From NCBI GenBank assembly GCA_025964675.1, contig JAOPYI010000213.1, positions 1 to 43,572 on the forward strand: a DNA stretch of 43,572 nt, read 5' to 3'. The notes beneath the pieces were generated by a model, which saw only the letters and a program-made list of their open reading frames with translations, did not search any database and had not been told where the DNA came from. This document shows, piece after piece, positions 1-43,572 of the stretch. The translations under genes were made by a program, and so were the position numbers. Source of the stretch: Sphaerisporangium sp. Lineage in GTDB: Bacteria > Actinomycetota > Actinomycetes > Streptosporangiales > Streptosporangiaceae. Positions within the stretch are counted from its first letter, which is position 1. Each line of letters starts with the position of its first letter.

Positions 1-17
1 GTCACCCGGCCCACGCA

Positions 18-56
18 CCGGCCACCGCCACCGTGGGATGCGGTGGCGGTGGCCGG
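18..56 (-). terminator. Rho-independent-like hairpin downstream of the chitinase gene
   Basis: A perfect 15-bp stem (left arm 18-32, right arm 42-56) encloses a 9-nt loop. It lies about 32 bp beyond the stop codon of the minus-strand GH18 gene. There is no clear U-tract, which is common for actinobacterial terminators. It is probably the transcription terminator of the GH30/GH18 pair. Confidence 0.7.
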
Positions 57-87
57 CGCTGTGAGGGCCCTGGAGGCCGCGGACGCT

Positions 88-1473
88 CTAGAAGCCGGCC
101 GTGATTCGGGTGAAGTCCCAGTTGTTCTGGGCGATGCCGCTGCAGGTCTCCTGGACTCCGCCACCGGGGCAGGGGCGGTCACGGTTGACCGACCAGAAGG
201 CCAGGCGGGTGAGGCCCTTGGAATTCGCCCAGTCACGAATCTGGGTCCACGTCCCGGTCGAGGTCTGCTCCAGCTGGTCGGACATGCCGTTCATGCCGGA
301 GATGCCCATGTGGGAGTACGCCGTGGCGTCGGACCAGCCCCAGGCGGCCTTGAGCGCGTTCTTCAGCCCTTCGGAGGCGTTGACGGTGCTCTGGTACATG
401 TTCGCGCCGCCGCCGAAGTCGAACGGCATGATCGTGTAGTTGTCGATGGGCACGTTCAGCGCCTTCGACTGGTTGATCAGCCGGATGCCGTCACCGGTCG
501 GGCCAGAGGTGCTGGTGCCGAACGTGAGGGCGACCTTGACGTTGGGGTTGTTCTGCTTGACGATCTTCAGGCCGCCGAGGATGCGGTCCTGAACCGTGTA
601 GTTCGAGAACTCGTCGGTGTTCTCGATGTCGAAGTCCACCACGGCCGGGCCGACGGCGTTGATGACCTGCTGGACCGCGCCGGCGAAGGCGGAGGAGGAT
701 GAGCAGTTCGGGCCGAGCTTGTTGCCCGACCAGCCGCCGAAGGAGATCTGGACGCTGCCGCCCGCCCCCTTGATGGCCGAGATCGTCTGCGCGTCGACGC
801 CGCCGGTCAGCGGCCTCGAGCCGTCCCACATGGGCGTGCAGCCGCCGCCGGACAGGATGAAGGCCATTGTGAAGGACTTGATGCCGGTGGCGCTCATCAC
901 CGAGGTGGCGCTGGGCGGGCTTCCCCAGCCCATGTAGAGGTACGGCGCGCCCGGCATCTTGCCTGCCGGGGGCGGCGGGGTGGTGCCGCCGCTCGGCAGG
1001 GTCCACTTCTGGTTGGCGCTGGCGAAGCAGTCCCAGATCTGGAGGGGTGTGCCGTCGGCGGAGCTGGGGCCGGTGGCGTCCAGGCACTTGCCGAGGGCTC
1101 GCAGGGTGCCGTCGGAGGCGGCGGTCCAGGACTGGGCGGCGGAGCCGTTGCAGTCGTAGATCTGGACCTTGGTGCCGTTGGCGCTGCTGGCGGCGTTGAC
1201 GTCGAGGCACTTGCCGAGGGCGCGGATGGTGCCGTCGGTGCCGACGGTCCACTGCTGGGCGGCGCTGCCGTTGCACGTGTAGAGCTGGACCTGCGTGCCG
1301 TTGGCGCTGTTGGCGGCGGCGACGTCGACGCACTTGCCGCCGTAGCCGGTGATCTGGCCGGTGGCGGCCCAGGCGGGGGAGAGGCCGGTCGCGACCAGGG
1401 CCAGGGCCGCCACGAGGGCGCCCATGACGAGCCGGAAGCGTAGACGTGGACGGGCGGGGTTTTCGGGATTCAT
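88..1473 (-). CDS. Secreted GH18 chitinase with N-terminal CBM13 (ricin-type lectin) module
   Basis: The 461-residue protein should hydrolyse beta-1,4 GlcNAc linkages of chitin outside the cell. Residues 1-36 form a signal peptide (Arg-rich start, long Ala/Leu/Val core, ending SPAWA). Next come three ricin-B repeats (about 40-157) and a Pro-rich linker (GGTTPPPPAGK). The GH18 barrel begins at about residue 165. The barrel carries VVDFDIE, the GH18 DxDxE motif, with the proton-donor Glu at residue 284. I chose the ATG at 1473 because the signal peptide begins there; the frame stays open to 1560, but that extension looks non-coding. The GH30 gene lies upstream on the same strand and carries an almost identical CBM13. 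The pair would suit attack on fungal cell walls. Chitinase activity is well supported by family; exact substrate preference is inferred. Confidence 0.9.
   Translation of the reverse strand: MNPENPARPRLRFRLVMGALVAALALVATGLSPAWAATGQITGYGGKCVDVAAANSANGTQVQLYTCNGSAAQQWTVGTDGTIRALGKCLDVNAASSANGTKVQIYDCNGSAAQSWTAASDGTLRALGKCLDATGPSSADGTPLQIWDCFASANQKWTLPSGGTTPPPPAGKMPGAPYLYMGWGSPPSATSVMSATGIKSFTMAFILSGGGCTPMWDGSRPLTGGVDAQTISAIKGAGGSVQISFGGWSGNKLGPNCSSSSAFAGAVQQVINAVGPAVVDFDIENTDEFSNYTVQDRILGGLKIVKQNNPNVKVALTFGTSTSGPTGDGIRLINQSKALNVPIDNYTIMPFDFGGGANMYQSTVNASEGLKNALKAAWGWSDATAYSHMGISGMNGMSDQLEQTSTGTWTQIRDWANSKGLTRLAFWSVNRDRPCPGGGVQETCSGIAQNNWDFTRITAGF
1003..1353. repeat. CBM13-coding direct repeat, copy A (in chitinase)
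   Basis: These 351 bp encode a 117-residue three-lobed ricin-B module. The copy at 1660-2010 has exactly the same length, with no insertions or deletions. By eye the two modules differ at 10 of 117 residues. Both are read on the minus strand, so they form a direct repeat separated by about 306 bp. Confidence 0.9.
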
Positions 1474-1581
1474 GGGGGGTGTCGCTTCCTTAGGGGTTGG
1501 GGCTTCGGCCGAGCGGGCTCGGCCACCTCCTTGTGAGCTGGGTGGGCAGCCCCAACTCACAGGAAGGTTTCTTGTTTATTT

Positions 1582-1598
1582 GTTGAAGTGGATTCAAC
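1582..1598. promoter_or_regulatory. Inverted repeat upstream of the chitinase gene
   Basis: A perfect 6-bp inverted repeat, GTTGAA-N5-TTCAAC, sits in the 171-bp gap between the GH30 stop and the chitinase start. It is a candidate operator or part of a short hairpin. Minus-strand sequence upstream of GH30 (near 3617-3625) contains one GTTGAA half-site in an AT-richer patch. The regulator is unknown, and I saw no consensus DasR site. Confidence 0.35.
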
Positions 1599-1644
1599 GC
1601 CGCTCAGCCACTCGCAGTCAAGGGATGCGTTTCCCGAACGGGGG

Positions 1645-3489
1645 TCAGGCTTGGATGGCCCACTTCTGGTTGGCGGCCGCGGTGCAGTCCCAGATCTGCA
1701 GGGGTGTGCCGTCGGCGGAGCTGGGACCGGTGGCGTCCAGGCACTTGCCGAGGGCGCGGAGGGTGCCGTCTGAAGCGGCGGTCCAGGTCTGCGCTGTGGA
1801 GCCGTTGCAGTCGTAGATCTGGACCTTGGTGCCGTTCGTGTTGCTCCCGGCGTTGACGTCAAGGCACTTGCCGAGGGCGCGGATGGTGCCGTCGGTGCCG
1901 ACCGTCCACTGCTGGGCGGTGCTGCCGTTGCAGGTGTAGAGCTGGACCTGCGTGCCGTTGGCGCTGCTGCCCGCCGCGACATCGACGCACTTGCCGCCGT
2001 ACCCGGTGATGGCCTTGCCGCCGCCGGTGCCGCCACCCGACTGGGTCCCCGACCAGGTGAAGGTGGCGGAGGTCTTGGTGGGCAGCGTGTAGGTGAACGA
2101 CTGGCCACCCCAGTTCACCTTGACCGACTGGGAGCTGCCGGTCGTGTTGTACGCGATGAGCGCCTTCGACCCGTCCGGGTTCTTCCATGCCACGTTCTTC
2201 ACCGCGGAGTTGGCGGTCGAGTCGATCCGGTACGCCCCGGGCCTCACGAACTTGGTGAGGTGGCCCATGGTGTAGTACTCGATCGTGTAGTCCACCTGGC
2301 CACTGCGGCCGTCGCCGTTGTGCACGGTGATCAGGCCGGTGCAGGTGCCGCAGCCGCCGTTGTGCGGGCCGTGGTTCTGGTCGACGGCGAGGCTCCACTT
2401 GACCCAGCTGCGGTCCCAGTTGCGGGTGTAGTCGATCAGGTTGTTCATGTCCTCGGTCTGCTGGTCCGCGATCCACGTCCCGCCCGAGTGCTCGGTTGCG
2501 TACGCGTTGACCTGCGGATACTGGTTGTGCACCGTCGTCTGGGTGCTGACGTCACCGCCATACCCGTGCCAGGCGATCCCGCCGAACAGCGGGTCGTTGC
2601 GGATGGCGGTGTCGCCGAGCAGCGGAGCGGCCCAGGTGTTGTAGGCGTCCCAGTTCCAGTCGAGCACGAGCGTCTTGGTGGTGATGCCCGCACTGCGGAA
2701 CGCCGGCCACAGCGCGCTCTTGATGAAGTACTGCAGGCCGGCGGTGTTCCACAGCATCGAGGGGTACCCGGCGCAGCAGGTGGGCTCGTTCTGCGGCGAC
2801 ACGTAGTCGATGTGCAGGCCCTGGGCCTCGTACGCCTGGATGTACCGGGCGAAGTACTCGCCGTACAGCCCGTAGTACTGCGACTGCAGCCAGCCCTGGC
2901 TCCAGGCGCCGTTGTCCTTCATCCAGGCAGGAGAGCTCCAGGGCACGGCCATGAGCTTGATGGCCGGGTTGAGCGCCTTGGCCTGCTTGGTGAGGGGGAC
3001 GACGTCGGCGAGGTCGTGGCCGATCGAGAACCCGTTCAGATCGCAGCAGGTGTCGTCGTAGGAGTAGTTGCTGCGGGCCAGGTCCGAGGAGCCCATCGGG
3101 TTGCGCAGGAAGCTCACGCCGATACCGTTGACCGGGTCGAAGAGCTTCTGCATGACCGTGCTGCGCGTGCCGGCGGTGAGGGCGCCGCTGCTGTTCATCA
3201 GCCACGCGGCGGTGTCGGTGAACGACGCGCCGCCGCCCTCGAACTGCTGGTAGGTGTTGTTCTCGTTGACGGTGATCGTCTGCGCCGCCGCGGGACTGCC
3301 GGCCGCGAACGACGTCGGGGTCTGTTGCTGGAGCCCTCTGGTCACCGTACGGCCCCCGGAGTCGGAGGTCGTGGTGAGCCAGATGTTGACCGGCTCGCCG
3401 GCCGCCTCGGCGGCCGGCGCCTGGACGACGCCTAACCCCGCCAGCAGCAGGACGGCGGGCAGCACCAGTCGGAATCTTCGCAAGGACAT
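1645..3489 (-). CDS. Secreted GH30 glycosidase (glucosylceramidase / beta-1,6-glucanase type) with C-terminal CBM13
   Basis: The 614-residue extracellular glycoside hydrolase has a signal peptide (about 1-30, ending APAAEAA). The GH30 (beta/alpha)8 catalytic domain spans about 60-400. The predicted acid/base is Glu235 in SPQNEP and the nucleophile is Glu333 in ATEHSGG. A beta-sandwich side domain follows (to about 485), then a Gly/Ser linker (SGGGTGGG) and three ricin-B repeats to the end. Start: ATG at 3489 with GAGGGAGA upstream. Known GH30 members act on glucosylceramide, beta-1,6-glucan or xylan; the sequence alone does not choose, although pairing with a chitinase favours fungal wall glucan. 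It reads into the chitinase gene (171-bp gap) and may be partly cotranscribed with it. Confidence 0.88.
   Translation of the reverse strand: MSLRRFRLVLPAVLLLAGLGVVQAPAAEAAGEPVNIWLTTTSDSGGRTVTRGLQQQTPTSFAAGSPAAAQTITVNENNTYQQFEGGGASFTDTAAWLMNSSGALTAGTRSTVMQKLFDPVNGIGVSFLRNPMGSSDLARSNYSYDDTCCDLNGFSIGHDLADVVPLTKQAKALNPAIKLMAVPWSSPAWMKDNGAWSQGWLQSQYYGLYGEYFARYIQAYEAQGLHIDYVSPQNEPTCCAGYPSMLWNTAGLQYFIKSALWPAFRSAGITTKTLVLDWNWDAYNTWAAPLLGDTAIRNDPLFGGIAWHGYGGDVSTQTTVHNQYPQVNAYATEHSGGTWIADQQTEDMNNLIDYTRNWDRSWVKWSLAVDQNHGPHNGGCGTCTGLITVHNGDGRSGQVDYTIEYYTMGHLTKFVRPGAYRIDSTANSAVKNVAWKNPDGSKALIAYNTTGSSQSVKVNWGGQSFTYTLPTKTSATFTWSGTQSGGGTGGGKAITGYGGKCVDVAAGSSANGTQVQLYTCNGSTAQQWTVGTDGTIRALGKCLDVNAGSNTNGTKVQIYDCNGSTAQTWTAASDGTLRALGKCLDATGPSSADGTPLQIWDCTAAANQKWAIQA
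1660..2010. repeat. CBM13-coding direct repeat, copy B (in GH30 gene)
   Basis: This is the second copy of the 351-bp ricin-B module, here forming the C-terminus of the GH30 enzyme. Conservation to the copy at 1003-1353 is high at the nucleotide level as well as the protein level. This suggests recent duplication or ongoing gene conversion. Confidence 0.9.
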
Positions 3490-3846
3490 GAGCGAGGTCT
3501 CCCTCTAGGGGTGAGTGAAGAACCTGCCCGTACGGCCCTGCCCGGCATCGCACTGGCTTGAGTGCAGTCGTAACACGCCTGAAACCCAGGACGCAACGGA
3601 TTCGAGTCAGATATTTCAACTCTTATATCGGCGCGTGTAATAAGTCGGGTCCTCCACGCCCCCCGGTGTCGACGGCGTTCGGCGCGGTACGGCGGCTGAG
3701 GCACGCCTGGTGAACCCGCGTCGCCGTGCATGCGGAATTTTGTCGTCGCTTTGGCGTCCGCAATCGCGGCGCGGGGAACCTAGCAGGGGCGAGCCGACGG
3801 CTGCTCACCTCGGGAGACCCCCGCTGGGAGCCTCCGGGAGACGGGG
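3490..3846. other. Divergent intergenic region between GH30 (-) and malic enzyme (+)
   Basis: These 357 bp should hold both promoters. The AT-richer patch at about 3595-3645 (TATTTCAACTCTTATATCGG and neighbours) is the most likely core promoter area for the GH30 gene. I see no convincing gene, RNA or consensus -35/-10 pair here. Confidence 0.4.
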
Positions 3847-5592
3847 ATGGCGATGTCCTCTGGCAGAGATGAACGGCCCAGCGGGATGCGCCGCGGCTTC
3901 GCGGAGAACCCCGACGGGAGCTACGTCACCACCGCCAGGGGGCTGGAGGTGCTGGCCAACCCCCTGCTGAACAAGGGCACGGCGTTCAGCCGCGAGGAGC
4001 GGGTGGAGCTGGGGCTGGAGGGCCTCATCCCACCGGCGACCGAGACGCTCGACAAGCAGGTTCGCCGGACGTACACGCAGTACCGGGCGCAGCCGACCGA
4101 CCTGCGCAAGAACGTCTACCTGAACTCACTGCAGGACCGCAACCAGGTGCTGTTCTACCGGCTCCTGACCGACCGCCTGCGGGAGATGCTGCCGATCGTG
4201 TACGACCCGACGATCGCTCAGGCGATCAAGAGCTACAGCCACGAGTACCGCCGGCCCCGGGGCGTCTACCTTTCCATCGACGACGCGGAAGGCGTCGAGC
4301 GGGCTTTCCGCAACCTCGGCATGAGCCCCGGCGACGTCGACCTGATCGTCGCCTCCGACGCCGAGGAGATCCTGGGCATCGGCGACTGGGGGGTGGGCGG
4401 CGGTGCGGGCATCGCCGCCGGCAAACTGGCCGTCTACACCGCCGCCGCCGGAATCGACCCCTCCCGGGTCATCCCGGTCGCGCTGGACGTCGGCACCGAC
4501 AACGAGGAACTGCTCAACGACCCCCTCTACGTCGGCAACCGGCACGCGCGGGTGCGAGGGCGGCGCTACGACGACTTCATCGACGCCTACGTCACGGCGG
4601 CCACCCGCCTGTTTCCCGGCGCGTTGCTGCACTGGGAGGACTTCGGCCCGTCCAACGCCCGGCGCATCCTGGAGAAGTACACCAGCCGGATCCCCACCTT
4701 CAACGACGACATGCAAGGCACGGGCGCGATCGTGCTCGCGGCCACGCTGGCCGCCGTCCGCGTCACCGGCACGCCGATCCGCGACCAGCGGATCGTCATC
4801 TTCGGTGCCGGTACGGCGGGCATCGGGATCGCCGACCAGCTGCGCGACGCGATGGTTCGCGACGGCCTGGACCGCGAGTCGGCCACGCGCCGGATCTGGG
4901 CGATCGACAAGCAGGGCCTGCTGACCGACGACATGTCCGATCTGCGCGACTTCCAGGTGCCGTACGCCCGCCCGGCGTCCGAGGTCAGTGACTGGAACAG
5001 GGACAAGGGCGGGAACGGCATCGGGCTCGGCGAGGTCGTCGACCGCGTCAAGCCGACCATGCTGGTCGGCACCTCCACGGCGCACGGCGCCTTCACCGAG
5101 GAGATCGTGCGCGCCATGGCCGCCGGCGTCGAAAGGCCGATCATCTTCCCGCTCTCCAACCCGACCGAGCGGATCGAGGCGATGCCGGCCGACCTGATCC
5201 GGTGGACCGACGGCCGCGCCCTGATCGCCACAGGCATCCCGGTCGACCCCATCACCTATAACGGCGTCACCTACGTCATCGGCCAGGCCAACAACGCCCT
5301 GCTGTACCCGGGGCTGGGGCTGGGCGCGATCGTGTCGCGGGCGCGGCGGGTCAGCGACGGCATGCTCCAGGCCGCCGCCGACGCGGTCGGCGGGATGGTT
5401 GACGTCTCCATCCCGGGCGCCTCGCTGCTGCCCCAGGTCGACAACCTCAGAGAGGTCTCGGCCACGGTCGCGGTCGCGGTCGCCGAACAGGCGGCCAAGG
5501 AGAGCCTGGCCCGCGCCGACCTGCGCGACCCCGTCCAGCAGGTCCAGGACGCGATGTGGCAGCCGGTGTACCGGCCGATCCGGGCAGCCTGA
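3847..5592 (+). CDS. NAD-dependent malic enzyme (malate dehydrogenase, decarboxylating)
   Basis: The 581-residue cytoplasmic enzyme oxidatively decarboxylates L-malate to pyruvate and CO2. Family-typical segments in order are [10 protein letters not shown] (about 117), the malate/metal region around [12 protein letters not shown] (about 175), [31 protein letters not shown], and the dinucleotide-binding [17 protein letters not shown] (about 320). Its length fits the large SfcA/MaeA-type malic enzymes (about 565). Start ATG 3847 has GGGAGA 5 bp upstream; an internal ATG at 3853 is possible. The fumarase gene follows after 2 bp, so fumarate to malate to pyruvate is encoded as one unit. NAD rather than NADP preference is inferred from family. 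Confidence 0.93.
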
Positions 5593-5594
5593 CG

Positions 5595-7079
5595 ATGGCC
5601 CCCCGGGACCATGAGCACGACGCCGGCCCTCGGATCCTGGACCTGCCGATCGGGCTGCACGCCTCCGGGACGCGCACCGAGAGCGACTCCCTCGGCGAGA
5701 TCGAGGTGCCGGCCGACCACTACTGGGGTGCGCAGACCCAGCGGTCGCTGATCCACTTCGACATCGGCGACGACCGGATGCCGAAGGCCGTCTACCACGC
5801 CTACGGCTACGTCAAGAAGGCCGCCGCGATGGTCAACGGCCGGGGCGGGCGCCTGCCCCAATGGAAGGCCGACCTGATCAGCCGGGTCGCGGACGAGGTC
5901 ATCGGCACCCATCTGGACAGCGAGTTCCCCCTGTATGTCTGGCAGACCGGCTCGGGCACGCACACCAACATGAACGTCAACGAGGTGATCTCCAACCGGG
6001 CGATCCAGCTGGTCGGCGGCCGGCTCGGCAGCAAGGACCCGATCCATCCGAACGACCACGTGAACATGAGCCAGTCGTCCAACGACACGTTCATCACCGC
6101 CATGCACATCGCCACCGTGCGGGCCATCGACAGCCGGCTGTCGCCCTCCCTGGCCCGGCTGCGAGAAGCCGCCTCGGCCAAGAGCCGCGAGTGGGAGCAC
6201 GTGGTCAAGATCGGCCGCACCCACCTGCAGGACGCCACCCCGCTGACGGTCGGCCAGGAGTGGTCGGGCTACGCCGCCCAGCTCCAGGACGCCGCCGACC
6301 ACCTCGGCCACACGCTGCCCGGGCTGTACCGGCTGGCGATCGGCGGCACTGCGGTCGGCACCGGGCTGAACGCGCCGCCGGGGTTCGGGGACGAGGTCGC
6401 GGCGGTAATCGCCGACCTCACCGGGCATCCCTTCGTCAGCGCCCCCAACAAGTTCGCGGCCCAGGCCTCGTGCGACGCGATGGTCCGCGTCTCGTCGGCG
6501 CTGCGCGCCCTGGCGGTGTCGCTGTTCAAGTTCGCCAACGACATGCGCTGGCTCGGATCGGGGCCGCGTGCGGGCCTGCACGAGTTGATCCTGCCGGCCA
6601 ACGAGCCGGGTTCCTCGATCATGCCGGGCAAGGTCAACCCGACCCAGGCGGAGGCGATGCTGATGGTCGCCGTCCAGGTGATCGGCGAGGACAGCGCGGT
6701 CGCGATGGCCGGAGCGGAGGGCAACTTCGAGCTCAACACCTTCCGCCCGATCATCATCGCCAACGTCCTGCACTCGGTACGGATCCTGTCGGACATGATG
6801 GACCACTTCCGGATCTACCTCGTCGAAGGCGCCCGGCTCGACACCGCGAAGCTGAAGGAGTACGTCGAGCGGTCCCTCATGATGGTGACCGCGCTGACCC
6901 CGGTGATCGGCTACGACAGGGCCGCGCGCATCGCCCACCGCGCGCTCGAGGAGAACCTCACGCTCAGGGAGGCCGCTCTCGAGTCCGGCGTCAGCCAGGC
7001 CCTGTACGACAGGGTCGTCCAGCCCGAACGCCTCACCAGGCCCGGCGTGGCGAACTCCACCGACGCCCCGCACCCCTGA
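5595..7079 (+). CDS. fumC: Class II fumarate hydratase
   Basis: The 494-residue homolog of tetrameric, iron-independent fumarase interconverts fumarate and malate in the TCA cycle. Visible family signatures are YWGAQTQRS near the N-terminus, QTGSGTHTNMNVNEV (substrate-binding Thr/His/Asn), HPNDHVNMSQSSNDTF (B site), GRTHLQDATPLTVGQE, and the catalytic loop GSSIMPGKVNPTQ. I chose ATG 5595, two bases after the malic enzyme stop; the frame is open upstream only inside malic enzyme. The roughly 30-residue N-terminal extension before DSLGEIEVPA is longer than in E. coli FumC. A second fumarase elsewhere cannot be excluded. Confidence 0.95.
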   Translation: MAPRDHEHDAGPRILDLPIGLHASGTRTESDSLGEIEVPADHYWGAQTQRSLIHFDIGDDRMPKAVYHAYGYVKKAAAMVNGRGGRLPQWKADLISRVADEVIGTHLDSEFPLYVWQTGSGTHTNMNVNEVISNRAIQLVGGRLGSKDPIHPNDHVNMSQSSNDTFITAMHIATVRAIDSRLSPSLARLREAASAKSREWEHVVKIGRTHLQDATPLTVGQEWSGYAAQLQDAADHLGHTLPGLYRLAIGGTAVGTGLNAPPGFGDEVAAVIADLTGHPFVSAPNKFAAQASCDAMVRVSSALRALAVSLFKFANDMRWLGSGPRAGLHELILPANEPGSSIMPGKVNPTQAEAMLMVAVQVIGEDSAVAMAGAEGNFELNTFRPIIIANVLHSVRILSDMMDHFRIYLVEGARLDTAKLKEYVERSLMMVTALTPVIGYDRAARIAHRALEENLTLREAALESGVSQALYDRVVQPERLTRPGVANSTDAPHP

Positions 7080-7210
7080 GCCCGCCACATCCCCACGGAC
7101 GGCTCGCCGGGCATGTGACCACGCCGCTCGCCGGCGCTGGGCAACGCGTCGATCCGAGCCCGGCGGAATTCCCTCCGGCACCCGAATCTGCGTACGCGGG
7201 GGCATCATCG

Positions 7211-7243
7211 GATATATCGATGACATATCTCCCGAGAACGGGA
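7211..7243. promoter_or_regulatory. Two adjacent inverted repeats upstream of the MBL-fold hydrolase
   Basis: Positions 7211-7229 form an imperfect palindrome with outer arms GATAT/ATATC. Directly next to it is TCCCG-AGAA-CGGGA (7230-7243). The AT-rich palindrome stands out from its surroundings and resembles operators of small winged-helix regulators such as PadR. It lies about 75-90 bp before the start of the next gene. The regulator is unknown. Confidence 0.35.
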
Positions 7244-7302
7244 ACATCAGCGATACCGCCATCAGTTCGGCTGGATAAGGCTGATCTCGGGAGGGTGAGC
7301 GG

Positions 7303-8424
7303 ATGGCAGGAAGCCGAACGTTGAAACGGGCTCTGGCCGCTGGGGCCGTCGTGGCGGCGACGGGATGGGCGGTGCGCGACGTCCCGGCGGAGCTGGGCGC
7401 GCGGCCCTTGAAGTCGGGGGAACAGCGGGCCGCACGGATGCGGCGATCACCGCAGTTCAAGGACGGCGCCTTCTACAACCCCATGTCAGGCCAGACGGAC
7501 GTGCCCGCCGGGCCGCCTCCGAACTTCCTCCGTGAGCTGCTCACCGGGCGCGACAAGCGCCGTCCCTCGGGCCCGGTGCCGTTGCTGACGCCATCGTCGG
7601 AGGCTCCTTCACCCACCGGGCTGAGGGTCGTGTGGTTCGGTCACGCGTCGACGTTGGTCGAGATCGAGGGGCGATCCGTCCTGTTCGACCCGGTGTGGAG
7701 CAGCCGGGTCTCGCCCACGCAGCGGGTGGGCCCCAAGCGGCTGCATCCCGTCCCCGTGGAGCTGGGCGCGCTGCCCGCGCTGGACGCGATCGTGATCTCG
7801 CACGATCACTACGACCACCTCGACCTGGCGACGGTCCGCACGCTCACCAGGATCCAGTCGGCGCCGTTCGTCGTGCCGCTGGGCATCGGCGCGCACCTGG
7901 AGAAGTGGGGTGTGCCGCTCGATCGCATCGTCGAGCTCGACTGGGAGGAGGACACGCAGGTCGCGGGCCTGCGGTTCACCGCGACGGCGGCGCGGCACTT
8001 CTCCGGCCGCACCCTTTCACGTAACGAGACGCTGTGGGGTTCGTGGGTGGTCGCGGGCGCCGCTCGCCGGGTCTTCTACGCGGGAGACTCCGGTTACTTC
8101 GAGGGTTATGCCCGCATCGGTGCCGAGCACGGGCCGTTCGACCTGACGCTGATGCCGGTCGGCGCCTACAGCCCGGCCTGGCCCGACATCCACATGAACC
8201 CGGAGGAGGCGGTCAACGCCCACGTCGACCTAGGAGGCGAGCTGATGCTGCCGGTGCACTGGGCGACGTTCACCTTGTCCCTGCACCCATGGGCGGAACC
8301 GGTCGACCGCCTGTGGCGCGAGGCGAAGGCCCGCGACCTGCGCATCGTGGTACCACGCCCAGGCGAGACCATCGACGCGGACACCTCCCCCGCCGTCGAC
8401 GGCTGGTGGAAGACCCTGATCTGA
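7303..8424 (+). CDS. MBL-fold metallohydrolase (UlaG / NAPE-PLD-like)
   Basis: The 373-residue protein is of the metallo-beta-lactamase fold. Residues 1-25 include a hydrophobic stretch (ALAAGAVVAATGWAV) that could be a membrane anchor or uncleaved signal. The metal site is HDHYDHLD (about 166), followed by RHFSGRTLSRNETLWGSW, the bridging Asp in YAGDSGYF and the last His in LPVHWATF. The segment RSPQFKDGAFYNP before the domain is typical of bacterial relatives of NAPE-phospholipase D and UlaG. The substrate is unknown; a phospholipid or lactone/phosphodiester is possible. The start is clear: GGGAGG lies about 6 bp before ATG 7303. It appears monocistronic and is convergent with the peptidase gene. 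Confidence 0.82.
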   Translation: MAGSRTLKRALAAGAVVAATGWAVRDVPAELGARPLKSGEQRAARMRRSPQFKDGAFYNPMSGQTDVPAGPPPNFLRELLTGRDKRRPSGPVPLLTPSSEAPSPTGLRVVWFGHASTLVEIEGRSVLFDPVWSSRVSPTQRVGPKRLHPVPVELGALPALDAIVISHDHYDHLDLATVRTLTRIQSAPFVVPLGIGAHLEKWGVPLDRIVELDWEEDTQVAGLRFTATAARHFSGRTLSRNETLWGSWVVAGAARRVFYAGDSGYFEGYARIGAEHGPFDLTLMPVGAYSPAWPDIHMNPEEAVNAHVDLGGELMLPVHWATFTLSLHPWAEPVDRLWREAKARDLRIVVPRPGETIDADTSPAVDGWWKTLI

Positions 8425-8469
8425 GTGCACCGCGTCGACGTAAGGTCGGGGGGACAGCCGTGGAGTGGA

Positions 8470-9792
8470 TCACTGGTCACCTGTCGGCTGACCGTAGGGC
8501 GGGAGGCTTTCGGTGTGGAGCCATGACGTGAAGAAGGGGTCGAGAGGGGTGTCGGTGAAGCGGTTCGCCAGGCGGGTGAAGCGGTCCGTGGTGACGGCGC
8601 CGTGCTGGTAGGTGATGGTCCACTCGCGGAGCATGGCGAAGAAGGCGTCGTCGCCGAGCGTGCGCCGTAGGGCGTGCACGGTGAGGGCGCCGCGCTTGTA
8701 GACGCGGTCGTCGAAGAGCCGCCGCGCGCCGGGGTCGGCCAGCACGAAGTCCTGCGGCAGCCTCGCGAGCCTGCGGTGCCAGCGACCGGCGAGGGCGTCG
8801 GCGGTCTCGCCTCCCGAGGCCTCAGACCACAGCCACTCCGCGTAGGCGGCGAACCCTTCGTGCAGCCAGATCTCGCGCCAGCACTCCAGCGTCAGGCTGT
8901 TGCCGAACCACTGGTGCGCCAGCTCGTGGGCGACCAGTCGCTCTTCACCGCGCCGGCCGTCCACATGGTTCCTGCCGAAGACGGACATGCCCTGGGCCTC
9001 GACCGGGATCTCCATCTCGTCGTCGACGACGACCACGGTGTAGGACCCGAACGGGTAGGGGCCGAAACACTCGGTGAACAGGGCGATCATCTGCTCCTGC
9101 CGCGCGAAGTCGTGAAGGACCCGCGAGGCGAGCCTGGGTGGATGGAACAGCCGCTGCGGCACCGGGCCGGGCACGTCGGCCGACTGGTATCTCCCGATCT
9201 GCACGCTCGCCAGGTACGTCGCCATCGGTTCCGTCTCCTCGTACACCCAGGTGGTGGTGGACGCGGCACGTCGCTTTGAGACCAGGCGGCCGTTGGCGAT
9301 GACCTCGTACGGGGAGGCGGTGGTGACCGAGATCCGGTAGGTGGCCTTGTCGCCCGGCTGGTCATTGCACGGGAACCACGTCGGCGCCCCGGTCGGCTGG
9401 CTCGCGACGATCACGCCGTCGGTGAGCTGGTCCCAGCCCAGCCCACCCCAGCGGCTGGGCGCCGGCCGGGGGTTGCCTCCGTACCGGACATCGACGACGA
9501 ACAGCGTGCCTTCGTGCAGGGTGCGCACGGGAGTGACGCGCAGCTTGCCACCGTGACACGTGAAGCGGGCCGGCGCGCCGTCGACGAGCACCCCGGTGAC
9601 GCGCAGCGCGTCCAGATCGAGGGCGAACGAGCTCAGCGACCGCGTGGCGAACGCCGAGATCGTGGCGGAGCCCCGCAGCCGGTTGGCGCCGACCCGGTAG
9701 TCCAGCGACAGGTCATAGTGTTCGACCCAGTAGCCGTCGTTACCTCTTTCCGGAAAGTAGGAGTGGCGAGAGGCGCTTGGTGCCACGCTCAC
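8470..9792 (-). CDS. M1 family zinc metallopeptidase (short form)
   Basis: The 440-residue gluzincin aminopeptidase has zinc motif HELAHQW (His289, Glu290, His293) and third ligand Glu312 in LHEGFAAYAEW. An N-terminal beta-saddle domain (DLSLDYRVGANRLRG...) precedes it. The classical GAMEN exopeptidase motif is replaced by EAQGMSVFG, as in other short bacterial M1 enzymes. The ERAP-like C-terminal domain is missing. No signal peptide is visible. Start is GTG 9792. The gene begins 20 bp after the stop of the Pls-type synthetase on the same strand, so the two are very likely cotranscribed. M1-type zinc aminopeptidases have been linked to degradation of epsilon-poly-lysine in producers, from memory. 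A role in turnover of, or self-protection from, the synthetase product is inference. Confidence 0.88.
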   Translation of the reverse strand: MSVAPSASRHSYFPERGNDGYWVEHYDLSLDYRVGANRLRGSATISAFATRSLSSFALDLDALRVTGVLVDGAPARFTCHGGKLRVTPVRTLHEGTLFVVDVRYGGNPRPAPSRWGGLGWDQLTDGVIVASQPTGAPTWFPCNDQPGDKATYRISVTTASPYEVIANGRLVSKRRAASTTTWVYEETEPMATYLASVQIGRYQSADVPGPVPQRLFHPPRLASRVLHDFARQEQMIALFTECFGPYPFGSYTVVVVDDEMEIPVEAQGMSVFGRNHVDGRRGEERLVAHELAHQWFGNSLTLECWREIWLHEGFAAYAEWLWSEASGGETADALAGRWHRRLARLPQDFVLADPGARRLFDDRVYKRGALTVHALRRTLGDDAFFAMLREWTITYQHGAVTTDRFTRLANRFTDTPLDPFFTSWLHTESLPPYGQPTGDQ

Positions 9793-9812
9793 GAGCGGTC
9801 ATGCCTTCCGGA

Positions 9813-12800
9813 TCATTTCGACGAGGGCGGGGACCACGCCGCGATCGGGTTTCCGAACCAGCGGGTCCGCGGAGGCACGGACTCGCCGCGCATCACGAGG
9901 GACGCGGGCCCGACCGTGGTGTTCTCGCCGACTGTCGCCGCGGGAAGCACGACTCCGTGCGGGCCGAGCGTCGCTCCGTCCCGCAGTACGACCATATCGA
10001 TACTCATGACCCGATCGTGGAAGAGGTGGGTCTGCAACACGCAGCCCCGGTTGACGCTCGCGCCGTCGCCCAGGTGTACGAGGTCCGCCTCCGGCAGCCA
10101 GTAGGTGTCGCACCACACGCCGCGCCCGATGCTCGCCCCGAGCGACCGCAGCCACAGGTTGAGGGGAGCGGTCCCGAGCCAGGCCTCGGCGAACCACGGC
10201 GCGGCGAGCACCTCGACGAAGTTGTCGGCCAGCTCGTTGCGCCAGACGAAAGAGCTCCACAGCGGGCGATTTCCAGCGGCGATCTTGCCGAGAAGGGCCC
10301 ATTTGGCTGCTGTCGTGATGGCGGCTGCCAGCACTCCGGCACCGGCCAGCGTGACTCCCACGAGCAGGGCCGCGACCACGAAGCCGTACGAGGCCGCGAG
10401 GAACTCGAGGGTCGCGGCGACCAGCACGGCGACCGCTACGGTGAGCATCGCCGGGACGATCCGGCAGATCTCGACGGCGGCGCGGGCGGCCTTGAGCCGG
10501 CGTGGCGGATCGTAGGTGCGGCTCCTGTCGCCGCCCTCGGCCGTCCTGCGCAGCTCGACGGGAGGCATGCCGAGGTAGGACGACCCCGCCTTGGCCTTCT
10601 TCGGCGCGGCCGACAGCACGCCCACCAGGCCGTCCTTCGGCACCTTGCGGCCGGGAGCGGTCATGCCGGAGTTGCCGAGGAACGCACGCTTGCCGATGCG
10701 CACCTGGTCGACCCGCAGGCTGCCGTTGACCAGCTCGTACGGGGCGACCATCGTGTCGTCGGCGAGGAACGCGCCGTCGCCGACGGTGGTCATCGTGGGC
10801 AGCGCCAGCACCGTCGACAGCTCCACGTCGCGGCCGACCTTCATCCCGAGGGCGCGCAGCCACGCGGGGGTGAGGATGCTGGCGTACACCGGGAACAGCC
10901 AGACGCGGGCCGTCGCCATCAGGCGGCCGGTCGCCCACGCCTGCCATGCCGGGCGGCTGTGCACGGGATGCTGCCCGGGGTGAAGGCGGACGCCGAGCAG
11001 GCGCACGCAGACGAGGACGATCAGCGCGAAGGCGGCCAGCGACGTCACCGTGGCCGGCGCGACACCGTAGAGGGCGGCGGGCAGCGCCTCGCCCAGCGTG
11101 GCGGCGCCGCGTACGAACACCTCGAGCACGATGAGACCGCACAGCGCCGCCACCACCGGGATCAGGCTCAGGAACATCGCCGACAGCCCGTACACCGCTT
11201 CCCAGCGCCGGGATCGGGGTGGCCTGGCGGAGGGCCGGAAACGCCGGGCCTTGCCCTGGCGGACGGCCGGGGCGCCTGCCCAGCGCTCTCCCGAGGGCAC
11301 CGGACCGGCGACCACGGCCCCCGGGGCCACCTGGGCGTTCTTCCCGATCCGCGCGCCGGGGAGCAGGGTCGATCGAGCGCCGACCGTGGCCGCCGCGCCG
11401 ATGCGGATCTCGCCGACGCGCAGCAGGTCGCCGTCCAGCCAGTATCCGTGCAGGTCGACCTCGGGCTCGATCGCGGCGTTCTTGCCCAGCCTTAGCATCC
11501 CGGTGATCGGCGGCAGCGTGTGCAGGTCGGTGTTCTCGCCGATCTGCGCTCCGAGGGCCCGCGCGTAACGGGCGATCCACGGCGCGCCGGACAGCTGGGC
11601 CACCCCGAGCTGGGCGGCGAACTGCTCCGCGAACCACAACCGCAGGTGCGTGCCCCCGCCACGGGGGTAGGCCCCGGGTTTCAGGTCGCGCAGCAGCATG
11701 CGGGCGACGCCGGCCGCGATGCCTATCCGCCCCCAGGGTGAGATGAACAGCAGCCAGCCGGCCAGCACCCACCACCACGAGACGGCCGGGGCCCACGGGA
11801 ACGAGACGAGGTTGTTCAGCGTGGCCAGGCCGATGATCCAGCGCAGCCCGCCGACCGTGAGCAGCGGCACCATGAGCGCCGTCTGCGTCAGGGCGGCGCG
11901 ACGCGGCACAGGTCGCACCGTGCGATCCACGGTCGCGATCTCCGGCGCGTCCATGGCCGAAAGGCGGGCGGCGAGCGCTCCCAAGGTGGGGTGCTCGTAG
12001 ACGTCGCTGACCGAGGCGGCCGGGTACCGGGTGCGCAGGGCGGACACCAGCCTGGCCACCGCGAGGCTCGTGCCGCCCTGGGCGAAGAAGTCGGCGTCAC
12101 GGTCGCCGGCGCCGGCACCGAGGATGTCGGCCCACTGCCTCGCCACCCACCCCTCGGTGCCGGACAGCCCGGCGGTGCCGCCAGGTGCCACGCCGCTGGT
12201 CAGCGGCCACGGAAGGGCGTCGCGGTCGATCTTCCCGGAGGTACGCGTCGGCAGGACGTCCACGAGCGCGATCCTCGGGACCAGCGCGGCGGGCAGCGCC
12301 GCCGCGAGCCGCTCCCGGGCGGCGGCCTGGTCGAAGTCCTCGCTGGGGACGACGTAGCCGACGAGGAGCTGGTGCCCCGAGCCGGTGGTGCGGACGGCGG
12401 CGGCGGCTCCGATCACGCCCGGAAGGGACTGGATCGCGGCGTCGACCTCTCCGAGCTCGACGCGCCTGCCGCCGAGCTTCACCTGCTCGTCCGCGCGGCC
12501 GACGAAGACCAGGCCCTGCTCCTCCGCTCTCACCAGGTCGCCGCTGCGGTAGGCGCGTTCCCAGCCGAGGGACTCGAGGGGGGCGTACTTCTCCAGGTCC
12601 TTGCCGGGGTCGAGATACCGGGCGAGCCCGACCCCACCGATGACCAGCTGGCCGGTCCCGCCCATGGCGACGGGCTCGCCCCGCTCGTTCACGACGGCGA
12701 GATCCCAGCCGTCGAGCGGCAGGCCGATCCGCACCTGTCCCTGACCCGGCAGCGGGGCCGCGCAGGCGACGACGGTGGTTTCGGTCGGACCGTAGGTGTT

Positions 12801-13766
12801 CCACACCTCACGTCCCGGCACGGCCAGCCGCTCGGCGAGCTCGGGCGGGCACGCCTCTCCGCCGAAGATCAGCAGACGTACGTCGTCCAGGGTCTCCACC
12901 GGCCACAGCGCCGCCAGCGTCGGCACGGTCGACACCACGGTGACGCCCCTGTCCATCAGCCAGGGGCCGAGGTCCATGCCGGTCCGTACGAGCGCCCGGG
13001 GGGCGGCGACCAGGCAGGCGCCGTGCCGCCACGCCAGCCACATCTCCTCGCAGGAGGCGTCGAAAGCCACGGACAGACCCGCCAGGACGCGGTCACCGGG
13101 TCCGATCGGCTCCTCCGGCAGGAACAGGCGGGCCTCGGCGTCGACGAACGCCGCCGCGCTGCGATGGGTCACGGCGACGCCCTTCGGCCTCCCGGTGGAC
13201 CCCGACGTGAAGATGATCCAGGCATCGTCGTCCAGGCCGGGACGTCCGGAGAGGCCCTTGGAGACACCACGCACGGTGATCGAGTGGTCCTCGCCGACGA
13301 CCGCGAGGACGCCGGCCTCGGAGAAGACCAGCTCGGCCCGCTCGTCCGGATCGTCGGCGTCGACGGGGACGTACGCCGCGCCCGCGGTGAGCACGGCGAG
13401 GATCGCGACATAAAGACCTGCCGTGCCGGAGGGGACCCGCACGCCCACGCGGTCGCCGCGCCCGACCCCCACCTCCAGCAGCTCGCGCGCCAGGCGCTCA
13501 ACCTCGGTGCTCAGGCTTTCGTAGTCGAGACAGGTCAGCCCGTCGTCGAGCGCCGGCGTGCGCGGATGCCGCCGGGTCGTCTCGGCGAGGACGTCCAGCA
13601 ACGTCCGGGGTGCCGGAGCCGCCTGCCCGGACAGGAAGACGGCCGGCACGTGGATCATGTCCTGGCCGCCTGGCACGGGGTGGTGGCCGCCCCGGTCCAG
13701 CGGCTCCGCACCGGTCAGGGCGTGCGGTGAACGGCTCAGCTCGGTTTCTGCCGGAGTCGATGGCAA
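9813..13766 (-). CDS. Pls/PosA-type single-module nonribosomal peptide synthetase with membrane C-terminal region (poly-amino-acid synthetase candidate)
   Basis: The protein is 1317 residues, almost exactly the length of epsilon-poly-L-lysine synthetase (about 1319). Order: adenylation domain (about 45-530; A3 IIFTSGSTGRPKGVAVTH, A4 VAFDASCEEMWLAW, A5 NTYGPTETTV, A7 YRSGDLV, A10 RTSGKIDR), then a carrier domain with phosphopantetheine Ser567 in FFAQGGTSLAVAR. A long C-terminal region (about 630-1317) alternates hydrophobic helices with hexapeptide-repeat-like beta-helix segments (IGKNAQVAPGAVVAG; VHLGDGASVNRGC). There is no canonical condensation or thioesterase domain. In Pls this layout iteratively joins one amino acid into a cationic homopolymer. 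Start is TTG 13766 with GGGGAGAG just upstream; an ATG at codon 36 is an alternative. The monomer cannot be read safely by eye. The M1 peptidase follows after 20 bp. Confidence 0.92.
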   Translation of the reverse strand: MPSTPAETELSRSPHALTGAEPLDRGGHHPVPGGQDMIHVPAVFLSGQAAPAPRTLLDVLAETTRRHPRTPALDDGLTCLDYESLSTEVERLARELLEVGVGRGDRVGVRVPSGTAGLYVAILAVLTAGAAYVPVDADDPDERAELVFSEAGVLAVVGEDHSITVRGVSKGLSGRPGLDDDAWIIFTSGSTGRPKGVAVTHRSAAAFVDAEARLFLPEEPIGPGDRVLAGLSVAFDASCEEMWLAWRHGACLVAAPRALVRTGMDLGPWLMDRGVTVVSTVPTLAALWPVETLDDVRLLIFGGEACPPELAERLAVPGREVWNTYGPTETTVVACAAPLPGQGQVRIGLPLDGWDLAVVNERGEPVAMGGTGQLVIGGVGLARYLDPGKDLEKYAPLESLGWERAYRSGDLVRAEEQGLVFVGRADEQVKLGGRRVELGEVDAAIQSLPGVIGAAAAVRTTGSGHQLLVGYVVPSEDFDQAAARERLAAALPAALVPRIALVDVLPTRTSGKIDRDALPWPLTSGVAPGGTAGLSGTEGWVARQWADILGAGAGDRDADFFAQGGTSLAVARLVSALRTRYPAASVSDVYEHPTLGALAARLSAMDAPEIATVDRTVRPVPRRAALTQTALMVPLLTVGGLRWIIGLATLNNLVSFPWAPAVSWWWVLAGWLLFISPWGRIGIAAGVARMLLRDLKPGAYPRGGGTHLRLWFAEQFAAQLGVAQLSGAPWIARYARALGAQIGENTDLHTLPPITGMLRLGKNAAIEPEVDLHGYWLDGDLLRVGEIRIGAAATVGARSTLLPGARIGKNAQVAPGAVVAGPVPSGERWAGAPAVRQGKARRFRPSARPPRSRRWEAVYGLSAMFLSLIPVVAALCGLIVLEVFVRGAATLGEALPAALYGVAPATVTSLAAFALIVLVCVRLLGVRLHPGQHPVHSRPAWQAWATGRLMATARVWLFPVYASILTPAWLRALGMKVGRDVELSTVLALPTMTTVGDGAFLADDTMVAPYELVNGSLRVDQVRIGKRAFLGNSGMTAPGRKVPKDGLVGVLSAAPKKAKAGSSYLGMPPVELRRTAEGGDRSRTYDPPRRLKAARAAVEICRIVPAMLTVAVAVLVAATLEFLAASYGFVVAALLVGVTLAGAGVLAAAITTAAKWALLGKIAAGNRPLWSSFVWRNELADNFVEVLAAPWFAEAWLGTAPLNLWLRSLGASIGRGVWCDTYWLPEADLVHLGDGASVNRGCVLQTHLFHDRVMSIDMVVLRDGATLGPHGVVLPAATVGENTTVGPASLVMRGESVPPRTRWFGNPIAAWSPPSSK

Positions 13767-13975
13767 ATTCTCTCCCCTGGGTGCCCGGACCGCCGTCCTG
13801 GGTCTTCGTCGCGGGCGTCAGGAGATCCGGCATCACGCGGATCGCCGTGCTCCGGCTCCGAACCGGCCCGACGTGACGCCGTGGGCATCGCACGAGCTTA
13901 AACCCTCGGTGTCTCCCGGCCTATTCCCGGCCACCTCCCGTACATCCACGCGAAACCTCCCGGCCCCGGCGCCGG

Positions 13976-15295
13976 TCAGGGTGCCTCGATGCCGCCGTCG
14001 GGCCGCCGGACCGTGGCCGCCCAGCGCTCGAAAAGGTGGGTGACCGGCGGGTATGACGCCGCCGCGACCTCGTCGATGTCGATGCCCCAGCCGGGGGAGT
14101 CGCTGGGATAGAGGTAGCCGTCGCGCGGGACGAGGGTGCCGGGGAACACCTCGCGTACGGCCTCGCCGTACAGGTGTCCCTCCTGGATGCCGAACGCCGG
14201 AGTGGTCACGTCGAGTGCCACGTTCGCCGCCGCCCCGACGGGCGAGACGTCGCCTGGGGCGTGCCAGGCGGTGCCGACGCCCGTCAGCTCGCACAGGGCG
14301 ACGAGCTTGCGGGCGGGGGTGAGCCCGCCGACCGCCGACACGTGCAGGCGCAGCAGGTCGACGCCGCCTCCTGTGACCAGCCGGGCCGCGTCGGCGACCG
14401 AGGCGACCTGCTCGCCGACCGCCAGAGGCATCGGGGCGGCCGCCCGGACCTCCGGCAGCCGGTCGTACAGCTCCAGCGGGATCGGGTCCTCCAGGAAGAA
14501 CAGCCGGAACGGCTCCAGCGCGCGCACCAGGCCGACGGCTTGCTTGACCGTGAGCCGGTGGTGCACGTCGTGCAGCAGATGCGCCTCCTCGCCCAGCTCG
14601 GCCCGGGCGCGGGCGAAAAGCTCAGGCGTGGTGCGAAGGTAGTGCTGCACGTCCCAGCCGTCGGGGTTCGGGTGGCCGGGGTAAGCACCGCCCGTCCCAG
14701 GCGCGCCGTAGCTGCCGAGGCCCGGCTGCCCCACCTGCAGCCGGACGTGCCGGTACCCGGCGGCGAGGATCTCGCGTGCCCTGTCGAGCGTCTCGGAGAT
14801 CGACGCGCCGCCGGCGTGCAGGTAGAGCGCGGCGGCGGACCGCACCCGGCCGCCGAGCAGCTCGTACACGGGCATGCCCGCCCGCTTGCCGGCGATGTCC
14901 CACAGCGCCTGGTCCACACCCGACAGCGCGCTGTTGAGCACCGGGCCACCCCGCCAGTACGAGGAGAGGTGCACCATGCGGGTGATGTCCTCGATGTCGG
15001 CCGGGTGGCGGCCGATGAGCATGGGCGCCACATGCCGCTCGACGGTGGTGACGACGGCGTGGAAGCGCTGGGTGAAGGTCGCGCAGCCGAGGCCGTACAG
15101 TCCGGGGTCGTTGGTGTCGACCCGCACCACTACCAGCGGGATCCCGTCGGGCGCGGTCACGATCGGCCGCACGCCGGTGATGCGCAGCGCGTCGCGCGCC
15201 GGCCACGGCGCCTGCGTCTGCGGGAACTCGTCGCCGGTCAGCGGATCGGAGTCGCGGATCAACGGTTCACCACCTGAACGGGTCGCGGGTTCCAC
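13976..15295 (-). CDS. Enolase-superfamily sugar acid dehydratase (mannonate dehydratase / RspA-like, ManD family)
   Basis: The 439-residue homolog belongs to the bifunctional D-mannonate/D-altronate dehydratase group, which dehydrates sugar acids to 2-keto-3-deoxy acids using Mg2+. An enolase N-terminal lid (about 38-150) precedes a TIM barrel. Visible metal and catalytic segments are LLHDVHHRL, FFLEDPIP, VGEQVAS and AWHAPGDVSPVG. The conserved tail PGWGIDIDE is also family-typical. The start is GTG 15293-15295, supported by AAGGAG 6 bp upstream. The first ~35 residues look like an unconserved extension. It is on the same strand as the synthetase but separated by about 209 bp, so probably an independent unit. 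Many ManD relatives have low activity, so the true substrate is open. Confidence 0.85.
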   Translation of the reverse strand: MEPATRSGGEPLIRDSDPLTGDEFPQTQAPWPARDALRITGVRPIVTAPDGIPLVVVRVDTNDPGLYGLGCATFTQRFHAVVTTVERHVAPMLIGRHPADIEDITRMVHLSSYWRGGPVLNSALSGVDQALWDIAGKRAGMPVYELLGGRVRSAAALYLHAGGASISETLDRAREILAAGYRHVRLQVGQPGLGSYGAPGTGGAYPGHPNPDGWDVQHYLRTTPELFARARAELGEEAHLLHDVHHRLTVKQAVGLVRALEPFRLFFLEDPIPLELYDRLPEVRAAAPMPLAVGEQVASVADAARLVTGGGVDLLRLHVSAVGGLTPARKLVALCELTGVGTAWHAPGDVSPVGAAANVALDVTTPAFGIQEGHLYGEAVREVFPGTLVPRDGYLYPSDSPGWGIDIDEVAAASYPPVTHLFERWAATVRRPDGGIEAP

Positions 15296-15335
15296 ACGAG
15301 TCTCCTTCGGTCTTCGACGGCACCTGCTGCCGGGG

Positions 15336-15480
15336 TCACGCCAGTCGCGCGGCCATGAACTCCAGCTTGTCAGGGTTGGTTACCGCGTTCACGGCGGTGA
15401 CCCCGGCCGGCGGAGATCTCCATCCTCATGTTCCCCGGGCTGCCGGCTGGGATGAACGCCGGTCTTCCGGCGGATCGAAC
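15336..15480 (-). pseudogene. Remnant of the C-terminal tail of an ECF sigma factor (SnoaL-like, ECF41 type)
   Basis: In the gap upstream of the dehydratase the minus strand encodes GVTAVNAVTNPDKLEFMAAR and then a stop at 15336. The NPDKL motif is a hallmark of the C-terminal SnoaL-like extension of ECF41-type sigma factors. A second frame just upstream reads PAFIPAGSPGNMRMEISAGR and joins it with a shift of one base. Nothing of the sigma-2/sigma-4 domains remains. I read it as the scar of a deleted sigma gene; the family assignment rests on one short motif. Confidence 0.4.
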
Positions 15481-15582
15481 AGCGGCGATACGATAGCGAT
15501 GATCACTGTCGATGTCTCGGACGGCCCCCCTCGCCGGCCGTGTGCGGGCTACTCATCGGGAAGCGGGTGGCTGGTGGGGTCG

Positions 15583-16908
15583 ATGGACGTCCGGCAGGCC
15601 GACCTGGTTGCCGAGGAGCGGCGGATGGCCTCCGTACACCGGTACGCGGTCCTGGACACCCCGCCCGACGGCGCGTTCGACAGGGTGGTCGCACTGGCCG
15701 CCCTGGTGTTCGACGTGCCGGTCGCCACGGTCTCCATCGTCGACTCCGACCGGATCTGGTTCAAAGCCCAGCACGGCCTGCCCGACGGGATCGGCCAGGT
15801 CGACCGTGATCCGGGCTTGTGGGCCTCGGCGATCACGAGGGACGGGCCGTACGTGGTGCCGGACGCGCTGCTGGATCCTCGGGCGTCGGGGAACCCGCTG
15901 GTGCGCGCGCTGGGAGTGCGGTTCTACGCCGCGGCGCCGATCGTCACCGCCGACGGGCACCGGCTGGGCACGATCGACATCATCGACGTGCGGCCCCGTG
16001 AGCTGACGGCCAAGCAGCGGACGATGCTCACCGAGCTGGCGGCCATGGTCATGGAGCAGCTGGAGCTGCGCCTGCAGACGATCACCGCGGTGCGCGCCGA
16101 GCGGAAGCTGCGCCGGACCGCCGAGATCGAGCAGAGGCGCCTGCAGACCCTGGCGACCACCTTGCAGCGCACCCTGGTGCCCTCGGCGCTGCCGGACGTG
16201 CCAGGCCTGGAGCTGGCCGCGCTTTACCACACGGCCTCGGCCGACCTGGTGGGCGGCGACTTCTACGACATATTCCACCTCGCGGATGGCCGGTGGGCGT
16301 TCTTCCTCGGCGATGTGTGCGGCAAGGGCGCCGAGGCGGCGGCCATGACCTCGCTGGTGCGCTACACCCTGCGCGCCGCCGCTCACGCCGACCCCGACCC
16401 GATCGGGGTGCTCCAGAGCCTGAACGCCGCCCTGCTGCACGAATACAGCCCCGCCTACCCGTTCTACTGCACCGTCCTGTTCGGCGTCCTGACCGTCTCC
16501 GCCCCCGGCGTCGAGCCGGCGGCGGTGGAGGTGACGCTGGCGGGCGGCGGTCACCCGCCGGCCCTGACCGTCCGCGCTTCGGGTACGGTCGAGCAGGTGA
16601 GGCCGGTCGGCGGGCTGCTGGTCGGGCTGATGGACAATCCCAATTTCGCCACGGCGCGGGTCCGCCTGGCTCCCGGTGACGGCCTGCTGCTGTACACCGA
16701 CGGGCTGACCGAGGCCCGCACTCCTGGTGGTCATCTGTTCGGCGACGAGCGCCTGCTGGACCTGGCCGCTACGCTGGCCGGAGCCCGCGCTCCCGACATG
16801 GCCGACGCCATCATGAGGGTCCTGACCGGTTTTGGGCCCGGTCTGACCGACGACACCGCCGTTCTCGCTCTGACCCTCCCGCTCCCATCGCCAAAGGTGT
16901 CATCGTGA
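15583..16908 (+). CDS. GAF-domain PP2C-type (SpoIIE/RsbU-like) serine phosphatase
   Basis: The 441-residue protein has an N-terminal GAF sensor (about 20-155; AVLDTPPDGAFDRVVALA, VSIVDSDRIWFKAQHGL), a short coiled linker (RAERKLRRTAEIEQRRLQ) and a PP2C/SpoIIE phosphatase domain. The metal-binding Asp motifs are GGDFYDIF, FFLGDVCGKG, LLYTDGLTEAR and LTDDTAVLAL. In partner-switching systems such enzymes dephosphorylate a STAS antagonist; the STAS gene here starts inside this gene's stop codon (4-bp overlap). Start ATG 15583 is chosen because the conserved GAF N-terminus begins there and GGTGGGG precedes it; ATG 15499 is an in-frame alternative adding 28 residues. The signal sensed by GAF is unknown. 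Confidence 0.88.
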   Translation: MDVRQADLVAEERRMASVHRYAVLDTPPDGAFDRVVALAALVFDVPVATVSIVDSDRIWFKAQHGLPDGIGQVDRDPGLWASAITRDGPYVVPDALLDPRASGNPLVRALGVRFYAAAPIVTADGHRLGTIDIIDVRPRELTAKQRTMLTELAAMVMEQLELRLQTITAVRAERKLRRTAEIEQRRLQTLATTLQRTLVPSALPDVPGLELAALYHTASADLVGGDFYDIFHLADGRWAFFLGDVCGKGAEAAAMTSLVRYTLRAAAHADPDPIGVLQSLNAALLHEYSPAYPFYCTVLFGVLTVSAPGVEPAAVEVTLAGGGHPPALTVRASGTVEQVRPVGGLLVGLMDNPNFATARVRLAPGDGLLLYTDGLTEARTPGGHLFGDERLLDLAATLAGARAPDMADAIMRVLTGFGPGLTDDTAVLALTLPLPSPKVSS

Positions 16909-17309
16909 CCGCTGCCGTCCACCTCGACCCGCACCCCGACGACACGCTGCCGCAGACCCTCGTCATCGCCCTGAGCGGTGAGCTCGACTACACCAACGCC
17001 GAGGAGCTGCGGGCGCGGATCCTGGCCTTGCTGACCGCCGAACAGAGCTGCCTGGTCCTGGATCTGGCCGATCTGACGTTCTGCGACTCCACCGGTATAA
17101 GGATCTTCCTGGCCCTGCGCACCGTGATCATCGATCGCGGCGGCGTGGTGTCCCTGACCGACCTGCATCCCCGCCTGGACAGGGTCTTTCAGATGACCGG
17201 GCTGGTGCACTTCTTCGCCGTGCAGCCCACACGTGCCGACGCCCTGGCCGTACTCCGCGCCCACCCGCCCGGTGCGGCCGCGCGGCCGCGCTTGCCCGCC
17301 GATGGTTAA
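16905..17309 (+). CDS. STAS-domain anti-sigma factor antagonist
   Basis: The 134-residue SpoIIAA/RsbV-like protein has an ALSGELDYTNAEELR strand/helix and the phosphorylation loop DLTFCDSTGIRIFL, in which Ser is the expected phospho-acceptor. GTG 16905 overlaps the phosphatase stop by 4 bp, indicating translational coupling. It would bind the HATPase anti-sigma factor when unphosphorylated. The C-terminal 20 residues (Pro/Ala/Arg) are not conserved in the family. Confidence 0.88.
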   Translation: MTAAVHLDPHPDDTLPQTLVIALSGELDYTNAEELRARILALLTAEQSCLVLDLADLTFCDSTGIRIFLALRTVIIDRGGVVSLTDLHPRLDRVFQMTGLVHFFAVQPTRADALAVLRAHPPGAAARPRLPADG

Positions 17310-17428
17310 GGACACCTGAGGGGGTAGTGACCACGAAGCAGCTCCTCAGCAACCGTCCTCATTCTGGCAGGCGAGTCGGTGGCCCCCCGGTGAGATCCAG
17401 ATACGGCACTCATCCCTAGGGGATATGC

Positions 17429-17818
17429 ATGAACACCCACCACCGAGGCCGCTGGCCGATCACCGCCGACCTGGCCTTCCTGCGGCGGCAGCTCCGCGAC
17501 CACGCGGCCGGCGCCGGACTTGGCGGAACGCGGCTGGACGACCTGCTGATCGCCGCCAACGAGGCCGCCACCAACGTCCTGGAGCACGGCGGCGGGGGCG
17601 GCACCCTGACCATCTGGCACGACGGTACGGACCTGACCGTCGACGTGGTCGACACCGTCGGGCGGCTCACCCCCCTGGACGTCCACCGCAGGCGCCCGTC
17701 CGCCCCCATGGACCGGGGCTTCGGAATGTGGCTGATGGGCCAGCTGTGCGACGAGTTCACGATCCGCCAGCTCAGCGGACGGTCCCAGGTCCGCCTGCGC
17801 ATGCGCCTCAGCACCTGA
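17429..17818 (+). CDS. HATPase_c anti-sigma factor / serine kinase (RsbW-like)
   Basis: The 129-residue GHKL-fold protein has N-box LLIAANEAATNVLEHGGG, G1-like box VDVVDTVGRL and G2-like box RGFGMWLMGQL. Proteins of this type bind a sigma factor and phosphorylate a STAS partner. It is the third member of the phosphatase-STAS-kinase set, 119 bp downstream of the STAS gene. ATG 17429 is preceded by AGGGGA. No sigma factor gene is adjacent, so the controlled sigma factor, if any, is encoded elsewhere. Confidence 0.85.
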   Translation: MNTHHRGRWPITADLAFLRRQLRDHAAGAGLGGTRLDDLLIAANEAATNVLEHGGGGGTLTIWHDGTDLTVDVVDTVGRLTPLDVHRRRPSAPMDRGFGMWLMGQLCDEFTIRQLSGRSQVRLRMRLST

Positions 17819-17924
17819 CCTTGTAACTGGTCCGGCCGCACCCGGAGTCTCAGCTGGAGTGAGGCGGCTACGCCCGCGGTGAATTCGTGGTGACGCTGGT
17901 TCCTGTGAAGCAAGGATGGCCACT

Positions 17925-18920
17925 ATGAGGATTCTTGTGCTGGGAGGCACCCATTTCGTGGGCCGGGCCGTGGTCGAGGGGGCGCTGGCACGGGGTGATG
18001 AGGTGACCACGCTCAACCGGGGGAGGAGCCGCCCCGCGGCGGCGGGGGTGGAGGCGGTCATCGCCGACAGGACCGACCCCGACGCGCTGCGCCAGGCGCT
18101 CGGAGACGGGGAGTGGGACGCGGTCGTCGACACCTGGAGCGGGGCGCCGCGCGTGATCCGGGACTCCGCCGCGCTGCTGGCCGGCCGGGCCGGCCACTAC
18201 GGGTACGTGTCCAGCCGGTCGGTCTACCGGTGGCCCTTTCCGGTCGGCGCCGACGAGCACGCCCCGCTGGTCGACGGCGACCCGGAGGCGTACGACGAGG
18301 AGGACTACGCCGGTGCCAAGCGCGGTGGGGAGCTCGCCGTCCTGGAGGCGTTCGGCGACCGCGCCCTGCTGGCCCGCGCCGGACTCGTCATCGGCCCTTA
18401 CGAGAACGTCGGCCGGCTGCCCTGGTGGCTGCGCCGCCTCCAGCGCGGCGGGCGGGTGCTGGCGCCCGGGGAGCCTTCCCGTCCACTCCAGTACATCGAT
18501 GCCAGGGACATGGCGGCGTGGATGCTCACCGCCGCGGAGCGCGGTCTCGGCGGCGCCTTCAACACCGTAAGCCGGCCCGGGCACACCAGCATGGGCGAGC
18601 TGCTCGAAACAGCGGTGCGGGTGACCGGATCCGACGCCGAACTGGTCTGGGTCTCGTCCGAACTGATCGAGGAGGCGGGCGTCAGCCCGTGGCTCGAGCT
18701 GCCGATCTGGGTGCCGTCCGACGCCGAGTACGGCGGCATGCACGACTCGGACGTCTCCGCGGCCCACGAGGCGGGGCTGACCTGCCGTCCCGTCCAGGAG
18801 ACGGTCGCCGACACCTGGGCCTGGCTCCAAGCCGAGGGGGACCCGCGACTCCGGCCCGACAGGCCGGAGGTCGGGCTCGACCCCGCCAAGGAGAAGCAGG
18901 TGCTCGACACGCTCGTCTGA
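17925..18920 (+). CDS. NAD-dependent epimerase/dehydratase-like SDR
   Basis: This extended/atypical SDR of 331 residues has the Rossmann motif MRILVLGGTHFVGRAVV at the very N-terminus, followed by YGYVSSRSVY and a possible YxxxK-like site in YDEEDYAGAKRGGE. It resembles the isoflavone-reductase/CSP41-like group of nucleotide-sugar epimerase relatives. I chose ATG 17925, not the ATG 9 bp upstream, because AAGGA is 8 bp before it and the GGTHFVG motif then sits in its usual place. The substrate is unknown. It stands alone; the neighbouring oxidoreductase is convergent. Confidence 0.8.
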   Translation: MRILVLGGTHFVGRAVVEGALARGDEVTTLNRGRSRPAAAGVEAVIADRTDPDALRQALGDGEWDAVVDTWSGAPRVIRDSAALLAGRAGHYGYVSSRSVYRWPFPVGADEHAPLVDGDPEAYDEEDYAGAKRGGELAVLEAFGDRALLARAGLVIGPYENVGRLPWWLRRLQRGGRVLAPGEPSRPLQYIDARDMAAWMLTAAERGLGGAFNTVSRPGHTSMGELLETAVRVTGSDAELVWVSSELIEEAGVSPWLELPIWVPSDAEYGGMHDSDVSAAHEAGLTCRPVQETVADTWAWLQAEGDPRLRPDRPEVGLDPAKEKQVLDTLV

Positions 18921-18998
18921 GAAGCTTGACCGCTGCTCTTCTGTGCTCGACATGGGGTCGTGTGGACCGCGACGTATCCGCGGAACGCCGAGGTTGGC

Positions 18999-20036
18999 TC
19001 AGACTGTGATGGCGACCTTCCCTCGTGCCTTCCCGGCATCGAGGTGGCGCATGGCCTCCGGCACTCGATCCAGCGAGTAGGTTCTGTCGATACTCGGCGT
19101 CACCTTGCCCGCCTCGATGAGGTCGGTGAGCCGTTCGAGGTCGCTGGAGCGCTCCTTGGGGATGAAACCGGTCAGCCGCTGGCCCACGAACCGTGACAGG
19201 GCCAGGGCCCGCAGCTGCCGGCCCATGCCTCCCGTCAGGTTTTCGCCTTCCTCGCCGCCGACGAGGACGGCCGTCCCGGTGGGGGTGAGCGCGCGGCGGA
19301 GCCGTGACAGGGCGGGGTTTCCTGCGATGTCGAGGATCAGGTCGTAGCGGTGGGTACCGTCGGCGAAGTCGTCGCGGGTGTAGTCGATGACATGGTCGGC
19401 ACCGAGGGATCGCACCAGGTCGAGTTTCGTGGTGCTGCACACGCCGGTGACCTGCGCCCCGAAGGCCTTGGCCAGTTGCACGGCGTAGCTGCCGACGCCG
19501 CCCGACGCACCGGTGATCAACACCTTCTGCCCCTGCTGGACATTGCCGACGTCGCACACAGCCCGCAGGGCGGTGACCGCCGAGACCGGAATCACCGCGG
19601 CCTGCTCGAAGGTGGCGTTCACCGGCTTGCGGGCCAGCTTGTCCTCCCGGGCCACGGCGTACTCGGCGAAAGATCCTTTCCCGAAACCGAACACCTCGTC
19701 ACCTGGGGAGAACCTGGTCACCGCCGAACCGACCGCGACGACCGTGCCGGCGACATCTCCCATGGCCACCGGGTTCTTCGGCCGGCGGATCCCGAAGCCG
19801 AGGCGGAGCAGATACGGCCGGCCCGTCATCAGATGCCACGTGCCCCGAGACAGACCCGCCGCGTGCACTCGTAGGAGCACCTCGTTGTCGGCGGCCTCCG
19901 GTCGGGTGATCCGCGCGAGGCGCAAGACGTCGGCCGAGCCGTACGTGTGCTGCACGATCGCCTGCATCGTGCTTCCCGCCGTCGCCGTACTGTCGCCGTC
20001 GCCGCCCATCGCAGCGTGCTGCCGTTGAGATCCCAT
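18999..20036 (-). CDS. NAD(P)-dependent MDR-family oxidoreductase (quinone reductase-like)
   Basis: The 345-residue medium-chain dehydrogenase/reductase has a GroES-like domain (about 35-150; NPVAMGDVAGTVVAVGSAV, FSPGDEVFGFGKGSFAEY). Its cofactor domain has ITGASGGVGSYAVQLAKAFG. The structural-zinc Cys cluster and catalytic Cys/His are absent, so it belongs to the zinc-independent quinone oxidoreductase branch. Start ATG 20036 has GAAGGGAAG about 6 bp upstream; the conserved domain begins about 23 residues later (MQAIVQHTYG). Two tandem TTCGTATG repeats upstream may be its operator. Confidence 0.88.
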   Translation of the reverse strand: MGSQRQHAAMGGDGDSTATAGSTMQAIVQHTYGSADVLRLARITRPEAADNEVLLRVHAAGLSRGTWHLMTGRPYLLRLGFGIRRPKNPVAMGDVAGTVVAVGSAVTRFSPGDEVFGFGKGSFAEYAVAREDKLARKPVNATFEQAAVIPVSAVTALRAVCDVGNVQQGQKVLITGASGGVGSYAVQLAKAFGAQVTGVCSTTKLDLVRSLGADHVIDYTRDDFADGTHRYDLILDIAGNPALSRLRRALTPTGTAVLVGGEEGENLTGGMGRQLRALALSRFVGQRLTGFIPKERSSDLERLTDLIEAGKVTPSIDRTYSLDRVPEAMRHLDAGKARGKVAITV

Positions 20037-20047
20037 GACCGCTTCCC

Positions 20048-20063
20048 TTCGTATGTTCGTATG
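20048..20063. repeat. Tandem TTCGTATG direct repeat in the oxidoreductase leader
   Basis: Two perfect 8-bp copies lie back to back at 20048-20055 and 20056-20063, 12 bp upstream of the oxidoreductase start. This position suits an operator or overlap with the transcription start. No regulator gene of known matching type is adjacent. Confidence 0.4.
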
Positions 20064-20205
20064 ATGGTGATTTCCGTGCGTGCCGCGCTGGCCATCTGCT
20101 CCGCCGAGTCCGGCCCCGACCGCCGCCGGCCGACCAGAACCGAGTTGATCGACCTGACTGTCGACCGCCTCGGATCACGATCTCGTAAGTGGTCGGCTGG
20201 GACAT
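20064..20205 (-). pseudogene. Possible degraded small ORF (TTYEI-type N-terminus)
   Basis: On the minus strand, ATG 20205 opens a frame beginning MSQPTTYEIVIRG, which resembles the start of small actinobacterial proteins that accompany regulators. After this the frame becomes low-complexity Arg-rich sequence and runs into the oxidoreductase gene. I interpret it as a truncated remnant, with low certainty. Confidence 0.25.
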
Positions 20206-20250
20206 GGCTCGATCATCACGTCGAGCGGCACGACCCGGCCTCACACGGCT

Positions 20251-20276
20251 CGCCATCTCACCCGGGTGAGATGGCG
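20251..20276. promoter_or_regulatory. 26-bp perfect palindrome upstream of the LuxR-family regulator
   Basis: Each 13-bp half is CGCCATCTCACCC and its exact reverse complement, with no spacer. It ends 26 bp before the chosen start of the regulator, so it overlaps the likely promoter/leader. It could be an operator for the regulator or another protein, or a leader hairpin. LAL regulators do not have a single known consensus that I can match here. Confidence 0.5.
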
Positions 20277-20302
20277 GCTGTAGGGTCTTGAAGGTGACCA
20301 CG

Positions 20303-22495
20303 GTGTGGGAGATGAGCCTGGCGGCTACGAAGCTGCGCCCACCCGTGCCGCCCGGTCAGCTTGTTCGCCGGTCCCGACTCGACGACATCCTCGACTCCGG
20401 CATCGACAGCCAAGTCCGATTAGTCCTGGTAAGCGCCCCGGCCGGCTCAGGCAAGTCAACCCTTCTAGCGTCGTGGTTGGCTGGCCGGCCCGAAGCTGTC
20501 GCCTGGCTGCAGGCAGAGGAGAGCGACTCGGATCCGGCCCGGTTCTGGTCCTACCTGGTCGAAGCCATCGAGCAAGCTCACCCGATCGCCCCAAACGATC
20601 TGAAGCCGGTCGTGGTTGGGTCGAAGGGGGACGACCTCGTCGTTGTATCCGCTCTTGTGAACCAGCTCGCCGAAGTCGCCGGCCCGCTCGTTGTCGTCAT
20701 CGACGACTACCACCTGATCGACAACGGCAGCGTGCAGCGAGGCATGGAACGCCTCATCGATCTGTGTCCGCACCAGGTCACCATCGTGCTTTCCACCCGA
20801 ATCGATCCGCCCTTCCGGCTCGGTCGGCTACGAGTACGCGATCAGATCGCGGAGATTCGCGGTGCCGATCTGCGGTTCGATACCGACGAGGCTTCCGGTC
20901 TGCTTGGTTCCGCGGGGCAATCGCTCGACCGAGCTCTTCTCGATCAGCTCTGTGGCCGCACGGAAGGCTGGGCCGCCGGGCTCGTGCTCGCGGGTCTCTC
21001 GCTTGGACGGGCCACCGACCCCAGCGAGTTCATCGAAGCATTCCGGGGCGACGATCAGCTCGTTATCGAGTATCTCCGCGACGAGTTCCTCGCCGCGGTC
21101 GATGCGAACGATCGCCAACGCCTCCTGGAGACATCGATCCTCGACCAGCTCAGTGGCGCCCTTGTCGATTCCGTCACCGGCGAACCCGGCGGTGTGAAGT
21201 GGTTGAGCGACACCGCGAGCGTGAATCAACTCCTGATCGGTCTGGACCGCACCGGCACCTGGTTTCGCTACCACCACCTCCTTCGCGATCTGCTTCGGCT
21301 CGAAGCGCAGCAGGCTTTCCCGGAGCGGATACCCGACCTCCACGCACGCGCCGCGGCATGGTTTGACTCCCAGGGCGACCATGGCCAGGCAATCGTCCAT
21401 CGGCTTGCCGCCGGTGACGTCCACAAAGCGGCCCAACTTCTGCTCGTCCATGGACCGCGGCTTCTCGCTGATGGCCAGACCGAAACCCTCCGGGGTTTCC
21501 TCGAACAACTTGGCGACGTGGCGAAAACAGTGACGTGGTGCGCTCTGCTGTATGGCTGGTGCGAATACATCAGCGGTCGTTATTCACGTTCGGAGAGTTG
21601 GCTCGACATCATGCTCGATGTGGCGCCGGAGGGCTTCGACCAGACCCCGGCGACCTCCCTACGCATGAACATCTCTCTCGCCCGAGGTGACGTCGCCACT
21701 GCGCTCCGCGCTGCTCGACAGGTGACCGCGACCGATCAACTGGTGTCATTCTCATGCGATCTCGCGACCGCTATTGGTGCGGCCTACGCCTGGGCGGGGC
21801 AGGCCGACGAAGCCAGGCGGGTCCTCCGGTTCGCGGCAGAGAAAGCCGATGCCGAACGATTCCGAACAGCACACGTCTTGGCCCTCGTGTACCAGGCCAT
21901 AGTGGAGTTCGATGACGGCTCCCCAGCAAGCGCTCAGACCGCTGCGTCCACAGCGGTAGACACTGCACAAAAGTTCGGGCTGGCCGCCTACCACGGAGTC
22001 GCGCCCGCGTATGCGATTCGAGCGCGAACCGGCGGTGACCCTGCTCGCGCTCACGCGGACGCGTTGCACGCTCTGAACCTGGCCAGACGAGCGTCCACCG
22101 ATCTTGCGCTTGGTTACGTCCTAACGGCCTGCGGCGACACGCTCATCGGCTTGGGTGATCCCGCCGGGCAGCCGCTCCTTGCAGAAGCCCGGTCCGTCTT
22201 CGCCCGGTGCCCCGACCCTGGCGTTGCCGGTAGATACCTGACTCGCACCGAATCTCGCCATGGCCTCGCTCAGGTGAGCGGCAGTCCGGTCGTCGTACTC
22301 GTCGAGCAACTGACTGAACGCGAGATAGCCGTCTTGCGGTACTTGCCCGCGAACATGTCACAACGCGACATCGCGTCGGAGCTGTATGTGACGCTCAACA
22401 CCGTGAAGACACACTGCCGCGCGATCTACCGCAAACTCGGTGTCGGGGACCGCAAAGCCGCAGTCCAGGCCGCACGCGACCTGCACCTCCTCTAG
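20303..22495 (+). CDS. Large ATP-binding LuxR-family transcriptional regulator (LAL/MalT-like)
   Basis: The protein is about 730 residues. The N-terminal STAND-type ATPase contains Walker A SAPAGSGKSTLLASWL and Walker B PLVVVIDDYHLID, followed by winged-helix and TPR-like helical repeats. The C-terminal LuxR HTH is LTEREIAVLRYLP...ASELYVTLNTVKTHCRAIY. Such proteins are usually inducer-activated transcription activators. Start choice: GTG 20303 has AGGTGA 5 bp upstream; ATG 20312 gives the family-typical MSLAATKLRPP, and TTG 20288 is the longest option. By eye its codons are less G/C-biased than the neighbours, and a recombinase remnant follows, suggesting lateral gain. The target genes are unknown. 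Confidence 0.88.
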   Translation: MWEMSLAATKLRPPVPPGQLVRRSRLDDILDSGIDSQVRLVLVSAPAGSGKSTLLASWLAGRPEAVAWLQAEESDSDPARFWSYLVEAIEQAHPIAPNDLKPVVVGSKGDDLVVVSALVNQLAEVAGPLVVVIDDYHLIDNGSVQRGMERLIDLCPHQVTIVLSTRIDPPFRLGRLRVRDQIAEIRGADLRFDTDEASGLLGSAGQSLDRALLDQLCGRTEGWAAGLVLAGLSLGRATDPSEFIEAFRGDDQLVIEYLRDEFLAAVDANDRQRLLETSILDQLSGALVDSVTGEPGGVKWLSDTASVNQLLIGLDRTGTWFRYHHLLRDLLRLEAQQAFPERIPDLHARAAAWFDSQGDHGQAIVHRLAAGDVHKAAQLLLVHGPRLLADGQTETLRGFLEQLGDVAKTVTWCALLYGWCEYISGRYSRSESWLDIMLDVAPEGFDQTPATSLRMNISLARGDVATALRAARQVTATDQLVSFSCDLATAIGAAYAWAGQADEARRVLRFAAEKADAERFRTAHVLALVYQAIVEFDDGSPASAQTAASTAVDTAQKFGLAAYHGVAPAYAIRARTGGDPARAHADALHALNLARRASTDLALGYVLTACGDTLIGLGDPAGQPLLAEARSVFARCPDPGVAGRYLTRTESRHGLAQVSGSPVVVLVEQLTEREIAVLRYLPANMSQRDIASELYVTLNTVKTHCRAIYRKLGVGDRKAAVQAARDLHLL

Positions 22496-22584
22496 TACGG
22501 CAGCCGCCTTTCGGGATCATGGTGGAGTTCGAGCGCGCTGTTGCCTGGTGCCGACGGCGCCAGTGTGACCATCGCAAACGGTGG

Positions 22585-22698
22585 GCCAGGTCGCGGATCG
22601 GCTGTGACCGGCGCGCCGGCGGCGAGTCCGTCACCGTGATCGCCAAGCCCCTGAAGGTCGGGCGCTCCACGCTGTACTGGGCACTGGAAGACGACGAG
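22585..22698 (+). pseudogene. Remnant of a serine recombinase/invertase C-terminal helix-turn-helix
   Basis: The frame reads AGGESVTVIAKPLKVGRST then LYWALEDDE. This matches the C-terminal HTH of resolvase/invertase proteins, in which a GESVxxIAxxLxVGRSTLYRAL pattern is typical. The catalytic resolvase domain is absent and the upstream frame is disordered. It lies between the atypical LuxR gene and the acyltransferase, and may mark the edge of an old insertion. Confidence 0.5.
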
Positions 22699-22738
22699 CC
22701 ACGCCCGCCCCCTGGGACGATTTCGGTAGGTTGGCTCG

Positions 22739-23923
22739 GTGCCGACTACTCCTCCTACGGTCTCCCCCGCGACGACGGCCTCCTCGACACGTCTGGCCTG
22801 GCTGGACGCGCTGCGCGGCGTCGGGGCGCTCGCGGTGGTGGCCGAGCACCTGCTGCCCTGGGTGGTTCCATCGCTGCGTCCCTACTGGTTCAACCTGGGC
22901 GTCTACGGCATTCTGGTGTTCTTCCTGGTCAGCGGCTACATCATCCCGACCTCGCTGGAGCGGCGCGGCGATGTCAGGGCCTTCTGGATCAGCAGGGTCT
23001 TCCGCCTCTACCCGCTCTACCTCGGCGTCATAGGCCTCGTCCTCGTCATGAGCTGGTGGATACCGGTGCGCGGAACCGTGCCACGCGACGCGTCCGCCGT
23101 CGCGGCCCACGCCACGATGCTGCTGGACGTGGTCGGCGTCGCGGGCGTCGCCGACACCATGTGGACGCTGTCGTACGAGATGGTGTTCTACCTGCTGGTC
23201 ACCGCGCTGTTCGTGACCGGGACGCACCGGCGCAGCGGGGTGACGGCCGTGCTGTTCGGACTCGCGGCCCTCGCCGAAGGACTCGTGCTCTCCTCGGCCC
23301 CGCTGGCTGGCGGCTGGGTCGCGTGGGCGTCGTGCGGGGTGTTCGCCGTGGGGCTGGCCTGCGTGGTCTCCAACCGGTTCCGTACGGCCGCCGCCTGCTC
23401 GCTGGCCTTCATGGCGCTCGTCCTGCTGCTTCTGGGCAGCAGGACCCCGTGGTTCGGCGCGGCCATCGTGGCCGTCATGTTCGCCGGCACGGCGATCTAC
23501 CGCTGGGAGCAGGGCACGGGAGGGCTGTGGCCGGTGGCCGTCACCACGGTGCTCGTGGCGCTCGCCCCCGTCTGGGCGATCCAGGCCGGATGGTGGTGGG
23601 TACAGCCGGACGTGTGGATCACCACCGTCGCGCTCGCCGGGGCCACCTTCGCCGGCGCGATGGCCTTGCGGCACCGCCGGCTGCCGCGCTTCCTGCTCTG
23701 GCTCGGGCTGGTCAGCTACTCCCTCTACCTTGTGCACCACCCGCTGCTGAAATTCCTCGTCGCGATCACGGGCGACCTGCGCTGGTCGCCGCTGCGCGTG
23801 CAGATCCCGATGGCCTTGGTCTTCCTGATCGCCATCCTGCTCGCGAGCTGGCTGGCGTACCGTTTCGTCGAGAAACCCATGCAGCGCCTCGGACGGCGTC
23901 TGGCCCGGGGTATAGGTCACTGA
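22739..23923 (+). CDS. Acyltransferase family 3 (OafA/YrhL-type) membrane protein
   Basis: The 394-residue integral membrane protein has about ten hydrophobic helices. The family opening motif is RLAWLDALRGVGALAVVAEH (the RxxxLDxxRGxA..VxxxH pattern, with the catalytic His). It is followed by GVYGILVFFLVSGYII and FWISRVFRLYPLYL. The C-terminus SYSLYLVHHPLL and FVEKPMQRLG are also typical. These proteins O-acetylate or acylate cell-surface or secondary-metabolite sugars; the substrate here is unknown. The start is GTG 22739 with a GGTAGG-like site upstream. It ends 11 bp before the formate dehydrogenase gene, but a functional link is not evident. Confidence 0.87.
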   Translation: MPTTPPTVSPATTASSTRLAWLDALRGVGALAVVAEHLLPWVVPSLRPYWFNLGVYGILVFFLVSGYIIPTSLERRGDVRAFWISRVFRLYPLYLGVIGLVLVMSWWIPVRGTVPRDASAVAAHATMLLDVVGVAGVADTMWTLSYEMVFYLLVTALFVTGTHRRSGVTAVLFGLAALAEGLVLSSAPLAGGWVAWASCGVFAVGLACVVSNRFRTAAACSLAFMALVLLLLGSRTPWFGAAIVAVMFAGTAIYRWEQGTGGLWPVAVTTVLVALAPVWAIQAGWWWVQPDVWITTVALAGATFAGAMALRHRRLPRFLLWLGLVSYSLYLVHHPLLKFLVAITGDLRWSPLRVQIPMALVFLIAILLASWLAYRFVEKPMQRLGRRLARGIGH

Positions 23924-23934
23924 AAACGGGGCAG

Positions 23935-26900
23935 ATGAAGCGCATGGGACTGCGGGAATGGGTCGCGCGCTGGCCGGTGTACCGCCAGCTCCAGGGTGAG
24001 GACGGCAGGAGTGCCGCCGCCCGTTCCCCTCGTACGGAATCCATGGCTCCCCGCACGGCCGAGGCCGACAAGGTGGCCAGGTCGGTGTGCCCGTACTGTG
24101 CGGTCGGCTGCGGACAGCTCGTCTACGTCAAGGACGGCCGGGTCACCCAGATCGAGGGCGACCCCGACTCGCCCATCTCGCGCGGCCGCCTTTGCCCGAA
24201 GGGGTCCGCCAGCAAGCAACTCGTGACCCGCCCCAGCCGGGCCACCGAGGTCCTGTACCGCCGCCCGCACGGCACCGAGTGGGAGCGGCTCGACCTCGAG
24301 CAGGCGATGGACATGATCACCGACCGTGTCGTGGAGACCAGGCGCCGCACGTGGGAGGAGACCAGCGAGGGCCACCTCGTACGCCGCACACTCGGCATCG
24401 CGAGCCTTGGCGGGGCGACGCTCGACAACGAAGAGAACTACCTGATGAAGAAGCTCTACACCGCCATGGGCGCGGTGCAGATCGAGAATCAGGCGCGTAT
24501 TTGACACTCCGCCACCGTCCCCGGTCTGGGGACCAGCTTCGGGCGTGGCGGCGCGACCAACTACCAGCAGGATCTGGTCAACAGTGACTGCGTCGTCATC
24601 CAGGGCTCCAACATGGCCGAATGCCATCCGGTGGGGTTCCAGTGGGTGATGGAGGCCAAGGCACGCGGGGCCAAGGTCTTCCACATCGACCCGCGCTTCA
24701 CCCGCACCAGCGCGATGGCGGACCACTTCGTTCCGATCCGCGCGGGCAGCGACATCGTGCTGCTCGGCGCGCTGATCAACCACGTGCTGGCGGGTGAGCA
24801 CGACTTCAGGGAGTACGTGCTGGCCTACACCAACGCCTCCGTCATCGTGTCGGAGGACTTCCGCGACACCGAGGATCTTGACGGCCTGTTCTCCGGGTTC
24901 GACGGGGAGACGCGCACGTACGACCCGTCGAGCTGGTCCTACCAGGGCCTCGAGGAGGAGGCGGCCGCGGGCCAGAGCGGCGAGCACGCCGCGGAGGGGC
25001 GCCACCACGCGGAGACCGCCAGGGCCGACCAGTACGGCTCCGGCGGCGCGGCCGCCCACCCCCGCCCGCACACCGACGAGACCCTGCGCCACCCTCGCTG
25101 CGTCTACCAGGTGCTCAAGCGGCACTTCGCCCGCTACACGCCCGAGATGGTGGAGGAGGTCTGCGGCATCCCGGCCGAGGACTTCCACCGGCTGGCCGAG
25201 GCCGTCGTCGCCGCGAGCGGCAGGGAGCGCACAACGGCGTGGGTCTACTCGGTCGGCTGGACCCAGCACACCGTCGGCGCGCAGTACATCCGCGCGGCGT
25301 CCATCCTGCAGCTACTGCTGGGCAACATGGGCCGCCCGGGCGGCGGGATCCTGGCGTTGCGCGGCCACGCCAGCATCCAGGGCTCCACCGACATCCCGAC
25401 GCTTTTCAACATCCTGCCCGGCTACCTGCCCATGCCGCACGCCCACTCGACCCGCACCCTCGACGAGTACCTCGACCACGCCGCCGGCGACACCGGCTTC
25501 TGGGGTAACAAGAGGTCCTACATGGTGAGCCTGCTGAAGTCCTGGTGGGGTGACGCGGCGACCGAGGACAACGACTTCTGTTTCGGCTACCTGCCGCGCC
25601 TGACCGGCGACCACGGCACCTACGCCACCGTGCTCGGCCAGATCGACGGCATCGTCAAGGGCTACTTCGTCGTCGGCGAGAACCCGGCGGTCGGCTCGTC
25701 CGGAGGCCGCACGCAGCGGCTGGGCCTCGCCAACCTCGACTGGCTGGTCGTGCGAGACATGACGCTGGTCGAGACCGCCACATTCTGGAAGGACGGCCCC
25801 GAGATAGAGACGGGCGAGACGCGCGCCGAGGACATCGCCACCGAGGTGTTCTTCCTGCCGGCCGCCAGCCACGTCGAGAAAGAGGGCACCTTCACCCAGA
25901 CCCAGCGGCTGCTCCAGTGGCGGGAGAAGGCCGTGGAGCCGCCCGGCGACTGCCGCAGCGACCTGTGGTTCTACTACCACCTGGGCAAGCGGATCAGGCA
26001 GCGGATCTCCGACGACGAGATCGACCGCCCGCTCCGCGACCTCACCTGGGACTACCCAGAACACGGCGAGAACCGCGACCCGTCGGCGGAGGCGGTGCTG
26101 CGCGAGATCAATGGCACCGGGCCCGACGGCCGCACGCTGTCGTCCTACCTCGACCTGAAGCCCGACGGCTCCACGCGCAGCGGCTGCTGGATCTACTGCG
26201 GCGTCTACGCCGGCGAGGTCAACCAGGCCGCGCGCCGCAAGCCGGGGCGGTCGCCCGTCGCCCCCGAGTGGGGCTGGGCGTGGCCGCTCAACCGGCGCAT
26301 CCTGTACAACCGGGCCTCGGCCGACCCCAAGGGCAGGCCGTGGAGCGAGCGCAAGGCGCATATCTGGTGGGACGCCGACAAGGGGGAGTGGACAGGTGCG
26401 GACGTGCCCGACTTCGAGAAGGACAAGCCGCCGGACTACCGGCCGCCGCCCGGCGCGACCGCCCAGGCCGCGCTGTCGGGCACCGACGCGTTCATCATGC
26501 AGGCCGACGGCAAGGGCTGGCTGTTCGCCCCGGCCGGGCTTGCCGACGGGCCGCTGCCCGCGCACTACGAGCCGCACGAGTCACCGCTGCCCAACATCAT
26601 GTACGGCCAGCGGGCCAACCCGGCGCGCAAGGTCTACAACCGCGCCGAGTCGCCGTACAACCCGGCGGGCTCGCCTCGCTTCCCGTACGTGCTCACCACC
26701 TACCGCCTCACCGAGCACCACACCGCGGGCGGCATGAGCAGGACCCTGCCGTACCTCGCCGAGCTGCAGCCGGAGATGTTCTGCGAGGTCTCGCCCGAGC
26801 TGGCCGCCGAGCGCGGGCTGGTCAACGGAGGGTGGGCGACGATCGTGACGAGCCGGGCGGCCATAGAGGCCCGCGTGCTGGTCAGCGAGCGGATACGACC

Positions 26901-27129
26901 GTTGCGCCTGCAGGGCCGCACCCTCCACCAGGTCGGCGTGCCGTACCACTGGGGCTGGGCCGGCGGCGGCGTGGTGACCGGCGACGCCGCCAACGACCTG
27001 ATGCCCATCGTGCTCGACCCCAACGTCTACATCCAGGAGGGCAAGGCCTCCACCTGCGACATCCGCCCAGGGCGGCGCCCCAGGGGCAAGGCCCTGCTCG
27101 ACCTCATCGAGGAGTACCGCCGTGAGTGA
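23935..27129 (+). CDS. fdhA: Formate dehydrogenase catalytic subunit, selenocysteine-containing (UGA at codon 190)
   Basis: The molybdopterin-bis-MGD oxidoreductase (1064 residues) oxidises formate to CO2. The N-terminal [4Fe-4S] motif is VCPYCAVGCGQ...GRLCPKG. The reading frame meets TGA at 24502-24504 in ENQARI-U-HSATVPGLGTSFG, exactly the active-site position of Sec in FDH (Sec190), and stays open on both sides in the same phase. Downstream motifs include CVVIQGSNMAECHPVGFQW, HIDPRFTRTSAMAD and the C-terminal MGD domain (YVLTTYRLTEHH; HWGWAGGG). No twin-arginine signal is present, so the subunit probably faces the cytoplasm. ATG 23935 or 23944 could be the start; neither has an ideal ribosome site. 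It overlaps fdhB by 8 bp. A conventional gene caller would split it in two. Confidence 0.93.
24502..24551 (+). promoter_or_regulatory. UGA(Sec) codon and bacterial SECIS hairpin
   Basis: Twelve bases after the in-frame UGA begins the upper stem GTCCCC (24517-24522) paired with GGGGAC (24528-24533), closed by loop GGTCT. A lower stem pairs CCGCCAC (24509-24515) with GTGGCGG (24545-24551). The loop GGUCU matches the apical AGGUCU loop of E. coli fdhF SECIS, with the invariant Gs recognised by SelB. Distance from UGA to loop is in the accepted range. Confidence 0.9.
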
Positions 27130-27868
27130 GCGCATGGGGTTCTTCACCGATACCAGCGTGTGCATCGGCTGCAAGGCGTGCGAGGTCGCCTGCAAGGAGT
27201 GGAACGACGTGCCCGACGACGGGTTCGTCTTCCGCGCCACGTCCTACGACAACACCGGCGCGCTGGGCGCCAGCACCTGGAGGCACGTGGCCTTCGTCGA
27301 GACCGCCGACAACTGGCTGATGGCCTCCGACGTGTGCAAGCACTGCACGCACGCCGCGTGCCTGGACGTCTGCCCCACCGGAGCGCTGTTCCGCACCGAG
27401 TTCGACACCGTGGTGGTCCAGGCGGACGTCTGCAACGGCTGCGGCTACTGCGTGCCGGCCTGCCCGTACGGCGTGATCGACCGCAGGGAGGACGACGGCC
27501 GGGCCTGGAAGTGCACGATGTGCTACGACCGCCAGCGCGGCGGCCTCGAACCGGCCTGCTCCAAGGCCTGCCCGACCGACTCCATCCAGTTCGGCCCGCT
27601 GGACGAGCTGCGCGAGCGAGCCGACGAGCGCCTGGCCGCCCTGCACGCCCAGGGCAGGAGCGAGGCCCGCCTGTACGGCGAGAGCCCCGGCGACGGGGTG
27701 GGCGGCGACGGCGCCTTCTTCCTGCTGATGGCCGAACCCGAGGTGTACGGCCTGCCTCCCGACCCCGTCGTCACCACCCGAGACCTACCGTCGATGTGGC
27801 GATGGGCCGCCGCGGCGGCGCTCACAATGGCAGCCGCGGCAGCGGCCTCGACGACCTGGAGACGGTGA
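27122..27868 (+). CDS. fdhB: Formate dehydrogenase iron-sulfur subunit
   Basis: The 248-residue four-cluster ferredoxin-like electron-transfer subunit passes electrons from FdhA toward the membrane subunit. The four Cys sets are CIGCKACEVAC, CKHCTHAACLDVCP, CNGCGYCVPACP and CTMCYDRQ...CSKACP. A C-terminal hydrophobic segment (AAAAALTMAAAAAAS) followed by TTWRR could anchor it in the membrane. GTG 27122 overlaps the fdhA stop by 8 bp and has GAGGAG upstream. Its own stop overlaps the next start (GTGA). Confidence 0.93.
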   Translation: MSERMGFFTDTSVCIGCKACEVACKEWNDVPDDGFVFRATSYDNTGALGASTWRHVAFVETADNWLMASDVCKHCTHAACLDVCPTGALFRTEFDTVVVQADVCNGCGYCVPACPYGVIDRREDDGRAWKCTMCYDRQRGGLEPACSKACPTDSIQFGPLDELRERADERLAALHAQGRSEARLYGESPGDGVGGDGAFFLLMAEPEVYGLPPDPVVTTRDLPSMWRWAAAAALTMAAAAAASTTWRR

Positions 27869-28896
27869 GGGTGGCACGCGAGCGGGCGATGGTGCCGAAG
27901 GCCGAGTTCAGCTCTTACTACGGCCGCCCGGTGATCAAGGCGCCGATCTGGCATGAGCCGAACATGCCGCTCTACCTCTACCTGGGCGGCGTGTCCGGCG
28001 CCTGTGCCGTGTCGGCGGCCCTGGAGGAGCTCCGTGCCGAGCCGTCACGACGCCTCGGCACGCTTGCCCGGCTGGGCTCGGCGCTCGGCTGCGCCACGGG
28101 GGCGATCTTCCTTGTCACCGAGCTCGGCCGCCCCGAGCGGTTCCTCAACATGATGCGTGTGTTCAAGCCGACCTCGCCGATGAGCATGGGATCGTGGATC
28201 CTGGCCGCGCACGGCGGGCTCTCGGCGGTGGCCGCGGGATCGGCCGTGACCGGCGTCCTTCCTTGGGCCGGCCGATCCGCCGCGCTCGCCTCGGGGGTCA
28301 CGGGGCCGCTGATGTCGACCTACACCGCCGTCCTGGTCGCGGACACCGCCGTGCCGGCCTGGCACGAGGCCCGTCGCGAGCTGCCCTTCCTGTTCGCGGG
28401 CAGCGCCATGGCCGGAGCCGGCGCCCTCGGGATGCTGGCCACGCTCGCAATGCCTGAGGAGGCGGCGCCCGTCAGGCGGATGGCCGTGCTCGGCGCGGCG
28501 CTGGAGACCGTGGCGGGCGCCGTCATGGAACGCCGCCTCGGCGCGCTCGCCGAGCCGTACCGGCGAGAACCCCTCATGCGGGCGGCCCGCCTGCTGACTG
28601 CGGGCGGCGGCGCATTGGCGGCCCTGTCCGCCGTGCCCGCCCGGCGGACGGGACGTACTGGGCGTGGAGCGCTGGCGGCCCTTTCCACCCTGCCGTCCCG
28701 GCGTACCGGCCGGGGTGGCCGTGTGGCGGGGATGGTGCTGGCGGCGGCCGCGGCCGCCGCACTGACCGCCGGTGCCGTGTGCACCCGTTTCGGCGTGCTC
28801 AGAGCGGGCCGTGCCTCAGCCGAGGACCCGGCGTACACGATCGTCCCCCAGCGCGAGCGGCTCGCCGCCGCGGAGCGCGACCAGGTCAGCGGATGA
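27865..28896 (+). CDS. NrfD/PsrC-like membrane subunit of formate dehydrogenase
   Basis: The 343-residue polytopic protein (about eight hydrophobic helices) probably hands electrons to menaquinone. It opens SSYYGRPVIKAPIWHEPNMPLYLYLGGVSG, typical of NrfD-family FDH subunits in actinobacteria, with TELGRPERFLNMMRVFKP next. GTG 27865 overlaps the fdhB stop by 4 bp, with GGAGAC upstream. Residues 249-286 are a 19-residue tandem duplication (GALAALSAVPARRTGRTGR and a near copy) in a loop near the C-terminus. The gene end overlaps the end of selD by 11 bp on the other strand. Confidence 0.88.
   Translation: MRVARERAMVPKAEFSSYYGRPVIKAPIWHEPNMPLYLYLGGVSGACAVSAALEELRAEPSRRLGTLARLGSALGCATGAIFLVTELGRPERFLNMMRVFKPTSPMSMGSWILAAHGGLSAVAAGSAVTGVLPWAGRSAALASGVTGPLMSTYTAVLVADTAVPAWHEARRELPFLFAGSAMAGAGALGMLATLAMPEEAAPVRRMAVLGAALETVAGAVMERRLGALAEPYRREPLMRAARLLTAGGGALAALSAVPARRTGRTGRGALAALSTLPSRRTGRGGRVAGMVLAAAAAAALTAGAVCTRFGVLRAGRASAEDPAYTIVPQRERLAAAERDQVSG
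28609..28722 (+). repeat. 57-bp in-frame tandem duplication inside the NrfD-like gene
   Basis: Two adjacent 57-bp units (28609-28665 and 28666-28722) encode 19 residues each, 15 of which are identical. Several wobble positions differ, so the duplication is not brand new. It enlarges an Arg-rich extramembrane loop. Confidence 0.8.
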
Positions 28897-29866
28897 GGAG
28901 CGTTGGGCCGTCGGCGGCCACCAGCTCCCCGATGATGGGTGCGCCGGGTACCTCGCCGACCACAATGAGGCCGCCCGAGGTCTGGGCGTCGGCTAGGAGT
29001 AGGAGGGTTTCCTCGTTCGCGCTTCCTGGGTCCAGGTGTGGTTCCACCCAGGTCAGGTTGCGCCGGGTGCCGCCGCTGACGTAGCCCGCGCGCACCGCCT
29101 CGCGTGCCCCTTCCACGTACGGCACGGCCGAGGTGTCGATCACCGCGGTCACGCCGCTCGCCCTGGCGAGCTTGTACAGATGACCGAGCAGCCCGAACCC
29201 GGTCACATCGGTCGCGCACGTCGCCCCCGCCGCCAGCGCGGCCCGCGAGGCGTCCCTGTTCAGCGTGGTCATGACGGCGATGGCCTGCGCGAAGACCTCA
29301 CCGGTCGCCTTGTGCCTGGTGTTGAGCACGCCGACGCCCAGCGGCTTGGTCAGCGACAGCGGCAGTCCCGGGCGCCCCGCCCCTATGCGCAGCAGCCGAT
29401 CGGGGTCGGCCAGGCCGGTCACGGCCATGCCGTACTTCGGCTCCGGGTCGTCCACACTGTGGCCGCCCGCCACGTGGCATCCGGCCTCGTCCGCGGCGTC
29501 CAGGCCTCCGCGCAGCACTTCGGTGACCAGCTCCAGTGGCAGCACGTCGCGGGGCCAGCCGAGCAGGTTGACCGCGATCAGCGGCTCGCCGCCCACCGCG
29601 TACACATCCGACACGGCGTTGGTCGCCGCGATACGGCCCCAGGTGTAGGCGTCGTCCACCACGGGGGTGAAGAAGTCGGCGGTCGCGATGACGGCGCGGC
29701 TCCCGTCGATCCGGACCGCCGCCGCGTCGTCGCCGTCGTCCAGGCCGATGAGCAGGTCGTCGCTCACGGGCCTGACCAGACCCGCGACGATTGACTCCAG
29801 CTCGCCAGGGGGGATCTTGCAGGCGCACCCGCCGCCGTGCGCGTATTGCGTCAGCCGTATTGTCAT
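28886..29866 (-). CDS. selD: Selenide, water dikinase (selenophosphate synthetase)
   Basis: The 326-residue enzyme makes selenophosphate from selenide and ATP for SelA. The catalytic N-terminus is HGGGCACKIPP: Cys14, Cys16 and Lys17 correspond to the essential Cys/Lys of SelD (Cys here, not Sec). Further motifs are DDAAAVRIDG, TADFFTPVVDDAYTWGRIAA, GGEPLIAVNLLGWP, GGHSVDDPEPKYGMAVTG and TDVTGFGLLGH. ATG 29866 lies only 19 bp from the 5' end of tRNA-Sec on the opposite strand, so the promoters must overlap. The coding sequence looks intact. Confidence 0.95.
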   Translation of the reverse strand: MTIRLTQYAHGGGCACKIPPGELESIVAGLVRPVSDDLLIGLDDGDDAAAVRIDGSRAVIATADFFTPVVDDAYTWGRIAATNAVSDVYAVGGEPLIAVNLLGWPRDVLPLELVTEVLRGGLDAADEAGCHVAGGHSVDDPEPKYGMAVTGLADPDRLLRIGAGRPGLPLSLTKPLGVGVLNTRHKATGEVFAQAIAVMTTLNRDASRAALAAGATCATDVTGFGLLGHLYKLARASGVTAVIDTSAVPYVEGAREAVRAGYVSGGTRRNLTWVEPHLDPGSANEETLLLLADAQTSGGLIVVGEVPGAPIIGELVAADGPTLLIR

Positions 29867-29885
29867 ACCTGTATTTTCTTCTCCT

Positions 29886-29978
29886 GGAGGCGTCCGGGTG
29901 CCTGGTGGCCCCCGCGGTCTTCAAAACCGACGAGGCCGAGGATCTCGGCCTGGCGGGTTCGATTCCCGTCCGCCTCCG
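29886..29978 (+). tRNA. selC: tRNA-Sec (anticodon UCA)
   Basis: The gene is 93 nt. The acceptor stem GGAGGCG (29886-29892) pairs with CGCCTCC (29971-29977), with discriminator G29978. The anticodon loop CTTCAAA (29919-29925) holds TCA at 29921-29923. A long variable arm (AGGCCGAG / CTCGGCCT) and a T-arm GGGTTCGATTCCC are present. The long extra arm, UCA anticodon and G73 are diagnostic for selenocysteine tRNA. CCA is not encoded. selA begins 37 bp downstream on the same strand. Confidence 0.95.
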
Positions 29979-30015
29979 CTTCATATTCCATTGGGCTGGT
30001 TTATGCTCCTCTAGC

Positions 30016-31296
30016 GTGGTCGACCTTCGCAGGAACGTGCCGCGCACCGACGCCGTGCTGGCCGATCCCCGGCTGGTCACCGCCGCCGAGCGGCTCGGCA
30101 GGCCGCTGGTCAAGGCCGCCGTCAACCAGGCCCAGGAGCGCGCCAGGGCGGGCGCCATCGCGCCCGCGCAGGTCGCCGAGTCCGTACTGGAGGCGCTGCG
30201 CGCGCTCGGACCGCTGCGCCGGGTCATCAACGCGACCGGCGTGCTTCTGCACACCAACCTCGGCCGGGCGCCGCTGTCCGCCTCCGCCATCCGGGCTGTC
30301 ACCACCGCCGCCGGGCCCACCGACGTGGAGTTCGACCTGGAAACCGGCACCCGAGGGCGCCGGGGGCGCGGCGCGATGGCCGCCCTCGCCGCGGCCGTGC
30401 CCGCGGCCGAGGCCGTCCACGTCGTCAACAACAACGCGGCGGCGCTCGTGCTCGCCGCCACGGCCCTGGCCTCGGGACGGGAGATCGTCATCAGCCGGGG
30501 CGAGCTGGTCGAGATCGGCGACGGCTTCCGCATCCCCGACCTGCTGGTCTCTACCGGTGCGCGGCTACGTGAGGTCGGCACCACAAACCGCACCCACCTG
30601 TCCGACTACGCCGACGCCATCGGGCCTGGCACCGGCTTCGTGCTCAAGGTTCACCCGTCCAACTTCCGCGTCGAGGGGTTCACCGGGGCCGTCGAGGTCG
30701 ATGAGCTCGCCGGGCTCGGGGTGCCCGTGGTCGTCGACATAGGCTCGGGGCTGCTGGAGCGTGAGCCGTCACTGCCCGGCGAGCCGGCCGCCGCCGACGT
30801 GCTGCGCGCGGGCGCGGACCTTGTCACCGCCAGCGGTGACAAGCTCCTCGGCGGCCCGCAGGCCGGGCTTCTGCTCGGACGCCGCGACATCGTCGAGCGG
30901 CTCAGGCGCCACCCGCTGGCCAGGGCCCTGCGGGTGGACAAGCTGACTCTCGCCGCGCTGGAGGCGACGTTGCGCGATCCGGCGCCGCCGGTCGTCTCGG
31001 CCCTGCACGCCGACCCCGCGCTGCTCGCCAAGCGCGCCGAGACGATCGCCGCCACGCTGCGGCTGGCAGGCGTCGACGCTGCGGCCGTGCCGAGCCTCGC
31101 CACGGTCGGCGGCGGCGGCGCCCCGGGCGTCACCCTGCCCAGCGCCGCGGTCAGCCTCCCGTTCGGGCTGGCCGGACGGCTGCGCTCCCATGAGCCCGCC
31201 GTCGTCGGCCGGATCGAGAACGACCGCCTTCTGCTGGACCTGCGCGCCGTCCCACCGGAGGAGGACGGAGAACTGCTGCGGACGGTGACCGGGTGA
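30016..31296 (+). CDS. selA: L-seryl-tRNA(Sec) selenium transferase
   Basis: The 426-residue PLP enzyme converts Ser-tRNA(Sec) to Sec-tRNA(Sec). Conserved segments are RRVINATGVLLHTNLGRAPLS, HVVNNNAAALVLAA, GDGFRIPDLL, EVGTTNRTHLSDYADAI, KVHPSNFRVEGFTG and the PLP-lysine loop TASGDKLLGGPQAG (Lys276). I start it at GTG 30016 because the frame upstream runs through tRNA-Sec. No strong ribosome site is visible there. It is shorter than E. coli SelA at the N-terminus, as usual in actinobacteria. The stop overlaps the start of the selB remnant (GTGA). Confidence 0.93.
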   Translation: MVDLRRNVPRTDAVLADPRLVTAAERLGRPLVKAAVNQAQERARAGAIAPAQVAESVLEALRALGPLRRVINATGVLLHTNLGRAPLSASAIRAVTTAAGPTDVEFDLETGTRGRRGRGAMAALAAAVPAAEAVHVVNNNAAALVLAATALASGREIVISRGELVEIGDGFRIPDLLVSTGARLREVGTTNRTHLSDYADAIGPGTGFVLKVHPSNFRVEGFTGAVEVDELAGLGVPVVVDIGSGLLEREPSLPGEPAAADVLRAGADLVTASGDKLLGGPQAGLLLGRRDIVERLRRHPLARALRVDKLTLAALEATLRDPAPPVVSALHADPALLAKRAETIAATLRLAGVDAAAVPSLATVGGGGAPGVTLPSAAVSLPFGLAGRLRSHEPAVVGRIENDRLLLDLRAVPPEEDGELLRTVTG

Positions 31297-31593
31297 AGCA
31301 TCTCGTGGCCACTGCCGGGCATGTCCATCACGGCAAGCCGACCCTCGTACGGGCGCTGACCGGGATGGAGCCCGACAGGCTCGCCGTTCCTCAGGACGGC
31401 CGAGCTGGCAGCCATGGGCGTGGTCCCGCCGGACGGCCCGGTCGCCGGCGACCGGCACGCCGACCGGGCGCACTGGGCCGCCCTCCCCGCACGCCTGGCC
31501 GACGTGGTCCGCGAGCATGACACGGCTGGGGGCCGCTGCCTCCGCGCGTCCGTTTTCGCGGGAGCTCAGCCCTCAGAAATGCCCTCGCACTGA
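31293..31593 (+). pseudogene. selB: Gutted selB (selenocysteine-specific elongation factor) remnant
   Basis: The first 31 codons (31293-31385) match the start of SelB: ATAGHVHHGKPTLVRALTGM then EPDRLA. The invariant P-loop GHVDHGK(S/T)T has two changes, D to H and S/T to P. The G2-G5 motifs and EF-Tu-like domains are missing. After one extra base the frame continues from 31387 as FLRTAELAAMGVVPPDGPVA...RAHWAALPARLADVVREH, which resembles the SelB segment just after the EF-Tu-like domains. It ends at TGA 31591-31593 without the winged-helix mRNA-binding domains. Intact SelB is about 580-620 residues; only about 300 bp remain. It overlaps the selA stop exactly where an intact selB would begin. 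Confidence 0.85.
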
Positions 31594-31609
31594 CCTACGG
31601 CGAGCGCCG

Positions 31610-32401
31610 TCAAGCGTCGCCCGGCTGCCGCGGGCCGGGGGCGCGGCGGAAGGAGAACGGCTCGCTGTCGCGCCCCGGGATCACGAACCAGCACTCGCCC
31701 GTGCCATCGCTGTCGAGCAGCTGGAAGAACGCGTCGGCGACAGCCGAGACGTCGAGGATCGGGAACCCGATCCGCTCCAGCATGGCCTTGCCCTCGTCAC
31801 CCAGGATCGCGGTGTCGGCGAACGACGGGCAAAGGCCCTGCACCTTGATGCCGAGGGACGCCAGCTCGGGGCCGAGCGAGCGGACGAGCCCGACGACGGC
31901 GTGCTTGTTGGCGGCGTAGATGGGATCCTCGGGGATGCCCACGATCCCTGCCATGCTGGCGGTCGCAACAATCGTGCCGCCCCCCGAGGCCAGCATCGCC
32001 GGGATCGCGGCGTGCACGCCGAACACGACGCCGTCGAGGTTGACGCCCATCGCGGCCCGGTAGCGGGCGATGTCGAAGTCCTCGCCCAGCCCGCAGCGCG
32101 AGACGATGCCGGCGTTGAGGAAGGCGAGGTCCAGCCGGCCGTACCGCTCGACAACGGCGGCCACCGCGGCCCTGTTGTCCTCCAGCCGCGACACGTCGCA
32201 GTGCACGAACGTCCCGCCGATCGCGTCGGCCACGTCCTTGCCGGCGGCGTCGTCCACGTCGGCGAGCACGACCCGGGCACCTCCCGAGGCCAGCCGGCGG
32301 GCCACCGCGGCGCCGATGCCGTTGCCGCCGCCGGTGACCAGGGCCACCGTGCCCGCCAGCCTGTCGCTGCGGATGATGTTCGAGGTGCCGTTCTCGCTCA
32401 C
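31610..32401 (-). CDS. SDR family oxidoreductase
   Basis: The 263-residue classical short-chain dehydrogenase has cofactor motif VALVTGGGNGIGAAVARRLA, LNAGIVSR (NAG), catalytic Ser in TASMAGIVG and YAANK (YxxxK). GTG 32401 overlaps the stop of the acyl-CoA dehydrogenase by 4 bp, so the two are translationally coupled. The residues after about 240 (CWFVIPGRDSEPFSF) are not standard. Pairing with an acyl-CoA dehydrogenase suggests a fatty- or alicyclic-acid oxidation step; the substrate is unknown. Confidence 0.9.
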   Translation of the reverse strand: MSENGTSNIIRSDRLAGTVALVTGGGNGIGAAVARRLASGGARVVLADVDDAAGKDVADAIGGTFVHCDVSRLEDNRAAVAAVVERYGRLDLAFLNAGIVSRCGLGEDFDIARYRAAMGVNLDGVVFGVHAAIPAMLASGGGTIVATASMAGIVGIPEDPIYAANKHAVVGLVRSLGPELASLGIKVQGLCPSFADTAILGDEGKAMLERIGFPILDVSAVADAFFQLLDSDGTGECWFVIPGRDSEPFSFRRAPGPRQPGDA

Positions 32402-33618
32402 AGTGGTAGCCCTCCGGTGGCGGCGTTGGTGGAGCCTGTGGCACGGTACGCCGCGATCGTACGCTCGGCGATCCGCATCTGGTGGATCTCGTCGGCCCCA
32501 TCGGCGAAGCGCGCCCATCGGGCGTGCTGGAACATCTCGGCCAGCGGGGTGTCGGTAGAGTAACCCAGTGCCCCGTGCACCTGGATCGCGCGGTCGATGA
32601 TGCGGTTGAGGCTGTTGGCCACGAAATGCTTGGCCATCGATACCTCGGTACGGAAGTCCTCACCCTTGTCGATCTTCGAGGCGGCGTGCAGGACCATGAG
32701 CTTGCTCTGGTACAGCTCCATGGCCGAGTCGGCGATCAGCCACTGGATGCCCTGCTTCTCCGCCAGCGGCGACCCGTGGCTGTACCTGTTCAGAGCGCGG
32801 TCGACCATCATGTCGAGCGCCGTCTCGGCCTGCGAGATCCAGCGCATGCAGTGGGCCAGCCTCGCCGGTCCGAGGCGGTACTGCCCCAGCCGGTGGCCGT
32901 TGCCGCGCCCGCCGAGCATCTGGCCGCCGGGCAGGCGAAGGCCGGTGATGACGATCTCACTGTGGCCGGTGGAGCCGTGCATGGTCTCGACCTCCCGGAC
33001 GTCGTTCCACCCCTGCTGCGGCAGGTCGACGAGGAAGGCGCTGTTGGCGCCCCGGGAGCCTTCCGGCATGTCGAGCTCGGTCTTGGCGATAAGGATGGCG
33101 AAGCTCGCCCGGCGGGCGTTGGAGATGAACCACTTGTGGCCGTCGATGACCCACTCGCCGCCGTCCTCGACCGCCTTGGTGCGGATCAGCGTGGGGTCGG
33201 AGCCCGCCACCTCCGGCTCGGTCATCGCGAAGCATGATGTCTTCGTGCCGTCGAGGAGCGGCCTGAGGTATCTCTCCTTCTGCTCGTCGTTCCCCCAGTG
33301 CAGCAGCGTGTGCATGTTGCCCTCGTCGGGGGCCGCGCAGTTGAGCACCCACGGCCCCACCCGTACCTTGGCCGCCTCGGCCTGCACCATGGCCAGCCCG
33401 ACGTGCCCAAGGCCCATGCCGCCCCACTCCTTCGGCATGTGCGGGAGCCACAGCCCTTCGGAGCGCGCCTGCCGCCGCAGCTCGAACAGGACACGGAGGT
33501 ATTCCTCGCGGTTCCCCTCCAGGCCCTCGACCGCGGGGATGACGGTTCCCTGGACGAACGCCCGCACGCGCGCGCGGATCTCCTCGTGCTCGGGCGCGAG
33601 CGTGAAGTCGATGGCCAT
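32398..33618 (-). CDS. Acyl-CoA dehydrogenase (ACAD10/11-like)
   Basis: The 406-residue FAD enzyme introduces the alpha-beta double bond into an acyl-CoA. Motifs in order are LPHMPKEWGGMGLGHVGLA, CFAMTEPEVAGSDPTLIRT, GHKWFISNARRASFAI, STGHSEIVI, QVHGALGYSTDTPLAEM and the C-terminal ARFADGADEIHQMRIAERTI. The sequence resembles the ACAD10/11 subgroup. ATG 33618 is a clear start. A probable promoter lies in the AT-richer patch at 33655-33705. It forms a two-gene unit with the SDR. Confidence 0.9.
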   Translation of the reverse strand: MAIDFTLAPEHEEIRARVRAFVQGTVIPAVEGLEGNREEYLRVLFELRRQARSEGLWLPHMPKEWGGMGLGHVGLAMVQAEAAKVRVGPWVLNCAAPDEGNMHTLLHWGNDEQKERYLRPLLDGTKTSCFAMTEPEVAGSDPTLIRTKAVEDGGEWVIDGHKWFISNARRASFAILIAKTELDMPEGSRGANSAFLVDLPQQGWNDVREVETMHGSTGHSEIVITGLRLPGGQMLGGRGNGHRLGQYRLGPARLAHCMRWISQAETALDMMVDRALNRYSHGSPLAEKQGIQWLIADSAMELYQSKLMVLHAASKIDKGEDFRTEVSMAKHFVANSLNRIIDRAIQVHGALGYSTDTPLAEMFQHARWARFADGADEIHQMRIAERTIAAYRATGSTNAATGGLPL

Positions 33619-33767
33619 GGGGCTCCCTGGGCGCGATCCGCGGGTAGGTTCGGCCTTCTAATACGATTGTTTGACGTTTTCAGTCACTTGCCCGATTACC
33701 CTAGGCGAGTCGCACACCGCCGACAACGTCCCACTGCTGGGCCGACACCGTCCTCGGTGAGCGGCCC

Positions 33768-34724
33768 CTAGCTCCAGAGGGTGACGTGGATGGAAGGGCG
33801 GAAGCGGCCGACGCTGACGCCCGGGCCGCGCAGCATGGCCTGCGTGGCACGCGGGGTGGTGATGAACCGGATGAGCTCCGCCGCCGCCGGCGGCGCACCG
33901 TGCTCGGCGAGGGTGAACGTCGCCCACACGCCGTCGAACCGCAGGGTCTGGCCGGCGACGCGGACGAGACGTCCCTTCGCCAGGTCCTGCGCCACCGCGA
34001 ACGAGACCGTCGGCGCCACGCCGTTGTTGCGCTTGACCTCCTCCAGCGCCGCCGCGTGGCTCTGGAAGATCTGCTGGTGCTCCTCGGGCACGTTGAGGCG
34101 GCGCAGGATGTACGGGATCACTCCGATGTTCGCCCCGGCGGAGGGGCCGAGCAGCCAGGTCTGCTCGCGCAGCCGGTGGGCGTCGCCGTCGAGCCTGGCA
34201 ACGGGGTGGTCTGGACTGGACACCACGACGACCTGGTAGTTGAGGAACGGCTGGCAGGCCAGCGAGACGTCCGGGCTACCCGGTTGCGGCCCGATCGCCA
34301 CATCGACGGTGCGGGAGTGCAGCAACCCGCTGAAGCGCCGAGGGTCGTGCACGCTCAGCTCCACCTCCAGGTCGGCGGCCCTGGCGGCGAACAGCCCGAT
34401 CAGGCCGGGAGCCGCGTGCTCGGCGAACATGCTGGACGCGGCGACGCGCAGCAGCCTGCGGCCGCGGCCCGCCTGGCTGACCTCGATGATCGTGCGCTCC
34501 TGCAGGCTGAGCATCTCGGCCGCGCGGCTCGCCAGCCGCAACCCGCCGGGCGTGAAGGCGAGCCCGGACGCGGTCCGTGTGAAGAGCCGGTCGCCGAGCT
34601 CCTTGCGCAGCTGGCCGATGTGCAGGGAGACGGCCGCCTCCGACACCTCGAGCTCCGCCGCCGCCTGCTTGACCGAACCGAGCCGCACCACGGTGGCGAA
34701 AGCGCGTAGCTGGGTTGGCGTCAC
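33768..34724 (-). CDS. LysR-family transcriptional regulator
   Basis: The 318-residue regulator has an N-terminal winged HTH (TPTQLRAFATVVRLGSVKQA; EVSEAAVSLHIGQLRKELG; LFTRTASGLAFTPGG) and a periplasmic-binding-like effector domain (about 90-300). The start is GTG 34724. It lies between the cox operon end and the acyl-CoA dehydrogenase unit, on the same strand as both. It is separated from coxE by a terminator-like hairpin. It could control the cox operon, whose Cys/Mo enzymes are often regulated by LysR proteins in actinobacteria, but this is inference. Confidence 0.88.
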   Translation of the reverse strand: MTPTQLRAFATVVRLGSVKQAAAELEVSEAAVSLHIGQLRKELGDRLFTRTASGLAFTPGGLRLASRAAEMLSLQERTIIEVSQAGRGRRLLRVAASSMFAEHAAPGLIGLFAARAADLEVELSVHDPRRFSGLLHSRTVDVAIGPQPGSPDVSLACQPFLNYQVVVVSSPDHPVARLDGDAHRLREQTWLLGPSAGANIGVIPYILRRLNVPEEHQQIFQSHAAALEEVKRNNGVAPTVSFAVAQDLAKGRLVRVAGQTLRFDGVWATFTLAEHGAPPAAAELIRFITTPRATQAMLRGPGVSVGRFRPSIHVTLWS

Positions 34725-34804
34725 GCGTGAAACGCTACTTCACGAACCTCTCCGTCAGGAATGACGGCGGTGAGACTGTCGGCTTCCGGTCAGCGGAGCA
34801 AAGG

Positions 34805-34850
34805 GCGCACCTCGCTGGAGGCTCCAGGCGCTGCCTGGCCGCAGGTGCGC
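34805..34850 (-). terminator. Nested hairpin terminator after coxE
   Basis: Outer arms GCGCACCT (34805-34812) and AGGTGCGC (34843-34850) pair perfectly. An inner hairpin CCAGGC-GCT-GCCTGG (824-838 within 34,xxx) sits inside. It lies 25 bp past the coxE stop. It probably ends the cox transcript before the LysR gene. Confidence 0.6.
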
Positions 34851-34875
34851 GTGGTCACCGCCTCCCCGGGCAGCG

Positions 34876-36090
34876 CTAAGGGATGCGCGAGATCTCGCTG
34901 ATCACTCGCCGCAGGGATCTGAAGGTGTCTCCTGGCAGAAGCCGGTCGCAGTGGGGGAGGGCGGCGGCCATGGCGGCGACTCGGGGCTCGAAGCCCGGGG
35001 CGGACGCCCGTGGGTTCATCCAGATCACGTGGTGCGCGCGCCGGCGCAGGCGTGCCAGCGCGGACGCCAGGGCCTCCGGCGCGTCGCTGTCCCAGCCGTC
35101 CGAGCCGATGATCACGATGGCGCCCCGCACCGCCGCTCCATGGTGGGAGGACAGCAGCGCCCGCACGCTGGTCGCTATCCGCGTGCCGCCGAACCGGTCG
35201 GTGACCTTGTCCGTGGCCTGCTCGATGGCGACGGCCGCCGACCTGTGCCTCAGCACCGTCGTCAACCGTGTCAGCGTGGTCGAGAAGGCGAACACCTCCG
35301 CGCCCGCGACGAGCGCCAGGGCCCGCATCAGGTGGAGGTAGGCCAGTGCCTGCGCCTGCATGGATCGGCTGACGTCGCACAGCATGACGACACGCCGCGG
35401 CCTGTCGATCGCCCGCTCCCGTACCAGGTGAACTGGCTCCCAGCCGGTACGGCGGGAGCGTTCGAGGGTGGGCCGCACCGCGACGCGGTGCCCCCGGGGG
35501 TCGCCGGTGAGCCGCCGGCTCCGCCTGGTGGGCCAGTCTGCCACGGCCGACTCCAGCCACGTGCCGAGCCGGTCCATCTCCCGGGCGTCGAGATCCTCGA
35601 ACGGCGTGTCCGCCGGTCCAGAGACGTCGCTCGGCAGGCGGAGGGGCACCGCGGGCGAGGCGTCGGAGTCCTCCGCGTCGCCGACCACCGGAGGCAGCGT
35701 CACCCAGGGCAGCCCACCCTCGGTCTCCTGGGCCGCCGGCGACGCGGGCAGCGAGGAGAATGCGTCGTCCTCGCCGCCGGGGCCCGCGGGCCGCGGTAGG
35801 CGGCGCGCGTGCGGGTCGAGCGGGAACGTCGCGCCGCCGAACACCGCCGCGAACACCGTGTCGAAGATCTCGATCTCCGAGCGCCGCCGTACCAGGCTGA
35901 CGCGGGCGGTCCAGTACAGCCCCGGCAGGGAGTCCGGAGGCGACGCCGCGAGCGCGTGGACGAAGTCCTCGATGCCGGTGAAGCCGACGGGCACGCCACG
36001 CTGCCGGAGCCGGACGGCGAGCGCGACGGCGAACGCCGCGCGATCGACACCGGGCAGCGGGCCACGCGGGAGGGGCCGGCTAGGAGACAA
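34876..36090 (-). CDS. coxE: CoxE-like von Willebrand factor A domain protein
   Basis: The 404-residue protein of the CO dehydrogenase maturation group has an N-terminal helical region (AVALAVRLRQRGVPVGFTG) and an acidic/Pro-rich linker (about 105-165). The VWA domain has the MIDAS motif MLCDVSRSM (about 237), the T in FSTTLTRL and the D in IIGSDGWDSDA. CoxE works with the CoxD ATPase to assemble the Cu/S active site of CODH. TTG 36090 overlaps the end of coxG by 11 bp. It is the last gene of the operon. Confidence 0.88.
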   Translation of the reverse strand: MSPSRPLPRGPLPGVDRAAFAVALAVRLRQRGVPVGFTGIEDFVHALAASPPDSLPGLYWTARVSLVRRRSEIEIFDTVFAAVFGGATFPLDPHARRLPRPAGPGGEDDAFSSLPASPAAQETEGGLPWVTLPPVVGDAEDSDASPAVPLRLPSDVSGPADTPFEDLDAREMDRLGTWLESAVADWPTRRSRRLTGDPRGHRVAVRPTLERSRRTGWEPVHLVRERAIDRPRRVVMLCDVSRSMQAQALAYLHLMRALALVAGAEVFAFSTTLTRLTTVLRHRSAAVAIEQATDKVTDRFGGTRIATSVRALLSSHHGAAVRGAIVIIGSDGWDSDAPEALASALARLRRRAHHVIWMNPRASAPGFEPRVAAMAAALPHCDRLLPGDTFRSLRRVISEISRIP

Positions 36091-36736
36091 CGAGGTAGAC
36101 GACGACGGCGACGAAGATGACCAGGACGGCCACCACCGGAACCAGCCGCTTGTAGACGGAAGCTCCGGCGATGCTCATCACGTCCAGCGGCTCGGCCTCC
36201 GGCTGAGGGTCGACGACCCGCCTGCCCGCCGTGTCCGCCGGATCCGCCGCAGGTGTCGTACCCGCCGCCCCCGAGCCCGTGGTGTCCGCCGTACCCGCGG
36301 TGAGCTTGTCCTCGAGGCAACCGGCGAACTGGCCGAGCAGCTTCGCGGAGACCTCCTTGATCATCCCGCTGCCGAACTGCGCGATCTTGCCGGAGATCTT
36401 CAGATCCGTGTCCACGGTCACGACGGTGCGCGCCCCGTCGGCCCGGAGCCGCGCGGTGATGGACGCGGAGGCGTTGCCGGCCCCCCGCGAATCACGGCCC
36501 CTGGCGTCGATGACGGCGCGGTAGTCTACGTCGTCCCTCTCGACGAACCGGGCCGTGCCGACGTACTCGGAGACGACGGGACCGACCTTGACCTTCACCT
36601 TCCCGGAGTAGACGTCACCGTCCACGCCGGTGAGCCGGGCGCCCGGCAGGCACGGCGCTATGCCCTCGAGATCGATCAGCACGGCCCACGCCTGATCGAT
36701 CGGAACGCTTACGGTGAACTTGTTGTCAATCTTCAT
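36080..36736 (-). CDS. coxG: CoxG-like SRPBCC protein with C-terminal membrane anchor
   Basis: The 218-residue protein has an SRPBCC/CoxG lipid-binding-like fold (MKIDNKFTVSVPIDQAWAVL; IAPCLPGARL; VKVKVGPVVSEY; GMIKEVSAKLLGQFAGCLE). It ends in a Pro/Ala linker and one transmembrane helix (VPVVAVLVIFVAVVVYLVV). CoxG has been implicated in attaching CODH to the membrane and in electron transfer to quinone. ATG 36736 overlaps the coxD stop (ATGA) and GAGGA precedes it. Confidence 0.9.
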   Translation of the reverse strand: MKIDNKFTVSVPIDQAWAVLIDLEGIAPCLPGARLTGVDGDVYSGKVKVKVGPVVSEYVGTARFVERDDVDYRAVIDARGRDSRGAGNASASITARLRADGARTVVTVDTDLKISGKIAQFGSGMIKEVSAKLLGQFAGCLEDKLTAGTADTTGSGAAGTTPAADPADTAGRRVVDPQPEAEPLDVMSIAGASVYKRLVPVVAVLVIFVAVVVYLVVS

Positions 36737-37650
36737 GGGTCCTCTATTCGTGCCGTCGATGAGGCGGCCGCGCCCTTGCCGGAGCCCAGGTCGCCGAGCG
36801 CGCCGGTGATGGCGTCGCGGTCGTCCGGTGTCTTCGCGATGGTGCTCAGCGTCCGGACGATGTCCTGCCGTACCAGTTCGGTGGCGCGCAGCGCGGACAG
36901 CGCCGAGACCCAGTCGATCGTCTCGGCCATGCCGGGCGCCTTGTCGAGGTCGAGACGGCGGACGTGGCCGATGAACTCGGTGGCCGACCGGATCAGCGCC
37001 TCGCTGGCCTGGGGGACCGATCGGCGAAGGATCTCCGCGGCCCGCTCGGCCGAGGGGAAGTCGATCCAGTGGTACAGGCAGCGCCGCCGGAGCGCGTCGT
37101 GCAGGTCCCTGCTGCGGTTTGAGGTCAGGACGACGATCGGACGGCGTTCGGCCGTGAACGTTCCGAGCTCCGGGATCGTGACCGACGACTCGCCGAGGAA
37201 CTCGAACAGCAGGGCCTCGAACTCGTCGTCGGCCCGGTCGATCTCGTCGATCAGCAGCACAGGGGACACCGGCCCGCTGTGACGCAGGGCCCGCAGGATC
37301 GGGCGTTCCTGCAGGAACTCCTCGGCGAACAGGTCGGCCTCGGCCAGCCTGTCGCGCCGCGACTCCGCCAGCCGGATCGCGAGCAGTTGCCGCTGGTAGT
37401 TCCACTCGTAGAGCGCCTCGCTCGCCGTCAGCCCCTCGTAGCACTGCAAGCGGATCAGCGGCGTGGAGAGGGCGCGGGCCAGGGCCTTGGCCGCGGTCGT
37501 CTTGCCGACGCCGGGCTCGCCCTCCAGCAGCAGCGGCCGGCCGAGGGTCAGGGCCAGGAACAGCGCTGAGGCGGTGCCCTCGTCAACCAGGTAGTCGATC
37601 TTGTCCAGGCGCGAGCGGACCTCGTCGGCGTCGGCGAAGACCCCCCTCAC
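36733..37650 (-). CDS. coxD: MoxR/CoxD AAA+ ATPase
   Basis: The 305-residue AAA+ chaperone has Walker A LLLEGEPGVGKTTAAKALA, Walker B VLLIDEIDRADDEFEALL, sensor 1 VVLTSNRSRDLHDALRRRC and arginine finger nearby. CoxD is required with CoxE for assembling the [CuSMoO2] centre. GTG 37650 overlaps the preceding gene's stop by 4 bp. Confidence 0.93.
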   Translation of the reverse strand: MRGVFADADEVRSRLDKIDYLVDEGTASALFLALTLGRPLLLEGEPGVGKTTAAKALARALSTPLIRLQCYEGLTASEALYEWNYQRQLLAIRLAESRRDRLAEADLFAEEFLQERPILRALRHSGPVSPVLLIDEIDRADDEFEALLFEFLGESSVTIPELGTFTAERRPIVVLTSNRSRDLHDALRRRCLYHWIDFPSAERAAEILRRSVPQASEALIRSATEFIGHVRRLDLDKAPGMAETIDWVSALSALRATELVRQDIVRTLSTIAKTPDDRDAITGALGDLGSGKGAAASSTARIEDP

Positions 37651-38237
37651 GGCGCGGTCCCGGTCTCCGACAGCAGTGCGAGGTAGTCCTGCCAGGTGTC
37701 GACGTCGATGGGCACCGTGCCCTCGACGGGCACCTCGGCCACGTCGTACCGCCCCGAATGGAGCAGCTTCCAGACCGCCTTGTCGCCGTGGAGCGCCGCG
37801 AGCTCGCCGAAGAGGTCACGTCGGAACCAGAACGGGTGCCCGAGGCCGTCGGCGTAACGGCAGACACCCATCGGCGCGCCGCTCGCGTGCTCGACCAGCC
37901 GGCGCACCGAGCCGGTACGCACGCCCGGCTGGTCGCCGAGCAGGAGCACCAGTGCGCCGGCCCGGCCGTCGACGGCGCCCATCGCGCCGCTGATCGACGA
38001 GCCGCAGCCGCCGGCGAACCCCGGGTTCTCCACGACGTCGAATCCGCTGAGATCCACGCCGCGCCGGATCGCCTCCGAGGCGCCTCCAAGGGTCACCATC
38101 ACCTGGTCGAAGCCGCACCCGGCGGCCGTCGCCAGCGTCGACTCCAGCAGCGTGGACCCGAGGTAGGGCAGCAACTGCTTGGGACGGCCGAGACGGCGCG
38201 AGGCGCCCGCGGCGAGGACCAGGCCTGTGACGAACAC
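37647..38237 (-). CDS. MobA/MocA-like nucleotidyltransferase (molybdenum cofactor cytidylyltransferase type)
   Basis: The 196-residue NTP-transferase fold protein has GLVLAAGASRRLGRPKQLLPY, typical of MocA/MobA-like enzymes, and a later LLLGDQPGV. It would convert Mo-molybdopterin to the MCD cofactor used by CO dehydrogenase. GTG 38237 starts 4 bp after the XdhC stop. Association with xdhC and coxMSL supports a dedicated cofactor role. Confidence 0.9.
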   Translation of the reverse strand: MFVTGLVLAAGASRRLGRPKQLLPYLGSTLLESTLATAAGCGFDQVMVTLGGASEAIRRGVDLSGFDVVENPGFAGGCGSSISGAMGAVDGRAGALVLLLGDQPGVRTGSVRRLVEHASGAPMGVCRYADGLGHPFWFRRDLFGELAALHGDKAVWKLLHSGRYDVAEVPVEGTVPIDVDTWQDYLALLSETGTAP

Positions 38238-38241
38238 CTCT

Positions 38242-39222
38242 CTACCGACCTCCCTGCTCGATGTGCCCGGCGTACCGGCTGCGGCAGCCCGGGCCGCAGA
38301 ACCACACGTGCTCGCCGCCGGTCACCAAATGAGGCGTGTCCGGCCCGGGGGTCACGGTCATGCCGCAGACCGGATCGACGGCCATAGCCCCCGCGCCGCC
38401 CGCCGTCCCGGATGGCGGCACGAGGTCGCCGGAACCCGTCACGGGGTCGCCGGAGGCCGCCGTCACATCACCGGACGGCGGCCCGGAACCGGCCGGCGCC
38501 GGGGTCAGTCCATGGGTGCGGATGGCGGCGACGATCTCCGCGAGGATCGACAGGGCGATCTCATGCGCGGTGCGGGCCCCGATCTCGACCCCGGCCGGCG
38601 TGTGGATCCGGCCCCGCTCGGCCTCGGTCAGCCCCATCTCGGCAAGCGCCGCCGCGCCGCGCCGGCGGCTGGCCACCAGGCCGACGAACCCCACCCCGGC
38701 GTCCAGCGCGGCGCGGATCGTGGCGGTCTCGTCCCGGCCGTGGCTGGACACGACGACCGCCGTGGCGCCCGAGGGGCCCTGCCCGTCCGCCGTCCGCCGT
38801 ACGGCGAAGTCGAGCGGGCCGGCCAGCTCGGCCAGCGCCTCGGCGATCGGTGAGTCGCCGACGACCCAGATCACCGGCGGCGGGAGCGACGGCTGGAGGA
38901 AGATCTCCATCGCCCCCCCGGACAGGCAGGGGTTGACCACGACCTGCGCGCCGGGAGAATGCGGGAAGTCCTGCTCGCCCTCCGGCAGCACCCGCAGCAG
39001 CACGGTCCGCCCGTCCCGGAGCGCGCCGAGCGCCGCGGCGCGCACGGAGCTCTGCGCGCACTGGCCGCCGACGAACCCCTCGATGGACCCGTCGGGCAGG
39101 ACGATCGCGTCGTCGCCCGCGCTGACCGAGGTCGGGAACTGTGCGCGGACCACGACCGCGTGGACGAACGGGACGCGGTCGTCGGCCAGCTGCCTCATCC
39201 GCGCCGAGATGCCGGGAATCAT
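38242..39222 (-). CDS. XdhC/CoxI family maturation protein with fused C-terminal YHS domain
   Basis: The 326-residue protein has an XdhC/CoxI N-terminal domain (VHAVVVRAQFPTSVSAGDDA; GFVGGQCAQ) and a Rossmann domain (VIWVVGDSPIAEALAELAG; GVGFVGLVASRRR; IHTPAGVEIGARTAHEIALS). XdhC proteins bind and sulfurate the Mo cofactor. A Gly/Ser/Pro linker (about 245-280) leads to a YHS domain: DPVCGMTV...WFCGPGCRSRYAGH, a heavy-metal-binding type with three Cys. The fusion suggests delivery or sensing of a metal, plausibly copper, for the Cu-Mo centre; this is inference. It starts 18 bp after coxL. Confidence 0.9.
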   Translation of the reverse strand: MIPGISARMRQLADDRVPFVHAVVVRAQFPTSVSAGDDAIVLPDGSIEGFVGGQCAQSSVRAAALGALRDGRTVLLRVLPEGEQDFPHSPGAQVVVNPCLSGGAMEIFLQPSLPPPVIWVVGDSPIAEALAELAGPLDFAVRRTADGQGPSGATAVVVSSHGRDETATIRAALDAGVGFVGLVASRRRGAAALAEMGLTEAERGRIHTPAGVEIGARTAHEIALSILAEIVAAIRTHGLTPAPAGSGPPSGDVTAASGDPVTGSGDLVPPSGTAGGAGAMAVDPVCGMTVTPGPDTPHLVTGGEHVWFCGPGCRSRYAGHIEQGGR

Positions 39223-39240
39223 GAGTGGGCTCCGATGCGG

Positions 39241-41634
39241 TCAGATGGGCGGCCGCGGCACACCGCGCATGGCGTCCCACACCCGTGAAGGCGTGAGAGG
39301 CATGTCGGCGTGGCGGATCCCGAACGGCTTGAGCGCGTCGAGGACCGCGTTGACGATCGCCGGCGGGGAGCCCACCGTCGCCGACTCGCCGACGCCCTTG
39401 GCGCCGATCGGATGATGGGGAGAGGGGGTCACGGTGAACCCCGTCTCCCAGTCGGGCACCTCAAGCGAGGTCGGGATGAGGTAGTCCATCAGCGATCCGC
39501 CCAGGCAGTTGCCGTCCTCGTCGAAGGCGATCATCTCCATCAGCGCCATGCCGACGCCGTCGGTCAGGCCGCCGTGCACCTGACCCTCGATGATCATCGG
39601 GTTGATCCGGGTGCCGCAGTCGTCGACCGCGATGAATCGCCGCACCTTGACCTGGGCGGTTCCCGGGTCGATGTCGACCACGCAGATGTACGCGCCGTGC
39701 GGGTAGGTGAGGTTCTCCGGGTTGTAGCAGATCTGCGCCTCCAGTCCGCCCTCGACGCCCTCCGGGAGGTCTCCCGCGCCGTGCGCCCTCATCGCGATGT
39801 CCTGGATCGTGACGCACTTCGCCGGGTCGCCCTTGACGTGGAACGATCCCTTCTCCCACTCCAGGTCCGCGACCGACACCTCGAGCATCCCCGAGGCGAT
39901 GAGGCGCGCCTTGTCGCGCACCTTGCGGGCCACCAGGGCAGCCGCCGCGCCGGACACCGGCGTGGACCGGCTGCCGTAGGTGCCGAGGCCGAAGGGCGTC
40001 TGGTCGGTGTCGCCGTGCACGACGTCGATGTCGGCGGGTGGGATGCCGATCTCCTCGGCGACGATCTGCGCGAAGGTGGTCTCGTGCCCCTGGCCCTGGC
40101 TCTGCACCGACAGGCGCACGACGGCCTTGCCGGTCGGGTGGACGCGCAGCTCGCACCCGTCGGCCATGCCGAGGCCCAGGATGTCCATGTCCTTGCGCGG
40201 GCCGGCGCCGACCGCCTCGGTGAAGAACGAGACGCCGATCCCCATCAGCTCGCCCTGGGCACGCCTTCGGGCCTGCTCCTCGCGCAGTTCGTCGTACCCG
40301 GCGATCTCCATGGCCTTGCGCATGGTCGGCTCGTAGTCGCCCGAGTCGTACACCCAGCCGGTCTGCGTGCGGTACGGGAACTGGTCCGGCTGGATGAAGT
40401 TCTTGATCCGCAGCTCGATGGGATCCATCTGGAGCTCGTACGCCAGGCAGTCGACGATGCGCTCGATGAGGTACACGGCCTCGGTGATCCGGAAGGAGCA
40501 CGCGTAGGCGACGCCGCCGGGCGCCTTGTTGGTGAAGACGGCCGTCATCTTGCAGTACGCCGCCTGAAGGTCGTAGCTTCCGGTGAACACGCCGAAGAAG
40601 CCGGCGGGGTACTTCACCGGCGCGGCGACGCCGTTGAAGGCGCCGTGGTCGGCGAGCACGTTGGTGCGCACGGCGAGGATCCTGCCGTCCCTGGTCGCCG
40701 CGATCTCGCCGCGCATGATGTAGTCACGCGCGAACCCGGTGCTGGTGAGGTTCTCCGAGCGGTCCTCCATCCATTTCACCGGCTTGCCGGTGACGATCGA
40801 CCCCACGATCGCGCAGACGTACCCGGGATAAATGGGGACCTTGCCGCCGAAGCCGCCGCCGAGGTCGGGGGAGATGACCCGGATCTTGTGCTCGGGAAGG
40901 CCCGCCACGATGGCGTACAACGTCCGGTGGGCGTGCGGCGCCTGGCTCGTGGACCACAGCGTCAGCCTGCCCTCGACGCGGTCGTAGTCGGCAACGCACC
41001 CGCAGGTCTCCATCGGGGCGGGGTGCACGCGGGGGTAGACGATGTCCTCGCTGACGACGACGTCTGCCGAGGCGAACACCGCCTCGGTGGCCTCCGCGTC
41101 GCCGGTCTCCCAGTCGAAGCAGTGGTTGTTCTGCTTGCCCTCCAGGTCGTCGCGGATGACGGGCGCGGCGGGGTCCAGGGCCTTGCGCACGTCGATCACC
41201 GGCTCGAGGACGTCGTACTCGACGTCGATCAACTCCAGGGCGTCGCGAGCCGCGTAGCGGTCCTCGGCCACGACGAAAGCGACCTCCTGCCCCTGGAAGC
41301 GCACCTTGTCCGTGGCCAGCACGGCTTGCACGTCGCCCGACAGCGTGGGCATCCAGGCCAGCCCCTTCTCGGCCAGCGCGGCGCCGGTGACGACCGCCTT
41401 GACCTTCGGGTGTGCCTCGGCTGCGCTGGTGTCGATGCTCACGATCCGGGCGTGCGCGACCGGGGAGCGCAGGACGGCCATGTGCAGCATGCCGGGCAGT
41501 TGCACGTCGTCGCAGTACCGGCCCATGCCGCGGATGAAGCGGGGGTCCTCCTTGCGAAGCATCCGGCCGTGGCCGATCGGCTTTTGGTCGTTGTCCTCGA
41601 AACCGTCGAGGGGACGGTGCCCGACCGTGGTCAT
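39241..41634 (-). CDS. coxL: Aerobic carbon monoxide dehydrogenase large subunit (form I)
   Basis: The 797-residue molybdenum hydroxylase subunit oxidises CO with water to CO2. The active-site loop AYACSFR (Cys379) matches the form I signature AYXCSFR, which marks true CO dehydrogenases; the Cys binds Cu in the Mo-S-Cu centre. Other Mo-cofactor motifs are DLGGGFGGKVPIYP, QSQGQGHETTFAQ, GTYGSRSTPVSGAA and the catalytic Glu region KGVGESATVGSPP. ATG 41634 overlaps the coxS stop by 4 bp. Length is normal. Confidence 0.97.
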   Translation of the reverse strand: MTTVGHRPLDGFEDNDQKPIGHGRMLRKEDPRFIRGMGRYCDDVQLPGMLHMAVLRSPVAHARIVSIDTSAAEAHPKVKAVVTGAALAEKGLAWMPTLSGDVQAVLATDKVRFQGQEVAFVVAEDRYAARDALELIDVEYDVLEPVIDVRKALDPAAPVIRDDLEGKQNNHCFDWETGDAEATEAVFASADVVVSEDIVYPRVHPAPMETCGCVADYDRVEGRLTLWSTSQAPHAHRTLYAIVAGLPEHKIRVISPDLGGGFGGKVPIYPGYVCAIVGSIVTGKPVKWMEDRSENLTSTGFARDYIMRGEIAATRDGRILAVRTNVLADHGAFNGVAAPVKYPAGFFGVFTGSYDLQAAYCKMTAVFTNKAPGGVAYACSFRITEAVYLIERIVDCLAYELQMDPIELRIKNFIQPDQFPYRTQTGWVYDSGDYEPTMRKAMEIAGYDELREEQARRRAQGELMGIGVSFFTEAVGAGPRKDMDILGLGMADGCELRVHPTGKAVVRLSVQSQGQGHETTFAQIVAEEIGIPPADIDVVHGDTDQTPFGLGTYGSRSTPVSGAAAALVARKVRDKARLIASGMLEVSVADLEWEKGSFHVKGDPAKCVTIQDIAMRAHGAGDLPEGVEGGLEAQICYNPENLTYPHGAYICVVDIDPGTAQVKVRRFIAVDDCGTRINPMIIEGQVHGGLTDGVGMALMEMIAFDEDGNCLGGSLMDYLIPTSLEVPDWETGFTVTPSPHHPIGAKGVGESATVGSPPAIVNAVLDALKPFGIRHADMPLTPSRVWDAMRGVPRPPI

Positions 41635-42122
41635 GACATGCTCCCGGTGGTCTCGGAGTCCGCCGCCTCGCGGGCGGCGGCCCACCGCACGGAACGGACG
41701 ATGGTCGCGTAACCGGTGCAGCGGCAGATCTGGCCGGAGATCGCCTCGCGGATCTCCGCCTCCGACGGGCTCGGGTTGCGGTCGAGAAGGGCCCGCGCCG
41801 TCATCAACATGCCCGGCGTGCAGAAGCCGCACTGCAGCCCGTGGCACTCCATGAATCCCTGCTGGACCGGATCCAGTTCGCCGTCGCGTTCCAGCCCCTC
41901 CACCGTGCGGACCTCGTGGCCGCCGGCCATCGCCGCGAGGACCGTGCACGACTTGACCGGCTCGCCGTCGAGCCACACCACGCAGGTGCCGCAGTTGCTC
42001 GTGTCGCAGCCCCAGTGGGTGCCCGTCAGGCTGAGGTGGTCGCGCAGGAAGTGCACCAGAAGCAGGCGGCCCTCGATCTCGCGGGTGATCTCCTCGCCGT
42101 TCACGGTCATCGAAACCCGCAT
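41631..42122 (-). CDS. coxS: Aerobic carbon monoxide dehydrogenase small (2Fe-2S) subunit
   Basis: The 163-residue electron-transfer subunit has a plant-type ferredoxin cluster (GCDTSNCGTCVV...SC) and a second four-helix cluster (CGFCTPGM...CRCTGY). This is the standard layout of molybdenum hydroxylase small subunits. ATG 42122 begins 1 bp after the coxM stop. Confidence 0.97.
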   Translation of the reverse strand: MRVSMTVNGEEITREIEGRLLLVHFLRDHLSLTGTHWGCDTSNCGTCVVWLDGEPVKSCTVLAAMAGGHEVRTVEGLERDGELDPVQQGFMECHGLQCGFCTPGMLMTARALLDRNPSPSEAEIREAISGQICRCTGYATIVRSVRWAAAREAADSETTGSMS

Positions 42123-42123
42123 G

Positions 42124-42999
42124 TCAGACCCTCTCGTTGATTCGAGCGACGGAACGGCGCAGGGCCCGCTTGGTGAGCTCCTCGGCGAGGTGGCGCTTGT
42201 AGTCGGCGCTGCCACGCATGTCGGTGGCCGGCCTGCAGTTCCGCGCGGCGAGATCTCCCGCCCGCTGGTACAGCTCCTCGGAGGGCCGCCTGCCGCGCAC
42301 GGCCTCGGAGACCCCGGGGATTCCCGTCGTGTTGGGGCCGACGGCGGCGAGGCCGACCCGCGCGTCGGCGATCACGTCGCCCTCCATCCACACTGCCGCG
42401 CCCGCGGAGACGATCGCCCAGTCGCCCGCGCGCCGCTCGACCTTCTCGTACGCGCTGGACCCGCCCGGCCGTACCGGGACGCGGATCTCGACCAGCATCT
42501 CTGCGTCACCGACCGCCGTCTCGTACGGGCCGCGGTGGAACTGCTCCATCGTCACGACCCGCTCGCCGTCCCGGCCGCGGATCACGCAGCTCGCCCCGAG
42601 GGTGGTGCACACGGCCGACAGGTCCTCCGACGGGTCGGCCTGGCACAGCGAGCCGCCCAGCGTGCCGCGGTTGCGCACGACCGGATCGGCGATGACCCGC
42701 TCGGCGTCACGGAAGATCGGGAACGCCTCGGCGAGCTCGTCGGACTCCAGCAGCTCGCGGTGCCGGGTCATCGCGCCGATACGGACCCGCCCCGGCTCGA
42801 TCCGGATGTACCCGAGCTCGCCGTGCAGGTCGTTGATGTCGATCAGGTACTCTGGGCCGGCCAGCCTGAGCTTCATCATGGGGAGCAGGCTGTGGCCACC
42901 CGCGATGATCCGCGCGGAACTCCCAAGCCGCTCCAGAAGCCCGATGGCGTGATCGACACTGGTGGCACGCTCGTACTCCACCGGCGCTGGGACCTGCAT
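42124..42999 (-). CDS. coxM: Aerobic carbon monoxide dehydrogenase medium (FAD) subunit
   Basis: The 291-residue flavoprotein subunit has FAD-binding motifs IIAGGHSLLPMMKLRL and VRNRGTLGGSLCQADPSED (AGGHS and TLGGS signatures). It is the first gene of the operon coxM-coxS-coxL-xdhC-NTPase-coxD-coxG-coxE. The start ATG 42999 has GGGGGT upstream. Confidence 0.95.
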   Translation of the reverse strand: MQVPAPVEYERATSVDHAIGLLERLGSSARIIAGGHSLLPMMKLRLAGPEYLIDINDLHGELGYIRIEPGRVRIGAMTRHRELLESDELAEAFPIFRDAERVIADPVVRNRGTLGGSLCQADPSEDLSAVCTTLGASCVIRGRDGERVVTMEQFHRGPYETAVGDAEMLVEIRVPVRPGGSSAYEKVERRAGDWAIVSAGAAVWMEGDVIADARVGLAAVGPNTTGIPGVSEAVRGRRPSEELYQRAGDLAARNCRPATDMRGSADYKRHLAEELTKRALRRSVARINERV

Positions 43000-43023
43000 G
43001 CGGCACCCCCTTGTCTCGTGTGC

Positions 43024-43062
43024 GACAGCCCAAAGTGCACTCCGGCCTCACAGGGCTGTCAA
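43024..43062 (-). promoter_or_regulatory. Candidate cox operon core promoter with flanking inverted repeat
   Basis: A perfect -35 hexamer TTGACA lies on the minus strand at 43062-43057. A weak -10 (TGCACT) is 17 bp further on. The -35 overlaps one arm of an 8-bp inverted repeat, GACAGCCC (43024-43031) and GGGCTGTC (43053-43060), whose 21-bp spacer contains the putative -10. This is a plausible operator/promoter arrangement for a regulator; untested. Confidence 0.35.
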
Positions 43063-43472
43063 CGGGCACCTAAGCATTCGCTTAATCCGCCCCCGGGCCG
43101 CGAACCCTGTCCGGGTGAAAGCCGCGCCGCCCTCTATTCCCGGGGTGAGGAGCCGCCATGGAAGGCGTGCGCGCCTGGTCGAGAGCGCGCGCGTTCTGGA
43201 ACGATCCGATTTGCAGCGATGAACGCAAACCTTGCAGACATATTGCCAGGCTATTTCGTTGTTATTTCTTAGTATTGCGTTTGTGTGTCCGAGAATGCCA
43301 CGATGTTGCAAGCGGTCCGCTGTCGCGTCGGGGAACGACGCGTATCGCTACATGCCTCTGGCGCTCGCCGGCGCCCGGACCGCAGGCGGCCACGACCGCC
43401 GATCAGACGTACAGGCGAACATCCAGACGGCGCGCTGAAGCACGGACAGTCGCTCTAACCGAAGGAGTTCAC
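43063..43472. other. Intergenic region upstream of the cox operon and of the Tat-exported protein
   Basis: About 410 bp contain no convincing gene. The stretch 43,215-43,300 is clearly less G+C rich than the surroundings and likely holds the plus-strand promoter for the gene starting at 43473. Short open frames here have no recognisable features. Confidence 0.4.
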
Positions 43473-43572
43473 GTGGCCGTCTCGCGCCGGAGGTTCATGA
43501 CCTCCGTAGTGTCCGGGTCCGCTCTCGCCGCGGTGTCGACGACCCAGTTGGGGTCGGCCTTCACGAGTGCGG
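43473..43572 (+). CDS. Tat-exported protein, N-terminal part only (truncated by window edge)
   Basis: GTG 43473 follows GAAGGAG with a 5-bp spacer. The 33 visible residues begin VSRRRFMTSVVSGSALAAVS, a twin-arginine signal peptide (SRRRFM then a hydrophobic core). The rest lies outside the window, so the function cannot be stated. Tat-exported phosphatases, metallophosphoesterases and oxidoreductases are all possible. Confidence 0.75.
   Translation, partial: MAVSRRRFMTSVVSGSALAAVSTTQLGSAFTSA

Follow-up and report, generated by a model that had tools for sequence, protein, structure and literature searches.

A probably imported SelB beside a candidate selenoprotein gene, and a decayed selB beside selA, in Sphaerisporangium sp.

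Results

Sec genes of the window and the remains of selB

The window analysed here is a stretch of 43,572 nucleotides, contig C25 of a draft genome of Sphaerisporangium sp. (7.77 Mb, 313 contigs). It carries fdhA with an in-frame UGA, selD, tRNA-Sec, selA and the remains of selB (Table 1). Profile and tRNA searches bear out the earlier note on this DNA in that tRNA-Sec, selA and selD are intact, and fdhA with its UGA looks intact too. The fdhA open reading frames flanking the UGA lie in one frame and match NF041513 at positions 2–185 before and 223–1066 after it, of 1067. All 36 named relatives that align here without gaps have TGA at the site, and in 30 of these 36 GGTC follows 12–30 nt past the TGA. 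The stretch of 60 nt from this UGA folds no better than shuffled sequences do (z –0.58; 53/200 shuffles as good). Among named matches, S. fuscum has the selA closest to that of the window (86%). Within the genus, selA scores over the cut-off in four of 11 genomes, this one counted; a comparison of the locus in relatives, proposed earlier, reveals that the other three keep a SelB open frame of 616–665 codons beside selA.

Table 1 Features of the window (contig C25) and of contig C163.
Feature	Contig	Position	Strand	Evidence and remarks
fdhA with in-frame UGA at 24502–24504	C25	23956..27129	+	NF041513; 5' limit approximate (first profile-matching residues)
fdhA candidate SECIS apical hairpin GTCCCC[GGTCT]GGGGAC	C25	24517..24533	+	
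selD, full length	C25	28886..29866	-	TIGR00476 375 bits, cut-off 125
tRNA-Sec (selC)	C25	29886..29979	+	ARAGORN; Rfam RF01852 73.3 bits
selA, full length	C25	30016..31296	+	TIGR00474 446 bits, cut-off 268
selB relic, first piece	C25	31293..31385	+	codons 1–31, VKHLVATAGHVHHGKPTLVRALTGMEPDRLA; TIGR00475 residues 4–30 only
selB relic, second piece	C25	31387..31515	+	about 43 internal codons, other frame, begins FLRTAELAAMGVVPPDGPVAGDRHADRAHWAALPARLA
SPUG membrane-protein gene, in-frame UGA at codon 27	C163	41909-42613	-	
Cys-rich small secreted protein, twin-arginine	C163	42682-43056	-	
MauD/thioredoxin-like gene with CETC	C163	43111-43662	-	
MauE	C163	43659-44225	-	PF07291 52.2 bits, cut-off 27
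selB, 587 aa, no stops	C163	44325-46088	-	TIGR00475 266.1 bits, cut-off 242.25

The selB gene beside selA starts at 31293, in a GTGA overlap with the selA stop. Judged by GTPase, domain 2 and winged helices it is not a complete SelB, being two short pieces in different frames. The first piece scores 27.3 bits with TIGR00475 against a cut-off of 242.25, and its frame stays open for 75 codons until a stop. Its P-loop reads GHVHHGKP instead of GHVDHGKS, with D changed to H and S/T to P. Reading of the codons together with the TIGR00475 match thus bears out the earlier description of a selB gutted to about 31 N-terminal codons with these two changes, and the out-of-frame junction to a short internal fragment is likewise found, the second piece lying in the next frame. 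Compared to the operon selB of S. fuscum, the first piece is identical at 83/95 nt and the second at 82/114 nt; the second piece agrees with S. rufum selB at 84/114 nt (117-nt match at 75%), and over the same internal stretch the S. fuscum and S. rufum genes agree at 86/114 nt. The internal piece therefore diverges about as much as these two genes do from each other, and identity alone is no proof of fast decay. Such decay is shown instead by the shifted frame, the deletions and the altered P-loop. The distance from the start to the internal piece is 94 nt in the relic and 1122 nt in S. fuscum selB, which implies that about 1.03 kb has been lost between the pieces. Also absent is the 3' part, which would encode the winged helices, so that comparison with S. 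fuscum selB upholds the claim that the EF-Tu-like and winged-helix domains are gone from the locus. The relic shares more with S. fuscum selB (74/85 nt) than with the selB on contig C163 (65/85 nt), which identifies it as the native gene.

A complete SelB of another lineage on contig C163

A second selB elsewhere in the genome had been among the possibilities raised earlier, and a whole-genome search with TIGR00475 reveals a full-length SelB on contig C163. The protein scores over the cut-offs for PF00009 (EF-Tu GTPase), PF03144 (domain 2) and PF09107 (SelB winged helix), and its motifs GHVDHGKS and DVPGHE are intact. The other TIGR00475 matches in the genome were set aside by score as other translation GTPases. 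A search of the same genome with the C-terminal 243 residues of the C163 SelB finds no further copy, which leaves it as the only complete SelB found. Since this second selB exists, Sec decoding has probably not been lost, and the earlier suggestion that Sec use is being lost is not favoured.

The C163 SelB is 55–61% identical to its best-matching operon SelBs. A quick tree, built from 78 SelBs with SH-aLRT support, places it with the SelBs of genomes G194, G301, G036 and G165 and of N. gerenzanensis (SH-aLRT 99), with a support of 93 for the five alone, N. gerenzanensis excluded. The S. fuscum and S. rufum SelBs are placed apart from this group. A recent duplication of the native selB was rejected, as the C163 SelB belongs to another lineage in this tree. 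The SelB of G007, a genome of the same genus, sits with Herbidospora, and a SelB from a gene cluster in G221 that resembles the one described below also lies outside the C163 group; neither the cluster nor the genus thus corresponds to one SelB lineage.

The C163 selB lies in an insertion of about 5 kb relative to the genus

The genes flanking the C163 selB adjoin each other in 10 of 10 other genomes of the genus. DNA similarity to the genus ends at C163:40962-41162 and resumes at 46163-46195, varying by genome, which places an insertion of about 5 kb at approximately C163:41122-46164. The gap between the similar blocks is 3–1036 bp in the other genomes of the genus (54 bp in G006). As the C163 flanks are collinear with the genus, contamination is unlikely.

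The operon order in the insertion is selB, MauE, the MauD-like gene, the gene for the Cys-rich secreted protein and a membrane-protein gene with an in-frame UGA. We call the latter SPUG, a name given here from its motif. Its open reading frame has a TTG start behind GGGGGGAGGA. MADH light chain was tried and rejected as the identity of the Cys-rich protein, which has no MADH light chain match in the PDB (E up to 10) or Pfam (E up to 0.5). Convergent to the UGA gene, the insertion also holds a lipoprotein-like ORF (LAAC, ending in ISFFGGAC; C163 about 41300-41902, + strand), for which DNA similarity shows no counterpart in the genus relatives. Upstream of the C163 selB and outside the insertion, an EF-G-like GTPase of 795 aa (C163:48080-50467, - strand) stands beside a GHL10 gene; it is matched in nine of ten genus regions, the remaining one being the shorter stretch of G008.

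A membrane-protein family with a conserved in-frame UGA

Translated with Cys for the UGA, the SPUG protein was searched against 345 genomes of the order. It has 27 matches in 24 genomes, and 25 of these matches contain exactly one TGA and no other stop. The TGA is at one aligned site in 25 of 25 order genes that cover it, the C163 gene included, within a motif S-x-UGA-G-x-S that is held down to 26% identity. The residues adjoining the UGA on both sides are conserved, with no gaps, in the 25 genes. An even draw of 396 genomes across the phylum adds 15 matches, namely nine with TGA, five with TGC in the motif WSPCG and one partial; of the 14 genes outside the order that cover the site, nine thus have UGA and five have Cys. 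Excluded before these counts were L174 (G003; a C-terminal match only, with TGA and TAG upstream), L176 (a second, partial copy in G221), L213 (partial) and L214 (a second match in the same genome as the C163 gene, taken as chance). In G221, what appears to be a second tRNA-Sec (70 bits) lies immediately upstream of the partial second copy (L188:6894-7482); recombination at a tRNA-Sec gene may have left this arrangement as a scar.

In eight of eight SPUG pairs dN is lower than dS on both sides of the UGA, one of the pairs being of unequal lengths. Seven positions are invariant across Sec and Cys members: U/C27, G28, S30, Q116, G135, G139 and T144. The near-duplicates L156 and L175 are excluded from the alignment, A6.

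Hairpins downstream of the SPUG UGA

In the main subgroup and in the most distant members, a hairpin loop lies 36 nt downstream, counted from the first UGA base. The hairpin of the C163 gene is CCCCUG[GUC]CAGGGG, and those of distant genes are CCCCCGUG[GUC]CACGGGGG, CCCCCAUG[GUG]CAUGGGGG and CCCCGCUC[GGG]GAGCGGGG. Covariation was analysed in a set (A2) of 20 genes, 13 of 25 from the order and seven of nine from the phylum sample, picked where the hairpin had already been seen; this set contains 12 two-sided changes, and its covariation score is reached by 0 of 500 shuffles, with the count of pairs with two-sided changes falling within the shuffle range (115/500). Two A2 genes with extra codons (hairpin at +57 and +60) were aligned on their VQG codons. 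Left out were L199 and L201, with the hairpin not at that site, and the 12 genes of a second subgroup, counted apart, which have another hairpin closer to the UGA with changes not beyond those of shuffles (195/500).

A stem of at least 6 at +36 is present in 14 of 34 UGA genes vs 0 of 5 Cys genes, the latter scored at fixed positions and not by gapped alignment of the five Cys windows. Anywhere from +15 to +61, such stems are present in 27 of 34 UGA genes and also in two of five Cys genes, which indicates that chance stems arise in G+C-rich DNA. Folding of 60 nt past the SPUG UGA is no better than that of shuffles (z 0.44). A GGUC-type loop is common to the fdhA and SPUG hairpins, so that one SelB could serve both. 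The genes L160 and L161 have 7–8 extra codons between the UGA and the hairpin, with hairpin and LVQG codons kept, which suggests that the LVQG residues may be held by the RNA rather than by the protein.

Co-occurrence and linkage with Sec genes

In the order, selA is matched at E 1e-95 or better in 22 of 23 genomes with the UGA gene, compared to 211 of 345 genomes over the cut-off overall (Fisher p 2e-4, taking the 22 as over cut-off). The same 22 genomes have a tRNA-Sec at 73 bits or more and a SelB. In the phylum sample, selA is found in nine of nine UGA genomes vs one of five Cys genomes (Fisher p 0.005). The best tRNA-Sec matches in the nine UGA genomes reach 58.7 bits or more; among the Cys genomes, the one with selA (G444) has a match of 66.2 bits and the four without selA have matches of 42.6–50.9 bits. 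G334 has a UGA gene and neither selA nor SelB, its best tRNA-Sec match scoring an unconvincing 49.4 bits, in an assembly that is 92% complete. Its SPUG member (L171, C42:33262-33732) is either a stranded gene or one whose Sec genes are missing from the assembly. In G189 and G193 there are three tRNA-Sec genes each over the cut-off.

We examined the neighbourhoods of 20 of the 24 UGA genes outside the genome of the window. In G036, G165, G301 and G221, selA, selD, selB and tRNA-Sec adjoin the SPUG cluster. In G194, selB, selD and tRNA-Sec do so, and the sole SelB of the genome lies in the cluster; the selA locus examined in G194 is on a different contig, where none of selB, selD and tRNA-Sec stands beside selA. 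tRNA-Sec adjoins the cluster in G189 and G193, the latter also with a 26-residue selD match. Matches of MauE, MauD and MauA type occur together in 12 of 20 neighbourhoods, the distant ones giving weak matches; seven of the 20 lack all three types. Between selD and selB of the G036 cluster lies an extra, weak tRNA-Sec (G036:C8:316195-316285, 52.8 bits).

A plasmid collection contributes one relative, a linear Embleya record of 5.7 Mb typed as a mobilizable plasmid. It holds a set of selA, selB, selD, tRNA-Sec, Mau-type genes and a UGA gene, with no annotated feature there. Among 82 sources scanned, UGA members lie near selA in three, S. tibetensis, a Frankiaceae MAG and Pedococcus.

Discussion

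What the SPUG protein does can be approached through its neighbours and its relatives. No Pfam or NCBIfam model matches the C163 protein, and a profile of the SPUG family matches no chain in the PDB. DsbD_TM (PF02683) is matched by three of 37 SPUG members (best E 3.7e-6), the C163 protein not being among them, and NCBIfam searches of the 37 members yield single-member matches only, at E 0.005 or worse. SPUG resembles the CcdA/DsbD transmembrane domain in being a small membrane protein with a Cys (in SPUG, presumably Sec) in the region of the first membrane helix. It differs from it in that the C163 protein lacks a PF02683 match and in that U/C27 is the sole invariant Cys-type residue of SPUG. 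The likeness to mau maturation genes lies in the MauE of C163, matched by PF07291; the difference lies in the Cys-rich protein, which is not recognizable as a MADH light chain in Pfam or the PDB. The gene order of MauE, MauD-like and small Cys-rich protein on C163 presumably resembles that of mau clusters. Given MauE, a thioredoxin-like membrane protein and a secreted Cys-rich protein as neighbours, a role in disulfide handling appears likeliest for SPUG.

Known selenoproteins offer one comparison, TsoB (NF045694), which is rhodanese/DsbD fusion-like and, in the tabulated families of PMC13188914, is the prokaryotic selenoprotein family whose name contains DsbD. As given there, TsoB differs from SPUG in having the motif UxxxxU with two Sec. 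NF045694 is absent among the NCBIfam matches of the 37 SPUG members at E up to 0.1. The SPUG family is absent from the selenoprotein list of 2022 as set out in its Table 1 (PMC9312934), from the nine new deep-Sep families presented in PMC12013277 and from the 119 families in Table 1 of a 2026 review (PMC13188914). By these tables and searches of open-access PMC papers, SPUG looks like an unlisted selenoprotein family.

We consider it very likely that the C163 SelB was imported and made the operonic selB redundant, and that the insertion brought with it a likely selenoprotein, SPUG. The insertion of about 5 kb would have been gained with selB and the MauE, MauD-like, Cys-rich and SPUG genes, and the operonic selB, redundant through the imported SelB, would have decayed in place, the relic itself representing the ordinary decay of a gene turned redundant. 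SelA, SelD and tRNA-Sec of the window would make Sec-tRNA-Sec, which the imported SelB would deliver to UGA codons that precede a hairpin with a GGUC-type loop, both in fdhA and in SPUG. SPUG, most likely a selenoprotein and remotely CcdA/DsbD-like, may join MauE and the MauD-like protein in handling the disulfides of the secreted Cys-rich protein. A partial parallel is found in Y. pestis CO92 and Mediaevalis, in which, according to the account in PMC1273633, selB is a pseudogene and selA, selC, selD and a UGA-containing fdh remain. There selB carries a frameshift, told as loss of Sec decoding (PMC1273633); the window relic differs in its large deletions and in the intact SelB of another lineage elsewhere in the genome.

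Whether the imported SelB also decodes fdhA is where the main competing explanation departs. The two SelB lineages differ, as the 55–61% identity to the best operon SelBs indicates, and the imported protein might serve SPUG only, so that full FdhA would no longer be made and Sec for formate oxidation would be on its way out. We regard this as unlikely: fdhA reads open before as well as after the UGA and fits its profile along its length, the GGUC loop of its hairpin is common in relatives and recurs after the SPUG UGA, and G194 likewise has its sole SelB in the cluster. Import itself could be questioned, as an empty site alone cannot separate one insertion from ten losses, and the C163 SelB might be an old second copy that was lost in the ten other genus members. 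This would require ten parallel losses, each leaving the flanking genes adjoining, and the C163 SelB groups with those of clusters in other genera, all of which makes an old copy quite improbable.

The UGA in SPUG could also specify another amino acid, or end a short leader before a separate gene, and the UGA gene of G334, with no detectable Sec genes, would fit such a reading. The conservation of the ungapped flanking residues in 25 genes, the Cys in the same motif of five relatives, the tracking of selA by the UGA and the covarying hairpin of the main subgroup argue against it, and we find it very improbable. The gap in the window selB could, finally, be an artefact of assembly or sequencing in a draft of 313 contigs, with a complete operonic selB in existence. 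The earlier note had allowed for an assembly collapse; the sequences at hand render it highly improbable, as the missing part of selB is on no other contig, the remaining P-loop codons are changed non-synonymously (D to H, S/T to P) and the second piece of the relic is out of frame. The same note held that a second full-length selB would make the locus only a local relic. The second gene is there, and to this extent the statement stands, but it undersells the finding, as that gene is of another lineage, lies in an insertion and is linked to a candidate unlisted selenoprotein.

A mobile and partly self-contained Sec module is probably present in Actinomycetota. The module would consist of a Sec-containing, CcdA-like membrane protein and its Mau-type disulfide partners; selB would move along with them, joined in some genomes by selA, selC and selD. 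Here its SelB would now decode the resident fdhA, the resident selB having rotted.

The interesting part is the imported SelB with its apparent unlisted selenoprotein, rather than the relic. Apparent membrane selenoproteins with Cys counterparts occur across the phylum, and in the standard code translation of their genes would end after about 26 codons. Formate dehydrogenase may not be the only protein that keeps Sec decoding in actinomycetes. The locus appears to be a case in which a factor from another lineage has replaced a dedicated translation factor, and the old copy can still be read next to selA. Two questions become accessible to test: whether a single SelB can serve the hairpins of two lineages, and whether Sec genes may spread together with a client gene that depends on them.
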